DNA from: Akkermansia muciniphila
Lineage (GTDB): Bacteria; Verrucomicrobiota; Verrucomicrobiia; Verrucomicrobiales; V1-33
NCBI GenBank assembly: GCA_943333275.1
Contig: CALQSQ010000007.1
Span: 1 to 64,000 of the forward strand
Direction: 5' to 3'
Length of the DNA: 64,000 nt
The stretch's first letter is position 1; the number at the start of each line of letters is the position of its first letter. Below the pieces are notes generated by a model. It was not told the origin of the DNA. It saw nothing but the letters and a program-made list of their open reading frames with translations, and searched no databases. Of the stretch, positions 1-64,000 are shown in pieces. A program made the translations under genes and the position numbers.

Positions 1-240
1 CGCCATGCCGCCAAAAGGTGTCACGGGCTTGTCAGAATATTCAATTGGAAGGTTCACCATTACGGTGATTGTCCCATACCCGTCAACCCCCTGCTCTGAA
101 CACGCTGGGCTTCACTCTCGCTCCTCTATTGCATTATCCAGGTTAAAAATTCCTACAGGTATTTGCCGGCTGCTGCGACGGCGATCAATTCCTCCGCCGG
201 TGCGGGGTTGCCGAGCGCCCACTCCGATCTAAGGTGGGGC

Positions 241-3129
241 ATGTTTCTACGTTCATTGATCATCAGTCTGGTTCCCATTTCATTACTGGCCCAGGAGGCG
301 GCGGAGCCCTGGCTGGGGCAGGTTCGGCAGTTGACCTTTACAGGGCGACGAGCGGGAGAGGGGTATTTTTCCCAGGATGGTCGGAAACTGATCTTCCAGA
401 GTGAACGGGATCCGGCGAATCCATTTTTCCAGATGTTTGTGCTGGATATGGAGTCGGGGGATACGAATCGAGTTTCGCCGGGTGATGGAAAAACGACGTG
501 TGGGTGGCTGTATCCCGATGGCAAGCATGTGCTGTTTGCGTCCACCCATGCGGACAAGGCGGCAGTGGAGAAGCAGTCGGCGGAGTTGAAGGATCGCGCC
601 GAGGGAAAACAGAAGCGCTATTCATGGGACTATGACGAGAACTACGATTTGTGGCGGGCGAATCTCGATGGCACCGATCTCGTGAACCTTACGCACACCC
701 TGGGGTATGATGCCGAGGGTGGGGTGAGTCCTGACGGGGAAATGATTGTGTTTGCGTCGAACCGGCATGCGTATTCGGAGAAGCTCCCGGAGGCTGATCA
801 GAAGCTGTTCGACGAGCACCAGTCGCTGTTCATGGACATTTATACGATGAAGGCAGATGGCTCCGAGGTGCGTCGCCTGACAGATGCACGGGGCTACGAT
901 GGCGGGCCGTTTTTCAGTGCTGATGGACGGAAAATTTGCTGGCGCCGCTTTAATGAGGAGGGGGACCGAGCGGAGATTTGGACGATGAATCGCGATGGTT
1001 CCGATCAGCGTCAGATTACGAAATTGGGAGCGATGAGTTGGGCGCCATTTTTTCATCCTAGTGGCGATTACCTGATCTTCACGACCAACAAGCATGGGTT
1101 TGACAATTTCGAACTGTATCTGGTCGATGCCGCGGGTTCCCACGAACCGTTGCGCGTGACCAGCACGCCGGGTTTTGATGGACTGGCCAGTTTCTCGCCC
1201 GATGGCAGGCAACTCACCTGGACCAGCAATCGCACCGCAGACAAGACATCGCAGATTTTTCTGGCCAAATGGGATGACGCCGCGGCGCGCACTGCGTTGG
1301 GCCTTGGATCGCAGGATGTGCCTACGGTTTCGATTGCCGGAGCGGATGAGATTGTCGTCGCGGACCTGCGGCGGCATGTGGAATACCTGGCGAGCGATGC
1401 CCTGGAGGGTCGGTTGACGGGGACACCGGGTGAGGTACTGGCGACGGAATATGTTGCGGCGGAGTTTAAGAAACTGGGGCTCGTGCCAGCGGGTGATCAC
1501 GGATCGTATTTTGCGCCCTTTGAATTCACCGCCGGGGTGGCCCTGGGTGCGGAGAATCAATTGAAGTCCAATGCGGATGATCCTGCGGATCCGCCGCAGG
1601 TGCAGCGCGACTGGTTGCCGCTGGCCTTTTCCACGATAGGAAAAGTGGAACCAAGTGGCGTGGTGTTTGCGGGATACGGAATGGAAATTCCGGCGGAGAA
1701 AGATTCGCCGGAGTATTCCAGTTATGTGCACACGGATGTGAAGGGTAAGTGGGTGATGGTGCTGCGCTATCTTCCCGATGGCCTTTCCCAGTCAGAACGC
1801 GTGCGCTATTTCCCCTACAGCAGCCTGCGTCGGAAGGCGATGCTGGCGCGTGAAAAAGGGGCGCGAGGGATTATCGTGGTCAGCGGTCCGCAGGCGAAAG
1901 TGGTTTCCCAACTGGTGCCGCTGAGTTTCGATGCCTCCATGGCCACCTCCGGAGTGGCGGCCATTTCTGTGATTGATCAAATGGCGGCGGGCTGGCTGCA
2001 AATGGCGGGCAAGGATCTCACCGTGCTGCATACGGCATTGGACAAGGGAGAAATCATGCCGGGTTTTCCGATTCCGGGCCTGGAGTTGGGAGGAAATATT
2101 GACATTCATCAGGAAAAACGCACCGGGCGCAATGTGGTTGCCAAGCTTCCCTGCGCAGGGAATGCACCTGCCGTGCTGGTGGGAGCGCATGTGGATCATT
2201 TGGGAAATGTGGCGGGTGGTAATGATTCACGAGCGGAAAATACGAACAAGGCCGACATCCATCACGGTGCCGATGACAACGCCTCCGGCGTGGCGGGAAT
2301 GCTGGAAATCGCCCAATCCATCACCGCGCAAACCAAGGCTGGCAAACTCACCCTGACACGCCCCGTGGTTTTCGCCGCCTGGTCTGGAGAGGAGCTTGGT
2401 TTGTTGGGATCCTCTGCCTATGCACGGAACTTTGCGCGCGAAGGCAAGGGCGATGAAAATGCTCCGCTGGGGGATGTTTTCTGCGCCAATTTCAACCTCG
2501 ACATGATCGGCCGGATGAAACAAAGCGTCGTCATTCAGGGGTTGGGCTCCAGTGATTACTGGGGTCCTGCGTTGGAGAAACGCAACATTGTGGTGGGTCT
2601 GAGTGTACAGGCTCAGCAGGATTGTTTCCTGCCCACGGATGCCACGACTTTTTATCTGCGTGGTGTGCCCATCTTTAATCTTTTCACGGGTTCCCATGAA
2701 GACTACCACAAGCCAACGGATACTGCGGAGAAGATCAACTATGAGGACGCGGCGAGGATTGCCAAACTCACGGCACTGCTGGTCAGGGATCTGGCCTCGG
2801 GGACAGAAGTTCCCAAATATGTGGCGCAAAAGAAACCGAATGAAACCACCGGGAGAGGCTTTCGGGCCTACCTGGGAACGATTCCGGACTATGCCCAGGC
2901 CGATGTGGAGGGAGTGAAACTCAGCGGGGTCTCCCCCGTCGGCCCGGCCGCCAAGGCAGGGCTCAAAGCCGGGGACATCATTGTGAAACTGGCCGGCAAG
3001 GACATTAAGAACATATACGAATACACCGACACGATGGCCGCGCTAAAAATTGGCGAGGAGACAACACTTTCCGTCAAACGTGGTGACAAGGTTGTGGACT
3101 TGAAGATTACGCCGGGGAGTCGGGAGTAG
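241..3129 (+). CDS. Secreted M28-family metallopeptidase with N-terminal TolB/PD40-like beta-propeller repeats, PA-like insert and C-terminal PDZ domain
   Basis: ORF 163-3129; likely start at 241 (MFLRSLIISLVPISLLAQ signal peptide). Repeats such as 'GYFSQDGRKLIFQSERD', 'GGVSPDGEMIVFASNR'; M28 ligands 'GAHVDHLG', 'HHGADDNASGVAGMLE', 'WSGEELGLLGS', 'DYHKPTDT'; PDZ 'GPAAKAGLKAGDIIVKLAGKDI'. Confidence 0.88.
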   Translation: MFLRSLIISLVPISLLAQEAAEPWLGQVRQLTFTGRRAGEGYFSQDGRKLIFQSERDPANPFFQMFVLDMESGDTNRVSPGDGKTTCGWLYPDGKHVLFASTHADKAAVEKQSAELKDRAEGKQKRYSWDYDENYDLWRANLDGTDLVNLTHTLGYDAEGGVSPDGEMIVFASNRHAYSEKLPEADQKLFDEHQSLFMDIYTMKADGSEVRRLTDARGYDGGPFFSADGRKICWRRFNEEGDRAEIWTMNRDGSDQRQITKLGAMSWAPFFHPSGDYLIFTTNKHGFDNFELYLVDAAGSHEPLRVTSTPGFDGLASFSPDGRQLTWTSNRTADKTSQIFLAKWDDAAARTALGLGSQDVPTVSIAGADEIVVADLRRHVEYLASDALEGRLTGTPGEVLATEYVAAEFKKLGLVPAGDHGSYFAPFEFTAGVALGAENQLKSNADDPADPPQVQRDWLPLAFSTIGKVEPSGVVFAGYGMEIPAEKDSPEYSSYVHTDVKGKWVMVLRYLPDGLSQSERVRYFPYSSLRRKAMLAREKGARGIIVVSGPQAKVVSQLVPLSFDASMATSGVAAISVIDQMAAGWLQMAGKDLTVLHTALDKGEIMPGFPIPGLELGGNIDIHQEKRTGRNVVAKLPCAGNAPAVLVGAHVDHLGNVAGGNDSRAENTNKADIHHGADDNASGVAGMLEIAQSITAQTKAGKLTLTRPVVFAAWSGEELGLLGSSAYARNFAREGKGDENAPLGDVFCANFNLDMIGRMKQSVVIQGLGSSDYWGPALEKRNIVVGLSVQAQQDCFLPTDATTFYLRGVPIFNLFTGSHEDYHKPTDTAEKINYEDAARIAKLTALLVRDLASGTEVPKYVAQKKPNETTGRGFRAYLGTIPDYAQADVEGVKLSGVSPVGPAAKAGLKAGDIIVKLAGKDIKNIYEYTDTMAALKIGEETTLSVKRGDKVVDLKITPGSRE

Positions 3130-3198
3130 GACAACAATTCCCGCCTGACAAACGGGCGATATCCGGAAATACTCTTCCCTAATGAAGGGACGTGATGC

Positions 3199-3723
3199 AT
3201 GACACCGAAGCGGTTGATCCTGACGGGATGTTGTCTGGCGTTGGTTGCGATGGCGTGGATGTTTGTCCAAAAGGCCTCCGGCACCGGGGGAAACATTGCC
3301 GGCGGGTTTGGATATGGAGTTCTGGCGGCGGCGATGTTGATCGCGGCGGGAATCTTTTTCTCGATGGCTTACCTGGATAGTTTCACCTTCCCATTCACCC
3401 GTTGGATCGACGCTGTCTTTGGACTGCTTCCTGATAAACGCAAACCGCCGCTGGATCTGGCCATCGCGGACCGATTGGAGCAGCGCGAGGGCCCGGAGGC
3501 TGCGGAACGGGAATATTTGCGTCTGCTGGATTATTACCCGCGCAATCTGGAAGTGTGGATGCGATTGATCGCGCTGCGGAGCGAGGCGTATGGAGCGGAA
3601 GCAGCTAGTGCCACGCTGGAGGAGGCCCGACGGGAATTAAAGAGGGACCGGGTGGCCATGAAGACCCTCGATCACATGGAGAAGCATTCCGAGCGACTGA
3701 AAGTGACGGCGGGGAACTCCTGA
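3199..3723 (+). CDS. Hypothetical membrane protein with C-terminal helical/TPR-like region
   Basis: Two N-terminal hydrophobic helices, then a charged helical tail; intact ORF downstream of the peptidase. Confidence 0.6.
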   Translation: MTPKRLILTGCCLALVAMAWMFVQKASGTGGNIAGGFGYGVLAAAMLIAAGIFFSMAYLDSFTFPFTRWIDAVFGLLPDKRKPPLDLAIADRLEQREGPEAAEREYLRLLDYYPRNLEVWMRLIALRSEAYGAEAASATLEEARRELKRDRVAMKTLDHMEKHSERLKVTAGNS

Positions 3724-3727
3724 TCTC

Positions 3728-4636
3728 TCAGGGGTTGGGCCGGTCCGACAGAGAGCGGAGCGTTTTCTTTTGCTCGCGCTGGGTGTCGCTTTCCGCGATG
3801 CGGTCAAAGAGCACTCCGCCTCGCACGGCCACGTTTCCGGATTGGGACTGCATCAGTTGGGGTGAGGAATTGGGAAGTCCTTTGTAAGCCTTCTCCTCAA
3901 TGACAGCGCCGTCCACGTCCAGAACCATGTATTGAAAGAGCTGCGGTGCTGTCATGTAGAGCACGCAAATGTTGCCATTGCGGTCGGTAGTGGCCTGGGG
4001 GTCGCGATAGCTGAGGAGTTCACCGAGCGGGAAGGTGGTGATGTTGTCGCCGGTTTCTTCATCGGTCAGGCTGAGGTAGATGTATTGCACATCCGAGTTT
4101 CCGCCGGGAGTGATGGTGCTGGTTTTGCCGGTGAAGAGTTTGTAGTGGCGGTAGCGGCCAGCCGAGGGATGGGAGGCCGGGACGCCGACGGTGCGTTCCC
4201 AGAAGGCTGGACGAGGGGTGGAAACACGAAAGACGGATTTGTGTTCCGCTCCCAGCCACCGTTGCAGCGGCGGGAAATAGACCTGGCAGTTGACGAGATA
4301 GGTGCCCGGGTCAGTAAGCAGGAAAAAATTGGTGAGGTTGATCCGGCGGGTCAGCGTCTTGCCGTCCTTGATCACGGTGGATTCAGCCTTGGGGGCGCCG
4401 GCGGCGGGGAGCAGGGTGGTTCCGTCGGATCGCTGCAGGTCAATTTGCAACCAGCCTAATTCGCCGGGGCCCCCGAGCACGACATCCTTCCCGGCGAGGT
4501 TGCGGACGCTGACGATGGCGACAATGGATTCGTGCTTTACGAAATTTGTGCGTTCCAATTTCATGGAGACGGAGAGTTGGGCATGCAGCAGACCCGGGGC
4601 GGCGAGTGTGAGGAGGGCAGTGAGAAGACGCTTCAT
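3728..4636 (-). CDS. Hypothetical secreted protein
   Basis: Signal peptide MKRLLTALLTLAAPGLLHAQ; intact ORF; no catalytic motif recognised. Confidence 0.65.
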   Translation of the reverse strand: MKRLLTALLTLAAPGLLHAQLSVSMKLERTNFVKHESIVAIVSVRNLAGKDVVLGGPGELGWLQIDLQRSDGTTLLPAAGAPKAESTVIKDGKTLTRRINLTNFFLLTDPGTYLVNCQVYFPPLQRWLGAEHKSVFRVSTPRPAFWERTVGVPASHPSAGRYRHYKLFTGKTSTITPGGNSDVQYIYLSLTDEETGDNITTFPLGELLSYRDPQATTDRNGNICVLYMTAPQLFQYMVLDVDGAVIEEKAYKGLPNSSPQLMQSQSGNVAVRGGVLFDRIAESDTQREQKKTLRSLSDRPNP

Positions 4637-4650
4637 AGGGTGGGGTGGAA

Positions 4651-6648
4651 TTAAGGGGGAGGTGGCTGGTCACTGGCGGTGCGGAATCCGAGGAAAGGCT
4701 GGGCGAGGTCCGGGGACTTGGAGGTCCAGCGTTGTTCGCTGACGGGGGCGTGCTTGAGATTGAAATTTCCCCCGCGGTAAATGGGGGATTGTTGATCGGG
4801 CAAGTCGGGGTGTTGTCCCCAAGTGTCCGTCCACTCTGACACATTTCCCGCCAATCCGCAAACCCCCTCTGTGCTGATTTCTTCAGGCTTGGCATCGACG
4901 TCGCACCAGGAGGCAAAACCATCGATGGTACCGCCGCCCTCCGGAGTCGCCGAGAAATCCTCGCCAGTATTGGCTCTGGCCGGTTCGGCAGCGGCGCCCC
5001 AGGGATAGGTGGACCCATTGGAACCGCGCGCGGCCTTTTCCCATTCCTGATCCGTGGGGAGGCGGCGTCCCCGCCAGTGAGCGTAGGCATAAGCGTCCCA
5101 CCAGTCGGCATAGAGCACGGGCGTGTTCAGGGAGATGGGATGGCCCTTGAATTTGGCGCCCTCCTGGGCGGCCCGGTAGAACTCATCCCAATTCAGGGGG
5201 GCGTGGCTGAGCTTGGTGGGGGGCTGATTGGGATGATCGAAACGGTGATCGGCGGGCGCAACTGCCGCGAGGAATTCTGCATACTGGGCAATGGTCACCT
5301 CATATTTGTCGATCCAGAAATCGGGGAGTTGAAGCTTTTCATCCGTTCCAAAGATAAAAGGCCCGGCGGGAACCCTGATCTGCGTGTCGAGCTTTCGCAC
5401 GGCGGGCTTTTTCAGAATGGGATAAAGCATGGCAATGGCCGTGGCCACAATTCCAGCGCCCAGAGCCAGGAGCGTGAGTGGCACCAGACTGCGTTTCGAG
5501 GGGGAGGAGGCGAACGAGACATCGTGACTGGCCGGACTGGTCTGAGTCGAGCGGAGTTTGACGACGTGCTGGAGGGTTTTGCGGACATTGCGCACGAGGG
5601 CTTCCCAGGTCTGGATGGGGTGCGTGCCGCGGCCTTTCATTCGGATGAGCAGGTTGGCGATTTCGGTTTCGCGGCCGTTGGCAGTGAGCTTGCAAAGGGG
5701 TTGAATGCCGCGCGCGACCTCCGCCAACTCGGCAGCCTCGTTGACACTGGCAGCCTCTGGAATGGACGCAATATTGGCCAGTCTGGGCAGGCCATCGCTG
5801 CCCTGGAAAATGTGCCTCGGTTGGATGGTCGAGCGGGGCAGATTGCGGCTGGCATAGAACTGCATGCCTTCTCCGGTGGCGAGCAGGAGTTGCAGGGCTT
5901 CCTCCTGCGACAACTGGACACCTGCGGAAACGAGTTCGGGAAGGGAATTGCCCTGGACGAATTCCCGCGTGTAAAAGATTTCGCCCTCGGCGGTTTCCTG
6001 CGCCTCATAGACGGTGGCGATCGATGGATGTGCCACTTTGGCCATGGAACGAACGAGGGCACGGAACTGGCGCTTGGCGCTGGGCTCGTGCTGGAACTCT
6101 GGTTTGAGGCGCTCCAGAACTACATCGCGGTGCATGGAAATTTGACGGGCGCGGTAACTCTGGGATCGGTCCAGATCCCGGCGTTTCTCCAGAATGCGGT
6201 AGTCTCCGAGCGTGAGGCCGAGCAACGATTCGGGGAGTTGGGGCAGTTTGCTGGATTGGATGGGCGCTATGGGTCCGGTAGAGTCCGTCTGCCTTGCCCA
6301 GGCGAGCACCTCGTCGGCGGTGGCCGAGGGACTGAAGCACCTGTCCCCGTTGGACACGATGAAATCCGGATCGGGCTCAGCGGCCAGAAACCCCGTTCGA
6401 AGCTGGGGGAATTTGCTGACCATCGCCTCCTGCACGGCGGCCCCATCGGTCGCGGTGAAATGCCGTGCGCAGAGGAGGAGGTCGAGGGAATCAGCTTCCG
6501 ATCCCAGCCGCTCCACCTCGTCAAGATCAGGTGCTTCCAGAACTTCGAACGAAGGCTGGCTGCGCAAGGCTGCGGCCAGTTGTTTGCGCAGGACGGCATC
6601 CTCGGTAGCGAGGAGGACTACCATGCGTTGGGAGGCTGGATCAGGCAC
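4651..6648 (-). CDS. Receiver-like / degenerate protein kinase / TM / FGE-sulfatase (SUMF1-fold) protein
   Basis: Kinase-like 'LTLGDYRILEKRRDLDRSQSYRARQISMHRDVVLERLKPEF' without VAIK Lys, HRD or DFG; TM 'LVPLTLLALGAGIVATAIAMLYPIL'; FGE fold 'FWIDKYEVTIAQYAEFL', 'RRLPTDQEWEKAARG', 'GLAGNVSEWTDTW', 'YRGGNF', 'FLGFRTA'. Confidence 0.82.
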   Translation of the reverse strand: MPDPASQRMVVLLATEDAVLRKQLAAALRSQPSFEVLEAPDLDEVERLGSEADSLDLLLCARHFTATDGAAVQEAMVSKFPQLRTGFLAAEPDPDFIVSNGDRCFSPSATADEVLAWARQTDSTGPIAPIQSSKLPQLPESLLGLTLGDYRILEKRRDLDRSQSYRARQISMHRDVVLERLKPEFQHEPSAKRQFRALVRSMAKVAHPSIATVYEAQETAEGEIFYTREFVQGNSLPELVSAGVQLSQEEALQLLLATGEGMQFYASRNLPRSTIQPRHIFQGSDGLPRLANIASIPEAASVNEAAELAEVARGIQPLCKLTANGRETEIANLLIRMKGRGTHPIQTWEALVRNVRKTLQHVVKLRSTQTSPASHDVSFASSPSKRSLVPLTLLALGAGIVATAIAMLYPILKKPAVRKLDTQIRVPAGPFIFGTDEKLQLPDFWIDKYEVTIAQYAEFLAAVAPADHRFDHPNQPPTKLSHAPLNWDEFYRAAQEGAKFKGHPISLNTPVLYADWWDAYAYAHWRGRRLPTDQEWEKAARGSNGSTYPWGAAAEPARANTGEDFSATPEGGGTIDGFASWCDVDAKPEEISTEGVCGLAGNVSEWTDTWGQHPDLPDQQSPIYRGGNFNLKHAPVSEQRWTSKSPDLAQPFLGFRTASDQPPPP

Positions 6649-6663
6649 AGGGGAAGGCTTCTG

Positions 6664-7791
6664 TCACTTGGGGAAGAGCATGGCATCCGCCGCTTCAGTA
6701 TCAGCGGTCGGAGGCACCGGCACGGGCATGTCATTGGCGAACCCCTTCAACTCAGCGGGTTCCGCCACCATATCCTGGAGGAGTCCCATTTCCTGGGGTT
6801 TGTCTGGATCGGTGAGAAATATTTTAAGTGCGAAGCCGTAATATTTGCACTGCCCATACTGCACGATGTCGGCCGGGGTCATTTCGGCCAGGTCCCAGAG
6901 GACCTCCCAACGTTCGAGCCCTCTTTCCGTCCAATCTTCCGGTGCGCTGATTTTCTGCGCCTGCACGGTGGCGACGGTCCGGGCAATACGGGTGCCATTT
7001 ACCAGATCAAAAAAATGGATGCCTGCGAGGATGGAATCGCTCGGAATCGGTTCGGGGGCGATTTTTTTCAGCGTGAACGACAGCAATTTTTTCTGACCCG
7101 AGTAAACCCCCGGAACCTTTTCGATTCGCAGATCAGTAATGGCAATCTTATCCTCGGATTTCTCCACCTCGCTGGGTTCAGGGGTGGCAATGCCATTTTG
7201 TTTGATTTGCAGTTCGGCCAGGTGGTAAAAATCGCCGGCTGCGCGACCGAGTTTGATCAGCGTGTTCCAATGCGGCTGGGCTTTGGATTCGAGGCCCATT
7301 TTGTCCATGGTGCGGGCCAGTTGGTAAATGAGCTTTGGGTGATCCGGCTGTTTGAGCCAGGCGGCGCGGAAGGCCTCCAGGGCGGTCTGCATGTCGCCCT
7401 TCTCACGGGCGGCGGTCCCTTGATCGAGCAGTTCAAGGATGGACTCATCGGTGATCTTGACGTCGAGAGTTTTGGCGAATGGCCGGGGGTTCTCGACTGT
7501 CCTGACGGGCGGGGAAATTTTGACAGGAGGGGTGGGATTGGAGACGTCAGCCACTTCCTTGGCACCGGCGGGTGGAGTGACTTGAGCGGGCGTGGACACC
7601 GATTGTGCCGCGACCATGGGGGCCTGGGGCGTCGGACCAGAATTCACGGGCAGTGAGGCCTCCCGGGAGGCGAGCTGCTTTTGCCATCCCCAGAGTCCCA
7701 GCGCGGCCTGCAGGAGGGCCACAGCCACGAGGATTCCGCAGACAACAGAGAACGTTGCCCCACTGGAAGACTTTTCAGAGGCGGATTTCAT
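6664..7791 (-). CDS. Hypothetical membrane-anchored TPR-like protein
   Basis: N-terminal TM 'FSVVCGILVAVALLQAALGLWGW'; TPR-like 'GTAAREKGDMQTALEAFRAAWLKQPDHPKLIYQLARTMDKMG'; same strand, directly upstream of the 4651-6648 gene. Confidence 0.65.
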   Translation of the reverse strand: MKSASEKSSSGATFSVVCGILVAVALLQAALGLWGWQKQLASREASLPVNSGPTPQAPMVAAQSVSTPAQVTPPAGAKEVADVSNPTPPVKISPPVRTVENPRPFAKTLDVKITDESILELLDQGTAAREKGDMQTALEAFRAAWLKQPDHPKLIYQLARTMDKMGLESKAQPHWNTLIKLGRAAGDFYHLAELQIKQNGIATPEPSEVEKSEDKIAITDLRIEKVPGVYSGQKKLLSFTLKKIAPEPIPSDSILAGIHFFDLVNGTRIARTVATVQAQKISAPEDWTERGLERWEVLWDLAEMTPADIVQYGQCKYYGFALKIFLTDPDKPQEMGLLQDMVAEPAELKGFANDMPVPVPPTADTEAADAMLFPK

Positions 7792-7961
7792 GCGACAGGC
7801 AAAATAGGCTTGGAGAGGCTGATCCTAGGGAGAAATCCTATGCCTGTCAATTCCCGTCCCCGGGCAATTTGCTTTTTATTTACCCGGGTGCTTGCCGCCT
7901 GCACAAATGCGTTTACCTGTGGGCAACCGATCCCTCCAACTCCTCTTTTCCTGCAATACCC

Positions 7962-8570
7962 ATGTCCCTCCGTCCCTCTTGTTTGGTGCCCTTGTTAAGT
8001 CTGTTTGGTGTGCTTGTATTTTGTCAGACGCCGGCCCGGGCTAGGATCGGCGAGACCATGGACGAATGCGTCGAGCGTTACGGACCATCCTATGGCAGTC
8101 TGCCGTCGATCTGTGGCCGGGAGGGTGAATTGTGTTACCTCTTCAAACGCACCATCGATAGTGGAGGCAAGATCAAGACCATCCTCATGAAAATTGAGTT
8201 TATCGAGGGCAAGGCCGCCTACCTGAGAATCAGCAGTCCTGCGATCAGCGATGATGACGCCAAGGATTTGGTAGGGAAAAGCGGTGGAAAATCCACCTGG
8301 CAGTCCCCCCAGTCCATCACTGATCGCTCCTATTATGTGACCGATGACAAGCAACGCGAGGCCTGCATCTACCGATTGGGTGAGGTGAGGGTGGTGGAAA
8401 TTTTCTCTGCTGCCATGACGGACTTTCTCAATGCCTATCGCCTTGCCACGCTCGCTAATCCTCCCGCCAAACTCCCGTCAAGGAACGTCACAAATGAGCT
8501 GAACGAGCCGGCGAAGTCTCAGACAGACGGCAAATCCTCCCCTGGCGGGGGTGGCATCAAAGGATTCTGA
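7962..8570 (+). CDS. Hypothetical secreted protein
   Basis: Internal ATG at 7962 gives signal peptide MSLRPSCLVPLLSLFGVLVFCQTPARA; the upstream in-frame extension (7605-7961) is antisense to another gene. Confidence 0.6.
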   Translation: MSLRPSCLVPLLSLFGVLVFCQTPARARIGETMDECVERYGPSYGSLPSICGREGELCYLFKRTIDSGGKIKTILMKIEFIEGKAAYLRISSPAISDDDAKDLVGKSGGKSTWQSPQSITDRSYYVTDDKQREACIYRLGEVRVVEIFSAAMTDFLNAYRLATLANPPAKLPSRNVTNELNEPAKSQTDGKSSPGGGGIKGF

Positions 8571-8633
8571 GGACCATCTGCCTTTCGACGCCCCCTGCTC
8601 ACCGTGCATTTCCACGGCACTACCGATGTATGA

Positions 8634-8663
8634 AAAAGCGGCTTCGATGAGGAAGCCGCTTTT
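8634..8663. terminator. Hairpin terminator between convergent genes
   Basis: Perfect 12-bp stem aaaagcggcttc-gatgag-gaagccgctttt between a + gene ending 8570 and a - gene ending 8700; A-rich and T-rich flanks suit bidirectional termination. Confidence 0.75.
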
Positions 8664-8699
8664 GAGAGTGATGAAACTGCGGCGCTGGCCGCTGTCGCA

Positions 8700-9149
8700 C
8701 TATACCCGGGAGGAAATTTTGCTGTAAGTGCGCAGGAGGGCTTCCTGGTCCTCCTTGTCCAAATCTTCCATGAGGTCCACCAGGCTCGTCACAATCTCCT
8801 CGCGGATGCGTTCGACGAGGTCGATACCTTTGCGGGTGATCTGGACCATGACCTTGCGGCGGTCATCCTGAGCGTGCAGGCGCTGCACGTAACCCAGTTT
8901 CTCCAGACGGTCCACGAGGCCGGTGGCGGCTGCGGTGGAATGACCCATTTTCTTGGAAATGTCAGTCATCGTGAGGAAATCCTCATTGGCCAGGTATCCA
9001 AGCAGGAAGAATTGGGGGAAGGAGACATTTCCTTTATTCAACTCTTTCGAGAGATTAAGGAGGAACGACCTCTGAGTGAACATGATGAAATCAGCGAGTC
9101 GACTGGCGTCCTTGCGGATGGTTTGTTTTGGGTCTTCAGTTGTATTCAT
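8700..9149 (-). CDS. MarR-family transcriptional regulator
   Basis: 'MTDISKKMGHSTAAATGLVDRLEKLGYVQRLHAQDDRRKVMVQITRKGIDLVERI' winged-helix core; likely start MNTTEDPKQ at 9149. Confidence 0.85.
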   Translation of the reverse strand: MNTTEDPKQTIRKDASRLADFIMFTQRSFLLNLSKELNKGNVSFPQFFLLGYLANEDFLTMTDISKKMGHSTAAATGLVDRLEKLGYVQRLHAQDDRRKVMVQITRKGIDLVERIREEIVTSLVDLMEDLDKEDQEALLRTYSKISSRV

Positions 9150-9777
9150 GGTAAAATCGGGAGTGCGTGTTTGGATTGTGATGGCTGGTATCAGTGAGCA
9201 GGGCTGACTGAATTGAAATTTTTCATAATTGTAATAACCTATAGAATTCGATAGTTGCAAGGACAATTAACTTCTGCGCGCAGTTTTTTTTGTAAAAATC
9301 ATAATTCGGGTGGCTGTTTGGGTCTATTAACCTCTCACCTTATCATCAAAAGTAAAGAATTATCAAGCGGGAATCTCACTTTTTTGAAAAAACTGCAAAA
9401 ACGAAAGGCTTCGTTCCGGAAAAATTACACCCCCTCGACTGATGCGGGGGCCGAAAAGGTCGCTCATCTGTGCGCCATTGGCCCCGCACGGCGTTTGTCG
9501 GAGAGTAAATTGGTGAACAATGGCAGATACTAAGCCAGGGATGAGCATTTCGCATCTTGAATATTTGGCAGGAGTAGTGGTGGTTTGTGATGCGAGTTCT
9601 GCATGAAGTGGGACCCAATCGGCGGACTTGATTCCGGAAGCCGAGAAGGTGCCCTGCGGGGTTCCGTTTGGTATATTAAAGAGAAACTTGCAATCGTGGT
9701 CCCTCAATTGGTGGATGTTCCGATGAGTTCGCTATGAAAATTAGAGCGACTGAACCGACGTTTTGCACAATCCTCCC

Positions 9778-9805
9778 TTGACGCACCGAGGATGCTCCCT
9801 ATACT
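9778..9805 (+). promoter_or_regulatory. Candidate sigma70-type promoter upstream of nusA
   Basis: TTGACG (9778-9783), 16-bp spacer, TATACT (9800-9805), about 65 bp before the nusA ATG. Confidence 0.45.
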
Positions 9806-9868
9806 CCGCCCCCTTGACGAGGGTGGGAAGTAATTCCCGCTCTTTTTCATTCTAGAGGGAATTTATTT

Positions 9869-11140
9869 ATGACGAGTGAGTTAATCGCATTATTCGATTA
9901 TTATGAACGTGAGAAGGGAATCAACCGGAGCAAACTGGTTGAGGCCATCTCTGGCGCATTGCTGACTGCGTCCAAAAAAAGCGTGGGACCAGCCCGGGAA
10001 TTGCGGGTGGATATTGACCCCGTGAAGGGCAATATCAAGCTCATCGCCAAACTTGTCGCCGTGGAGAACGTGACCCAGCCCTACGACGAGATCAGTCTCG
10101 CCATGGCCAACCGCATCAAGCCGGGCTCCGTGATCGGAGACGAGATCGATGTTGAGGTCACCCCGAAGGGATTTGGCCGCATTGCAGCCCAGACCGCCAA
10201 GCAGGCCATGATGCAGCGCATCCGTCAGGAGGAGAAATCCATGATGTATGACGAGTTCAAGGATCGGGCGGGGGACATCGTCGTGGGCACCGTCCGCCGC
10301 TTCGACAAGAGCGACGTCATCGTCGATCTCGGGAAATTTGAAGCCATCATGCCGAAGAAGGAGCGCGTCGCCACCGAGGACTACAACGTGGGCGACAAAG
10401 TGCGCGCTTATGTCGTCGCTGTGGAAAATGGCGTGCGCGGCCCGGAAATCATCCTCTCGCGCAGCCACCCTAATTTTGTCCGCCGACTCTTCGAAAACGA
10501 AGTCAGTGAAATCGGTGACCATTCGGTCCAGATCCGTGCCATCGCCCGGGAGGCCGGATACCGCACCAAACTTGCGGTGTATAGTCCTGACTCGAAAATG
10601 GATCCGGTGGGAGCCTGTGTTGGTCATCGCGGAGCCCGCGTAAAAAACATCGTCCGCGAGCTCAACAATGAAAAGGTGGACATCATCCGCTGGAGTGATG
10701 ACGTGAAGGAATTCCTCAAGGACGCCCTGAAGCCCGCCACCATCGCCGATGACAAGATCACTCTGGATCCCGCCAACAAGCGCATCCACGTCCGTGTGAA
10801 TGAAGAGGAACTGGCCAAGGCGATCGGTCGCAACGGTCAAAACGTCCGCCTCACCAACCGGCTCATGGGCTGGGACGTGCAGGTCGAGCGGGATGCGTCC
10901 GATCACGAACGCTTTGAATTGAAAGTCAAGGGTGCGGCCAAATTGCTGGCTGAACAACTCGAGATCGACCCTGAAGTTGCCGAAAGCATCGTCAAGGGCG
11001 GACTCCTGACCTTGGAAGCCGTCGCCACCCAGGCGGACGGCAACGATCTGGCCGATATGCTCAACGTTGCGCCCGAGGAGGGTGCCGCGCTGCATCAGAA
11101 GGCTGAAGAAAAATTTCGCGCCCTCGGCGCCAATCGCTAA
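9869..11140 (+). CDS. nusA: Transcription termination/antitermination factor NusA
   Basis: S1 'GDIVVGTVRRFDKSDVIVDLGKFEAIMPKKER', KH 'DPVGACVGHRGARVKNIVRELNNEKVDIIRWS', 'AIGRNGQNVRLTNRLMGWDVQV'. Confidence 0.96.
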   Translation: MTSELIALFDYYEREKGINRSKLVEAISGALLTASKKSVGPARELRVDIDPVKGNIKLIAKLVAVENVTQPYDEISLAMANRIKPGSVIGDEIDVEVTPKGFGRIAAQTAKQAMMQRIRQEEKSMMYDEFKDRAGDIVVGTVRRFDKSDVIVDLGKFEAIMPKKERVATEDYNVGDKVRAYVVAVENGVRGPEIILSRSHPNFVRRLFENEVSEIGDHSVQIRAIAREAGYRTKLAVYSPDSKMDPVGACVGHRGARVKNIVRELNNEKVDIIRWSDDVKEFLKDALKPATIADDKITLDPANKRIHVRVNEEELAKAIGRNGQNVRLTNRLMGWDVQVERDASDHERFELKVKGAAKLLAEQLEIDPEVAESIVKGGLLTLEAVATQADGNDLADMLNVAPEEGAALHQKAEEKFRALGANR

Positions 11141-11174
11141 AGCACTCTAGCTATGAGCGCAGAATCCATATTGC

Positions 11175-13553
11175 ATGCCCGCAAAACCAAAAAGTCCCAC
11201 CTCCAAATCCGAATCACCTTCTGCCAAACCAGCGCGCAAGAAGGCCGGTTCCCTGTTGTCAGATCAAGATGAAATAACGGAGCGGGAAGCCGAAACCCCG
11301 CCCGCCAAATCCTCCAGCCGAAAATCCACCATCACCGAACTCCGCAAGGACGGAGCCCTGGACCTGCTGGAGGAAAAGCCCCGCGCCAAAAGGACCGAGC
11401 CTGCCGTGGAAGTGCCCAGAATTGGCAGCCGGCGCAACAAAGTCAACGCCCCCCCACCGCCCCCCCCGCCGGTCGATCCAGGCCCGTCCAAACTCGACGA
11501 GCAAAAGCTTAACGCCCTATCGCTCTTCGATACCGACGCCATCAAGGCGGATCGCATCCGGCAGCGCGAAGCCAAGCGGCAGGAGGCGGAGGAAAAGAAG
11601 AATCTCCCCGCCATTTCCCGACTCCTTCAGGAAAAGGACGAGCGCATCGAAGCCAACAAGGCATCGCTGACCGCCATTTTCCATAAAACCCAAAGTCCCT
11701 CCGAAATCTCCGAACCCGCCGCTCCGGTCGCCGAGGAAACGGTGGTTGTGGCGGAGGAGGAAGCCAGCGATCCCAAGGTGATTCATCTCAAGCCACCGAT
11801 CATTGTGCGGGATCTGGCGGAAAAGATGGGACTCAAGCCGTTCAAGCTCGTGGCCGATCTGATGGCGATGGATATATTCGTCAATCAAACGCAGTCGATC
11901 GAGTCCGATGTGGCGGTCAAGATTGCTGAAAAACACGGTTTCACCTTCGAACGCGAGAAGCGCCAGAAGGGTGAAGGAGTGCACAAAGAGGAGGCCACCA
12001 TCGCCATGCCGCCCCCGCCCCCGCCCGTGGAGGAGGATCAGTTGCAGCCGCGGCCCCCGATCATCACGGTCATGGGACACGTGGACCACGGTAAAACGAG
12101 CCTGCTGGATGCCATTCGCAAATCGCGCGTTGCCTCGGGCGAAGCCGGCGGGATCACCCAGCATCTTGGTGCCTACAGCGTCGAGCATAACGGCCAGAAC
12201 GTTACTTTTCTCGACACACCCGGTCACGCGGCCTTTACTGCCATGCGCTCCCGGGGTGCAGGTCTCACGGACATTGTCATTTTGGTGGTCGCCGCGGATG
12301 ACGGGCTGATGCCGCAATCCCTGGAATCCATTGCGCACGCCAAGGCCGCGAACGTTACCATCGTGGTGGCCATGAATAAAATGGACCTTCCCTCTGCCAA
12401 TCCGGACCGCCTCATGGCCCAGTTGCAGGAACAGGGACTGAGCCCGGAAGCCTGGGGAGGAACCACTCCCGTCATTCCCGTCTCCGCCACCAAGGGCACG
12501 GGCATCGATAAACTTTTGGAATCCGCGTTGCTTGAAGCCGAAGTCCTCGAACTCAAGGCCAACCCCAAGGCACCCTGCCGCGGGATCATTGTGGAATCAC
12601 GCGTGGAGCCTGGCAAGGGTCCCAGCGCCACCGTCATTCCCCGTTCCGGAACGCTTCGCAATGGAGACAGTTTCATTTGCGGACCGCTCTACGGCAAGGT
12701 CAAGAGCATGCTCGATGACCGAGGACAAGCCATCAAGGAGGCCGGCCCGGCCATCCCGGTGGAAGTCATCGGTTTCAGTGCCCTGCCGAATGTTGGCGAT
12801 GAACTGATCGTCATGGAAGACCGCGAGGCCAAGCGCCTCAGCGAGCAGCGGACCAGCGAGCAGCGCATGGAGAAGCTCTCGGCCCCCCGCCGAGTTTCCC
12901 TCGAAAGCCTGTTTCAACAGATGGAGGATGGCGCCCGCAAGGCCCTGCGCATCATTCTCAAGACGGATGTTCAGGGATCGCTGGAAGCCATCACCGGTCA
13001 GTTGAAGGAAATCAAATCCGACAAGATCGATCTCGAGATTCTTCTCAGCGGCGTCGGCCCGATCACCGAAAATGATGTCCTGCTCGCCAGTGCCTCCGAG
13101 GCGATCCTCATTGGATTCTCCACGAAGCTGGAGAGCAAGGCTGTCAAAGTCGCACGGGCCGAAGGCGTCGAAGTGAAACTCTTCTCCGTCATCTACGAAC
13201 TATTCGATCAGGTGAAACTGGCGATGCTGGGCCGGCTTGATCCCATTGCCCGCGAGAAAAACCTTGGCTTCGCGCTCGTTAAGCAGATTTTCAAAGTTCA
13301 CAAGGGCCGCATCGGTGGTTGTGTGGTGCAGAGTGGCAAAATCCTCCGCTCCGCTCGCGCCCGCGTCCTCCGCGGCAAGGACCGGATCCCGGTTTACGAT
13401 GGTGGATTCCACACCCTGCGGCGCTTCACGGAGGATGTCACCGAAGTCCGCAACGGACTGGAATGCGGGATCAAACTAGGCGATTTCAACGACTACGAGG
13501 AGAACGATCTCATCGAATGTTACGAATTGGAGAAAATCCCCCAGACGCTTTGA
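11175..13553 (+). CDS. infB: Translation initiation factor IF-2
   Basis: GTPase '[23 protein letters not shown]', '[16 protein letters not shown]', 'NKMD'; long Pro/Lys/Glu-rich N-terminus. Confidence 0.97.
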
Positions 13554-13653
13554 TGCATGGTGGGTAAGGAAATGAGAGAGTAGGAAAAGTCAGGCTCTTT
13601 CATTGCAAAGTCCTCACTCTCGCACTCCGCCCCCTCCCTCACTCCCTTCATCC

Positions 13654-14052
13654 ATGAAAAACCGCCTAGCCCGAGTCAACGAACTCATTCAGCGCGAGTT
13701 GAGCACCATCATCCAGCGCGATATTGAATTTCCCGGCTCGCTCGTGACGATCAACAGCGTGGACATCACTCCGGACCTCCGTCATTGCCATGTGTACGTC
13801 GGGGTGATCGGCAAGGAAAATGCGGCGGAGAAGGCGGTCGAAAAATTGCAGGAGAAACGCTCCATGCTTCAATCCAGGCTCATGGGACGCATCACCCTGC
13901 GTCAGACGCCGCTGCTGGATTTCAAACTCGACAACAGCATCGAGCGCGGAGTGCGGATTACGCGGATCATGGAGGACATCGATGCTCAGATTGGGCCGGA
14001 TGCTTGGAAGACGCTCGCGGATCCCGCGGCCATCACGGAGGAGGAAGACTAG
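13654..14052 (+). CDS. rbfA: Ribosome-binding factor A
   Basis: 'RLARVNELIQRELSTIIQRDIEFPGSLVTINSVDITPDLRHCHVYVGVIG'; position after infB. Confidence 0.93.
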   Translation: MKNRLARVNELIQRELSTIIQRDIEFPGSLVTINSVDITPDLRHCHVYVGVIGKENAAEKAVEKLQEKRSMLQSRLMGRITLRQTPLLDFKLDNSIERGVRITRIMEDIDAQIGPDAWKTLADPAAITEEED

Positions 14053-14053
14053 C

Positions 14054-15064
14054 ATGACGGGCCCACGCACCAATTCCTCCCTGGCTGAAATGGCGGCCAA
14101 ACTTCGCGACCATCAGCGCTTCGCGGTCCTCAGCCATTATCGGCCGGATGGCGATGCCATCGGCAGCACTCTGGCCGTCGGACTCGCGCTGGAGGCCCTT
14201 GGAAAGACGGTGCACATGCTCAACGAAGACGACGTGCCCGGCAGCCTCGCTTTTCTCCCCGGCACCGAGCGCATCAAGCAACCCACCACGCCCCTGGACG
14301 TGGAAGTGATCGTCGCCGTCGACTGCGCCAACTGCGACCGGCTCGGCAGCAAGTGCCTGGAAATGGTCGCGGGGGCGAACCGCCTCTGGATCAATATCGA
14401 CCACCATCGCAGCAACGAAGGCTACGGCGACATCCATTACATCGATGCTGGCAGCCCGGCCACCGGACAGATTCTTTATGATTTCCTCAGTTCGCAGGGA
14501 CTGCCACTGACGCGCGAAATTGGCGACAACCTCTACGTCGCGATCAGCACCGACACCGGGTCCTTTCAATACGACAGCGTCACCGCCCACACCTACGAAA
14601 TCGGCGCCGCCCTGATGAAGCTGGGTGTCAATGTCTCGCGTTTGTCGCAGGAAACCTACGAAAATTTCCCCCTGCGCCGCATCGAACTTCTGCGGGGCCT
14701 GCTCAATGTCATGCAGATCACGCACGGAGGACGCGTCGCCTCCTGGGCGCTCACGCAGGACCTGGCCCGGCAGGTCGGGATCGCGCCGGAGGATTCCGAG
14801 GGATTGATCGACACCCTGCGGGCGATCCAGGGCGTCATCGTCGCCGTCTATTTTGAAGAAATGGCTGATGGCAAGATTCGCCTCAGCCTGCGTTCCAAGG
14901 ACAAACGCATCGACGTTGGTCATCTCGCCGCGCAATTCGGTGGCGGTGGCCATGCCTTGGCCGCGGGCATTCGCATGCGAGGACCCCTTTCTGAAGTTCA
15001 AACCACCATTTTCGCAGCCCTGAATGAAGCAATACAAACACTCCCCCCAGCAGGAATTCATTGA
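14054..15064 (+). CDS. DHH/DHHA1 phosphoesterase (NrnA-like oligoribonuclease / pAp phosphatase)
   Basis: 'FAVLSHYRPDGDAIGSTLAVGLAL', 'VDCANCDRLG', 'INIDHHRSNEGYGDIHYID', C-terminal 'AAQFGGGGHALAAGIRM'; in operon after rbfA. Confidence 0.92.
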   Translation: MTGPRTNSSLAEMAAKLRDHQRFAVLSHYRPDGDAIGSTLAVGLALEALGKTVHMLNEDDVPGSLAFLPGTERIKQPTTPLDVEVIVAVDCANCDRLGSKCLEMVAGANRLWINIDHHRSNEGYGDIHYIDAGSPATGQILYDFLSSQGLPLTREIGDNLYVAISTDTGSFQYDSVTAHTYEIGAALMKLGVNVSRLSQETYENFPLRRIELLRGLLNVMQITHGGRVASWALTQDLARQVGIAPEDSEGLIDTLRAIQGVIVAVYFEEMADGKIRLSLRSKDKRIDVGHLAAQFGGGGHALAAGIRMRGPLSEVQTTIFAALNEAIQTLPPAGIH

Positions 15065-15764
15065 CGGAGTCCTCCTCGTTGACAAAGGCCAGGACATGAC
15101 CTCCCACGATGTGGTGGCCGTCGCACGCCGCAGTCTCAATGAACGCAAGATCGGCCATTGTGGAACCCTTGATCCCATGGCCACCGGTCTGCTCATTCTC
15201 GTGATCGGTCGTGCCACCAAAATCCAGGATCTCCTGATGGCCGAGGAAAAGGAATACGAGGGCATCATCCGTCTGGGATCCACCACCAGCACCCAGGACC
15301 GCCAGGGTGAAGTGCTGGAGACCAAGCCTGTGCCTGAGTTGACCCGCGAGCAAATCGTCGCTGCCTTTGACCAGTTCAAAGGTGATTTCCATCAAATGCC
15401 GCCCATGGTCAGCGCCATCAAAAAGGACGGCGTTCCCCTCTATAAGCTCGCCCGCGAAGGCAAGACCGTGGAGCGCGAGCTGCGGCTCGTCACGGTTTTC
15501 CATTATGAAATCAAGGAAATCGCTCTCCCGGACATCAGTTTCCGGGTCGTTTGCAGCAAGGGATTCTATGTCCGCACCTACGCTCATGACATCGGGGCGG
15601 TACTTGGATGCGGAGCGCACCTACAGGAACTCCGCCGCACCCGCAGTGGGAAATTCACCGTGGAGGGAAACATTGATTTCCAGACTTTGAAAACCGCCAC
15701 GCGGGAGGAAGTCATGAGCCGCATGTTGACGCTGCGGGATGTGTCCAAATTGCGCGGTGCCTAG
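15024..15764 (+). CDS. truB: tRNA pseudouridine(55) synthase TruB
   Basis: 'DGVLLVDKGQDMTSHDVVAVARR', 'KIGHCGTLDPMATGLLILVIGRATK', 'YEGIIRLGSTTSTQDRQGEV', 'VVCSKGFYVRTYAHDIG'. Confidence 0.95.
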   Translation: MKQYKHSPQQEFIDGVLLVDKGQDMTSHDVVAVARRSLNERKIGHCGTLDPMATGLLILVIGRATKIQDLLMAEEKEYEGIIRLGSTTSTQDRQGEVLETKPVPELTREQIVAAFDQFKGDFHQMPPMVSAIKKDGVPLYKLAREGKTVERELRLVTVFHYEIKEIALPDISFRVVCSKGFYVRTYAHDIGAVLGCGAHLQELRRTRSGKFTVEGNIDFQTLKTATREEVMSRMLTLRDVSKLRGA

Positions 15765-15782
15765 CCGCCCATCATTGCCGCC

Positions 15783-16754
15783 ATGCAAACGCACCACAGT
15801 CTCACTGATTTACGTTCTATTCCCGGTCCACTGCATCTGGCCATAGGAGTCTTCGATGGTGTGCATCTGGGGCATCAGGAAGTCATCCGTCAGGCCCAGG
15901 ATGCCGCCATCCAGCATGGGGGCACCGCGGTCGTCGTGACGTTTGATCCGCATCCCATCCGGGTGGTGCGGCCGGAGCATGCGCCGAGTCTGCTGACATC
16001 CACCCGGCACCGGGAAATCATCCTTGCGCGACTGGGGGTCATGCATTTGCTTGAAATCCCGTTTACCAGGGAGTTTGCGGCCAATACCGCGGAACAGTTT
16101 GTGGAATTGCTGCGGGAGAACAGCCAGCCGCTGGGCAGTGTCAACGTCGGATCCGACTGGGCCTTTGGCCGGGGTCGTCAGGGAACCCTGGCCACTCTGC
16201 AGGAGCTGGGTGCCCGCCTTGGATTCATGGTCAACGGAGCCCCGCGCGTCTGTCATGGCGATGAACCCATCAGCAGCACCCGCATTCGCCACGAAGTGGA
16301 GGAGGGTGATTTTTTAGCAGTGCAAAATTTGCTTGGTCGCTCCTATTCCGTGCTGGGCACGGTGGTCAAGGGGCGTCAACTTGGGCGCAAAATCGGTTTT
16401 CCCACCGCCAACCTCGCCCACCTGGCAGAGCAACTCCCCCCAGTCGGCGTGTATGCTGTGCGCGCCCGACTCGACGATACCTTCCTGCCCGCCGTCGCCA
16501 ATCTTGGATACCGTCCCACAGTCACCGACGGAGAGCGCGAGCGCATCCTTGAGGTCCACCTGTTGGATTTTGACCAGGACATCTACGGACGTGAACTTGA
16601 AGTAAAATTTGTCCAGCGCCTCCGCGAGGAAATGCGCCTCGGCAGTCTGGAGGAACTGAAGGCACAGATCGCCATGGACACGCTCCAGGCCCGAAGAATC
16701 CTCACCGATGCGGCCCCGGCCGTTTCAGCGGTGGAGGATGATCTGGACAGCTAG
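15783..16754 (+). CDS. ribF: Bifunctional riboflavin kinase/FAD synthetase
   Basis: 'AIGVFDGVHLGHQEVIRQA', 'VVTFDPHPIRVVRP', 'SSTRIRHEVEEGDF', 'GRKIGFPTANL'. Confidence 0.95.
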   Translation: MQTHHSLTDLRSIPGPLHLAIGVFDGVHLGHQEVIRQAQDAAIQHGGTAVVVTFDPHPIRVVRPEHAPSLLTSTRHREIILARLGVMHLLEIPFTREFAANTAEQFVELLRENSQPLGSVNVGSDWAFGRGRQGTLATLQELGARLGFMVNGAPRVCHGDEPISSTRIRHEVEEGDFLAVQNLLGRSYSVLGTVVKGRQLGRKIGFPTANLAHLAEQLPPVGVYAVRARLDDTFLPAVANLGYRPTVTDGERERILEVHLLDFDQDIYGRELEVKFVQRLREEMRLGSLEELKAQIAMDTLQARRILTDAAPAVSAVEDDLDS

Positions 16755-16837
16755 GCGGGTTCGTAATTGTCAGCAGCAGGCTGACGATGGCAGAAATTCC
16801 CCGTTGCCAGCCTCCCTGCGCGGTCCATCGTCCGGGC

Positions 16838-17383
16838 ATGACAAATGATATTGAATTGATTCGCGACGTCGAGGCCATCCAGATTCCCAGCGGGGATACC
16901 GTCCACCTTCCGGTGGGGACGAAGGTGATCATCACGCAGAGCCTGGGGGGATCCTACACGGTGGCGACCGAGCAGGGTCTGGCGCGCATTTCCGCCAAGA
17001 ATGCGGATGCCCTGGGGTTGGATAAAGCCACCGGAGCTCAGAACGAACAAACTGGCGAACGCCTGACCGGGCCGGAGTTGGAGGCGGCGATCTGGAAGCA
17101 ATTGAAGAGCGTTTTTGATCCTGAAATCCCCGTCAACATCGTGGACCTTGGCCTCGTCTATGATTGTGTGGTGGAACCGGAGGATGGACAGGCGGTCGTC
17201 AAAATGAAGATGACGCTGACGGCACCCGGCTGCGGCATGGGCCCGACCATTGCGGCGGATGCGCAGGGGAAAATTATGTCGGTGCCAGGGGTCGATGATG
17301 CGCGTGTGGAGATCGTCTGGGAGCCGATGTGGCATCAGGACATGATCTCGGAAGCCGGCAGAATGCAGCTCGGCATGGTGTAG
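16838..17383 (+). CDS. SufT-like / DUF59 (MIP18 family) Fe-S assembly protein
   Basis: 'IWKQLKSVFDPEIPVNIVDLGLVYDCVV', 'MTLTAPGCGMGPTIAADAQGKIMSVPGVDDARVEIVWEPMW'; likely start 16838. Confidence 0.88.
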   Translation: MTNDIELIRDVEAIQIPSGDTVHLPVGTKVIITQSLGGSYTVATEQGLARISAKNADALGLDKATGAQNEQTGERLTGPELEAAIWKQLKSVFDPEIPVNIVDLGLVYDCVVEPEDGQAVVKMKMTLTAPGCGMGPTIAADAQGKIMSVPGVDDARVEIVWEPMWHQDMISEAGRMQLGMV

Positions 17384-17402
17384 TTTTAAATTCATTTCCA
17401 TC

Positions 17403-18317
17403 ATGCCCAAGATCGACGCCTCCCTGCATCTGGAAAAAAAGCCGCCCTGGATCAAGGTGCGATTGCCGAGCAATCCCGTCTTCTGGTCCACCAAGGCTCT
17501 GGTGGCGGACCTGAAGCTGCACACGGTCTGCGAGGAGGCACAGTGCCCGAACCGATGGGAATGCTGGAGCCAGGGGACAGCGACGTTTATGATCGCCGGG
17601 GACCGGTGCACGCGGGCCTGTGGATTCTGCGCTGTGAAAACGGCCAAACCCTTTGCCCTGGAGGTGGACGAACCGCAGCGCGTCGCCACCGCCACCAAAC
17701 GCATGGGCCTCAACCACGTGGTGATCACTGCCGTGGCGCGGGATGATTTGCCGGACGGTGGCGCGGAGCACTTTGCCCGGACCGTCGAGGCGGTGAGATT
17801 GGAAAATCCCGGTATTACGATTGAAATTCTCGTGCCTGATTTCAACGGCAAGGATGACGCGCTGCAGTTGGTGATGAATGCCCGGCCGCATATTTTTAAT
17901 CACAATCTGGAAACCGTCGAGCGGCTGACTCCACTTGTGCGCAGCCGGGCGGTTTACCGCCGCAGTCTGCACGTGCTGCGCCGGGCGGCGGAAATGTCCC
18001 CGGGCCGGGTGGCGACCAAGAGCGGTCTGATGCTTGGTCTGGGGGAGACGGATGAGGAATTGATGCAGGCTCTGGACGATCTGCGCGCCCATGGCGTAAC
18101 TGTTCTCACCCTCGGCCAATACCTGCGTCCGAGTCCCAAACATCTACCGGTCGTGGAATACATCCTTCCTGAAAAATTCGAATGGTGGAAAACGGTCGCC
18201 GAAGGCAAGGGGTTCCGCCATGTGGCTTCCGGGCCGCTGGTGCGCAGCAGTTACCATGCGGCGGATTTTCATCCGGAGGATGATCTCATCAAGGACGGGC
18301 TTGCCGTTAACGGATAA
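17403..18317 (+). CDS. lipA: Lipoyl synthase (radical SAM)
   Basis: 'VCEEAQCPNRWECWSQGTATFMIAGDRCTRACGFCAVKT' (both cysteine clusters), 'GLMLGLGETDEELMQALDDLR', 'VRSSYHAADF'. Confidence 0.96.
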   Translation: MPKIDASLHLEKKPPWIKVRLPSNPVFWSTKALVADLKLHTVCEEAQCPNRWECWSQGTATFMIAGDRCTRACGFCAVKTAKPFALEVDEPQRVATATKRMGLNHVVITAVARDDLPDGGAEHFARTVEAVRLENPGITIEILVPDFNGKDDALQLVMNARPHIFNHNLETVERLTPLVRSRAVYRRSLHVLRRAAEMSPGRVATKSGLMLGLGETDEELMQALDDLRAHGVTVLTLGQYLRPSPKHLPVVEYILPEKFEWWKTVAEGKGFRHVASGPLVRSSYHAADFHPEDDLIKDGLAVNG

Positions 18318-18425
18318 CGTCGTTGCTTTCCCAGCGAACGGGGGTTGGGAAATTCCGGCAAGATGCACCCAAATTGTCGATGGCGCATGCACTCCGATGG
18401 ACTTCAATTGGAAGGCACGGGATGG

Positions 18426-18875
18426 TCATGACTTCGCTTTCGAAGTGAACAATTTAGCAGTCGCCAATGTTGCCAAAGGACCGCTGACAAGGTCCCGAAG
18501 GGTGTGGCGGTCCAGACTGGCATAGAAGGCGCTCATCGCCTCCGAAAGAAACCCTTTGAGGGAACAACAACGGATGAGGGGGCAGGTATTGGTGGCGGGA
18601 TCGAAGCATTCCAGGAGAACGGACCGGGATTCCGTCTGACGAACGAGTTTGCCAATTTGAATTTGATCGGGAGAAATTGCCAGCTGAATGCCGCCGCCGC
18701 GGCCTCGTTGGGTATCGAGGTACCCGAGCTTGCCAAGATTATGGACCACCTTGGCGAGGTGGTTGCGGGAGATACCGTAGGCCGCAGTGACCTCATCCAG
18801 AACAAAAGCTTCCCCTTTAAGAGCGGCAAACATGAGCACACGAAGCGAGTAATCACTGAAGAGGCTGAGGTTCAT
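18426..18875 (-). CDS. Rrf2-family regulator, NsrR-type (putative Fe-S nitric oxide sensor)
   Basis: 'MNLSLFSDYSLRVLMFAAL', wHTH 'TAAYGISRNHLAKVVHNLGKLGYLDTQRGRGGGIQLA', cysteines 'ECFDPATNTCPLIRCCSLKGFLSEAMSAFYASLDRHTLRDLV'. Confidence 0.88.
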   Translation of the reverse strand: MNLSLFSDYSLRVLMFAALKGEAFVLDEVTAAYGISRNHLAKVVHNLGKLGYLDTQRGRGGGIQLAISPDQIQIGKLVRQTESRSVLLECFDPATNTCPLIRCCSLKGFLSEAMSAFYASLDRHTLRDLVSGPLATLATAKLFTSKAKS

Positions 18876-18971
18876 GTTTGGGTCACGGAGTTGGTTTGCG
18901 AGAATGGCTGGCTGGGCAACCTAGCTCAGGGAACCGCAGTTGTGTATGCAGAATAAATTTCCACTCCGATA

Positions 18972-18994
18972 AAGATGCATTCATAATGCATCTT
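18972..18994. promoter_or_regulatory. Putative NsrR operator
   Basis: Perfect 10-3-10 inverted repeat AAGATGCATT-CAT-AATGCATCTT between the divergent regulator (start 18875) and haemoglobin gene (start 19065). Confidence 0.85.
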
Positions 18995-19002
18995 ATAACT
19001 TT

Positions 19003-19026
19003 CGGACGGAAGCACCTTTCCGTCCG
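19003..19026 (+). promoter_or_regulatory. 5'-leader hairpin upstream of the haemoglobin gene
   Basis: Perfect 9-bp stem cggacggaa-gcacct-ttccgtccg between operator and ATG. Confidence 0.5.
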
Positions 19027-19064
19027 GTTCCTGAACCCAAATCACCCTACCCCATCATTACTGC

Positions 19065-19664
19065 ATGAGAACCCTGCTACCCTTGGTCGCCACGATTGGC
19101 CTTGCTCTTTTCCAATTTTCAAATTCGAGGCTGGCAGCCGAACCGGCACCTGCCGCCGTGAACGGAGAAATTAACAAAATCTGTCCCATCAGCGGAAAAC
19201 CTGTCGATCCGAAGATCACGGTTGTTTATGAGGAAAAGACCTATGCTTTCGCCTCCGATGAGTGCCGCAAAAAATTCAACGAAGCCCGAGAAAAGAGTCT
19301 CTACAGCCAATTGGGGGGCAAGGCAGCGATCGATGCCGCGGTGGAGTTATTTTATAAAAAGGTGCTGGCCGATGATCGGATCAAGCATTTCTTCGATGAC
19401 ATCAACATGGACAAGCAGCGCCGAAAGCAAAAAGCCTTTCTCTCCGCAGCTTTTGGCGGTCCTGTTCCCTGGACGGGAAAAAACATGCGTGAGGCCCACG
19501 AGGGACTTCCCAACCTGAATGAAACCCATTTTAATGCTGTTGCGGAGAATCTTCAAAAGACCCTTGAGGAGCTGAAAATCAAAAAGGAGTTGATCGATCA
19601 GGTCATGGCGATAGCGGCGAGCACCAAGGATGACGTTCTGAATCGCAAGCCTGCCGCGAAGTAA
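19065..19664 (+). CDS. Exported YHS-domain / group 1 truncated haemoglobin fusion
   Basis: Signal-like MRTLLPLVATIGLALFQFSNSRLAAEP; YHS-like 'CPISGKPVDPKITVVYEEKTYAFASDECRKKFNEA'; trHb 'SLYSQLGGKAAIDAAVELFYKKVLADDRIKHFFDDINMDKQRRKQKAFLSAAFGGP...MREAHEGL'. Confidence 0.87.
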   Translation: MRTLLPLVATIGLALFQFSNSRLAAEPAPAAVNGEINKICPISGKPVDPKITVVYEEKTYAFASDECRKKFNEAREKSLYSQLGGKAAIDAAVELFYKKVLADDRIKHFFDDINMDKQRRKQKAFLSAAFGGPVPWTGKNMREAHEGLPNLNETHFNAVAENLQKTLEELKIKKELIDQVMAIAASTKDDVLNRKPAAK

Positions 19665-19825
19665 GCCTCCCGCCGGGGAACGGTTGCCGACGATGAAGGT
19701 TCCTCTTCACGGATGTTGGAAAAATCCTCATTTCGTGATGCAAAAATCATTTGCCACGATGGAAGGGACGATTAGTGTGGGCGCCCTTCCTGATACAATT
19801 GCCGTGTCTGGAGGAAAGTCAGCTT

Positions 19826-19902
19826 GGAGCGGTAGCTCAGTTGGTTAGAGCGCAGCCCTGTCACGGCTGAGGTCGCGGGTTCGAGCCCCGTCCGCTCCGC
19901 CA
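19826..19902 (+). tRNA. tRNA-Asp (anticodon GTC)
   Basis: Acceptor GGAGCGG/CCGCTCC, D-arm agctcagttggttagagc, anticodon loop CTGTCAC, T-arm GCGGGTTCGAGCCCCGT, encoded CCA. Confidence 0.95.
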
Positions 19903-20025
19903 AGCTAACTTTCGCAGGAAAATCGGCCACGGCTCCCCTCGGGATGTCCCGGCTTTTCGTGTTGGATCTTTACACTTTGGGAAACTGGCTTATGGCGTTG
20001 CGATACGATTTCTGCCTGCTGATCC

Positions 20026-21174
20026 ATGTCCCTTCCCGCTGTCACCAAGTTTTTCCGTCATCATGCTCCCTTTGTGCTGCGCACGGAGGAATCGCTGCCC
20101 GAATTTACCCTTGCGTATGAGACCTACGGCACGCTGAACGAGGATGCGAGCAATGCCATTTTGCTCTTCCATGCGTTGACCGGCAGCCAGCATGCTGCCG
20201 GATTGAACACATCTGTGGCGGGGGTGGGGGATCGCTGGACCAGTGAGTGCCATGTGGGCTGGTGGGATCTGTTTATCGGTCCGCGGCGCGCTTTGGACAC
20301 GGATAAGTATTTCGTGATTTGCGCCAATTTTCTCGGCGGCTGTTATGGCAGCACCGGGCCCAGCTCGATCAATCCGCTCACTGGAAAAACCTATGGAGGG
20401 AAATTTCCCACCCTGAGGTTCGCCGACATCGTGGATGCGCAGCTTTTGCTGGTGGATCATCTTGGCATTACCAAGCTTCACGCCGTGGTGGGATCGTCGG
20501 TGGGCGGCATCATGGCACTCAGCCTGGCCACGCGATATCCGGATCGGGTGAAAAACATTATCAGTATCGGCAGCGGCTACCAGACGGCCATGCCGCAGAG
20601 GATCCTGAATTTCGAGCAAATCTTTGCCATCGAATCCGATCCCAATTTCAATTCGGGAAATTACCCTGCGGATGCGCCCCCGGATCAGGGCTTGGCGCTG
20701 GCGCGGATGATCGGCCACAAGACCTTTGTCTCCCTGCACACGCTGGAACAGCGCGCCCAGAGTCAGATTCGCAATCAGGAGGACAACCTTTCCTGGTATG
20801 AACTGCGCAATGGGGTGGAGAGCTACATGCTGCATCAGGGGCGGAAATTCGTAAAACGCTTCGATGCCAACACCTACCTACGCATTCTCGATGCCTGGCA
20901 GTGGTTCGATCTCCTCCGCGAGGCCGAAGTGGAAAGTCATGAGGAGTTGTTCATTCGCTGCCGCGACCAACGCTACCTCATTTTCAGCATCGACAGTGAT
21001 GTCTGTTTCTACCCCGCCGAACAGGCCGCCCTGGAGAAAATTCTGACCGACAACCAGGTTCCTAACACCCATATCACCGTCCATTCCGAGAAAGGGCATG
21101 ACTCCTTTCTGCTGGAGCCGCTGCTCTTCTACCCCCACCTCGCCTACGCGTTGGAAGGCGGGTGGGGGTTCTGA
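20026..21174 (+). CDS. metX: Homoserine O-acetyltransferase (MetX-type alpha/beta hydrolase)
   Basis: 'LAYETYGTLNEDASNAILLFHALTGSQHAAG', 'GCYGSTGPSSINPLTGKTYGGKFP', 'AVVGSSVGGIMALSLATRYPDRV', 'SEKGHDSFLLEP'. Confidence 0.93.
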   Translation: MSLPAVTKFFRHHAPFVLRTEESLPEFTLAYETYGTLNEDASNAILLFHALTGSQHAAGLNTSVAGVGDRWTSECHVGWWDLFIGPRRALDTDKYFVICANFLGGCYGSTGPSSINPLTGKTYGGKFPTLRFADIVDAQLLLVDHLGITKLHAVVGSSVGGIMALSLATRYPDRVKNIISIGSGYQTAMPQRILNFEQIFAIESDPNFNSGNYPADAPPDQGLALARMIGHKTFVSLHTLEQRAQSQIRNQEDNLSWYELRNGVESYMLHQGRKFVKRFDANTYLRILDAWQWFDLLREAEVESHEELFIRCRDQRYLIFSIDSDVCFYPAEQAALEKILTDNQVPNTHITVHSEKGHDSFLLEPLLFYPHLAYALEGGWGF

Positions 21175-21195
21175 AGGCCGGTCGTCTGCGCCGGA

Positions 21196-23424
21196 TTACG
21201 GTGAGGTGGACCGGACGATTTGGTAGAATTTCTTTTCGGGGGAGGCGGCGTTGTCCGTGTAGCTACCGATCGTGTCGTACGTGATGGCCAGCGGGGCGAC
21301 GTCAGTCCATCCCTGAAGGGTTGTGGAAGTGCGGACCTTGTAATACATGCCGCGGATCGTATTCCAAGTGACCTTCACGCTGTTAGGACCGAGGATGGTG
21401 ATGTTTGGGGTGAAGATTTCATCGTCGACAGTGCCAGTCCAATATTTCTCAGCGAGAGTGAAGGCAGAGATACCGACTTGGGAGCCGATGATCCGGCCAT
21501 GGTAGTCGTCTTCGCTTACATGGATGCCGCCCCAGCGGCGCGACTGGCCAGCCTGATCCGCGGCATCGTAGTAGGTGCACCATTGGAGGTCGATATTGGT
21601 GCTGGGACCTAGATCAATCTGCATGGAATTGGCGGCATAGGTGTGATGGGCAAAACCCCCTGGGAAATAAGGGCTGCCGGTGAGCAGGGTGAGTGCTTCA
21701 GCCGAAGCGCGAGAGAAGGTGCTGTGGCCGGAGATGTAACCAGGGAAGGCCGGGGTATTGAAGGTCTTGCGCTGGAAGGGAACCCAGTCCTTGGCAAGCA
21801 TCCAAGTCACGTGGCTCTGATGGGTGGCGATGGATGGGGCCGGTAGGTTGTTCATGTGCTCTGCGGGCCAGGATTTGACGACCACTTCACCATCGTGGTA
21901 GAGGCCCGGATCGTATTGGTTGGTATACATGTTCCAGATTTGCTCATGCCTTTCTCCGACCGCGTAAGTGGCCGGGGTGACGACCTCCACGACTCCGGAT
22001 TCCAGCGGCAGACCCTCGGGGTGATAGGAGGGACCCATTGGATCCGAGGATTGACCCCGTGCTCCCATATAACGGATCAGCGTGATCGGGCGGGGGCCGG
22101 AGTAATAACGTTTCAGTGCCCAGGCGGCACAGGCGGCGTCGTGCGTGGAAGCGGCGACGCTGAAATAGGTCTTAATGTCCCATTCCAGATCGTTCACCGT
22201 AGCGCCAACACCGCGCAGTTTTTTGGGACACAGGGGATTGTCGGCGACCTGATTGGCGAGCACGTGCCAGTGACCCGGAGGGGTTTCGGAATTGGGTCCA
22301 TCCGCCCAGAACTCTGCGAGAACCCGGACAAAGTCACCTCGGGCGACTAGATTTGGTGAATAGGCGGGGCCGCCGGGCACCGGATTGGAGGCGCGGCCAG
22401 TGCCGCTGTCGGAACCGAGGGGGTTGTTGCCAAAAGAGAGCGGGGAAATATCCACGGTGTCGGTGTCGTTGAGCTGGCTGCTGGCCCGGATGACGCCCAG
22501 AACCTGCGCCTTGAAGGCGGCATCGGTGGGGCTTACGTTGGCGCCGACGGTGATTTTGGAGGGGCCGCCGAATGGATCAACCCAGGGTTTGAGGGGGTCG
22601 GTTCTGGAGAGACTGAACGGAGTAGTGCGCAAGGATTGCACGCCGACGAAAGTTTGAATTCCACCTGGTGTTGGAATCCCATTTTGTGAAACAGAGGCGG
22701 AAAGGGCCAGTGGCTGCCACAAATTAGGATTGGTATCGGTGGTATATCCCAAAGAAATGAGAGGCAATCCAAGGCCAAGTGGCATGTTGGACCGACTGGG
22801 GTTTTCCCCATTGTTGCCGAGCACGCTCATGGCCAGTGCTGTGGCCATGTTTCCGTTGACCCCCGTCGTATAGGCCTGGGGGTAGTTGGTGATGCTAAAG
22901 CCATCACTGGCACCCCAGGTGAGGATGGCCTGGCCGATGCGGCGTCCCACTTCCATGGGGGTGGTGCCGGCAGTCACTGCACCCTGACCATTGGTATCGG
23001 CTCCTGCCCCGTAGAGCGCGATAATTTTCGCATCGAAGCTGGCAAGGGATGTGGCAAATCCCGCGGCGGGGGAGGCAAATCGAGCCCGCAATACACGGTA
23101 GGCGGCGAAACTGACGGCCTCAGCGCGGGCGGCTTCTAGATCCACTGGCAGCGGGGTGATCTTTTCGTTGTAGGCGTACCCCAACGGAACAGGATCGTAC
23201 GCAGCCCAGGCGTCATACATGGCGACGGCGGTGTGGAAGAGGTTGCGCGCATGTGCGGGAGGATTGGGCACGTTGCGGCGGATGGCTGCAAGCATAAGTT
23301 CGTTCCATTCACGCGCTGCGGAGGGAGTGGCCTCTGCAGTAGTGGTGGCCAGGGCCAAGGCAACGATGGGGAGCCAGCGGCGGAGGGAGTGGATTTTTGC
23401 AAGGTTCATTTTCATAATAGGCAT
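21196..23424 (-). CDS. Secreted vanadium-dependent haloperoxidase / PAP2-superfamily protein
   Basis: 'KRYYSGPRPITLIRYMG', 'PGYISGHSTFSRASAEALTLLTG', 'RRWGGIHVSEDDYHGRIIGSQVG'; signal peptide from MPIMKMNLAK (start about 23424). Confidence 0.82.
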   Translation of the reverse strand: MPIMKMNLAKIHSLRRWLPIVALALATTTAEATPSAAREWNELMLAAIRRNVPNPPAHARNLFHTAVAMYDAWAAYDPVPLGYAYNEKITPLPVDLEAARAEAVSFAAYRVLRARFASPAAGFATSLASFDAKIIALYGAGADTNGQGAVTAGTTPMEVGRRIGQAILTWGASDGFSITNYPQAYTTGVNGNMATALAMSVLGNNGENPSRSNMPLGLGLPLISLGYTTDTNPNLWQPLALSASVSQNGIPTPGGIQTFVGVQSLRTTPFSLSRTDPLKPWVDPFGGPSKITVGANVSPTDAAFKAQVLGVIRASSQLNDTDTVDISPLSFGNNPLGSDSGTGRASNPVPGGPAYSPNLVARGDFVRVLAEFWADGPNSETPPGHWHVLANQVADNPLCPKKLRGVGATVNDLEWDIKTYFSVAASTHDAACAAWALKRYYSGPRPITLIRYMGARGQSSDPMGPSYHPEGLPLESGVVEVVTPATYAVGERHEQIWNMYTNQYDPGLYHDGEVVVKSWPAEHMNNLPAPSIATHQSHVTWMLAKDWVPFQRKTFNTPAFPGYISGHSTFSRASAEALTLLTGSPYFPGGFAHHTYAANSMQIDLGPSTNIDLQWCTYYDAADQAGQSRRWGGIHVSEDDYHGRIIGSQVGISAFTLAEKYWTGTVDDEIFTPNITILGPNSVKVTWNTIRGMYYKVRTSTTLQGWTDVAPLAITYDTIGSYTDNAASPEKKFYQIVRSTSP

Positions 23425-23722
23425 GGGGTGGATTCGGGGCGAAAGCACCGTTACTGGTAAGAGCAGAGTACTTCTGCTGCCGTTATAGATTTCCACTGCT
23501 GCATTGCACGCTTCCTTCCGTGAATTACCCAGTTCACTCTGCAAAAGGGTGATTATCAAGGATGGAAGGCCAAAACACTCCCAGAAACCGCTCAGTTGTG
23601 GTTTTGGGAATTTATTATGGAAACTATTATCCGCTCCGTGAATTTAACGCAATTTTAGCATTTCGTCAAACAGGGGGAACCTTGCCCGGCAATCCGCGGC
23701 ACTGGCTGTGCCGCGTCGCGGA

Positions 23723-26278
23723 TTATCCTGAATTCTGGATGTCGAATTTCAACTTTCCGTCCTTGAGGTCTGCCTTGATCGTGGCTCCCTCAGGCAGGTT
23801 TCCGCTGAGGAGATGCTGGCTCAGGGGATCGAGCAGGTGCTTTTGTAGCGAACGCTTCAAAGGCCGGGCCCCGAAAACCGGGTCGTAGCCTTCATCGGCC
23901 AGAAAGCGGATGGCCTCGTCGCTGAGTTGGAGGTGGTAATGCTGCTGGGCAAGTCGGTCGACAATTTTCAGCAATTGGATCTTCACGATGCCGTCGAGTT
24001 CGCTGGCCTGGAGACGGTCGAAGATGACGATCTCATCGATGCGATTGAGGAATTCCGGGCGGAAGAATTGCTTGAGGGATTCGCGCACCATGGCTTCGCG
24101 CTGTTCGGGATTGGATTCATCCTGAATGGCGGCACTGCCGAGGTTGCTGGTCATGATGATGACCGTGTTGGTGAAATCCACGGTGCGGCCCTGGCCATCG
24201 GTGATGCGGCCATCATCGAGCACCTGCAGCAGGGAGTTGAAAACATCCGGGTGGGCTTTTTCCACTTCGTCAAAGAGGACGACGCTGTAGGGCTTGCGGC
24301 GCACGGCTTCCGTTAGCTGGCCGCCCTCATCGTAGCCCACGTAGCCGGGAGGTGCCCCGATCAGACGGCTCACGCTGTGTTTCTCCATGTATTCGGACAT
24401 GTCGATGCGCGTCATGGCGGCTTCATCATCAAAGAGAAATTCCGCGAGGGCCTTGCTGAGTTCGGTTTTGCCAACACCGGTTGGACCAAGGAAAAGGAAG
24501 CTGCCGATGGGGCGGCTGGCCTCCTGCAGGCCGGCGCGGGCGCGGCGCACGGCATTGGAGACCGCATGGATGGCGGCGGTCTGTCCGATGACCCTTTCGC
24601 CGAGCCGGGCCTCCATCTTCAACAACTTGGCACGTTCGCCCTCCTGCAATCGTGACACGGGAATGCCCGTCCAGGCTGCGACCACCTTGGCAATATCCTC
24701 CTCGGTGACTTCCTCCCGCAGCAATGCGGGCACGGCCTGACTGGCTTCCACGAGTTGGCGTTCGAGTTCCGGCAGCGTGCCATATTGAATCTCCCCCGCC
24801 CTGGCAAAATCCCCGGCGCGCTGGGCCTGTTCCAGCGCGGTGCGTTGTTGCTCCAATTCGGTCTTGATCTTGCGGGTCTTGGTGACCACGGCCTTTTCGG
24901 ACTGCCACTGGCCTTTGAGTGCGGTGCTGCGTTCGCGCAGTTCGGAAATTTCCTTTTCCAGCTTCGCGGTGCGCTCCTTGCTGGCGGCGTCGGTTTCCTT
25001 TTTCAAGGCCAGCCGTTCCATTTCAGCCTGCATGATGGATCGCTCCAGCACATCGATTTCCGTGGGCATGGATTCGATTTCAATTTTCAAACGGCTGGCA
25101 GCCTCGTCCATGAGGTCCACCGCCTTGTCGGGGAGGAAACGCTCTGTGATATAGCGATTGGAAAGGGTTGCGGCCGCGATGAGGGCGCTGTCCTTGATGC
25201 GCACGCCGTGGTGGACTTCGTAACGTTCCTTGAGTCCGCGGAGAATGGCGATGGTGTCCTCCACGCTGGGTTCATCAATCTGCACGGGCTGGAAACGACG
25301 CTCCAAGGCCGCATCCTTCTCGATGTATTTGCGATACTCGTTGAGCGTGGTGGCGCCGATGCAGCGCAGTTCACCTCGGGCCAGCTGTGGCTTGAGCAGA
25401 TTGGAGGCATCCACCGCGCCTTCGCTGGCACCGGCGCCGACGATGGTGTGCAGTTCGTCAATAAACAAAATGATCTGTCCCTCGCTGGAAGTGACCTCCT
25501 TCAGAAAGGCCTTGAGCCGTTCTTCAAATTCCCCGCGATATTTTGCTCCAGCGAGCATGCCGCCAAGGTCCATGGAAATCAGCCTTTTGCCTAGCAGGGA
25601 TTCCGGCACATCGCCCGCGACGATTCGGCGTGCCAGTCCTTCGGCGATGGCGGTCTTGCCGACGCCGGGTTCGCCGATGAGCACCGGGTTGTTTTTGCTG
25701 CGACGGCTCAGCACCTGCATGACCCGGCGGATTTCGTCATCGCGACCGATCACCGGGTCGATTTTCCCGGCCTTGGCGCGGGCCGTGAGATCGGTGCCGT
25801 ATTTTTCAAGCGTCTGGTATTTTCCCTCAGGATCGGCATCGGTGACTTTTTGCGCACCGCGGATTTTTTTCAGCGCGGCGAGTAGCGAGGCGTGGGTGAC
25901 ATGGAGGGATTTTAAAATGGGATCGAGATCCGTGCGCGTCTTGGGAAGGGCCAGCAACACGTGCTCCACACTGACATAACTGTCCTGCAGGGCGGTGCGT
26001 TCCATGTCGGCATTCGCAAGCAGCTCGCGGAAATCCGAGGAAAGTGCCTGCCCTCCGGTTGCGCCGGAGAGTTTCGGCTGGCGTGCCAGATGCGCGGTGA
26101 TTTGCGAGGCCAGATCCGGCTGCGGCAGCAGGCTCACGGCCAGGCCACCCTCCTGTTGCAGCAGCGCCAGCAGCAGGTGGGAGGGTTTCATTTCCGAATG
26201 CTGCCACTGGATGGCCAGCGTCTGAGTGACGGCGAGAGCTTCCTGGAGTTTGGTGGTGAATTTTTCTTGGGAGATCAT
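23723..26278 (-). CDS. clpB: ATP-dependent chaperone ClpB
   Basis: Two AAA+ Walker A motifs '[15 protein letters not shown]' and '[19 protein letters not shown]', middle coiled coil, '[45 protein letters not shown]'; start [11 protein letters not shown]. Confidence 0.96.
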
Positions 26279-26455
26279 GGCAGGGTTATGAGCAGGAAGT
26301 GAGCAAATGCGTTTTCTCCGTAAACTGGCGGCATACCAGTCCAAGTCGCGCCAATTTTACGCTATTTCGTGTGACAGATTTGCGCCAAATGTGCCAAATC
26401 AGGCCCGCTAAAACCTAGCATGCCGGACTGGCGGCGACGGAATCGCCTGTGATGT

Positions 26456-29400
26456 TCAGGGGATGGCCCGGCGCACGCGATAGAAGTATTTATCGGCCGG
26501 CGGAGGGGCGAGCGGGAGGATGATCTCCCTGATAAAGCCGGTGCCGGTGAACGTGCCATTGGGGACTTCGGTCCAAATATCGAGATCCGGCGAGGATTCA
26601 ACCGTGCAGTTTTCTCCGAGCACGGTGGGGACGCAGATGGCAATGTTATTGCCGCGGATTTCCAGACAGGGGGCCAGTGTTGGAATGATGGTGCCGTCAC
26701 CGCCAACCGTGAACTGGCGCGGACGGACGACGCTGGAGCGCTGGCCACCGGGGCCGGAGGCGACCACGGAGATGGTGTAGGCACCGGGCGGCAGGATCGG
26801 AAGCTGGACGGAGCCCTGGCCACCGTTGCCCGGGGTCTGGCCCATCACCAGGCCGTTGACGATAAAGGCGAATTGCGTTGCGGGCTCGGCAGATTTCGTC
26901 CGCGCGGTGGCGCGGATTGGCTGGCCGACGTTGAAGAAGGCATAGTTGGCAGGTTCCACGAGCGCAACGTCCGGACTGACGATGTAAGTGGTTTCGCAGG
27001 TGGTGGAATGCCCGGCGGCATCGGCCACGACAATCGTGATGATGTGCGTTCCAGTGCCCACGGCCGTGCCGGCGGCTGGCGATTGGGTTGCTACCAGTAG
27101 GGTTGCTGGAGTGCAATCATCGGTCGCCTGGAGATTTCCAAGGAAATTAGGCACCACTCCCTGCCAGCCGACGACGGTGATACCCGGGGGGCAGACGAAC
27201 TTGGGCGCGTCCTGGTCTCCGACTTTCACTTTGGCCTCGCAAATGGCCACCCACGAGCCGCCGACCTGGGCACAAAGGGTGATGAGGTGATTTCCGATGG
27301 GGAAATTTTGCGTGAGGGTGGTGGTGCCGACGGTGGGCGGGCCGGAGGCTGCGATGGTGGCATTGCTGAGGATCGTGGTGCCTTCCTTCCAACGAACATT
27401 GATCGGGCCGCCATCGGAATCCGAAAGCATGGCGCTGAGGGTGACGGTGCTGGTGGTGGCACCTTTATCGGGGCAGACTGCGACAGAGTCGGGACACTTG
27501 ATGGCTGTGGGTGGGTGATCCTCATCGGAGCAGGGATCGTCATGCCCTTCACAGCAGGTGAGGGTGATGTCCTTGAGGATCGGCGATTCGGTGGAGCATG
27601 GGGCACCAATGAAGCGCACCCGGATCTCCACCCAGCGGCCCGTGATCCCCTTGTTACAGAATTTCTGGCCATTGGCGACGGTGATGAACGGATGCGTGGG
27701 CAGGAGGGGTTGCTGGTCATCGGCGCGGATTTCGACGATAAGCTGGTTGCTGGCGCTGAGGTTGGAACCGGTCCAGGTCAGGGTTCCCCAGTCCAGTCCA
27801 TCGCAGCCACCGTCATGGAGCACCGACCACGAACCTTCGCGGCAGGTGGAGCCCAGGGCTACGAAACCGGTCATGTCGCTGTAGTTGTAGGGGCTGGCAT
27901 TGAGACCGGTAGGGTGGGTTCCTGACGAGCCGAGGTCGATCGTTTTGTCCACGGTGGCGGATCCGGAATTGATCCGGTGGGCGGAATTCCCACCCAAGTC
28001 GGCCGCCCAGATGTGGCCGTTGCTGTCCACCGCCACTCCACGGACATGGATGGATCCGGGGCTGACAGGGTTTGGGGAAACCGGGATGGTGACAGGAGGC
28101 TGCACGGTGTGGCCGGTGCAGAGCGGGCTGTTGGGGGAGAGGTGGTAGACTTGCGTTCCATTGGCTGCCCACACATTGCCCGTGCCATCCACACAAATGC
28201 CGGTGGCCCCGCCCTGGGTCGGGTAGTCGAAAAGAATATTTCCACTGGTATCAAATTCGATGATGCCGCTGGCGACGGTATTCCAGCTGCTGTCATAGGA
28301 TACTGCGCCCGCCCCAAATACGTGACAGCAGCGTGGATCAATGCCAAGTCCGTAAACGTAGGTGTAGGGTGAGTTCTGCACCGGGAGGGAGACGAGGGTG
28401 CTCGAATTGACCCGCATGAGCTGCGAACCGCCCCAGAGGACGCCGAAACCATCCAGCAATCCTCCGTAACCACCAGCACCGACGTTGAAATAGGTTCCGC
28501 CGATCAGATTTCCGGTCACTCCGTCCACGGCTTGGAAATCCTGGTCGTTCAAGCCGCCGGTCCAGAGGTTGTTGTTGCAGTCCACGGCCAGGAAGCGTGT
28601 GCCGCCGCCAGGAACGCGGGTGTAGATGGTGATGCACTCATCCTCGGCGGTTTGCACTCCGCCATCGGTGTCCACTCCGCCGGCGTTGTTCCAGGGCAGG
28701 ATGTGGCCAAGCCCGCGCGAAGTCTTGATGTAGCCGTCGCCGTCGCGGTCGGTGCAGGTGCTATAGGTGAAGGGTGGCTTGAGGTAGCTGCCAAGTGGGT
28801 TGGGGGTGAAATTTCCCGCCACAACATCCCCGCGGGTGCCGCCGAGCACAATGCCGATGCGCACCACGGAGCCATAGGAATCCGCGGGACCGCTGGGTGG
28901 CGTGCCGTCGAGTTTTTCATACGATGCGCGATTGCCCACCCAGACGTTGCCGTATTTATCCACAGTGGTTCGGGAGGGGTCGCGCCCGCTGGTTCCAGGT
29001 GCGAAACTATCCGGAGAGGACCAGTATTCACCCATGACAGCCGCTGGTGAATTCGGACCATTGATGTCGATGCGCACCACGGTGCCGCGCGCCGAGCAGG
29101 GAATGCAGACAAAGGGCAGGGGTTTGGTGATGGGATTGAGTTGGAGTTGGTCGTGATTGGGATTGTGATTGAGGTTGATCACAGTGCCGAGGTCGAAATC
29201 GGCATCCAGCGTCCACGTCTTGGGAATGCAGGGGCAATGCACTTCGACGCATCCGGTGACTGAGCAGCATTTCTGGAAGTTTGCCGAGTGACCGGAAATG
29301 ATCATGCAGATTTTCTTGCACGCGGGATCGACCGTGACGGGCTGACAGAACGACCCCGTCTGCCCCGTCGCGAGTGCCGGAAACACCGGAACGATGAACG

Positions 29401-31285
29401 GCTGGATGCAGCCCTGATATCCTGCGGCGGGAACGACGAAGATCCAGCTGACGGAATTGGGAGCAAGATTGGTGTAGTTGAAACAAAGTGTCCATCCCGT
29501 GGGGCTGGCCGGATCGGGGTGCAGACACAGGTTCGTGACTTCAGCGCAGCATTCATCAAGTTCCACGCAATGGACGATTTCGCAGCATTGATCCAGCACC
29601 GGCGAGTGGAAGATCATTCGCATGCAGGCGTGATCGGGGGCGGGCTGCGAGGTGGGAGTCGGTGTCACGGTGATATTCGTGGCATTCCCCGGCAGCAGTG
29701 GTGTGGGCAGCGTGTAAATCGGCCCGGGAGTGACCGTAAAGCCCGGAGTCTGCAGGAACGTGATATGGCTGATGGTCCAGGGCATCGTGTTCACGACCTG
29801 GAACGTCCACTGGGAGGCGGTGCCGACTTGTGGTGCCGGCAGCGGCTGGCAATGCACCGAGACGTCACAAATCTGCACGCACTCACAACACTGCCGGTTG
29901 ATGACGACATCCCCCTGCTGGGATTTGTCATCGCCCGCGTTGAAAATGCCGTTGAAATCAATGAGGTAACTGCTCGAGGTAATGGTGGCGAGTGAGTTCC
30001 CTGCACTGGGGATGTAGGTCATGCCGTAAATGAGCTGGCCGTTGGGCGGTTGCATGTAATCGCCAGTGGCCCAGACGTCGCTGTCGCAGGTATAGTCCAC
30101 GCCACCTGCCGAGGAATCCGGTGCGGCGGCGCCACCGATTCTAAATTCCTTCGTGTTCGGCTGCCATGTGCCCGTGCTCAGATTTAAATCGAATTCCAGA
30201 ACGCGCGACTGGTGCGCGAAGAAGGGCACCGTCCGCTCAGCCACCAGCATGCGTCCGCCGTCGGTAAAAGTAATGTCGCTCACGGGCGAGGAGAAACTCA
30301 TCAGGGTGCCGGCACCAGCCGAACCGGCCAGCGTGTTGAAGAATGCCGGGAGGGTGATTTCCAGTCTTGCCGTGCCAGCGTCCGGCAGGCCGCCTGCATC
30401 GAAACCAGCGGACCAAATTTCATTGGAGACGGTGGTGGAGGGATTCGCGCGATCCTCATTCCACACCCCATAGTAGAGGCGGTTGTCGAAGACATTCAGT
30501 CCCCAGACGCGGCGACCGAGGGCGGTCAGATTTCCCTTGATCCCATCGTCCAGAATCGGCGCGAGTGGGGATACGTTCGGACGGGCATTTTTTCCGTGAT
30601 CGTAAGGCACTGAACTGAGCCAGGCGCCCGTCATGTCCAGGCGGTAAATGAGACCGTCCTCAAAATTGGAGACGAAGAACTGATTGCGTTTGCGGTCGAA
30701 ACAAATATTTCCCAGCGCGGGAGCCCGGCCATTCGAGTTGAAAGCATTCGGCAGAACGGCGAAGGTGGAAATGGCTCCGGTGATGCCATCGAGTTTGTAA
30801 ACAGCTCCTGGTCCGCCTGCAGCGTAATTCGTGGGGGCGGGGGAGTTCATTCCATAAATGGAGGTCGCGCTCACATAGATGTTTGGCTTGGCCGCACGGT
30901 CGAGCGTGATGCCGAAGACCTGGCCGAGATTGGCGGCATTCCAGACATTCGCAGCTCCGCCATATTCATTGTGATACATGGGGGCGGCCCAGTTGGTATT
31001 CAGCACCGCACCGTTGCCTGCGGGGTTGCGTACATCAATAATCCCCACCACGAATCCAGCGGCGTTCACTCCTGTGGCGTTCTGACCGGAGTAGCAGGTA
31101 ACCACCGATTCCCCGCAATCGACCGGGAGCAAGTTGGGCGGGCCACCGGCAACCTGGGACTGTGCCTGCGGAACGAGGATCAAACCCACGGCAACGCTCA
31201 GGTTCCTGAATAATCCTAGGCGGGGCCGATTTCGCTGAGAGGTTGTTCCAATAGCGAGGAGAGCGGATTGCGCGGGTGTTTTCAT
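26456..31285 (-). CDS. Very large secreted protein with beta-propeller-like repeats, Cys-rich modules and HYR/Ig-like domains
   Basis: About 1600 aa; signal region from MKTPAQSALLA; 'GICVDGTGNVWAANGTQVYHLSP', 'GVAVDSNGHIWAADLGGNSAHRI'; HYR-like 'DQDAPKFVCPPGITVVGWQG...ATDDCTPATLLVATQSPAAGTAVGTGTHIITIVVADAAGHSTTC'. Confidence 0.8.
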   Translation of the reverse strand: MKTPAQSALLAIGTTSQRNRPRLGLFRNLSVAVGLILVPQAQSQVAGGPPNLLPVDCGESVVTCYSGQNATGVNAAGFVVGIIDVRNPAGNGAVLNTNWAAPMYHNEYGGAANVWNAANLGQVFGITLDRAAKPNIYVSATSIYGMNSPAPTNYAAGGPGAVYKLDGITGAISTFAVLPNAFNSNGRAPALGNICFDRKRNQFFVSNFEDGLIYRLDMTGAWLSSVPYDHGKNARPNVSPLAPILDDGIKGNLTALGRRVWGLNVFDNRLYYGVWNEDRANPSTTVSNEIWSAGFDAGGLPDAGTARLEITLPAFFNTLAGSAGAGTLMSFSSPVSDITFTDGGRMLVAERTVPFFAHQSRVLEFDLNLSTGTWQPNTKEFRIGGAAAPDSSAGGVDYTCDSDVWATGDYMQPPNGQLIYGMTYIPSAGNSLATITSSSYLIDFNGIFNAGDDKSQQGDVVINRQCCECVQICDVSVHCQPLPAPQVGTASQWTFQVVNTMPWTISHITFLQTPGFTVTPGPIYTLPTPLLPGNATNITVTPTPTSQPAPDHACMRMIFHSPVLDQCCEIVHCVELDECCAEVTNLCLHPDPASPTGWTLCFNYTNLAPNSVSWIFVVPAAGYQGCIQPFIVPVFPALATGQTGSFCQPVTVDPACKKICMIISGHSANFQKCCSVTGCVEVHCPCIPKTWTLDADFDLGTVINLNHNPNHDQLQLNPITKPLPFVCIPCSARGTVVRIDINGPNSPAAVMGEYWSSPDSFAPGTSGRDPSRTTVDKYGNVWVGNRASYEKLDGTPPSGPADSYGSVVRIGIVLGGTRGDVVAGNFTPNPLGSYLKPPFTYSTCTDRDGDGYIKTSRGLGHILPWNNAGGVDTDGGVQTAEDECITIYTRVPGGGTRFLAVDCNNNLWTGGLNDQDFQAVDGVTGNLIGGTYFNVGAGGYGGLLDGFGVLWGGSQLMRVNSSTLVSLPVQNSPYTYVYGLGIDPRCCHVFGAGAVSYDSSWNTVASGIIEFDTSGNILFDYPTQGGATGICVDGTGNVWAANGTQVYHLSPNSPLCTGHTVQPPVTIPVSPNPVSPGSIHVRGVAVDSNGHIWAADLGGNSAHRINSGSATVDKTIDLGSSGTHPTGLNASPYNYSDMTGFVALGSTCREGSWSVLHDGGCDGLDWGTLTWTGSNLSASNQLIVEIRADDQQPLLPTHPFITVANGQKFCNKGITGRWVEIRVRFIGAPCSTESPILKDITLTCCEGHDDPCSDEDHPPTAIKCPDSVAVCPDKGATTSTVTLSAMLSDSDGGPINVRWKEGTTILSNATIAASGPPTVGTTTLTQNFPIGNHLITLCAQVGGSWVAICEAKVKVGDQDAPKFVCPPGITVVGWQGVVPNFLGNLQATDDCTPATLLVATQSPAAGTAVGTGTHIITIVVADAAGHSTTCETTYIVSPDVALVEPANYAFFNVGQPIRATARTKSAEPATQFAFIVNGLVMGQTPGNGGQGSVQLPILPPGAYTISVVASGPGGQRSSVVRPRQFTVGGDGTIIPTLAPCLEIRGNNIAICVPTVLGENCTVESSPDLDIWTEVPNGTFTGTGFIREIILPLAPPPADKYFYRVRRAIP

Positions 31286-31546
31286 CTGATTTGGATCTCG
31301 GTTAGGATTCGGTGGTGGCTTCCGCAGCCTCGATGGCGTTGGATGGATGGCCCCCCCCCTCATGGGAGCGGTGAATCGGGAGTATGCCTAAAAATGGGGG
31401 TTTTGGTCAAGGGTAAATTAGGACATCCCTGGAGAAGCGATTTTCCGTCTGCGCCAACAGAACGAGGGGGGCGATTTTTTTACTTTGATTTAAATAGATG
31501 AGTGAATGACCGTGGCTGGCAAAACGATGGATAGGACTCAATACCC

Positions 31547-34500
31547 GTGAATACTTCCCACTCCTCCGCCCGGCCCGACCCTTGGCAACCTCCCACACCC
31601 GAGGAACTTTCCGGCCTGCTGCCGGGTTATGAAATCACCGCACTGCTGGGACGCGGTGGCATGGGGGCGGTTTACAAGGGAACTCAGCTCAGCCTGGATC
31701 GTGAAGTCGCCATCAAGCTGCTTCCGCCCGATCTTGGAGCCGATCCTGATTTCCAGGCCCGTTTCCGCCGCGAGGCGAAGTCCATGGCCAAGCTCAACCA
31801 CCCGAACATCGTCCAGATTTTCGACTACGGCCAGACGGCCAGCGGGCAGCATTATTTCATCATGGAGTATGTGGATGGCTCGGACCTGCTGCACCTCGTC
31901 CGCTCCGGAACCCTCGATGCCGAGGGCGCGCTCAATGCCGTCAGCCAGGTTTGTGAAGCCCTCCAATACGCCCACGAGCTGGGCTTCGTGCATCGCGACA
32001 TCAAGCCGGCCAACATCCTCATCAATCGCAAGGGAGTGCTCAAGGTCGGTGATTTCGGTCTCGCCAGACTGGTCGAAGGCCACGGCGACCACGCGGCTTC
32101 CATCAATGAAGAAATGGGCCTCACGATGACCGGCATGACGATGGGCACGCCCCACTACGCCGCTCCGGAGCAATTCGATGGCCTGGGCCACATCGACCAC
32201 CGCGCCGACCTCTACAGTCTCGGCATCATGTTCTACGAAATGCTGACCAGGGACGTGCCGCGCGGCACCCCCAAGGCCCCCTCCAAGAAGATCCCCAACC
32301 TCGACGTGCGCATCGACGGAGTGGTCTTCAAGGCCATGGAGCCGGACCCCGATGAACGTTACCAGAGCGCCGCCGCCCTGCGAACCGACATCGACCGCAT
32401 CCGCAGCACCCCGCCCGCCCCCAGTCCCGCCGCCGAACCTCCCCGGCCCACACCCCAAGCCCAGCGGCCCCAGGCGCGACCGTCCCCGCCCCGCAGCCCC
32501 GGCGGCCCCAGCAAATCCGCCAAGCCGCCCCCGCGCAAATCCTCCTTCCCTCTCACCGCGGTCGTTGGGACGCTGGTGGTCCTCGGCGGCATTTTTGGTT
32601 TCCTGCAATGGCAGGGATCCCAGAATGCCCCCGAAAAGCCTGATCCCACCCTCGCCAAGACCCCACCGAGCGAGCCTGCATCGAAATCTCCCACCACCAC
32701 ACCGGCACCTGAGACTGCACCGAATGTCCCTCCAGTCCCGACTGTTCCGGAAAAGAAGCCGGAGGAGGAAAATCCAGCAAAACCTGCCGTGGCCGCAGAA
32801 TCGCTGCCTCCCATGGACAAACCACCTGCGGTCGTTCGAACCGAATCCAGCGCCAGTAGGGATACCCCATTCATCAACACACTCGGCATGAAATTCGTTC
32901 CTTTGCCGATCACTGGTGGGTTGGCGGATGGGCAGCAGGTGCTCTTCAGCGTGTGGGAGACTAGGGTGAAGGATTTTGATGCTTTTGTGAAAGAGGCAGG
33001 GTATAACGCAGTCGGCGGCATGAAATCCATCGGTAAAAGCCCCGGCCCAAAACAGGAATCCCAGGCAGCTTCAGGATGGTGGGCAGTCCGCGGGCATACG
33101 TGGAAAGATCCTGGGTTCACACAAACTCCCTTGCATCCCGTCGTAGGTGTAAACTGGGATGATGCCAACGCTTTCTGCCTCTGGCTGACTCAGAAAGAGC
33201 GATTAAGTGGCAAGATATCCAGCAACCAAGTTTACCGGTTACCCAAGGATCTCGAATGGAGTCTGGCAGTCGGACTTAAGTCCGAAATTGGAAACACTCC
33301 AGCGGAGCGCAAGCAACAGCTCTCGCGCAACTATCCTTGGGGTGACCAATGGCCACCTCCTGCAAATGCCGGAAATCTAGCTGGATCGGAAGTTGCCGAT
33401 GACAACTGGCCGGACCAGTTCCGTCCACTGCCGGGATACAAGGACCTTTTTCCACGCACTTCACCTGTTGGCAGCTTTCCGGCGAACCAACTTGGAATTT
33501 ACGACCTTGCGGGCAACGTGGCGGAATTCTGCGAAGACTGGTTTGACGCATCGCAGACATCCCATGTGCGTCGTGGTTCATCATGGGATCAATTCGATGC
33601 TCCGGAAATCCGCCTCAATATGTATTCCTCAAATCGTTATGGCACCGGCGATTACAGACGCGATACCATAGGATTTCGTGTGGTGTTAGCGGGAGTCAGC
33701 GCCCCACCCACGCCAGTTCCTGCCACCGCTGGCGCCACTCCCAGCGAAGCAGGCTTCACCAAAATCTTCAATGGTCGCGACCTTACCGGCTGGGCGGGCG
33801 ATAAGCGTTTCTGGTCAGTGCGCGACGGGACCATTACCGCCGAATCACCACCCAATGGTTCAATCCCTGTGAATACCTGCCTCATCTGGCAGGGAGGCAA
33901 TGTGACGGATTTCGAATTGCGGCTTTCTTACAAGATCACATCTGGAAATTCCGGTGTGCAATACCGCAGCAAAGTCTTGGATCCCGCTGCATGGGTGGTC
34001 GGAGGTTACCAATACGAGATCGCGACTGGAAAATTTGAGATAAAGAACGGCGGGCTTTATGAAGAAAGGGGCAGCCGCAAGGCGCTGGCAAGTCCCGGTG
34101 GTGACTACCTCGCCAATCCGGGGGAGAAGATCGAATGGACTCAGGACGGGGCCAGAAAGGTTACCGGGAATTTAGGATCCCTGCCCCCCTACCATTCTGG
34201 AGATTGGAACGAACTCATCATCATTGCCCAAGGCAACCGTCTCATGCACAGGCTTAACGGCAGCGTTACGATTGATATGATTGATGATGACGCCACAGCC
34301 AAGGCCATCTCCGGCGTGCTGGCGCTCCAACTCCACTCCGGCGCGCCCCAGAAAGTGCAGTTCAAGGATATCCGCATCAAGCAGGCCAAATCATCCGGCG
34401 CTGGGGTTTCCAGTCTGGCACTCAAAGCCCCTGACAAAGCGCAATCGCTCTTCGACGGCAGCACGCTGGATGGCTGGACCGTGCGCGGGGATCCTGCCTC

Positions 34501-34999
34501 CTTCAAGATTGAGGACGGCTGCATCAAGGCCACCGGAGCGAAGGGCAATCTGATCTTTGTAGACAAAGGGGTCGCGCCCGCATGGAAGGATTTCGACCTT
34601 ACCATGAAAGTAAAACTCAAGCCCAATACCATCTCCGACTCCGGCCTGTATATTCATTGTCCTGCCAATGCCTCCTCTTCCAGTAAGATCGCCTTGGAAA
34701 TCCAGATCTCCAACGATCCCGATCCCCTTGCCGAACGGTCTACCGGCAGCGTTTTCGACGTTGCCCCCATCCCCATGCAGATCGTGCGGAACGATCGCTG
34801 GTTTGATCTCCGCATCATCGTGAGTGGCATGACGGTTACCGTTTTCATCAATGGCAAAAAGGTCAACGAGTGGACCCAGCCCGCAGGGTGGACCCCGCCT
34901 GAAAATGTCCCCTCAGCCCGCCTCGGCAGCGGCAGTATCGGCTTGCAAAGCTATACAGGAGAGACATTGTTCAAGGATGTGAGGATCACGCTGCCGTGA
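31547..34999 (+). CDS. Ser/Thr protein kinase / TM / FGE-sulfatase fold / tandem DUF1080 protein
   Basis: Kinase 'LLGRGGMGAVYKGTQLSLDREVAIKLLPP', 'FVHRDIKPANILINRKGVLKVGDFGLARL'; TM 'FPLTAVVGTLVVLGGIFGFLQW'; FGE 'NTLGMKFVPLP...YDLAGNVAEFCEDWFDASQTSHVRRGSSW...DTIGFRVVL'; two DUF1080-like units 'FTKIFNGRDLTGWAGDKRFWSVRDGTITAES' and 'AQSLFDGSTLDGWTVRGDPASFKIEDGCIKAT'. GTG start. Confidence 0.88.
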   Translation: MNTSHSSARPDPWQPPTPEELSGLLPGYEITALLGRGGMGAVYKGTQLSLDREVAIKLLPPDLGADPDFQARFRREAKSMAKLNHPNIVQIFDYGQTASGQHYFIMEYVDGSDLLHLVRSGTLDAEGALNAVSQVCEALQYAHELGFVHRDIKPANILINRKGVLKVGDFGLARLVEGHGDHAASINEEMGLTMTGMTMGTPHYAAPEQFDGLGHIDHRADLYSLGIMFYEMLTRDVPRGTPKAPSKKIPNLDVRIDGVVFKAMEPDPDERYQSAAALRTDIDRIRSTPPAPSPAAEPPRPTPQAQRPQARPSPPRSPGGPSKSAKPPPRKSSFPLTAVVGTLVVLGGIFGFLQWQGSQNAPEKPDPTLAKTPPSEPASKSPTTTPAPETAPNVPPVPTVPEKKPEEENPAKPAVAAESLPPMDKPPAVVRTESSASRDTPFINTLGMKFVPLPITGGLADGQQVLFSVWETRVKDFDAFVKEAGYNAVGGMKSIGKSPGPKQESQAASGWWAVRGHTWKDPGFTQTPLHPVVGVNWDDANAFCLWLTQKERLSGKISSNQVYRLPKDLEWSLAVGLKSEIGNTPAERKQQLSRNYPWGDQWPPPANAGNLAGSEVADDNWPDQFRPLPGYKDLFPRTSPVGSFPANQLGIYDLAGNVAEFCEDWFDASQTSHVRRGSSWDQFDAPEIRLNMYSSNRYGTGDYRRDTIGFRVVLAGVSAPPTPVPATAGATPSEAGFTKIFNGRDLTGWAGDKRFWSVRDGTITAESPPNGSIPVNTCLIWQGGNVTDFELRLSYKITSGNSGVQYRSKVLDPAAWVVGGYQYEIATGKFEIKNGGLYEERGSRKALASPGGDYLANPGEKIEWTQDGARKVTGNLGSLPPYHSGDWNELIIIAQGNRLMHRLNGSVTIDMIDDDATAKAISGVLALQLHSGAPQKVQFKDIRIKQAKSSGAGVSSLALKAPDKAQSLFDGSTLDGWTVRGDPASFKIEDGCIKATGAKGNLIFVDKGVAPAWKDFDLTMKVKLKPNTISDSGLYIHCPANASSSSKIALEIQISNDPDPLAERSTGSVFDVAPIPMQIVRNDRWFDLRIIVSGMTVTVFINGKKVNEWTQPAGWTPPENVPSARLGSGSIGLQSYTGETLFKDVRITLP

Positions 35000-35419
35000 G
35001 GACATGGAGGCGGAGGCGGGGGATTCTCCGTTTTTTTAAAACTAGAAAGTCGATGTTGGGGTGGGGGGCTTATTTTGCTAAAATAAAGCTTATTTTAGTG
35101 ACAAAAGGAGCCTTTTTAGATTCAATGCACCGCATGAATTTTATTCCCCGACCATTTCAGGGACATTTCGCGACCGGTGCGGAGGGGAATCGCCGTTGGG
35201 GGTGCTTCGGGGAGGGGGGATTTGCTTTTGGCGGGATTCCCCGCCTCACTTCCGAGGCCGGAAGTGGTCCCGGGAGCGTTCCTTACCCCACTTCCGCTAA
35301 AGGGATCGAGATAAAATTCCTGACAGGAATTCCTAAAGGGTGCCGGGCGGGGGTTAAATGGCGGTAGTTTCAGGGTGCTTCTAGGCCGGGGGCGTTTACA
35401 CTCGGGTGACTCTGCTCCC

Positions 35420-36316
35420 ATGCTCCCTGACCAACCTTTCGATCTTTCTGCGACGCTGCAATCCGGGCAGACGTTTCACTGGCATGCGTGGGAGGGGGGA
35501 TGGTTGGGGAGTATTGGCGATGATCCGGTGTGGGTGCGGCAGACGGCGGGGGGATTGGAAATCATACCGCAGGGGATGGAGGAGAAGGTGCGGGGTTATT
35601 TTGCGCTGGATCATGATGTGGTGGCGATGATGCGATCATTCCCTGCGGGGGATGTGCCGCTGGCAACGGCGCTGGCGTTTTGTCCGGGGTTGCGGATTCT
35701 GCGGCAACCGCTGTGGGAGTGTCTGGCGACATTTATTACGTCATCGCTGAAGCAGGTGCCGCACATCCGGAAGATTTCCCTGACACTGCGGGAACGATTC
35801 GGTGTGGAATTGCCGACGGTCATGGAGGGTGCGCCGAAGTTGTATGGCTATCCCACGCCGCAGGCTTTGGCGGAGGCGGGTGAGGGGGCGCTGTGGGAAT
35901 GCGGGCTGGGGTATCGTGCGGCCTTTTTGCACCGGGCGGCGGTGGACTTGGCGGCGGGGCGGGTGGATGCGGCGATGCTGGCGGGGCAATCGGATGATGA
36001 AGCACGGGCCACGCTGATGCAGTTGCACGGGGTGGGGGAGAAGATCGCCAACTGCGTGCTGTTGTTTGCGTGCGAACGCCTGGCGGCGTTTCCGATTGAT
36101 GTGTGGATCGAACGGGTGCTGCACCAGTTGTATTTCGCCAGGAAGCGCCGGCGGACTGCGGAGCAGATCAGGAAATTTGCCGCGCGACATTTCGGCCCTT
36201 ATGCCGGCTATGCGCAGCAGTTTCTCTTCCACCATGCGCGTCTCACGAAGCTGAGGCCTGGGGCTTCGGACGCTTCCCGAGGACCAGCAGGGCAGCTACT
36301 GCGGCCAGCGCCATGA
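35420..36316 (+). CDS. OGG1/AlkA-type DNA glycosylase (HhH-GPD)
   Basis: 'FDLSATLQSGQTFHWHAWEGGWLGSIGDDPVWVRQ', 'DHDVVAMMRSFP', HhH 'LHGVGEKIANCVLLFACERLAAFPIDVWIERVL' with catalytic K and D. Confidence 0.88.
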   Translation: MLPDQPFDLSATLQSGQTFHWHAWEGGWLGSIGDDPVWVRQTAGGLEIIPQGMEEKVRGYFALDHDVVAMMRSFPAGDVPLATALAFCPGLRILRQPLWECLATFITSSLKQVPHIRKISLTLRERFGVELPTVMEGAPKLYGYPTPQALAEAGEGALWECGLGYRAAFLHRAAVDLAAGRVDAAMLAGQSDDEARATLMQLHGVGEKIANCVLLFACERLAAFPIDVWIERVLHQLYFARKRRRTAEQIRKFAARHFGPYAGYAQQFLFHHARLTKLRPGASDASRGPAGQLLRPAP

Positions 36317-37553
36317 CGCCGGCACTGACGAAAAAGGAGTGGGAAAACTTCGTCTCCGCACTGGAAGCATACATGACGGCGGCGGTGAGGAGCGGGCCCA
36401 CGCATCGTCCCAGGCTTCCCGCGCTGGTCATGGCTCCCATCGTTTCCCCCTGGGTCTGAACGGTGCCGCACTGGGACGCCAGCGCATTGAGCGTCGGCGT
36501 GGCGAAACTGTTCCCAACCGAAAGCATGGCCATCACTAACAACAGTGAAAGCCAGGGCGTGGTCGTCGGCATCAGTGTCAACGCGATGGTCATGGCCACG
36601 ATGCCTCCGAGGGCCAGTTTCCTCTCCCTGCCGTGTTTGGCGATTTTGCGAATAAGCCCACCTTGAATCAAAATGCCGATGATTCCGATATATCCGAAGA
36701 CATAGGAAATCCGGTCTGTATCAAAGCCGAAATGCCGTGTCGTGAAAGGCACAAACGAGGTCGTCATCATTGCGAATGCCGTGACCGTGAGAAAATTTGC
36801 GAGTAGGATCATGAGCAGCGGCGTGCGGCGGAAATGCTGGAGCGTGGCCAGCAGACTGGTGCGATTATGTGTGGCCAGCCCGCGTTTCTCACGGGGAAGG
36901 CTTTCCGGTAATTTGCGGTAGCATTGCACCAGATTGTAAACCGTCAGACTCGCTGCGATCAGGAAAGGAACGTGCAGACCAAAGTGCTTGCCCGTCACCC
37001 CTCCGATCAGCGGACCCAGCACAAAACCCAATCCAAAAGCCGCTCCGATCATCCCCATCACGCCAGCACGCTTCTCCGGTGCCGTAATGTCGCCCAGATA
37101 CGCCTGCGCCGTGGAGACGCTCGCGCCGCAAATGCCCGTGGTGATCCGAGCCAGAAAAATCATTACCAAGGCGGTCACGGGCGGGATGGACGATTTTGTC
37201 GCGAATGCCAGGATCAAATACCCCAGCAAGGAACCAATCAGGCTTGCAATGATGACCGGTCGGCGTCCCACACGGTCCGAAATCCTTCCGAAGAGCGGAG
37301 AGAATAAAAACTGCATGAGGCTGTAAACACCCATGACAAAAGATTGGAGCACTGTGTTCGCATTGTCACTCAGTCCCGCCCGTGTGGCAATGTCACCAAC
37401 GAACGGCTGAATGATCGGAATCATGATGCCGAATCCGATCAGATCGATGAGGACGGTGATGAAGATCTGCAGGTGCTGTGTGTGCTTCAACTTCTTGGCA
37501 GCGATTTCTGCAGGAGTAAGTTCGACAGGTGGGGTGGATTCGGGGGAGGACAT
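36243..37553 (-). CDS. MFS transporter (TetA-like multidrug efflux)
   Basis: 'LIDLIGFGIMIPIIQPFV', 'LFSPLFGRISDRVGRRPVIIASLIGS', 'GASVSTAQAYLGDITAPEKRAGVMGMIGAAFGLGFVLGPLIGG'. Confidence 0.9.
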   Translation of the reverse strand: MSSPESTPPVELTPAEIAAKKLKHTQHLQIFITVLIDLIGFGIMIPIIQPFVGDIATRAGLSDNANTVLQSFVMGVYSLMQFLFSPLFGRISDRVGRRPVIIASLIGSLLGYLILAFATKSSIPPVTALVMIFLARITTGICGASVSTAQAYLGDITAPEKRAGVMGMIGAAFGLGFVLGPLIGGVTGKHFGLHVPFLIAASLTVYNLVQCYRKLPESLPREKRGLATHNRTSLLATLQHFRRTPLLMILLANFLTVTAFAMMTTSFVPFTTRHFGFDTDRISYVFGYIGIIGILIQGGLIRKIAKHGRERKLALGGIVAMTIALTLMPTTTPWLSLLLVMAMLSVGNSFATPTLNALASQCGTVQTQGETMGAMTSAGSLGRCVGPLLTAAVMYASSAETKFSHSFFVSAGVMALAAVAALLVLGKRPKPQASAS

Positions 37554-37748
37554 GAGTGAATAGGTGGTTGCACTGTGGGGGGGGCTTGAAATTTTGCGCA
37601 AGTAAAATTTCGGTATGGCTAACCTGCTTTCGGGGAGGTGCGTAGCGCTTTCATGTTTCTTTTTCCACTTCTGCTTGCATCCATTGCAAGATTTTGCATT
37701 TTGCGAGCCGCCCTCCCCACGCGACATCCTGAAATCAACGTTATCGAC

Positions 37749-38678
37749 ATGCAAAAAAAATCTCTTGGCAAAGGCTTGGGCGCTTTAATCAGCGGGGCGG
37801 CGCGACGTTTTGATGCGCCCGGCGGCAATCCGGCAGCGACATCGCTAACCCAGCCGGGAGGAGCGAATGGGAACGTGGTGGAAATGGTGCCGGTCACACA
37901 GATCGTCTCCAGCCCGATGCAACCGCGCAAGGCGTTTCGCGACGAGCATCTGGATGAATTGATGGAATCCATCCGCGAGCACGGATTGATCCAGCCGCTG
38001 GTGGTCCGCAGGGTGAATGGCAATCTGGAACTCATCGCCGGCGAGCGCCGCTTTCGCGCCTCGCAAAAGCTGGGACTCACCGAGGTTCCCGTCCTGGTGC
38101 GCGAGGCCACCGACCGTGATGTCCTGGAAATGGCGCTGGTGGAAAACCTGCAGCGCGAGGACCTGAACCCCATTGAAGAATCCGAGGCCTACTGCCGTCT
38201 GGCTCAGGAGTTTAACATGAAGCAGGAGGAGATCGCGCAGCGGGTGGGGAAAAACCGCGCCACAGTCGCCAACTCCATGCGTCTCATGGACCTGACTCCC
38301 GAGGCAAAAAGCCTGCTCGCGCAGGGTCGCATCACGACCGGCCATGCCAAGGCCATCCTCAGCCTGAAAAGCCCGGAATTACAAAATTTGGTGGCCGATA
38401 TGGTCGTGCGGCAGGGTCTGACCGTCCGCCAGACTGAGAAACAGGTGCAGCATGAACTGGATGGCAGCAAATCAACCACCACCCGTCCAAGTCCGGCGGC
38501 GGCGGCCAGGAAAAGCATCGATCCCCATCTGGCGAAAATCCAAAACCGCCTGCGCGACCGCCTGGCCACCCAGGTCCAGCTTCATCATGGCAAGGACAAG
38601 GGCAAAATTGAGATTGAATATTACGGCGACGATGACCTGGAGCGGTTGCTGGAAGTGCTGGGCGTGAAGATCGATTAA
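37749..38678 (+). CDS. parB: Chromosome partitioning protein ParB
   Basis: 'KKSLGKGLGALISG', 'PMQPRKAFRDEHLDELMESIREHGLIQPLVVRRVNGNLELIAGERRFRASQKLG', HTH 'QEEIAQRVGKNRATVANSMRLMDL'. Confidence 0.95.
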   Translation: MQKKSLGKGLGALISGAARRFDAPGGNPAATSLTQPGGANGNVVEMVPVTQIVSSPMQPRKAFRDEHLDELMESIREHGLIQPLVVRRVNGNLELIAGERRFRASQKLGLTEVPVLVREATDRDVLEMALVENLQREDLNPIEESEAYCRLAQEFNMKQEEIAQRVGKNRATVANSMRLMDLTPEAKSLLAQGRITTGHAKAILSLKSPELQNLVADMVVRQGLTVRQTEKQVQHELDGSKSTTTRPSPAAAARKSIDPHLAKIQNRLRDRLATQVQLHHGKDKGKIEIEYYGDDDLERLLEVLGVKID

Positions 38679-38714
38679 CTTCCCCGCCTGACATCCATTG
38701 CCAAATGTGCGGGG

Positions 38715-39737
38715 ATGGTTCATGGATGGGCCATGTGGACCTCCCTCCGATTTCTCCTTCCCGGCTTTGTCATTGCCGTCACCCTCCTGACAACTGCCTG
38801 CGATTCCAAGCAGCAGCAGGCCGCAGCCCTGGCGCGCAACCTGTATCATTTCGATGCTTCCAAAGCCCTGCACAAGGATTTCGATGCAGCAGCGGCTCTC
38901 GAACACCTCAAGGCTCAGGTGGCGTTTGGTCCCCGCCCGGCGGGAAGCGAAGCACTGGGGAAATGCCGGGCCTACCTCACCGGGCAGTTGCAAAGTTTCG
39001 GCTGGGAAGTGCAGCCTCAGGCGTTCAAGGAATACACCTCCAAGGGTGAAATTGAATTTATCAATCTCCGCGCGCGGCTCCCCATGCAGTCGGAAGCCAG
39101 CAAGACCTGGGAGCGTCCCTATGCCATGCTCATTGGATCGCATTACGATACCAAGCTCTTTGGCGCGTTCAACTTCGTGGGAGCCAACGACGGGGCTTCG
39201 AGCACGGCGGTGCTGTTGGAAATGGCGCGTCTGCTGGGAAAACGCCCCGATGCCGCACAGTTCGTGGAACTGGTCTGCTTCGACGGTGAGGAGGCGCTCA
39301 TTGATTACACTCCGGATGCCTCCGGGATGCCCAAGGACGGTCTCTACGGCAGCCGCCATTATGCAAAACTCATGCGCAGTTGGCCAAAGGTCCAGCAACC
39401 CCTCAGCATGTTCCTGCTGGACATGGTGGGTGACAAGGATCTGCTGGTGAAGATTCCCAGCAACTCCACACCGATCCTATCCCAGCTGATCCTGGCCTCG
39501 GCAGCTGAGTTGGACCTTGGTAAATATTTTGCAGAAGGATCCGGGGGCATCACGGATGATCATGTGCCCTTCCTTTATTCCGGGATTCCTTCCGTGGATA
39601 TTATCGATCTCAATTACACGGCCTGGCACACTTCATCCGACACACTGGACCAAGTCAGCGCAGAAAGTCTCGGTATCGTGGGACGCACCACCCTGCTGGC
39701 TCTGGAAAAATATCTCTCCACGTCGACCATGCCGTGA
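38715..39737 (+). CDS. M28-family peptidase / glutaminyl-peptide cyclotransferase-like protein
   Basis: 'QVAFGPRPAGSEALGKCRAYLTGQL', 'LIGSHYDTKLF', 'GANDGASSTAVLLEMARLL', 'ELVCFDGEEAL', 'DDHVPFLYSGIPSVDIID'. Confidence 0.82.
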   Translation: MVHGWAMWTSLRFLLPGFVIAVTLLTTACDSKQQQAAALARNLYHFDASKALHKDFDAAAALEHLKAQVAFGPRPAGSEALGKCRAYLTGQLQSFGWEVQPQAFKEYTSKGEIEFINLRARLPMQSEASKTWERPYAMLIGSHYDTKLFGAFNFVGANDGASSTAVLLEMARLLGKRPDAAQFVELVCFDGEEALIDYTPDASGMPKDGLYGSRHYAKLMRSWPKVQQPLSMFLLDMVGDKDLLVKIPSNSTPILSQLILASAAELDLGKYFAEGSGGITDDHVPFLYSGIPSVDIIDLNYTAWHTSSDTLDQVSAESLGIVGRTTLLALEKYLSTSTMP

Positions 39738-39828
39738 CCCGTGAGGCGATCGGGTGCCCGAAATGTTTTCAGCCGGGAAATGGTAAGATCCCGGGTTGTC
39801 CGGCGGACAATTTCATGCTTCATGGGGC

Positions 39829-41724
39829 ATGAAATTGTTCCGGAAATATCCAGGCCTCCTTTGCTGGCTGATGGCAGGTCTGTTCACTGCGGCATTGCTG
39901 GTGTCGTGGAAATGGGGATTTCACCCCTGGAACGAATCCATCCGCAGCCGGGCCTCACTGGAGGAATTCCGGCATGATGATTTCCTGGCCCGTTATTTGT
40001 GGTGGGCCGGAGTGCTCAATGTTGGGGTTTGGATTTTTCTCGGCGCCACAACACGGCTCTGGTGTTCAAGCGGTGGAATGGGACAGGCCGATGAACCTGT
40101 GCCTCGTCCAAAATATTGGCGCATGTCCGTCCTCGCCGCCATGGGGATCGCGGGATACATCGCGGCACCACGGCTCATGCAGAGTCTCTGGGATGACGAA
40201 CAACACTCGGCTCTCGATTTCGTGCATGGCCAATGGATGCGGGAGATCGATGACCAGGGGGAGGTTCAACAGTATTTCGGCAAGCAAAGCTGGTGGCAAA
40301 CGACGATGGCTTACAGCGATCCCAATAATCATCCGCTGTTTTCCATCGCAGCCCGGGCCAGTCTGGGCCTCTGGCGTTGGTTGAACGACAAAGCACCTGA
40401 GGATTTTCATGAGGTTGCCTTTCGCTTTCCAGCCTTCCTGCTTGGATTGCTGGCTTTGCCTGCGTGGGGTTGGGTTGCAAGAGTTTTGGGGATGAAGCGC
40501 GGAGCGATCGCTTTGATGATGCTGCTGGCGGTGCATCCATGGTTTATTCGCTACATCAGCGAAGGGCGGGGTTATGCTTTCATGCTTTTCGGTTTGCCGC
40601 TCTGTCTGGGATACGCCTGTCTGGCCGTCCGGACAGGCAGACCTCGCGGGTGGCTGCGGTTCAGCCTGTGGCAAATTTTCCTGCTGCTCTCCTGGCCTGG
40701 CACGGGCCTGCCCCTGGTCGTCATGAATCTCGCTTTGCTGGTGACAATTCTGAGCAGATCCGATTCCAGGCGCCGCAATCAATTTTTCGCCTGGGGTGCG
40801 GCGAACCTCATTGCATTGGCGCTTTTTCTGCAATGGTTTCTACCGGGGATCGTTCAGAGTCTGGTGTCGAATTTTGAATACCCCAAGGGCGATATGGATG
40901 CGCGGTATCCGATAAATTTTCTTTCCCACCTGGCCTTTGGAACCGTCTGGAGTGCGAACCCCAAGGATCCGCCGGATCTTGCCCGCTTTCTTCCAGTAGG
41001 GTCGCAGTCTCCGTCCATGGTTGCCCTCAGCTTGTTGTTGGCAGCCGGTTTCATTTTCCTGATGTGCCTCGGCTGGAAGGGCCTTAAGTCGGAGCCGTTT
41101 ATTCGCAAGGGCCTGATCGGAGCCGTTTTGCTCCCGGTGCTTGTGATGGGGATTGGACTGTGGGGGGCATCCCGGGGCAGGGTTCCCTTCATCTTTGATT
41201 GGTATTTTCTCTGGCTGATGCCGATGTTGTTTCTGCTGATTGCAAAAGGATTGGAAACCCCGGGCTTGAATGGCTGGCTGGTGCTCACCTTTTGTGTGCT
41301 CTGCGCACGCCATGCCACGCCGTTTTTACAGAGACTGCGGATCTATCCAGTGGAGCCCTTGCGCGAATCCGTGTTGGCCATGCGGACGAATCGCCAGCAG
41401 GGTGTGGCTGACAGCGAGTCGTTACTTACGGCTCACATCAATCAAATGGCCACTCTCTACGATCGCTACGCCTATGAAGTCACGGACGTGCAAACTTCCG
41501 ATCCCGCGGATCCCGGACTGGCTGATCTGATGCAATGGGCCAGGACAGAGGGGAAGGCGCTGCTGGTCAATGTGGGGTATCCACGTGCTGCCAGAATCAA
41601 TTTTCCGGAGATCATGAAAGTGATTGATGATTCCGGCCGCTTCGAGTCCATAGTCGTGCTGCCCGGCCAGGAACTGGGACTCAGCCATGAAATATTTCGT
41701 TTTAATCCACCTGCCACCCACTAA
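39829..41724 (+). CDS. Polytopic membrane protein, GT39/PMT-like
   Basis: Many hydrophobic segments; early-loop 'DDEQHSALDFVHGQWMREI...YSDPNNHPLFSIAARASLGLWRW' resembles GT-C glycosyltransferases. Confidence 0.6.
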   Translation: MKLFRKYPGLLCWLMAGLFTAALLVSWKWGFHPWNESIRSRASLEEFRHDDFLARYLWWAGVLNVGVWIFLGATTRLWCSSGGMGQADEPVPRPKYWRMSVLAAMGIAGYIAAPRLMQSLWDDEQHSALDFVHGQWMREIDDQGEVQQYFGKQSWWQTTMAYSDPNNHPLFSIAARASLGLWRWLNDKAPEDFHEVAFRFPAFLLGLLALPAWGWVARVLGMKRGAIALMMLLAVHPWFIRYISEGRGYAFMLFGLPLCLGYACLAVRTGRPRGWLRFSLWQIFLLLSWPGTGLPLVVMNLALLVTILSRSDSRRRNQFFAWGAANLIALALFLQWFLPGIVQSLVSNFEYPKGDMDARYPINFLSHLAFGTVWSANPKDPPDLARFLPVGSQSPSMVALSLLLAAGFIFLMCLGWKGLKSEPFIRKGLIGAVLLPVLVMGIGLWGASRGRVPFIFDWYFLWLMPMLFLLIAKGLETPGLNGWLVLTFCVLCARHATPFLQRLRIYPVEPLRESVLAMRTNRQQGVADSESLLTAHINQMATLYDRYAYEVTDVQTSDPADPGLADLMQWARTEGKALLVNVGYPRAARINFPEIMKVIDDSGRFESIVVLPGQELGLSHEIFRFNPPATH

Positions 41725-41725
41725 C

Positions 41726-43678
41726 ATGATGACCCAACGTCTGCTTCCCGTTCTTCTTATTCTACCCATACTTGCCTTTGCGGACGGTGCCGCAGACAAC
41801 AAACCCGAGTCCGTGCGACGCATCCCACCCGCCGGAGTGCCAGTGCCGGATGATATCCGAGCCGCTCTCACCAAGGAAACGCAGCGACTGGGTGAGGCCA
41901 TCGGGCAGGCGAATCTCCAGGGAAGTCTGAAGGCGGATGTGATCATTTTTCACAAGGCGGTGGACTGGGCGCTGCGCTTTGATGAATTCTTCAATGCCAG
42001 TCAATTTGCGGTCGCTGATGAATTGTTGAAGGAGGGTTTCGCCCGGCTTGAATCAGCGAAGGCCGGCAAGTCACCCTGGCGCGAAGCCAGGGGATTGGTG
42101 GTTCAGGGGTATTGGTCAAAAATTGATGGTTCCGTTCAGCCCTACGGCCTGGTGATTCCTGAGGCCGGACGTTCGGCTGGGGCGCTGCACGTCTGGTTTC
42201 ATGGACGCGGCGAGGTTTTATCCGAGCTGGATTTCCTGGCGCAAAGACTTCACAGCAAGGGAGAGTTCGCACCGGATGATGCCACGGTCCTGCACACTTA
42301 CGGGCGCTATTGCAACGGGCAGCGCTTTGCGGGCGAAACGGACTTCTGGGAGGCACTGGCGGATTGTCAGAAGGAAATGGGCTCCACGCCAAACCGGGCA
42401 CTCGTGGTGCGCGGCTTCTCCCTGGGTGGGGCCGCCTGCTGGCATATCGGCACGCATCACGCCTCCAAGTGGGCGATCGTAAATCCCGGTGCGGGATTTT
42501 CGGAAACCGAACAATTTCTCAATTTCTTCCAGGGCGAAACCCTGCAACCCCATTGGTTCGAAAGGAAGCTATGGAATCTCTACGATTCCACCACCTACGC
42601 CGCAAACCTCTCCAACACCCGCACGCTGGCCTACAGCGGGGAGACGGATCGTCAGAAGCAGGCCGCCGATGTCATGCAGGCCGCCATGCAGAAAGAGCAG
42701 GTGCCGCTCACCTACCTCATTGGACCCAAGACGGCACATTCGTACGAACCGGCCGCCAAGGCTGAAATTGGCCGCCTCATCAGCGAATGGCAGAAGCAAC
42801 CAAAACCAGCCGAGCCGGAATCGTTGAAATTTGTGACCTACACGTTGAAATATGATTCCGCCGACTGGGTGCGGGTGCTTGGTCTTGAGCAGCATTGGGA
42901 GGAGGCTCGGGTGGAGACCACGCGGCAGGCGGATGGCAGCTATGTCGTGACAACAAAAAACATCACCGAACTGCAACTCACCATGCCTTTTGCGAAAAAT
43001 GGCATCACGCTTGATGGTCAAAAGCTGCCGGATGCCACCACTGCAGTGATTAAGAAGAACGGGCAGTGGGCTCCCTCGTCCAACCTCCAGCAAATTCTGC
43101 GCAAAAAGAAGCATGACCTCCAGGGACCGATTGACGACGCCTTCATGGAAGCATTCCTGTTCGTGCGTCCGACTGGCAAATTTGCCAGCGACAAAGTTGC
43201 CGCCTGGACCAAGTCCGAAATGGAACGCGCCGAATCCCAATGGAGAAGGCAATTCCGCGGCGTGGCGCCCATCAAGGACGATTCCGCCGTCACGGAGGAT
43301 GATATGAAATCCAAAAATCTCATCCTCTGGGGGGATCCCTCCAGCAACAGTCTGATTGCCAGATTTCTTCCCGATCTCCCTCTCCAATGGACCGCACAGG
43401 ACCTCAAACTCGGTGCCACGAACGTTTCCTCGTCCAACCATGTGCCCATTCTCATCTACCCGACACCCAATCATGAGAACAAATATGTCGTGCTCAACAG
43501 CGGCTTCACCTTCCGCGAATACGACCAGCTGAACAACGCCCGCCAGACTCCAAAACTCCCTGACTGGGCCATCATCGATCTGGACACGCCGCCGACAACG
43601 CGTGAGCCCGGCAAGATTGTGGTGGCGGATTTCTTTGATGAATTCTGGAAGGTCAAACCGGTGGTGACCCCGCCGTGA
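41726..43678 (+). CDS. Secreted alpha/beta-hydrolase (prolyl-oligopeptidase-like)
   Basis: 'ALHVWFHGRGEVLSELDFL', nucleophile elbow 'VVRGFSLGGAACWHIGTHHASKWAIVNPGAGF'; signal MMTQRLLPVLLILPILAFADG. Confidence 0.75.
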   Translation: MMTQRLLPVLLILPILAFADGAADNKPESVRRIPPAGVPVPDDIRAALTKETQRLGEAIGQANLQGSLKADVIIFHKAVDWALRFDEFFNASQFAVADELLKEGFARLESAKAGKSPWREARGLVVQGYWSKIDGSVQPYGLVIPEAGRSAGALHVWFHGRGEVLSELDFLAQRLHSKGEFAPDDATVLHTYGRYCNGQRFAGETDFWEALADCQKEMGSTPNRALVVRGFSLGGAACWHIGTHHASKWAIVNPGAGFSETEQFLNFFQGETLQPHWFERKLWNLYDSTTYAANLSNTRTLAYSGETDRQKQAADVMQAAMQKEQVPLTYLIGPKTAHSYEPAAKAEIGRLISEWQKQPKPAEPESLKFVTYTLKYDSADWVRVLGLEQHWEEARVETTRQADGSYVVTTKNITELQLTMPFAKNGITLDGQKLPDATTAVIKKNGQWAPSSNLQQILRKKKHDLQGPIDDAFMEAFLFVRPTGKFASDKVAAWTKSEMERAESQWRRQFRGVAPIKDDSAVTEDDMKSKNLILWGDPSSNSLIARFLPDLPLQWTAQDLKLGATNVSSSNHVPILIYPTPNHENKYVVLNSGFTFREYDQLNNARQTPKLPDWAIIDLDTPPTTREPGKIVVADFFDEFWKVKPVVTPP

Positions 43679-43753
43679 GGCCCGACCGGTCAGTGAACTT
43701 TCTGTTCCCCTGAGGCTGGAACTGTGAGATAATGGGGTGTTCCACCCTCCCCC

Positions 43754-46702
43754 ATGTTGCGTTTCCTTTGCCTCTTCCTCATCCTCGGTGTCGTCACGTC
43801 CCGGGCGGTTATCGTCATCAGCGGAGTCGCTGACAAGACCAAATACAATACCAGCGCCACCTTCACCGTGACAGCCGATCCTGGAGCGGCCACTACCACG
43901 GCAACGCTGGATGGCCTGCCGGTAACCGTGGGTTCTGCTGTCGTGGTGAACGGCCCGTTTTACCATGAATTGAAAGCAGAGAGCCGCACTGCGGCCAACG
44001 TGCTGGTGGATTCAAAAACCATCCGGTTTATCGTCACTGCCGCCGGACGTAACGGAACCGAGGACGGCATCCCTCCGTTCACACCCTTCAAGACCGTCAA
44101 CGATGCACCATCAGCCTTTGCAGGAAAAACGCTGAAAGTCATCACTCCGGCAGTCTGGCCCGCCGGATTGCCTGTTCCCATGGTCACCCTCCTGCGTGGC
44201 GCGGGTAACGAAACCGTAAGGCTCAATGGCCTGGTAAGTTTCGCGGGATTTCCCGGCACTTCGGTGCAGATGCGCCGCGGTTGGGGATCGGGCGTGGCCC
44301 CGGCCAGAACCGTCGCGGGCACGGTGAACATCAACGCCCGGGTCGCGAGTCTCAGCCACAATCCCTCCATCACCATTGTCGATGCCCCGGCCTTCACAAA
44401 TGTCAGCGGCACCATTGCCGCCAACACCAACTGGCCGGCCAACTCGCGCATCGCCGTCACCGGCACGCTCACCATCAACGCCGGGGTGACGCTGACCGTG
44501 GGGGCGGGAACGATTGTAAAAATTTATACCGGCACTTCCACGAATGGTACTGCGGCTGAAATCGTCGTCAATGGCACCCTGCAAATCAACGGCGTGGATG
44601 GTAATCCCGTCGTGTTCACTCCGGATGTTGCCGGTGCCTACTGGGGTGGCATCGAGATGCCCGCAGCCACATCCGCCGTCAATGCAGCGCATACGATCTT
44701 TACGGGTTCCGGCGAGGATGAGACCTGGTTCGACACTCACTCCGGCTACTCAACCCACAAGCCGCAGCAGGCCCTGTTCCTGATTTCAGGAAGCGGATCC
44801 GGCACCGCTGTCGGAGCGCAGTTGCATCTTCAGGACTGCTATTGTTTCAATCTGGCCGGTCAGGAAATGAATTCGAAGACCAATACTTGGATCGACCTTC
44901 AGCGCTCGCTCATGCAGCGCGCCGTCACTTGTGGCGAGCTGAATGGCAGCAAAGTCACGATCGACCGTTCGGCGCTCATTGAATTTCCCGCCGAGGATGC
45001 CGCGTTTGTCGATGCGGACAACGACGGCATCTATCTCACGAACGGGGACCTTTCCATCACCAACAGTGTGATCGGATTCACCAAGGACGATGGCGTGGAT
45101 TCCGGTGGTGGTGGCGGCGACAACCCCTACACAGCAGCTACCGATGTGACTCCCTTCTACTCCACCGGCAATTGGTATGAGGGAACCTATCACGAGGGAA
45201 ATTCTCTCTCAGGCACCCGAAACGTTTTTTTCACCAACTGTGTTTTTCACAACTGCGGGCAGGGAGTGGAGGACGGTTACAGCAACTCAGGAACCAGCGA
45301 TGGTCCAAATGCCACGGTGGATGGCTGTCTTTTCTCCGGAAACATGGTGGGCGTCCGCTGGGGCGACAACTACGGCTCGGGTTATTCCTACAACGGTTCG
45401 ATGGAGGTGAAAAATTCACTCATTCTGCACAGTCTTTACAAGGATGCCTTCAGCGGCCAGTGGCACCCCACGGCCGCCAACGCGTGGATCTACCAGACGA
45501 CAGCCACCAACAGTTTCGGGCGCCCTTATTTCAACGTCCACGACAACCACCTCTCGCAGCCCGATGCGTTGCACCACCCCACGAATACCACGTGGAATGG
45601 CGCATCCCATGCGGCGCTGCTCGCCCCGTTCATGCCGGTTCCCGGATCCAAGGTTGGCGTTGCGATCAGCAGTTATGCCCCAGCCCAGGACTCTCCAGAT
45701 TCCTATCCCGGCGTCTTCACTGTCCGACTGAGTTCCTTCAGTTCGCTGCCGGTTTCCGTGGGCTACTCCGTCATAGGGAAAGTTGATCCCTTGGCCGCCA
45801 CAGAAACCGTCCTCGGGTCCGGCACTGTCAATTTTCTACCTGGAGAAACCACCAAATCCATTACTCCAGCCGTCGCGTCTCCCGGAAACTACGCCATCAT
45901 TCATGTGAGTCTTAACAATCCTGTGAATGCGGAGATCACGGGGGAGGCATGGTATATTAAATCGCCATCCACGCCCAACCCAACGCTCATCGCGCGGGGT
46001 AGTACCGGCTGGCGTTACCGGGAGACCCGCAGTGAACCACCCGCGGACTGGAGGACGCTGGCGTTCGATGATTCCAGCGTTGCCGCCACCGAATGGCTTC
46101 CCTGCACCTTGCCAGCTGGATTTGGGTCGGTTACTCCCACCACCACGGTCGCTTCAGGCCCCGGGACCGATCGCACCACCGCCTTTTATTTCCGCAAAAA
46201 ATTTACCGTTTCCGATCCCAGTCAAATCACCGCCCTCACCTTCACTGTGCGGCGGGATGACGCTGTGGTCGTTTATCTGAACAACGACAGTTCACCCACA
46301 CTCGTCTCTGCGGACGGCACCTTCAACCCACCCTACACCTACGGCGCGACGAACATCGCCACCGGAAACGTCCCCAATTCCACCAACACGGGGAATTACC
46401 TCACCTATAGCCTGCCTCCAGTCAAACTCGTGGCCGGACAGAACATTATTTCCATTCAACTTCATCAAACCTCCCTGACATCCGGGGACATTGTTCTCGA
46501 CTGTGATCTCTCCGCCACTTTCAAAGTTCCTTTTGATCTCTCCCTTGGAAAAATTGGGGATCAAAACATCCTTTACTGGTTCGACCCCGGCGCGTTCCTT
46601 GAATCCTCTACGGATCTCAATTCCTGGGATCCGCTCCCAGGCTCCAGTCCCTTTCCCATGGTGATGGACCTTTCGCGGGAGTTCTTCCGCCTCACCAGGT
46701 GA
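43754..46702 (+). CDS. Large secreted right-handed beta-helix-like protein
   Basis: Signal MLRFLCLFLILGVVTSRA; 'VKIYTGTSTNGTAAEIVVNGTLQINGVDGNPVVFTPD', 'TNCVFHNCGQGVEDGYSNSGTSDGPNATVDGCLFSGNMVGVRWGDNYG'. Confidence 0.75.
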   Translation: MLRFLCLFLILGVVTSRAVIVISGVADKTKYNTSATFTVTADPGAATTTATLDGLPVTVGSAVVVNGPFYHELKAESRTAANVLVDSKTIRFIVTAAGRNGTEDGIPPFTPFKTVNDAPSAFAGKTLKVITPAVWPAGLPVPMVTLLRGAGNETVRLNGLVSFAGFPGTSVQMRRGWGSGVAPARTVAGTVNINARVASLSHNPSITIVDAPAFTNVSGTIAANTNWPANSRIAVTGTLTINAGVTLTVGAGTIVKIYTGTSTNGTAAEIVVNGTLQINGVDGNPVVFTPDVAGAYWGGIEMPAATSAVNAAHTIFTGSGEDETWFDTHSGYSTHKPQQALFLISGSGSGTAVGAQLHLQDCYCFNLAGQEMNSKTNTWIDLQRSLMQRAVTCGELNGSKVTIDRSALIEFPAEDAAFVDADNDGIYLTNGDLSITNSVIGFTKDDGVDSGGGGGDNPYTAATDVTPFYSTGNWYEGTYHEGNSLSGTRNVFFTNCVFHNCGQGVEDGYSNSGTSDGPNATVDGCLFSGNMVGVRWGDNYGSGYSYNGSMEVKNSLILHSLYKDAFSGQWHPTAANAWIYQTTATNSFGRPYFNVHDNHLSQPDALHHPTNTTWNGASHAALLAPFMPVPGSKVGVAISSYAPAQDSPDSYPGVFTVRLSSFSSLPVSVGYSVIGKVDPLAATETVLGSGTVNFLPGETTKSITPAVASPGNYAIIHVSLNNPVNAEITGEAWYIKSPSTPNPTLIARGSTGWRYRETRSEPPADWRTLAFDDSSVAATEWLPCTLPAGFGSVTPTTTVASGPGTDRTTAFYFRKKFTVSDPSQITALTFTVRRDDAVVVYLNNDSSPTLVSADGTFNPPYTYGATNIATGNVPNSTNTGNYLTYSLPPVKLVAGQNIISIQLHQTSLTSGDIVLDCDLSATFKVPFDLSLGKIGDQNILYWFDPGAFLESSTDLNSWDPLPGSSPFPMVMDLSREFFRLTR

Positions 46703-46747
46703 ACGGTTTCCCTTGTGAAAATGTCTCATCTCATTAATCATCCCCTT

Positions 46748-47647
46748 ATGAAATCCCCACTGCTCCTGCTCCCATTTCTCATCCTTCCCCTTTGCGCCCA
46801 GGAAAACCCCAAGGGCGGCGAGAATCCCCCGACTGCTGAGAAGCCCGCGAAGGAATTGGTGGATTTCATCCGTTACACGGAAAAGGATCAGGGCGCGATG
46901 CTGGAAACTGCCATCCGCACTTATTCCAATCCGGATGGGGTCGTTGTTGATCTGGTTGGCGTGGTCCACATCGCCGATGCCTCCTATTACAAGAAATTGA
47001 ACAATCAGCTCAGCGGATACGATGCCGTGCTCTACGAACTCGTCGGCGACCCCGCGGCCCTCAAGGCACCGCAGAATGCCAAGGATAATCCGCTGCGCGG
47101 CATTCAAAAAATGGCGGGGCAACTCTTGAAACTCTCCTTCCAATTGGATCACATCGACTACTCCAAACCCAATTTCATCCACGCCGATCTAAGCGCCGAG
47201 CGTTTCGCTGAACTGCAGAAGGAGAAGGGGGAATCGCTGATGAGCCTCTTCTCACGCGCCATGAAAATGCAGGACTCCGGCAAGCTGGGCATCGATAAAA
47301 AGGACATGGAGATGGACCTCTCGCAAATCCTTGCCGGGCTCAGCAGTGCAGGTGGCCCGGACTCTCTCAAAATTGTAATGGCCAAAGTTTTCGACAAGGC
47401 GGAGAGCATGGTGGACTCCTTTGAGGGGGATGATGAAAAGAACGGCACCGTCCTCCTTACCGAACGCAACAAGGTCGTCAGCGCCAAGTTGCAGGAATCC
47501 ATCAAGGACGGCAAAAAGCACCTGGCCATTTTCTACGGTGCAGGCCACCTCAGCGGGTTGGATGTGCTCATCAGGGATCTTAAATTCGAAAGCAAGGGAG
47601 AGCAATGGCTTGCCGCCTGGACCATGAAACTCCCGGCCAAAAAATGA
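46748..47647 (+). CDS. TraB/GumN-like secreted protein
   Basis: 'VVVDLVGVVHIADASYYKKLNNQLSGYDAVLYELVGD', C-terminal 'HLAIFYGAGHLSGLDVLIRDL'; signal MKSPLLLLPFLILPLCAQ. Confidence 0.65.
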   Translation: MKSPLLLLPFLILPLCAQENPKGGENPPTAEKPAKELVDFIRYTEKDQGAMLETAIRTYSNPDGVVVDLVGVVHIADASYYKKLNNQLSGYDAVLYELVGDPAALKAPQNAKDNPLRGIQKMAGQLLKLSFQLDHIDYSKPNFIHADLSAERFAELQKEKGESLMSLFSRAMKMQDSGKLGIDKKDMEMDLSQILAGLSSAGGPDSLKIVMAKVFDKAESMVDSFEGDDEKNGTVLLTERNKVVSAKLQESIKDGKKHLAIFYGAGHLSGLDVLIRDLKFESKGEQWLAAWTMKLPAKK

Positions 47648-47680
47648 TGATTCGTCGTGGTTCCGTGCAAGAACTCTGAG

Positions 47681-48322
47681 TTAAGCCCGTCCCGTCAGGA
47701 CATCCAGCACGAGGATGGTGGCAGCATGTCGGCTGTCGATCCCTAGCTTATCAAAGATGTTCGATAGGTGGCGCTTTATGGTTCCTTCGGCAGCTCCGAG
47801 AATTGCGCTGATTTCACCGTTGCCTTTTCCCTGGGCCACCCAAAGCAGCACCTCCGCCTCTCGTGGGGAGACGCCAAGGGCCTTTTCTATGGGAACCGGG
47901 GATGTGAAGTCAGGTGGCACCGCCGTTGCATGGCGCAGGGCGTGCTGGTGGGCGGCATGGCGGGCGAGGCGGGTTTCGATGGCGGCGAGAAGATCCTCGG
48001 ATTCGACGGGTTTGGAAAGATAATCATCGGCCCCGAGATTCATGCCGGTCCGGACATCCGGCTTTTCTCCCTTGGCGGTTAGGAAGATGAAAGGAATCAT
48101 TCGCGTGGCCTGAGCGGACCTCAGGTTGCGCAGGACTTCATAGCCATCGGCCTCGGGCATCATGATATCACACAGAATCAGATCGGGGAGTTCCAGGGTG
48201 GCGGCAGCAATTCCTTCCCGCCCATTACAGGCGGTGGTGAGCCGATAGCCCTCCAATTCAAGCATAAGCGCAAGGTTTTTGCGCATCACAGGCTGGTCTT
48301 CAATAATGAGGATGTGGGTCAT
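47681..48322 (-). CDS. NarL/LuxR-type response regulator
   Basis: Receiver 'ILIIEDQPVMRKNLALML', 'LILCDIMMPEADGYEVLRNL', 'FLTAKGEKPDV', 'LSKPVE'; LuxR HTH 'LGVSPREAEVLLWVAQGKGNGEISAILGAAEGTIKRHLSNIFDKLGIDSRHAATI'. Confidence 0.92.
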   Translation of the reverse strand: MTHILIIEDQPVMRKNLALMLELEGYRLTTACNGREGIAAATLELPDLILCDIMMPEADGYEVLRNLRSAQATRMIPFIFLTAKGEKPDVRTGMNLGADDYLSKPVESEDLLAAIETRLARHAAHQHALRHATAVPPDFTSPVPIEKALGVSPREAEVLLWVAQGKGNGEISAILGAAEGTIKRHLSNIFDKLGIDSRHAATILVLDVLTGRA

Positions 48323-48342
48323 GGTGGTGGGTTGGGTAGAAG

Positions 48343-48786
48343 TCAGAATTCGGAGCGGGCGGGAATTTGCATTGCTTTCCAATGAGCAGCCCCCTCCTGC
48401 ATGATCCCGGTGATCCAGGCATAGGCCTCCGACCAGGCGTCCCGGGCACCGACCGTGAAATCTTTTCCAAGGACATCAGCGAAGGCCTCCAGTAAAGCGG
48501 TTCCCACGATACCGTAATGCTCGTCCACCACGCCATAGGTTGCGTGGCGCTGACCCATTTCAGCAAGCATGGGGGCAACAGATTCAGGGGCGTCCAGGCT
48601 GGTCGTGACGGTGCGCAGCATCTGCATCAACTTGACGCCCTGGGCCTCGATGTCATTGCTGAACATAGGGCGCGTTGCAGGGGCAATCTGGAAAAGGCGC
48701 TGATAAAATAGCAAAGCGACGATTCCAGCGCGGCCTTCCAGGAGGCTGAACGTATGACGGATAAGTTGAATGGCGGGGGGGCTCAT
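48343..48786 (-). CDS. Single-domain globin (flavohaemoglobin/VHb class)
   Basis: 'LLFYQRLFQIAPATRPMFSNDIEAQGVKLMQMLRTVTTSLD', 'MLAEMGQRHATYGVVDEHYGIVGTALLEAFADVLG'; B10 Tyr, E7 Gln, F8 His by eye; no reductase domain. Confidence 0.9.
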   Translation of the reverse strand: MSPPAIQLIRHTFSLLEGRAGIVALLFYQRLFQIAPATRPMFSNDIEAQGVKLMQMLRTVTTSLDAPESVAPMLAEMGQRHATYGVVDEHYGIVGTALLEAFADVLGKDFTVGARDAWSEAYAWITGIMQEGAAHWKAMQIPARSEF

Positions 48787-48798
48787 GATGGCAGGAAT

Positions 48799-51063
48799 TC
48801 AATTCCAGACTGGCAGGGTGATGGTAAAAGTGGTGCCTTTTCCAGGCTGGCTGGTGAATGACACATCGCCTCCGTGAAGTTCCGCGCAGCGCTTCACAAC
48901 GACAAGACCAAGGCCGGTTCCGGGGAGGTGGCCGACGTTGTCAGCCCTGGCGAAGGGTTCAAAGAGCTTGGGCTGGTCTTCCAAGGGAATGCCGATGCCG
49001 TGGTCGGTGATGGTTATGATGGCCTTGGAGCCTTCTGCACGGAGATGAACGTGCACCGCTGCTTCCTCGGGGGAATATTTGATGGCGTTGTGCAGGAGGT
49101 TGTTAAAGATGTGGCGGAACAGCATCTCATCGATTTGAGCCGGACCGGGAAGCGGGTCCGAAGTGATGACGGTATGACCAGTTTGGGCTGCGGCAGACCG
49201 TGTCTCGTCGGCCAGGCGATGGCAAAATTCATTTAAATTGACCGGCTGTGGTTTGATATCAACACGTCCGGCCTCCGCACGCCCCAGTAAGAGGATGTCC
49301 TCCATCATGCTGGACATTTGGCGGGTGGCATGGCGGATTTCCTGGAGGTGTTCGCCGATGCGTTCGGCAGGGAGTCGGTCACGATACCGGGTCAGGATGT
49401 CGGTGGCGGACATAATGACGCCCAGCGGGGTGCGAAACTCATGTGAGACGGAACTTACGAAACGACTCTTCAGTTCCCCCACTTCACGTTCCTCTTTGAG
49501 TGAGGCATGTAAGTCTGCGCGGGCCTGCTCCAGTTCCATCGTGCGCTCTTTTACACGATTTTCAAGTGAGGCATTGAGCACCCTGATTTCATGTGAGAGG
49601 AAGCGTTCCCTGCGAAGCCTGCGACGCATGATCAGAATGCCTCCCAGGGCAAGCAGGCCGCCGCCACCGGCGATGATGAGGTTTCTTATTTGCACCGCCC
49701 GGATCACTTCCGGCGCGGTTCCTAGACTGCGAATGTCTGAGGCGCTTCGTAGCATCAAGCGCCCCTTGGCACCACCGCCGTCAGCTGACACCATTCCCGT
49801 CACTTCAATCAGGTCGTCCGTGGAATATTTCACCAAATGTTCACCGTCGGGGGATTCCAAATAGGCCTCGACCTCGGTTTCTCCGCAGCGCAGCCGAACC
49901 GCTTCCACCATCCGCGCGGCCTGCAAGGTGGCGCTGGTTTGCGAAGCTGCTCTTCCTTTGAAAGTGACCAGATTGTGCCGATGTGAACCATTCGCGATGC
50001 TGGCACCGTCGATGGGAAGTGGATCGAAATTTCCTCCGCTGCGCAAAACTCTGGCCTCACAATAACGCAACCACAATCCGAGACCAGCAGGGTCGGTAAA
50101 TGGAGAGCCAACAATTTCAATGATGTCACCTGAGCGCAGCACGGGATTCGGGACCGTGGGTGAAGTGAGTTTTGGAGCCAGGGGGTCTGGCTTCCAAGGA
50201 ATGATGAAATTTGCCAGAAAGGGAGTTCCGCCTTCATCCCGCAACCAGATCCAAGCTTCTGGAGGTGTTTGCGCGGTGTGCAAGACCGTGGCGGTGAAGC
50301 GCACGCGATTTCCGTTCCGCGCAGTGGATTTAAGCAGTTCAATCGCATTCCCAGCCGGGGCCTGGAAGCAATCCTCAGATCCCGGTATAACGACAGTTAC
50401 ATTCATGAGATCGTAGGTGGCCAGCGTCATACCCATTGCATCCGGTTTGTCGAGATTCATGCCCCGAACTCTCAGTCTGGCATTCACCCATTGCAGTGGA
50501 ATCTCTCCTTGGGGCACACCGCGAACATAAAAAATCATCCATCCCAGGTCTCCGGCCAGGATCACTTGCAAATCGCTGCCCACGCGCCGCACCTGTAGCA
50601 CGGTTCCCTCGACTTCCACCCAGCGGCGTGCATATTGACAGCGCACCACTTCCTCCAGCTTGGCGATGATGGGCGGCGGAGTCACGTTTTCATTCAGCAC
50701 GCGCATTGAGGTGATTTCGATCCGAGGTTCATCCGGCTGCTGGTTTGGTATGGCCCCGCGCGTTATGCCTGTCATCTCAACTTCGGTATTGGGCAGAGGG
50801 AGAATGCCAGTCGCCTTGTAATCTGCCAGAATGGATTCGCCGTCCTGCTGCAGATAGGCATTCGGTCCGGAGCGGCTTGTGCCGATGATAAAGGCTTTCA
50901 CAAGCACCGGCCGGCGCTCCCGCTCCGCTTCCGTAGATCCCAATGTCTTGATTTCCGCCAGGGAAGTCAAGGGTTGGGTGTCTGCCCATGCCAGGCCATG
51001 CAACCACAGCAGGATGGCTGCAGCACGCAAGATGGTTAGGAGTGATGGGAGGAGGTGGTTCAA
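48799..51063 (-). CDS. Membrane sensor histidine kinase with extracytoplasmic OB-fold-like repeats
   Basis: Signal/TM N-terminus, second TM 'NLIIAGGGGLLALGGILIMRRRL', H-box 'SSVSHEFRTPLGVIMSATDIL', N-box 'FNNLLHNAIKYSPEEAAV', 'DHGIGIPLED', 'GTGLGLVVVKRCAELHGGDV'. Confidence 0.9.
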   Translation of the reverse strand: MNHLLPSLLTILRAAAILLWLHGLAWADTQPLTSLAEIKTLGSTEAERERRPVLVKAFIIGTSRSGPNAYLQQDGESILADYKATGILPLPNTEVEMTGITRGAIPNQQPDEPRIEITSMRVLNENVTPPPIIAKLEEVVRCQYARRWVEVEGTVLQVRRVGSDLQVILAGDLGWMIFYVRGVPQGEIPLQWVNARLRVRGMNLDKPDAMGMTLATYDLMNVTVVIPGSEDCFQAPAGNAIELLKSTARNGNRVRFTATVLHTAQTPPEAWIWLRDEGGTPFLANFIIPWKPDPLAPKLTSPTVPNPVLRSGDIIEIVGSPFTDPAGLGLWLRYCEARVLRSGGNFDPLPIDGASIANGSHRHNLVTFKGRAASQTSATLQAARMVEAVRLRCGETEVEAYLESPDGEHLVKYSTDDLIEVTGMVSADGGGAKGRLMLRSASDIRSLGTAPEVIRAVQIRNLIIAGGGGLLALGGILIMRRRLRRERFLSHEIRVLNASLENRVKERTMELEQARADLHASLKEEREVGELKSRFVSSVSHEFRTPLGVIMSATDILTRYRDRLPAERIGEHLQEIRHATRQMSSMMEDILLLGRAEAGRVDIKPQPVNLNEFCHRLADETRSAAAQTGHTVITSDPLPGPAQIDEMLFRHIFNNLLHNAIKYSPEEAAVHVHLRAEGSKAIITITDHGIGIPLEDQPKLFEPFARADNVGHLPGTGLGLVVVKRCAELHGGDVSFTSQPGKGTTFTITLPVWN

Positions 51064-51328
51064 GGCGGGGAATATCCAGGGAGACAGGGGAAGCCTACCT
51101 GATCATTTCCCGGAGGGCACTGCAACTTTGGATGTAGGAGTGCGGCCCCCTCCCTTCCCCTTTCCCGGGAACGGGACTGCGTCCTTAGGTGTATTGCGGA
51201 TAATCCGGGAGCATGAAACCTGTTGGACTCCTACTAGGATTCCCCAACGATCATGCCTGAAAACAGGCTCATTGGGTGCTGTATCCAAAAGCCCCTTAAA
51301 ATACTTCCATCCCTGCCGGACCTCCAAC

Positions 51329-52264
51329 ATGAACGACAACGACACCGCACCGCATGACATGACGTCGATCACGCGTTCGATTTCCTTTCACGATCCACGT
51401 CCACCACAGGAAATCCGGATGGATCTTGAACGGGACCTCATGGTTTTACTAAATGCCATGGTGGAGGATTCCCGGCTCGTGATGCCGGGAACGGTTAAGG
51501 TAGATGGTGCCACTTGCGCCGTGGTGTTGCGATTCGAAGCCGCGGGCGTGCGGACAAATTGGTATTCGTTGGTATTTGAAATGGCTTGGGGCGAACTTCC
51601 GTCGGATTCGCATGCTTACCATCGTCATGCAGCTGACGGATGGTTCGATTTATGGGCACGAAATTTCACTGACACAGGGAAAACATTTCCCGAAAAAAAT
51701 TGCACGAAACGCTACGCTGATCAAACCGCTGCGGTCCTCGGAGCGGAGGCGCACCTCAACAGCGTCGAAGCGGTTCAGCAGGAGATTATAAATGGAATGC
51801 GCGCCGGAGCATCGTTCTCAACGGCACACAAGGAGGGCGGCACCGTGCTTTCCTTTCGGGGAGATCGATTCATTCGTGCGGACTTTGGAGAATCACAGGA
51901 GCGTGTGGAATTCGCCGATGAACCCTCTTTTTTGACGGCACTAAGAAATCTCTACCAATGGGAAACAGGCCGAGGCTTCCATCCAGACCAGCCTTCTGAA
52001 TATGTGAGATGGAAACTGATGCTGCGTCTGCTCCGAAAAGCCGCGCAGGTTGATCGCCATGGGGCCGGCAAGACACTCGAGGGGCATCAACGATGGATCA
52101 TTGTGCTGGTGGCAATCGTCGTGGGTGGCGGGTTTGCGCTCCTCCGCAACCGGCGTTTCCGGATGGATCCGCCTCCGATCCCGCAAAAGTTTAACGGAAT
52201 ACCCCCTAAATTTATTCCACCTCCTCAGCCTCCTGAATGGCGGAACCCAGTTCTAGGGAGGTAG
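51329..52264 (+). CDS. Hypothetical protein with C-terminal TM segment
   Basis: Internal ATG (MNDNDTAPHDMTS) in ORF 50879-52264; TM 'RWIIVLVAIVVGGGFALL'; Pro-rich tail. Confidence 0.5.
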   Translation: MNDNDTAPHDMTSITRSISFHDPRPPQEIRMDLERDLMVLLNAMVEDSRLVMPGTVKVDGATCAVVLRFEAAGVRTNWYSLVFEMAWGELPSDSHAYHRHAADGWFDLWARNFTDTGKTFPEKNCTKRYADQTAAVLGAEAHLNSVEAVQQEIINGMRAGASFSTAHKEGGTVLSFRGDRFIRADFGESQERVEFADEPSFLTALRNLYQWETGRGFHPDQPSEYVRWKLMLRLLRKAAQVDRHGAGKTLEGHQRWIIVLVAIVVGGGFALLRNRRFRMDPPPIPQKFNGIPPKFIPPPQPPEWRNPVLGR

Positions 52265-52678
52265 AATATTCTGACGGTCGCGAAGCGCGATGCATTCCAG
52301 AATCCTTGCCTCATGCCTGCCCATCCAGAGGGGATGTCATCAGCGCGCCTGCAATGTGACTTTGGAAGTATCTATGGCCTGCATCCAAAGACACATATGA
52401 TTACGACCTTCGGCACATGGCTGATTTTTGAAGGGGTGCGATGAATGCCGCACACCAACTGAGTGTCGCGGCCTGGCGCTGCACTTTCTGCCCTTAGGCG
52501 GAGAACTGCGCGGACCTGATTCAACCTTGGTGGGCTGTCAGCAATCCGTTCCACGCCGGGTTCCCTTGTGTGAGGGAGTCGGGGAACAACGGAAAGTTAC
52601 AGTGCCAGGCCGCGACACAACGTTGGAATTCTTTCCGTCAATTCATTCAACTCAATCACAACCAACTGCTCAATCCTA

Positions 52679-55252
52679 ATGAAACAAAACGTCTCTTATC
52701 CCAAAGTCATCATTCATCGCCTGGGTGCCCCATCCGTGTCCACCATGCCTCGCGCCGCACGGACGGTTTGGCTACGCCTGCTCTGCCTGGTTCTGTTGGT
52801 TTTCGCAGCAGAATCGCTTCACGCAGGCACGCACACCTGGTCTGGTGCGGGGGCGAATACGCTCTGGAGCAATGTGGGCAACTGGTCAGCAGGCGGAGCG
52901 CCAGTGCCTGGAGAAAGCAATGTGGTGCTCATTTTCCCCTCCAATGCCACGGGCTTCACCAGTACGGTGAATGTGAACAACCTCTCTGTGGATCGCATGG
53001 AGTTCAGCAAGCCCCCTCTTGCCGGCTCGATCTACACGTTTCCCAACGGCGGCACCCCGCTGACGTTGACCGGCGTGGCGGGCGACAACATTTGGCTCAA
53101 GGACAATGTAAGTGTGATCTGGCAGCCGAACCTGACGCTACAAAACACCTGTCGCGTTAATCTCGCACTGACCAATGGCTTGCCATCCAACTTCGACATC
53201 CAGGGGATTGTGGCGGGCAACGGGGGACTCGTGAAACAAGGTGGTGGATATCTTGAGTTCAGCACGGGTGGTTCGGCCAATACCTTCCTGGGCACGATGC
53301 GCGTGGAGGCTGGCGGGGTGCTTTTAAATAAAATCGTGGGCACCCCGTGTTTTGGTGGGAACCTTGAAATCGCGGGCGGCAGCGTGCGGGTCGGGCGTTC
53401 ACATCAAATCCCGGACACCGCGGCCATTACCATCGGATTTGGCCTACTCAAACTCGAAGCAGATGTAGGCGTCGTGAGTGTGTCAGAAAGAATTGGTGCT
53501 GTGACGTTCACCTCAACCAATGCTACGAATAACATCTGGATCACCTCGCCCAACACCCTCATTCTGGGGGGCAATGTGAGCTGTGCAGCGGGAGCGGGCA
53601 TCCAGGGGCGACTGTGGGCTGACAGCCCTTCCGGGCAGATCACCCTTGATGGAACCACCCGCAGCTTCACTGTGCCGGACGAGACCTCGCAGCTCGAAAT
53701 TTACGGCAACCTCGCGGATGGCGGGGCTGCGGGTGGGCTGACCAAACTAGGAAGCGGGGAGATGATCCTTCGGACGGTCACCACGTTCTCTGGTCCGGCC
53801 ACCGTGGCGGCGGGCACACTAACCTTGGCGAATAACCAGTCTCTTGGGGGTACGGCCGGGGCGACGACTGTGCAAACTGGCGCCGTGCTGGCGCTGGGCT
53901 ACGAAAGCGAGGGGGTCACGTTGCCCGCTGGAGAAACGATCCATCTCGCAGGTACATTGCACGCAAACGATTCCTCCACCATCTCCGGGCCGATCGTGCT
54001 CTCTGGCATTCCGACGATCAGCGCAGCAGCAGGCTATACGCTAACCCACACGGGCGTGATGAGCGGGTCAGGTGCGCCCTTGAATATTGGCGGTTATGGC
54101 ACGGTGGTGATGGCGGGCACTGCGTCCAATACCATGGGGGGCTATGTTTCCGTCGGTGTTTCAAGCAATCTCCATTTGAACAAGACCAACGCAGTGGCTA
54201 TTCCCGGCACGGTCAAATTTGAAACAGTTGGAGGCACCCTGAAACTCCTGGCTCCAAATCAAATTGGCGACAGTGGCAGCGTATGGATGGCCAAAGGAGG
54301 CATTTTCGATCTTAACAGTCAAAATGAAACCATCGGCTTTCTCTTTGGCTCAACTGGCAACGGCGGCAAAGTAACCTTGGGGGACGCCACGTTGACGCTC
54401 AACGGCACTACCAACGTACAGTTAGGCAACACCGCCACCCCAGCCAAGGCCTCCATATCCGGCACCGCTCTGAGCAAGATACGCAAGCTGGGCAGCAACA
54501 CCTGGACGCTTTATCATAGCCAGTTTGGATCCAGCTCTACCTTTCCCACTCTCTCCGTAGAGGCTGGCACCGTTGAACTCTATGATGAATGGCTCGGATC
54601 CATCGAAGCCAAGGGCGGCTTGCTTCGCGGCCACGCCACTACTGGTGCCATCCTTGGCATGGGTGGCCAGGTGTGTCTGTGTGATTTCACCACGGCCAGC
54701 TTTTCTGGAGTGGCGGCGGTGCGTGTTGCGATCAATGGGGGCACGCCCGGCACGGGCTTCGATCGTATGATTTGCCATGGTGCGGTCAATCTCACAGGAC
54801 AAACGCTGCAAGTCAGCCTGGGCGCTTTCACCCCAATGACCTCAGGGCGTTTCACGATCATCGACCGAAGCGTAGGCGACGGCCCGGTGACCGGGACGTT
54901 CGCTGGCCTTCCGGAAGGTGCAGGTTTCATGCTGAACGGACTCCCCTTCCGCATCACCTACAAAGGAGGTGATTACGATAACGATGTTCAGCTCATCTTC
55001 CTCGGGACTGGCACCCCCGGCCCGGAGATCACGGGAATCACCAAGAATGGCAACAGCGTGGCGATCTCCGTCAGTTGGCTGCCAGCCATGTCGGGCCAAA
55101 GAGTTGATATCCAAAGAGCGATAGGTCCAGCACCGAATCCGCTTTCGATTTGGGGTGCGCACGGCTTCGTTATTCTGGATGCCCAGGGTAAAGGCACCTA
55201 CACCTCCAACGTATTCGGAACGAGCAACTTCTTTCGGCTGACGGCGAATTAA
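52679..55252 (+). CDS. Secreted autotransporter-associated beta-strand-repeat (PATR-like) protein
   Basis: 'TWSGAGANTLWSNVGNWSAGGAPVPGESNVVLIFPSN', 'GNGGLVKQGGGYLEFSTGGSANTFLGTMRVEAGGVLLNK', 'GGLTKLGSGEMILRTVTTFSGPATVAAGTLTLANNQSLGGTAGATTVQTGAVLALG'. Confidence 0.82.
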   Translation: MKQNVSYPKVIIHRLGAPSVSTMPRAARTVWLRLLCLVLLVFAAESLHAGTHTWSGAGANTLWSNVGNWSAGGAPVPGESNVVLIFPSNATGFTSTVNVNNLSVDRMEFSKPPLAGSIYTFPNGGTPLTLTGVAGDNIWLKDNVSVIWQPNLTLQNTCRVNLALTNGLPSNFDIQGIVAGNGGLVKQGGGYLEFSTGGSANTFLGTMRVEAGGVLLNKIVGTPCFGGNLEIAGGSVRVGRSHQIPDTAAITIGFGLLKLEADVGVVSVSERIGAVTFTSTNATNNIWITSPNTLILGGNVSCAAGAGIQGRLWADSPSGQITLDGTTRSFTVPDETSQLEIYGNLADGGAAGGLTKLGSGEMILRTVTTFSGPATVAAGTLTLANNQSLGGTAGATTVQTGAVLALGYESEGVTLPAGETIHLAGTLHANDSSTISGPIVLSGIPTISAAAGYTLTHTGVMSGSGAPLNIGGYGTVVMAGTASNTMGGYVSVGVSSNLHLNKTNAVAIPGTVKFETVGGTLKLLAPNQIGDSGSVWMAKGGIFDLNSQNETIGFLFGSTGNGGKVTLGDATLTLNGTTNVQLGNTATPAKASISGTALSKIRKLGSNTWTLYHSQFGSSSTFPTLSVEAGTVELYDEWLGSIEAKGGLLRGHATTGAILGMGGQVCLCDFTTASFSGVAAVRVAINGGTPGTGFDRMICHGAVNLTGQTLQVSLGAFTPMTSGRFTIIDRSVGDGPVTGTFAGLPEGAGFMLNGLPFRITYKGGDYDNDVQLIFLGTGTPGPEITGITKNGNSVAISVSWLPAMSGQRVDIQRAIGPAPNPLSIWGAHGFVILDAQGKGTYTSNVFGTSNFFRLTAN

Positions 55253-55422
55253 GCGCCATTGCTCATTTCAGCCCATCCCTGTCCACTCCCGTAAATATGA
55301 TTTGCTACATCGAAAGTCGTATTTCGAGCTTTGGAATCCAAGCGTAGTTTCAGACCGTCAGAAACCCCGTTCGACCAAATGAACATCCATTAATTAAATA
55401 CCACATCCAGAAACCCAACATT

Positions 55423-55710
55423 ATGAAAACGCTCCAATTCCTCATCCTCTCCGCAGCTCTCACCGTTTCCGCCCTCGCGGATGGCAAGGTGGATTTCAAA
55501 GCTGACGACACCGCCAGCAGCCTGCTCAAACGCCAAACCGGTCAACGTGTGGAAGTCCGCCTCAAATCCGGAGAGAAAATCAGCGGCAAAGTGGAAGCCG
55601 TGGGAGAGAAGGCTGTCCACCTTTCTGCGCTTGCTGGTCAGGAATTATTTGATGCTGTCATCGTGCTTGATGACATCACCGCCGTGCTCGTCCGCACGGC
55701 AACAAAGTAA
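55423..55710 (+). CDS. Small exported protein with LSm/SH3-like beta region
   Basis: Signal MKTLQFLILSAALTVSALADG; 'GQRVEVRLKSGEKISGKVEAVGEKAVHLSALAGQELFDAVIVLDDITAVLVRT'. Confidence 0.6.
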   Translation: MKTLQFLILSAALTVSALADGKVDFKADDTASSLLKRQTGQRVEVRLKSGEKISGKVEAVGEKAVHLSALAGQELFDAVIVLDDITAVLVRTATK

Positions 55711-55778
55711 ACAGCGTCCGCGGACTTACGAATAGCTGCCCCGGTCGGCCATGCGCCGTCCGGGGCTAATCATTTGCA

Positions 55779-57819
55779 TCATGCAAGCGTCACACGCGGA
55801 TCAATGTTGCGGATATGTGCCGCAGCGGATTGGCGGTTCGGGGTGATTCCAGATTCAACCAGCCAGGCTGCCACAACGGTAGCGGATCGGTAGAGTCCGA
55901 GTTGGCAATGGACAAGGACTGTTCGGGTGGCATGGTGCTTGCGGATGAATTCAAGGGCCTCGTGCAGAGTCCCGGCATCAATAGGGACGAGGTCAAGCAG
56001 TGGGAGATTGAAATAGGCAGCGCGCTCCCGGAAGGCATGGGGAGCATTTCCCTCGGCAGTCAAGTCCAGGACAGCTAGGGGGGATTGGGAAACAAGTGCC
56101 TTCGCTTCGCGCTGTGTGTGTCGCCTGCCAAGCAGCAGGCTAGGCGCTATTTCGCGTGAGGACGGACCTTGCAGGTAACGATGCTGCACAGCTTTGGCAG
56201 CTAACATCCATGGGAGCAGGCACCATTCGGCAGCGGGCGAAAGTGTTCCATTTTCCTTTCCCAGCATACGGGGGTCGCGTCGAAAATAAGCAATCGAGAC
56301 TATGGCACACGCGACCGTTGGCCAGCCGAACCATAACCATCCGCCCCCCATGAGCGCCATGGTTCCAAAAGCAACCGCCAGACCGCCAACCCGCAGGGCC
56401 ATCCTGCGGTGCGCAGGCGTGAGCGGTTCCGATCTCCTCGGCGAGGCCGGAATCAGCACCTTGATCAACCATCCCATGAGAAACCCACTGACGACATCCA
56501 TGAAATGGTGCTGCCACACAAGGAGCGTGGAAATGCCAATGAGGATGAACCACACCTTCACGAACGAGTGCATCCATTTCCCCCTGCGGTCGGCGTCGCA
56601 TGATCCAGGGCCGGCCATCCCGATTCGTAAGCGTCCTCGCGATCATTTCCACCTTGGGATGCCAGGGTTGTCCGGTGTAGATAAGCCAGCCCCCGGGCGG
56701 AAGTGCCTGGTAGATTCCCCGCAGGGATCGGCGGAGCAGTTCATTGTCGTGAAATAGTTCGCAGAGGCCTGAGACGACGACCACTGAGGGTGGAGGATTC
56801 ATGGTCGCAAGGGAGGCTTCATCAAAGGCATCGCCCCTCTCGTTGCTGATGCGGTCTGCAAGTCCACGTGCAATCGCATTGGCGCGGCCAGTTTCCAGCG
56901 CCGTTTCACTCCAATCCCGACAGAGAACAGTGAGTCCGGCTGATTCTGTTTTGTCCTAAAGCAAGTCCAGTAGATAGCGTCCAGCTCCGCCCGCCACATC
57001 CACCAGTCGGCATGGCAGGCCCTGGTTTCGAACCGCGCGCATGCATTCACGCAGGGCCTCGTTCATGCACTGCCGGCGTTGGCGAATGCCCCGCCATCCG
57101 ATTGCATCAAGGTATCCGCGGTCAATGAGTTTACCGATACCCAGTTCCCCCCGGGCTTTGTTCTCGTAAATGTAATCAAGCGATTCTCCGGAATCGAATC
57201 CCGTTTCCAAGCTCACGCGGATACCGCGGCTCAGCCGACCCAGCGTCCGCATGGAAAGCCGCTGCAGGGCGAAGCCCAGGTTTTTTAGCGAAAATTTAGG
57301 CAGCGTCCCCAGCAGTCCGATTGTGAGGATGGCCATGCGATGGAGTTTTGCGCAGGGGCCTCAAAAATCCTAACCGAATCCCAGCGAGCCTCCAAACGCC
57401 CGAAAATAAGCTGTTGCGACAGCAAGTGTGGCACAGCACCAGCCCAATTGCGGCTGGCCGCAGGCGATGCCCGCCGACACCAGCAGGATCACATCTTCGA
57501 TACGGTCCGGTGCCTCATTGAAGAGATCACCGGCCTTGGACTTCAATCCCCCTTCCACTGCCACCAATCCGTCCATCATGTTGCACAACAAACGCAGCTG
57601 CATGCATGCCGCCCCAATTAGAAGGGCGACGCCTGGTCGTATCAATCCGCTTGACATGAGGACCAGGGCAGCGGCACCGAGGGTGGTAAATCCAATGCCC
57701 GCTATGGAGATCGAATTTGAGGAAACCTTTCGGGCTACGAGTCCGGAGGAAAGTTGGCGTGCCCAGGCGGTCGTGCGGGATTTTAGCGGCCGGCGCGCTG
57801 AGTCGGTGGATGGATTCAT
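55779..57819 (-). pseudogene. Composite remnant: CDP-alcohol phosphatidyltransferase -> class I SAM methyltransferase -> PAP2/dual-specificity phosphatase (YnbA/YnbC/YnbD-like)
   Basis: ORFs 57370-57819, 56956-57336 and 56140-56802 share one frame, separated by TAG (57370-57372), TGA (57361-57363) and TAG (56956-56958); motif continues across stops ('AYFRAFGGSLGFG*DF*GPCAKLHRMAILTIG', 'GGAGRYLLDLL*DKTESAGLTVLCRDWSETALE'). Phosphatase part (55779-56618) is in another frame: 'FVKVWFILIGISTLLVWQHHFMDVVSGF', 'VLVHCQLGLYRSATVVAAWLVESG'. Confidence 0.8.
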
Positions 57820-57886
57820 AGTGGACGAGGCCAGCTTGGCAGTTTGGTTGCCGAACTTCCTAACCCCGGATTGTCACAATTGCAAT

Positions 57887-58501
57887 TCAAGGCGCCTTGT
57901 AATCTGTGGGTATGGTGAAGTGCGCTTCGTCGACAGGATCCGATTTGATGCTCACGAGGGTCGTGATGAATTTCATTCCCTGTTGTTCGAATTCCGTTTT
58001 CAGGGCAATTCCTGGCACGTCCGGCTGCTTGGTGCCCTCGGAGGACATCTTGGTGAGTATCTTCAATTCGGTTCGGATTTTTTCCTGCCCGGGATAGTTT
58101 TTCGCCACCCACATCTTCACGACGGTATCGAGATTCTTAACCTGATAAATCTCACATTCGTGACCATCGACAGTTTCCATTTTTCCAGTGGCGGTGACCG
58201 TGGAGGTGTTGACGGGAATTTTTGAGGATTCGTTGGTCTTGATGGATAATGCCTTGAGTTCCCTGGTGTTCATTTTAAAAATCATTTTTTGCTCGTGCAC
58301 CAGTGTGATCATGTCCCCGGTGGCGGTATTCATGATGACCGATGAGGTGGTGTCGTTGTCCGTGCGGGCCTTGTCGCCCTTGATCCAGATGGTGGTGCGG
58401 GATTTGGCGCCATTGAGCTGGGTTTCGTTGACCAGGGTGAGATCGGCCAGGGCGGATGTGGAGACGATGGCGGAGAGGATGAGTGGCAAGAGTGTTTTCA
58501 T
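57887..58501 (-). CDS. Exported DUF4412-like protein
   Basis: Signal MKTLLPLILSAIVSTSALA; 'TTIWIKGDKARTDNDTTSSVIMNTATGDMITLVHEQKMIFKM', 'VDGHECEIYQVKN..VKMWVAKNYPG'. Confidence 0.7.
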   Translation of the reverse strand: MKTLLPLILSAIVSTSALADLTLVNETQLNGAKSRTTIWIKGDKARTDNDTTSSVIMNTATGDMITLVHEQKMIFKMNTRELKALSIKTNESSKIPVNTSTVTATGKMETVDGHECEIYQVKNLDTVVKMWVAKNYPGQEKIRTELKILTKMSSEGTKQPDVPGIALKTEFEQQGMKFITTLVSIKSDPVDEAHFTIPTDYKAP

Positions 58502-58646
58502 ATTGTCCGGCAATTTTCCATGAAAGCGCGAAGGATGCTATGTGCCTTTGGTTGTAGTAAACCAAACCTTGCCAAGCAGGTATGGATGGAGACGGAAACT
58601 GCGTGCGGGTGAAGGTTCAACGGCCCATTGCCAATTCGGCGGACCC

Positions 58647-59465
58647 CTATGATGGAAAAACCGTTTTGTAATTCCTATGAAATCCCCCGGCCTCCACCCC
58701 AAGAGTTGCGTGGAGATCCTGACCTGTCATGACCTTGCCCAGTGGCGATGCCGCCACCACAATCCAGCGGGCAATTTCCTCCGTTTCCATAAACCGGCCA
58801 TAGAGCGTCGTTTGAATGTTGGGCATGGTGGCCTCGTAAGCTTCGCGATTCAGCCCGGCGGCAGCGGCCCTGGACTTGTGGATGTCACTCCAGATATGTC
58901 CGGGCGAGACGCACACCGCCCAACCACCCTGCGAAGCCATTTCCTGGGCGCAGGAGAGCGTCAGGCCCTTTTGCGCTGCCTTGATCGGGGTGTAGGCAAA
59001 AGCATCGGGTTCTCCCACATGTCCGGCGATGGAGGAAATGATGACGACACTTCCCTGAAGCGCGGCGGGGCACCTTTTCCAAATGATGCGCATCAGCTGC
59101 AACGGCCCTCTGAGGCCCACTTGGAAATGATGTGCCAGAGGATCCGGTTGGACCCATTCGCTCACAGGAGCGAAGTGAAAAGTCGCGGCATTGTGAACGA
59201 TCACATTGATGACGCCGAACTTCCGCAGAATCAGCTCCACGGCCTCCTGAATGCTGGATTCAAGGCACAGGTCCATTTCGATGAAGGCGGCCCTTTTTGG
59301 ATACTCAGTCAACAATGCGGTGACCGCCTGACAGTTGGATTTGGCTGGCAGGTCTGCCATGGCGACCATGGCGCCTTCTTCCAAAAAACTGCGGGCCGCA
59401 GCCGACCCCAGCGACCCTGCGCCACCGGTGATCACCACCACCTTATCGTCGAGTTGCAGGTTCAT
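58647..59465 (-). CDS. SDR-family oxidoreductase
   Basis: 'VVVITGGAGSLGSAAARSFLEEGAMVAMAD', 'NVIVHNAATFHF', 'SVVIISSIAGHVGEPDAFAYTPIKAAQKGLT'. Confidence 0.88.
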   Translation of the reverse strand: MNLQLDDKVVVITGGAGSLGSAAARSFLEEGAMVAMADLPAKSNCQAVTALLTEYPKRAAFIEMDLCLESSIQEAVELILRKFGVINVIVHNAATFHFAPVSEWVQPDPLAHHFQVGLRGPLQLMRIIWKRCPAALQGSVVIISSIAGHVGEPDAFAYTPIKAAQKGLTLSCAQEMASQGGWAVCVSPGHIWSDIHKSRAAAAGLNREAYEATMPNIQTTLYGRFMETEEIARWIVVAASPLGKVMTGQDLHATLGVEAGGFHRNYKTVFPS

Positions 59466-59493
59466 TGATGAAAATCCAAATGGGGATCCCGAC

Positions 59494-60507
59494 CTATCCA
59501 CCCACAGGAAGATAGCGTGCGATCTCCTCCTGGATACGGGCATTGATGCGGTGTTTCACCGCTTCGGTGGCGACACGGATGGCGTTCTGGATGGCGAAGG
59601 GCGAACTGGAACCATGAGCGATGATGGTGATTCCGTTCACTCCGAGCAGCGGACTGCCTCCGACTGCCTCATAGCTGCCGCGGTGCTGGACGCGTTTGAT
59701 GGCCGGCTTGATCAGGAGACCGCCGAGCTTGTAGCGCAGGCTGGCGGACACTTCCTGCTTGATGAGGGTAAACATCGCCTTGGAGAGTCCTTCCGCGCCT
59801 TTCAGGAAAACATTCCCCACGAAACCATCGCAGATCGCCACGTCCACGGCGTTCAGGAAGATATCGCGCCCCTCCACGTTGCCGCGAAAGTTCAGGCGGC
59901 TGGCGCGCAGGAGTTCGGTCACGTCCCGAGTGAGTTCATTTCCCTTGCCCTCCTCCTCGCCATTGCTAAGCAGTCCAATTACGGGATTCTCCACTCCGAG
60001 CATGAACTGACGGTAGATGCTGCCCATGATGGCGTAATGGAAAAGGTGAATGGGACGGGAGTCCACATTGGCTCCGGCATCCATGAGGTGGCAGGTGTCG
60101 TTCACCAAATTTGGCATGGGGCAGGCGATCCCGGCCCGTTCCACCCCCTCAAGCGTGCGCAATTTCAGAGTGCTCGAGGCCACGGCTGCTCCGGTATGCC
60201 CGGCGCTCACTACGGCGTCCGCAGTGCCCTGTTTCACCAACTCCACGGAGACATTGATCGAGGAATTTTTCTTCTGCCGCACCGACTTCACTGCGGAATC
60301 GGTCATGAGAACGATATCCGGAGCATTGACGATTTCGCACCGCGCATCCTGCAACCCATGCTTCGCCATTTCCTCACGCACCGTGGCCTCGGGGCCCACG
60401 AGGTAGAGGCGCTCAATCTGGGGAAACAACGCCAGAGCCTGTTTGGCTCCAAGGAGATTTTGAGCGGGGGCGATGTCGCCACCCATGACATCCAGGGCTA
60501 TGCGCAT
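59494..60507 (-). CDS. plsX: Phosphate acyltransferase PlsX
   Basis: 'MRIALDVMGGDIAPAQNLLGAKQAL', 'DAVVSAGHTGAAVASSTLKLRTLEGVERAGIA', 'VAICDGFVGNVFLKGAEGLSKAMF', 'GGSPLLGVNGITIIAHGSSSPFAIQNAIRVA'. Confidence 0.95.
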   Translation of the reverse strand: MRIALDVMGGDIAPAQNLLGAKQALALFPQIERLYLVGPEATVREEMAKHGLQDARCEIVNAPDIVLMTDSAVKSVRQKKNSSINVSVELVKQGTADAVVSAGHTGAAVASSTLKLRTLEGVERAGIACPMPNLVNDTCHLMDAGANVDSRPIHLFHYAIMGSIYRQFMLGVENPVIGLLSNGEEEGKGNELTRDVTELLRASRLNFRGNVEGRDIFLNAVDVAICDGFVGNVFLKGAEGLSKAMFTLIKQEVSASLRYKLGGLLIKPAIKRVQHRGSYEAVGGSPLLGVNGITIIAHGSSSPFAIQNAIRVATEAVKHRINARIQEEIARYLPVGG

Positions 60508-60917
60508 GACGATGAGAATTGGTTGTGGGGTGTGATCATTTCCTAAATCACGGTTTTGGCATGCCGCAAGCGGGGGATTGGCCCAACGCGACTATCAGCC
60601 CTTTCTTGGGCGACCTCCTGCCTCTACGACGTCTGGAACACCAACGCAAACCAAGAGGGATGTGGAAAAGCCAATTTAAATTGGAGAGGTCACTTTTTTC
60701 GAGCAATTTATCTCAAAAGGTTGTTATCCGGAAATTTTCCAACGAACAGTTGGTGGGCGGTCGTTGGCTTCACAAAGCAATCGCCAAGGGCGGCGGTGAA
60801 ATTTTTGAGGCGGTGACTGTAGCTGAGTTTGTGCTGAGGTGGCGAATGATTTTCAGTGGCATGAGTGTGTCAGCACGATTGGCTCGGGCGCAGCCTCGCC
60901 CCACCATGGAAGGCAAT

Positions 60918-63110
60918 TTAAAATACTCCGGCAGCTTTACGTCCGATCCAGAATAAGGTGAGCAGCGCGATGAGAGTGGCGGCCCAGAGGGGGTGAGCCC
61001 AGATTTGGAGGCGGCGTTCGGTGGGATGTTGTTCGGGGAGGGCGGTGATGGCGGCGAGGATTTTGGCTGGGTCGGTGGATTCGATGAACTGGCCGCGGGT
61101 GAGTTGGGAGATCTCGCGGAGGACTTCGGGGCGGGCGGGTTGACCGCGTTTTTCCCTGCGGGTGCCTTGGACCGAGATGGTGGCTGCAAGGGCGGTGCCG
61201 GCTTCGGTGCAGGTGAGGTTGACTTTGTAGTCGCCGGGTTCGGTGGGGGTGAAGATGCCGGTGAAGAGTCCCCAGGCTTCGGCTCCGGCCGGGAGGAGTC
61301 GGACGCTGGAGGGCTTGCCGGTGGGGGAAAGGATCTGTGCGATGACCGCACCTTCGCGGAGGGGTTCACCGGTGAGGGCCATGACGTTGGCATTGAGGGT
61401 GATGGCACCGCCGGTGCGGGGACGGTCCGGAGCGAAGAAGAGGCGCATTTTTTCGCCCTGGGCCATGTTGCGCTGATAGCTCATCCAGCGGGCGACCTGG
61501 CCCCAGAAGCGGTAGTGGTATTTATCTTCGACGCCGCGCCGCCAGCGCCAGGCGCCGTCGGCTCCCATATAGAGGATTTTGCCGGCGCCGTAGGTCTTGG
61601 TGACGATGAGGGGGACGCGGCCGAATTGATTACTCTCGGTGGCGTGGGTGGCGAGGATTTCCGTGCCGGCCTTGGCGCGGAGGGCGGGGGCATACCATTG
61701 GAAGCCGGGGAGCGTGCTCCAGACTTTGGCGCTGGCTTCCTCGGTGTCCTCCAGCTTGGTGAGCAGGCTGCTGGTTCCGGCTTCGGTGAGGACAAATTTC
61801 CCCGGCAGGGCGGTGCCCCATCCACGTGGCTGGCCCTCGTCCCAAACGACGGGGAGGAGTTCGCTGAGGCTCGTGGAGAGCAGGGAGGATGTGAACCCAC
61901 GCACGCCGGGCATGAAGATGAGACCGCTGGCCTGGTCACGCACGAGTTTGGAAATGGCGGTGCATTGTTCGGCGGTGAGTTGGTTTTTTGCCACGCCGAC
62001 ATCGCCCAGGAAAATCACATCATATTTCGTAAGCTCCTCGTCCTTGGGAAATGTTTTCAAATATCCCCGGCCCGCGCCGACCTTGTCGATGTCCGGCTGA
62101 AAGAGCAGGGTGTTCACTTCCACGCCGGGATCGCGTTCGAGCGCATTTCTTAAATAGCGGTATTCCCAGCGCGGGTAGCTTTCGATGACGAGGACGTGGA
62201 GCTGCTCCTTCCGGATATCGATGTCCGCCTCGATCTTGTTGTTGTCGACATTGCGTTCCGCTCCGGTCTTGGGGACACTGAGAGTGAGGTGGACGCTGCC
62301 CGGCTCGGTGGGACGCCAGAGGATCGCGTCCTGGAGCCGTCCCATGGCTGGAAGATTGAACTCGGAACGGATTTCCTCACCGGCGGAAGTGGTCATGGAG
62401 ACACTGATCACTTCATCGCGCGGCAGCGAGGAGTCGATGGAAAAGGGAATGCGCAGGGGTTTGCCGCCGACGGCGAAGGTGGGGACATCGAAGCTGACGA
62501 TTTCCACATCCGGCAATTTGGTATCGGCCCCGGTGGGCACGCTGATGACGGGAATGCCTTTCATGCGCAGGAGTGTGGCCGCCTGGGAGGGCGCGCCGCC
62601 AGTGTTCCAGTCGCCATCGCTGGCGAGCACGACCACGGCGAGTTGGGGCTGTTGTTCGAGCACACGCTTCAAGGCGGCATGCAGGTCTGTGCCTTCGATG
62701 GGAGGATCTTCGGAGGAGGAAAAAGGCTCGATGACGATGTCGAGTCGTTGCTCGAGGGGTTTCCAGACGGAGGCATCGGTGAGCGGTTTGGCGGCATCGA
62801 GGCGGGTGATGGCCTCGGCGGCGGAGAGGACATCGCGCGTTTCCATGCTGCCGGAAATATCATGGAGGATGGCGAGGACCGGCTTGTTTTCAGGCTTGAA
62901 CGTTTCCCGATACTCCGGCTGAAACAGGGTGATGGCGATGCCGATGGCCACGAGCAGGCGCAGAAATTCCAGCCATCCGATGGAGGTTTTCCAACCGCTG
63001 CGTTTCCATGCCATGAATCCCAGGATGAGGATGAGCACAACGAACACGATCGCCGTGACGGTGGCGAGCGGGGTGTGGGTGAATACAAACTCGCTGGTGG
63101 CGTTGGTCAT
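60918..63110 (-). CDS. Membrane VWA-domain / glutamine amidotransferase-like protein
   Basis: MIDAS-like 'PVLAILHDISGSMETRDVL'; N-terminal TMs; 'VLVIESYPRWEYRYLRNALERDPGVEVNTLLFQPD', 'YDVIFLGDVG', 'KTYGAGKILYMGADGAWRWRRGVEDKYHYRFWGQVARWMSYQ'; C-terminal TM. Confidence 0.82.
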   Translation of the reverse strand: MTNATSEFVFTHTPLATVTAIVFVVLILILGFMAWKRSGWKTSIGWLEFLRLLVAIGIAITLFQPEYRETFKPENKPVLAILHDISGSMETRDVLSAAEAITRLDAAKPLTDASVWKPLEQRLDIVIEPFSSSEDPPIEGTDLHAALKRVLEQQPQLAVVVLASDGDWNTGGAPSQAATLLRMKGIPVISVPTGADTKLPDVEIVSFDVPTFAVGGKPLRIPFSIDSSLPRDEVISVSMTTSAGEEIRSEFNLPAMGRLQDAILWRPTEPGSVHLTLSVPKTGAERNVDNNKIEADIDIRKEQLHVLVIESYPRWEYRYLRNALERDPGVEVNTLLFQPDIDKVGAGRGYLKTFPKDEELTKYDVIFLGDVGVAKNQLTAEQCTAISKLVRDQASGLIFMPGVRGFTSSLLSTSLSELLPVVWDEGQPRGWGTALPGKFVLTEAGTSSLLTKLEDTEEASAKVWSTLPGFQWYAPALRAKAGTEILATHATESNQFGRVPLIVTKTYGAGKILYMGADGAWRWRRGVEDKYHYRFWGQVARWMSYQRNMAQGEKMRLFFAPDRPRTGGAITLNANVMALTGEPLREGAVIAQILSPTGKPSSVRLLPAGAEAWGLFTGIFTPTEPGDYKVNLTCTEAGTALAATISVQGTRREKRGQPARPEVLREISQLTRGQFIESTDPAKILAAITALPEQHPTERRLQIWAHPLWAATLIALLTLFWIGRKAAGVF

Positions 63111-64000
63111 GCGGGTTTGGATTGAAATTCGGCCGCGGTCTTGGGCGCGGGCATGCAGAGCAGGGCCTCCAGGATCAGCAGGATGGCCATGAGGATGAGA
63201 AATGTGCGCCAGATTTCACTGGTGAGACTCTTTTCGTTTTCGAGTGTGCGCTCCAGTAGACGCCAGTCGAGACCTGCGAAGACTTCGTCCAGCGTGGTTT
63301 TGCCGAGCGTGAGCGTGGCGTCCTCGGTGAGTGGTCGGTTGATGGCGATGAGGAGGTCTGATTTCGCGCCTGCGGATCGTTTGAGCACACCGGCGCGCAG
63401 GGGGCGATCCAGCGGCAGAATGCTTTCGGGGTTTTCGATGTCGAGCCGGGTCCAGGCACCGGGATCCTCGCCCAGGGCGCGCGGGCCGGCGGTGCGTTGC
63501 TGGGCATTTCCGAGCGAGGCGGATCCCTCATTTAAAGCCCGATGCAGCAGGGCAAACATGACGACGCCATCGCGTGCGAGACTGGATTGACCCGAGCCGG
63601 GCAGGGCGGTCAGGAAATAGGTGGAGCGAAAATCATCGGCGGAAGCCTGCACCAAAAGAGGCGCTTTCTCCGCCGTCTCATCAAGGCGTGCGAAGGGAAC
63701 CGATTCGCCCTCAAGGCCACACCAGCGCTGCACTTCCACCTCGCCGACAGGCAGGGCTGATCCGGCGCGCGTGCCGGAAAGCAGTCCGGCATCGCTGCGC
63801 CACCACGAGGCCAGGGAGGGTTTGTCGCCCGCGGCGGTGCCCCATTTGGTCCAATGCAGGCCGGCGAAGGCGGTGTCGTCCGGGGTGGTTGGTGGCAGGA
63901 AAATCAAACTGCGCCCGGCTTTGACGTGGGCGATGAGTTGTTTGGCCACGGGCGATTCCGGATCGGGAACGACCTCCTGCCAGACGATGAGGGACGTTTC
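63107..64000 (-). CDS. Partial BatA-like membrane protein, C-terminal part; continues past window edge
   Basis: Frame open to base 64000; C-terminal TM 'IWRTFLILMAILLILEALLCM'; overlaps the start of the VWA gene by 4 bp. Confidence 0.65.
   Translation of the reverse strand, partial: ETSLIVWQEVVPDPESPVAKQLIAHVKAGRSLIFLPPTTPDDTAFAGLHWTKWGTAAGDKPSLASWWRSDAGLLSGTRAGSALPVGEVEVQRWCGLEGESVPFARLDETAEKAPLLVQASADDFRSTYFLTALPGSGQSSLARDGVVMFALLHRALNEGSASLGNAQQRTAGPRALGEDPGAWTRLDIENPESILPLDRPLRAGVLKRSAGAKSDLLIAINRPLTEDATLTLGKTTLDEVFAGLDWRLLERTLENEKSLTSEIWRTFLILMAILLILEALLCMPAPKTAAEFQSKPA

Follow-up and report, generated by a model that had tools for sequence, protein, structure and literature searches.

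A predicted exported group 1 truncated haemoglobin (trHb) with an N-terminal YHS domain is encoded in the window, i.e., the whole 64,000-nucleotide stretch of DNA analysed here, and it is probably induced by NO and acts on NO in the periplasm of a bacterium that reduces nitrite. The combination of an export signal and the switch site of an NO sensor is what suggests an NO trap or detoxifier outside the cytoplasm. The known NO dioxygenases of bacteria and truncated globins of the single-domain type are generally regarded as cytoplasmic, and in denitrifiers NO is formed outside the inner membrane. A YHS domain joined to a globin was not described in the literature searched, and compared with known NsrR-controlled group 1 trHbs, we regard the compartment and the architecture as the new elements.

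The gene is a single open reading frame (ORF) at exactly positions 19065-19664 on the forward strand and encodes 199 amino acids, as supported by profile matches and family conservation. It starts with a signal-like N-terminus (residues 1-25), followed by a short linker, a YHS/TRASH-like domain (residues 38-77) and a group 1 trHb (residues 78-194), confirming the composition proposed in the sequence-only reading, in which the string quoted as YHS-like corresponds to residues 40-71. Chance can be excluded as the origin of this ORF, as the trHb part shares up to 88% identity with relatives and the frame is intact across dozens of genomes. An AlphaFold model of the protein reaches block-mean pLDDT values near or above 90 for approximately residues 41-190, and here the YHS helix at residues 65-77 continues straight into the globin. 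Directly 3' of the globin gene lies a tRNA-Asp (GTC) at positions 19826-19902.

The globin domain (19296-19646, forward strand) matches the Pfam Bac_globin profile (PF01152) over residues 78-192 with 65.6 bits against a cut-off of 21, thus covering the whole 2-on-2 globin domain. The solved chains nearest to it all belong to group 1 and include cyanoglobins (E 5e-32) as well as the group 1 trHbs of Tetrahymena and Chlamydomonas, with E-values of about 1e-32 to 1e-29 for these chains as a whole, while the top Foldseek matches are Chlamydomonas eugametos haemoglobin (1dly) and Mycobacterium tuberculosis (Mtb) trHbN, with Chlamydomonas THB1 in sixth place. Alignment to Synechocystis GlbN assigned the haem pocket residues as Tyr97 (B10), Gln118 (E7), Lys121 (E10), Gln122 (E11) and His145 (F8). 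Tyr97, Gln118, Gln122 and His145 are invariant in all 55 exported trHb proteins aligned, and Lys121 is found in 52 of them. The protein thus shares the fold, the proximal His, Tyr B10 and Gln E7/E11 with GlbN, THB1 and Mtb trHbN, and Lys E10 with THB1, but those globins are single-domain proteins without a YHS domain, whereas the window protein carries both a signal-like N-terminus and a YHS domain. In GlbN, a C-terminal His is the site of a covalent haem link. A similar link was considered for the window protein and rejected, since this His is not conserved at the aligned position.

Export is suggested by the first 25 residues (19065-19139, forward strand), which display Lys/Arg at positions 2-8, a hydrophobic 10-mer with a mean hydrophobicity of 2.54, and the motif LAA before Glu26, after which cleavage may occur. 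In shuffles of this one sequence, 20 of 1000 were as hydrophobic as the actual N-terminus. By the same hydrophobicity heuristic, all 56 distinct exported family members have an N-terminus of similar type, with Lys/Arg preceding the hydrophobic core in every protein except that of locus L090, while the N-terminal hydrophobicity of nine cytosolic trHbs falls below that of the exported proteins. The extracytoplasmic location proposed from the sequence alone is thus supported, and the globin is likely exported as far as a hydrophobicity heuristic can tell. Export of a trHb as such has a precedent, as the lPHCtX cytochrome-trHb fusions of cable bacteria also place a trHb domain in the periplasm by means of a fusion protein; yet their partner is a multihaem cytochrome, their proposed role is that of an oxidase, and they have neither a YHS domain nor a link to NsrR (PMC11976967).

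The YHS-trHb fusion is not restricted to the source genome. A search of 387 genomes of a single order, apparently Verrucomicrobiales, was positive for this architecture in approximately 56 of them (hand count), and the resulting family of exported trHbs has at least 56 distinct members, whose haem pocket is fully conserved. A scan of genome contigs, which reached close relatives only, returned three loci. Maximum-likelihood analysis places the exported proteins on one branch, separate from the cytosolic group 1 trHbs (99/98 support), and six proteins consisting of a signal peptide and a globin without YHS nest inside this branch; the best reading of this nesting is that the YHS domain was gained once and lost at least twice. 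Some genomes encode two or more exported YHS-trHb copies (L087/L110, L070/L089 and L069/L044; genomes G416, G442, G456 and G458). Genes from two loci labelled Akkermansia muciniphila (L005 and L006) cluster with genes from other Verrucomicrobiales genomes, making these species names look doubtful. Outside the phylum, the best plasmid match, from Methylocystis rosea (79% coverage), was rejected as a YHS-trHb and is a cytosolic trHb: the annotated coding sequence begins at the trHb, translation of the preceding DNA yields no YHS, and a gene for a 2Fe-2S protein follows.

The strongest indication of a function related to NO comes from the upstream region. Divergent from the globin gene, positions 18426-18875 on the reverse strand encode a regulator of 149 amino acids with an Rrf2 fold (94.6 bits) and the three-Cys cluster motif C-x7-C-x5-C. 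Of all NCBIfam models, NsrR matches it best with 104 bits, under the equivalog cut-off of 182, and RirA is a close second with 100.5 bits, likewise below its equivalog cut-off; the regulator is therefore termed NsrR-like. NsrR was also the top NCBIfam model for nine of the ten regulators of relatives that were scanned. Between the divergent genes, a perfect 10-3-10 palindrome, AAGATGCATTCATAATGCATCTT, constitutes a predicted NsrR-type operator at positions 18972-18994. It displays the 11-1-11 inverted repeat of NsrR sites, is identical at 21 of 23 positions to the NsrR operator of Escherichia coli ytfE (PMC5320621), and proved unique in the 5.8 Mb source genome in pattern searches allowing up to three mismatches. 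A promoter-like TTTCCA-18-CATAAT on the forward strand (18958-18987) places its -10 element inside the operator, yet it is a weak consensus match, with two such matches found where 0.9 were expected by chance. Just past the operator, the globin leader contains a perfect 9-bp inverted repeat, CGGACGGAA/TTCCGTCCG, with a 6-nt loop (19003-19026). Control of a group 1 trHb by NsrR is known from Legionella, where NsrR controls the cyanoglobin GlbN together with a ferredoxin reductase; the Legionella operon differs in including the reductase gene, which is lacking here, and in that the window globin is predicted to be exported (PMC3820574).

The proximity of the RirA score could also mean that the regulator senses Fe-S or redox stress in a RirA- or IscR-like manner instead of NO specifically, with the globin carrying O2 in the periplasm or acting as a peroxidase there. 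Upstream lie sufT and lipA, both Fe-S related, which would suit such a role. The operator, however, is of the NsrR 11-1-11 type, and in relatives it is NO and nitrite genes that adjoin the globin, making this explanation very improbable.

NsrR-type boxes recur in front of the exported trHb genes. At a threshold of at least 16 of 22 matching positions, they were found in 25 of 56 exported-trHb promoters compared with 2 of 252 control genes; the corresponding counts were 30 versus 8 at a threshold of 15 and 16 versus 0 at 17. G6 and T16 are conserved in all 30 NsrR-type sites. As the threshold was picked after the first sites had been seen, the genes are related, and the controls were other genes of the same loci called as simple ORFs, this contrast, though strong, should not be read as a clean probability. 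Around 20 of the 56 relatives lack both a clear operator and a linked regulator. Most of the six exported trHbs without YHS have the same kind of regulator or operator.

The gene neighbourhoods point in the same direction. Within 5 kb of the 54 exported-trHb loci, an NsrR-like gene was present in 27, a group 3 trHb in 13, a Tll0287-like gene in 9, HPP in 8, nnrS in 7, and nirK in 3, and 38 of the 54 loci had at least one of these genes or a norB-like gene. Group III trHb and nnrS are members of denitrification regulons elsewhere (PMC6710368). In six loci (L042, L054, L067, L068, L069 and L112), the globin gene is divergent from clusters containing trHb3, nirK/sco1 or nnrS, mostly across a region with two boxes. 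Clusters of the type trHb3-nirK-sco1-nnrS or trHb3-nnrS-radical-SAM occur in several relatives, and most of these are separated from the globin by one or two NsrR-type boxes. The divergent partner is trHb3-nirK in L042, L054, L069 and L112, with sco1-nnrS in addition in the latter two, and NsrR-type boxes lie in the shared intergenic region. Across genomes, exported trHbs were counted by hand in 19 of 40 genomes with nirK compared with 45 of 347 others (p 1e-6). Many carriers of an exported trHb have no nirK, so NO would have to come from another source in these bacteria.

The source organism is itself probably denitrifying. Its genome has one cluster encoding a NirK-cytochrome c fusion (351 bits), a group 3 trHb and a SCO1 domain, and further encodes NnrS and a NorC/NorB/NorQ-like set, in which NorB was called from a COX1 match together with a NorQ-type partner and not by a NorB-specific model. 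The cytochrome c domain is C-terminal in this NirK (L114:5053-6666, reverse strand), and its gene adjoins one for an FGE-sulfatase-SCO1 fusion protein. No NsrR box of at least 17/22 was found before nirK, norC or nnrS of the source genome, and the best box near these denitrification genes (16/22) is located several kb away from nirK on the contig that carries it. The operator of the globin is thus the only clear one in the source genome. In the window, a single-domain globin (48343-48786; PF00042, 60 bits) is flanked by a sensor histidine kinase on one side and a LuxR/NarL-type response regulator on the other within an apparent operon (47681-51063, reverse strand), a possible gas-sensing system. 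At another locus (L115:2967-5378, reverse strand), a group 1 trHb domain is found N-terminal on a PAS-MCP chemoreceptor, where a truncated globin is an apparent taxis sensor.

The YHS/TRASH-like domain (19176-19295, forward strand) scores 21 bits against PF04945 (E 3e-4), below the Pfam cut-off of 30.3. Despite this, its identity is backed by relatives, 26 of 55 of which match PF04945 (best E 8.9e-8), by small secreted YHS proteins from this order, which matched at 99% probability in a profile-profile comparison, and by fold comparison, in which Foldseek placed the TRASH domain of eL24/RLP24 and the YHS domain of phenol/toluene hydroxylase first, with weak E-values of 0.08 and up. The metal ligands of YHS/TRASH domains are Asp or Cys followed by three Cys (PMC4626032). 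In the window protein, alignment gives Cys, Ser, Ala and Cys, i.e., only positions 1 and 4 are occupied, by Cys40 (19182-19184) and Cys67 (19263-19265), while positions 2 and 3 are Ser43 and Ala63. It shares the same small fold, as judged by profile and model, with the YHS/TRASH domains of Mycobacterium phlei adenylyl cyclase, Cu-ATPases, phenol hydroxylase and eL24, but differs from them in its two non-Cys ligand positions and in that the domain is absent from some of its relatives.

The sequence-only reading had connected this domain to metal-coupled chemistry, and it could be speculated that YHS, by binding Cu (or Zn/Fe), either controls the globin or supplies NirK with the copper that this enzyme requires in the same compartment. 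In favour of this, a Cu response is known for the YHS domain of the M. phlei adenylyl cyclase (PMC4626032), some relatives have nirK and a SCO1-type copper chaperone domain next to the gene, and 48 of the 49 members with a YHS domain carry Cys40, with three or four ligand Cys in seven. Yet, besides the two missing ligands in the window protein, the second Cys has been lost repeatedly across relatives. The ligand patterns in 55 proteins were C..C in 25, C... in 9, C.C. in 7, C.CC in 6, CCCC in 1, and none in 7, i.e., nine relatives retain Cys40 alone, one YHS-bearing relative has no ligand Cys, and six exported trHbs of the same clade have no YHS at all; a canonical four-ligand YHS is encoded elsewhere in the source genome (L116). 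This makes metal coupling improbable and weakens, at the level of sequence, the case for a metal role: clearly, selection maintains the haem pocket but not the metal site, so metal binding by the window protein is unlikely to be essential. The domain is best explained instead as an eroding, dispensable cap with a structural or docking role, or as a relic, rather than as an essential metal site. A disulfide between Cys40 and Cys67 is possible.

Taken together, the NsrR-like regulator, the operator, the boxes in relatives, the neighbourhoods and the NirK and NOR-like set of the source genome argue for a periplasmic globin induced by NO. The NO part of the chemistry proposed in the earlier reading thereby gains support from evidence which that reading lacked, namely the divergent regulator, its operator and the nirK, trHb3, NnrS and HPP neighbourhoods. 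In the proposed mechanism, NirK would form NO outside the cytoplasmic membrane, and the divergently encoded NsrR-like repressor would lose its Fe-S cluster to NO and then leave the operator over the globin promoter, allowing the globin to be made and exported. The globin would bind haem via His145, with Tyr B10, Gln E7 and Gln E11 on the distal side, and Lys E10 may serve as the sixth ligand at rest, as proposed for Chlamydomonas trHbs such as THB1 (PMC4439042). It may capture NO; at low oxygen, a dioxygenase reaction (Fe(II)-O2 + NO -> nitrate) is the favoured route, and capture near the source could protect respiratory enzymes. Dioxygenation is the most likely chemistry because the pocket resembles those of trHbN and the cyanoglobins. 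A point against it is that dioxygenation requires O2, whereas NirK operates mainly at low O2.

The source of electrons for such a reaction is less apparent, as the window contains no gene for an electron donor near the globin, and no periplasmic candidate is obvious. NO buffering and nitrite or NO reduction are therefore alternatives, and the globin might be an NO buffer, an NO reductase-like enzyme, a nitrite reductase or a reporter of NO signals. Such roles are possible if unlikely: a periplasmic reductase is not linked to the gene, and Tll0287-like sensor-type genes adjoin it, as do those for HPP proteins, whose cyanobacterial counterparts transport nitrite according to work cited in PMC7438415, but the Tyr B10/Gln E7/Gln E11 pocket resembles that of the O2-binding trHbN and cyanoglobins. 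In a rather unlikely elaboration of the favoured reading, the protein might be a periplasmic enzyme dedicated to NO dioxygenation, so that a bacterium that makes NO outside its membrane would also destroy it there; an electron carrier of the same compartment would reduce the globin, and this carrier or NirK would dock at the YHS domain.

A family of exported globins under an NO-sensing repressor would open two questions to direct test, namely whether detoxification takes place at the site of NO formation and which donor reduces a globin in that compartment, and it could bear on the amounts of NO and N2O released by these environmental bacteria.
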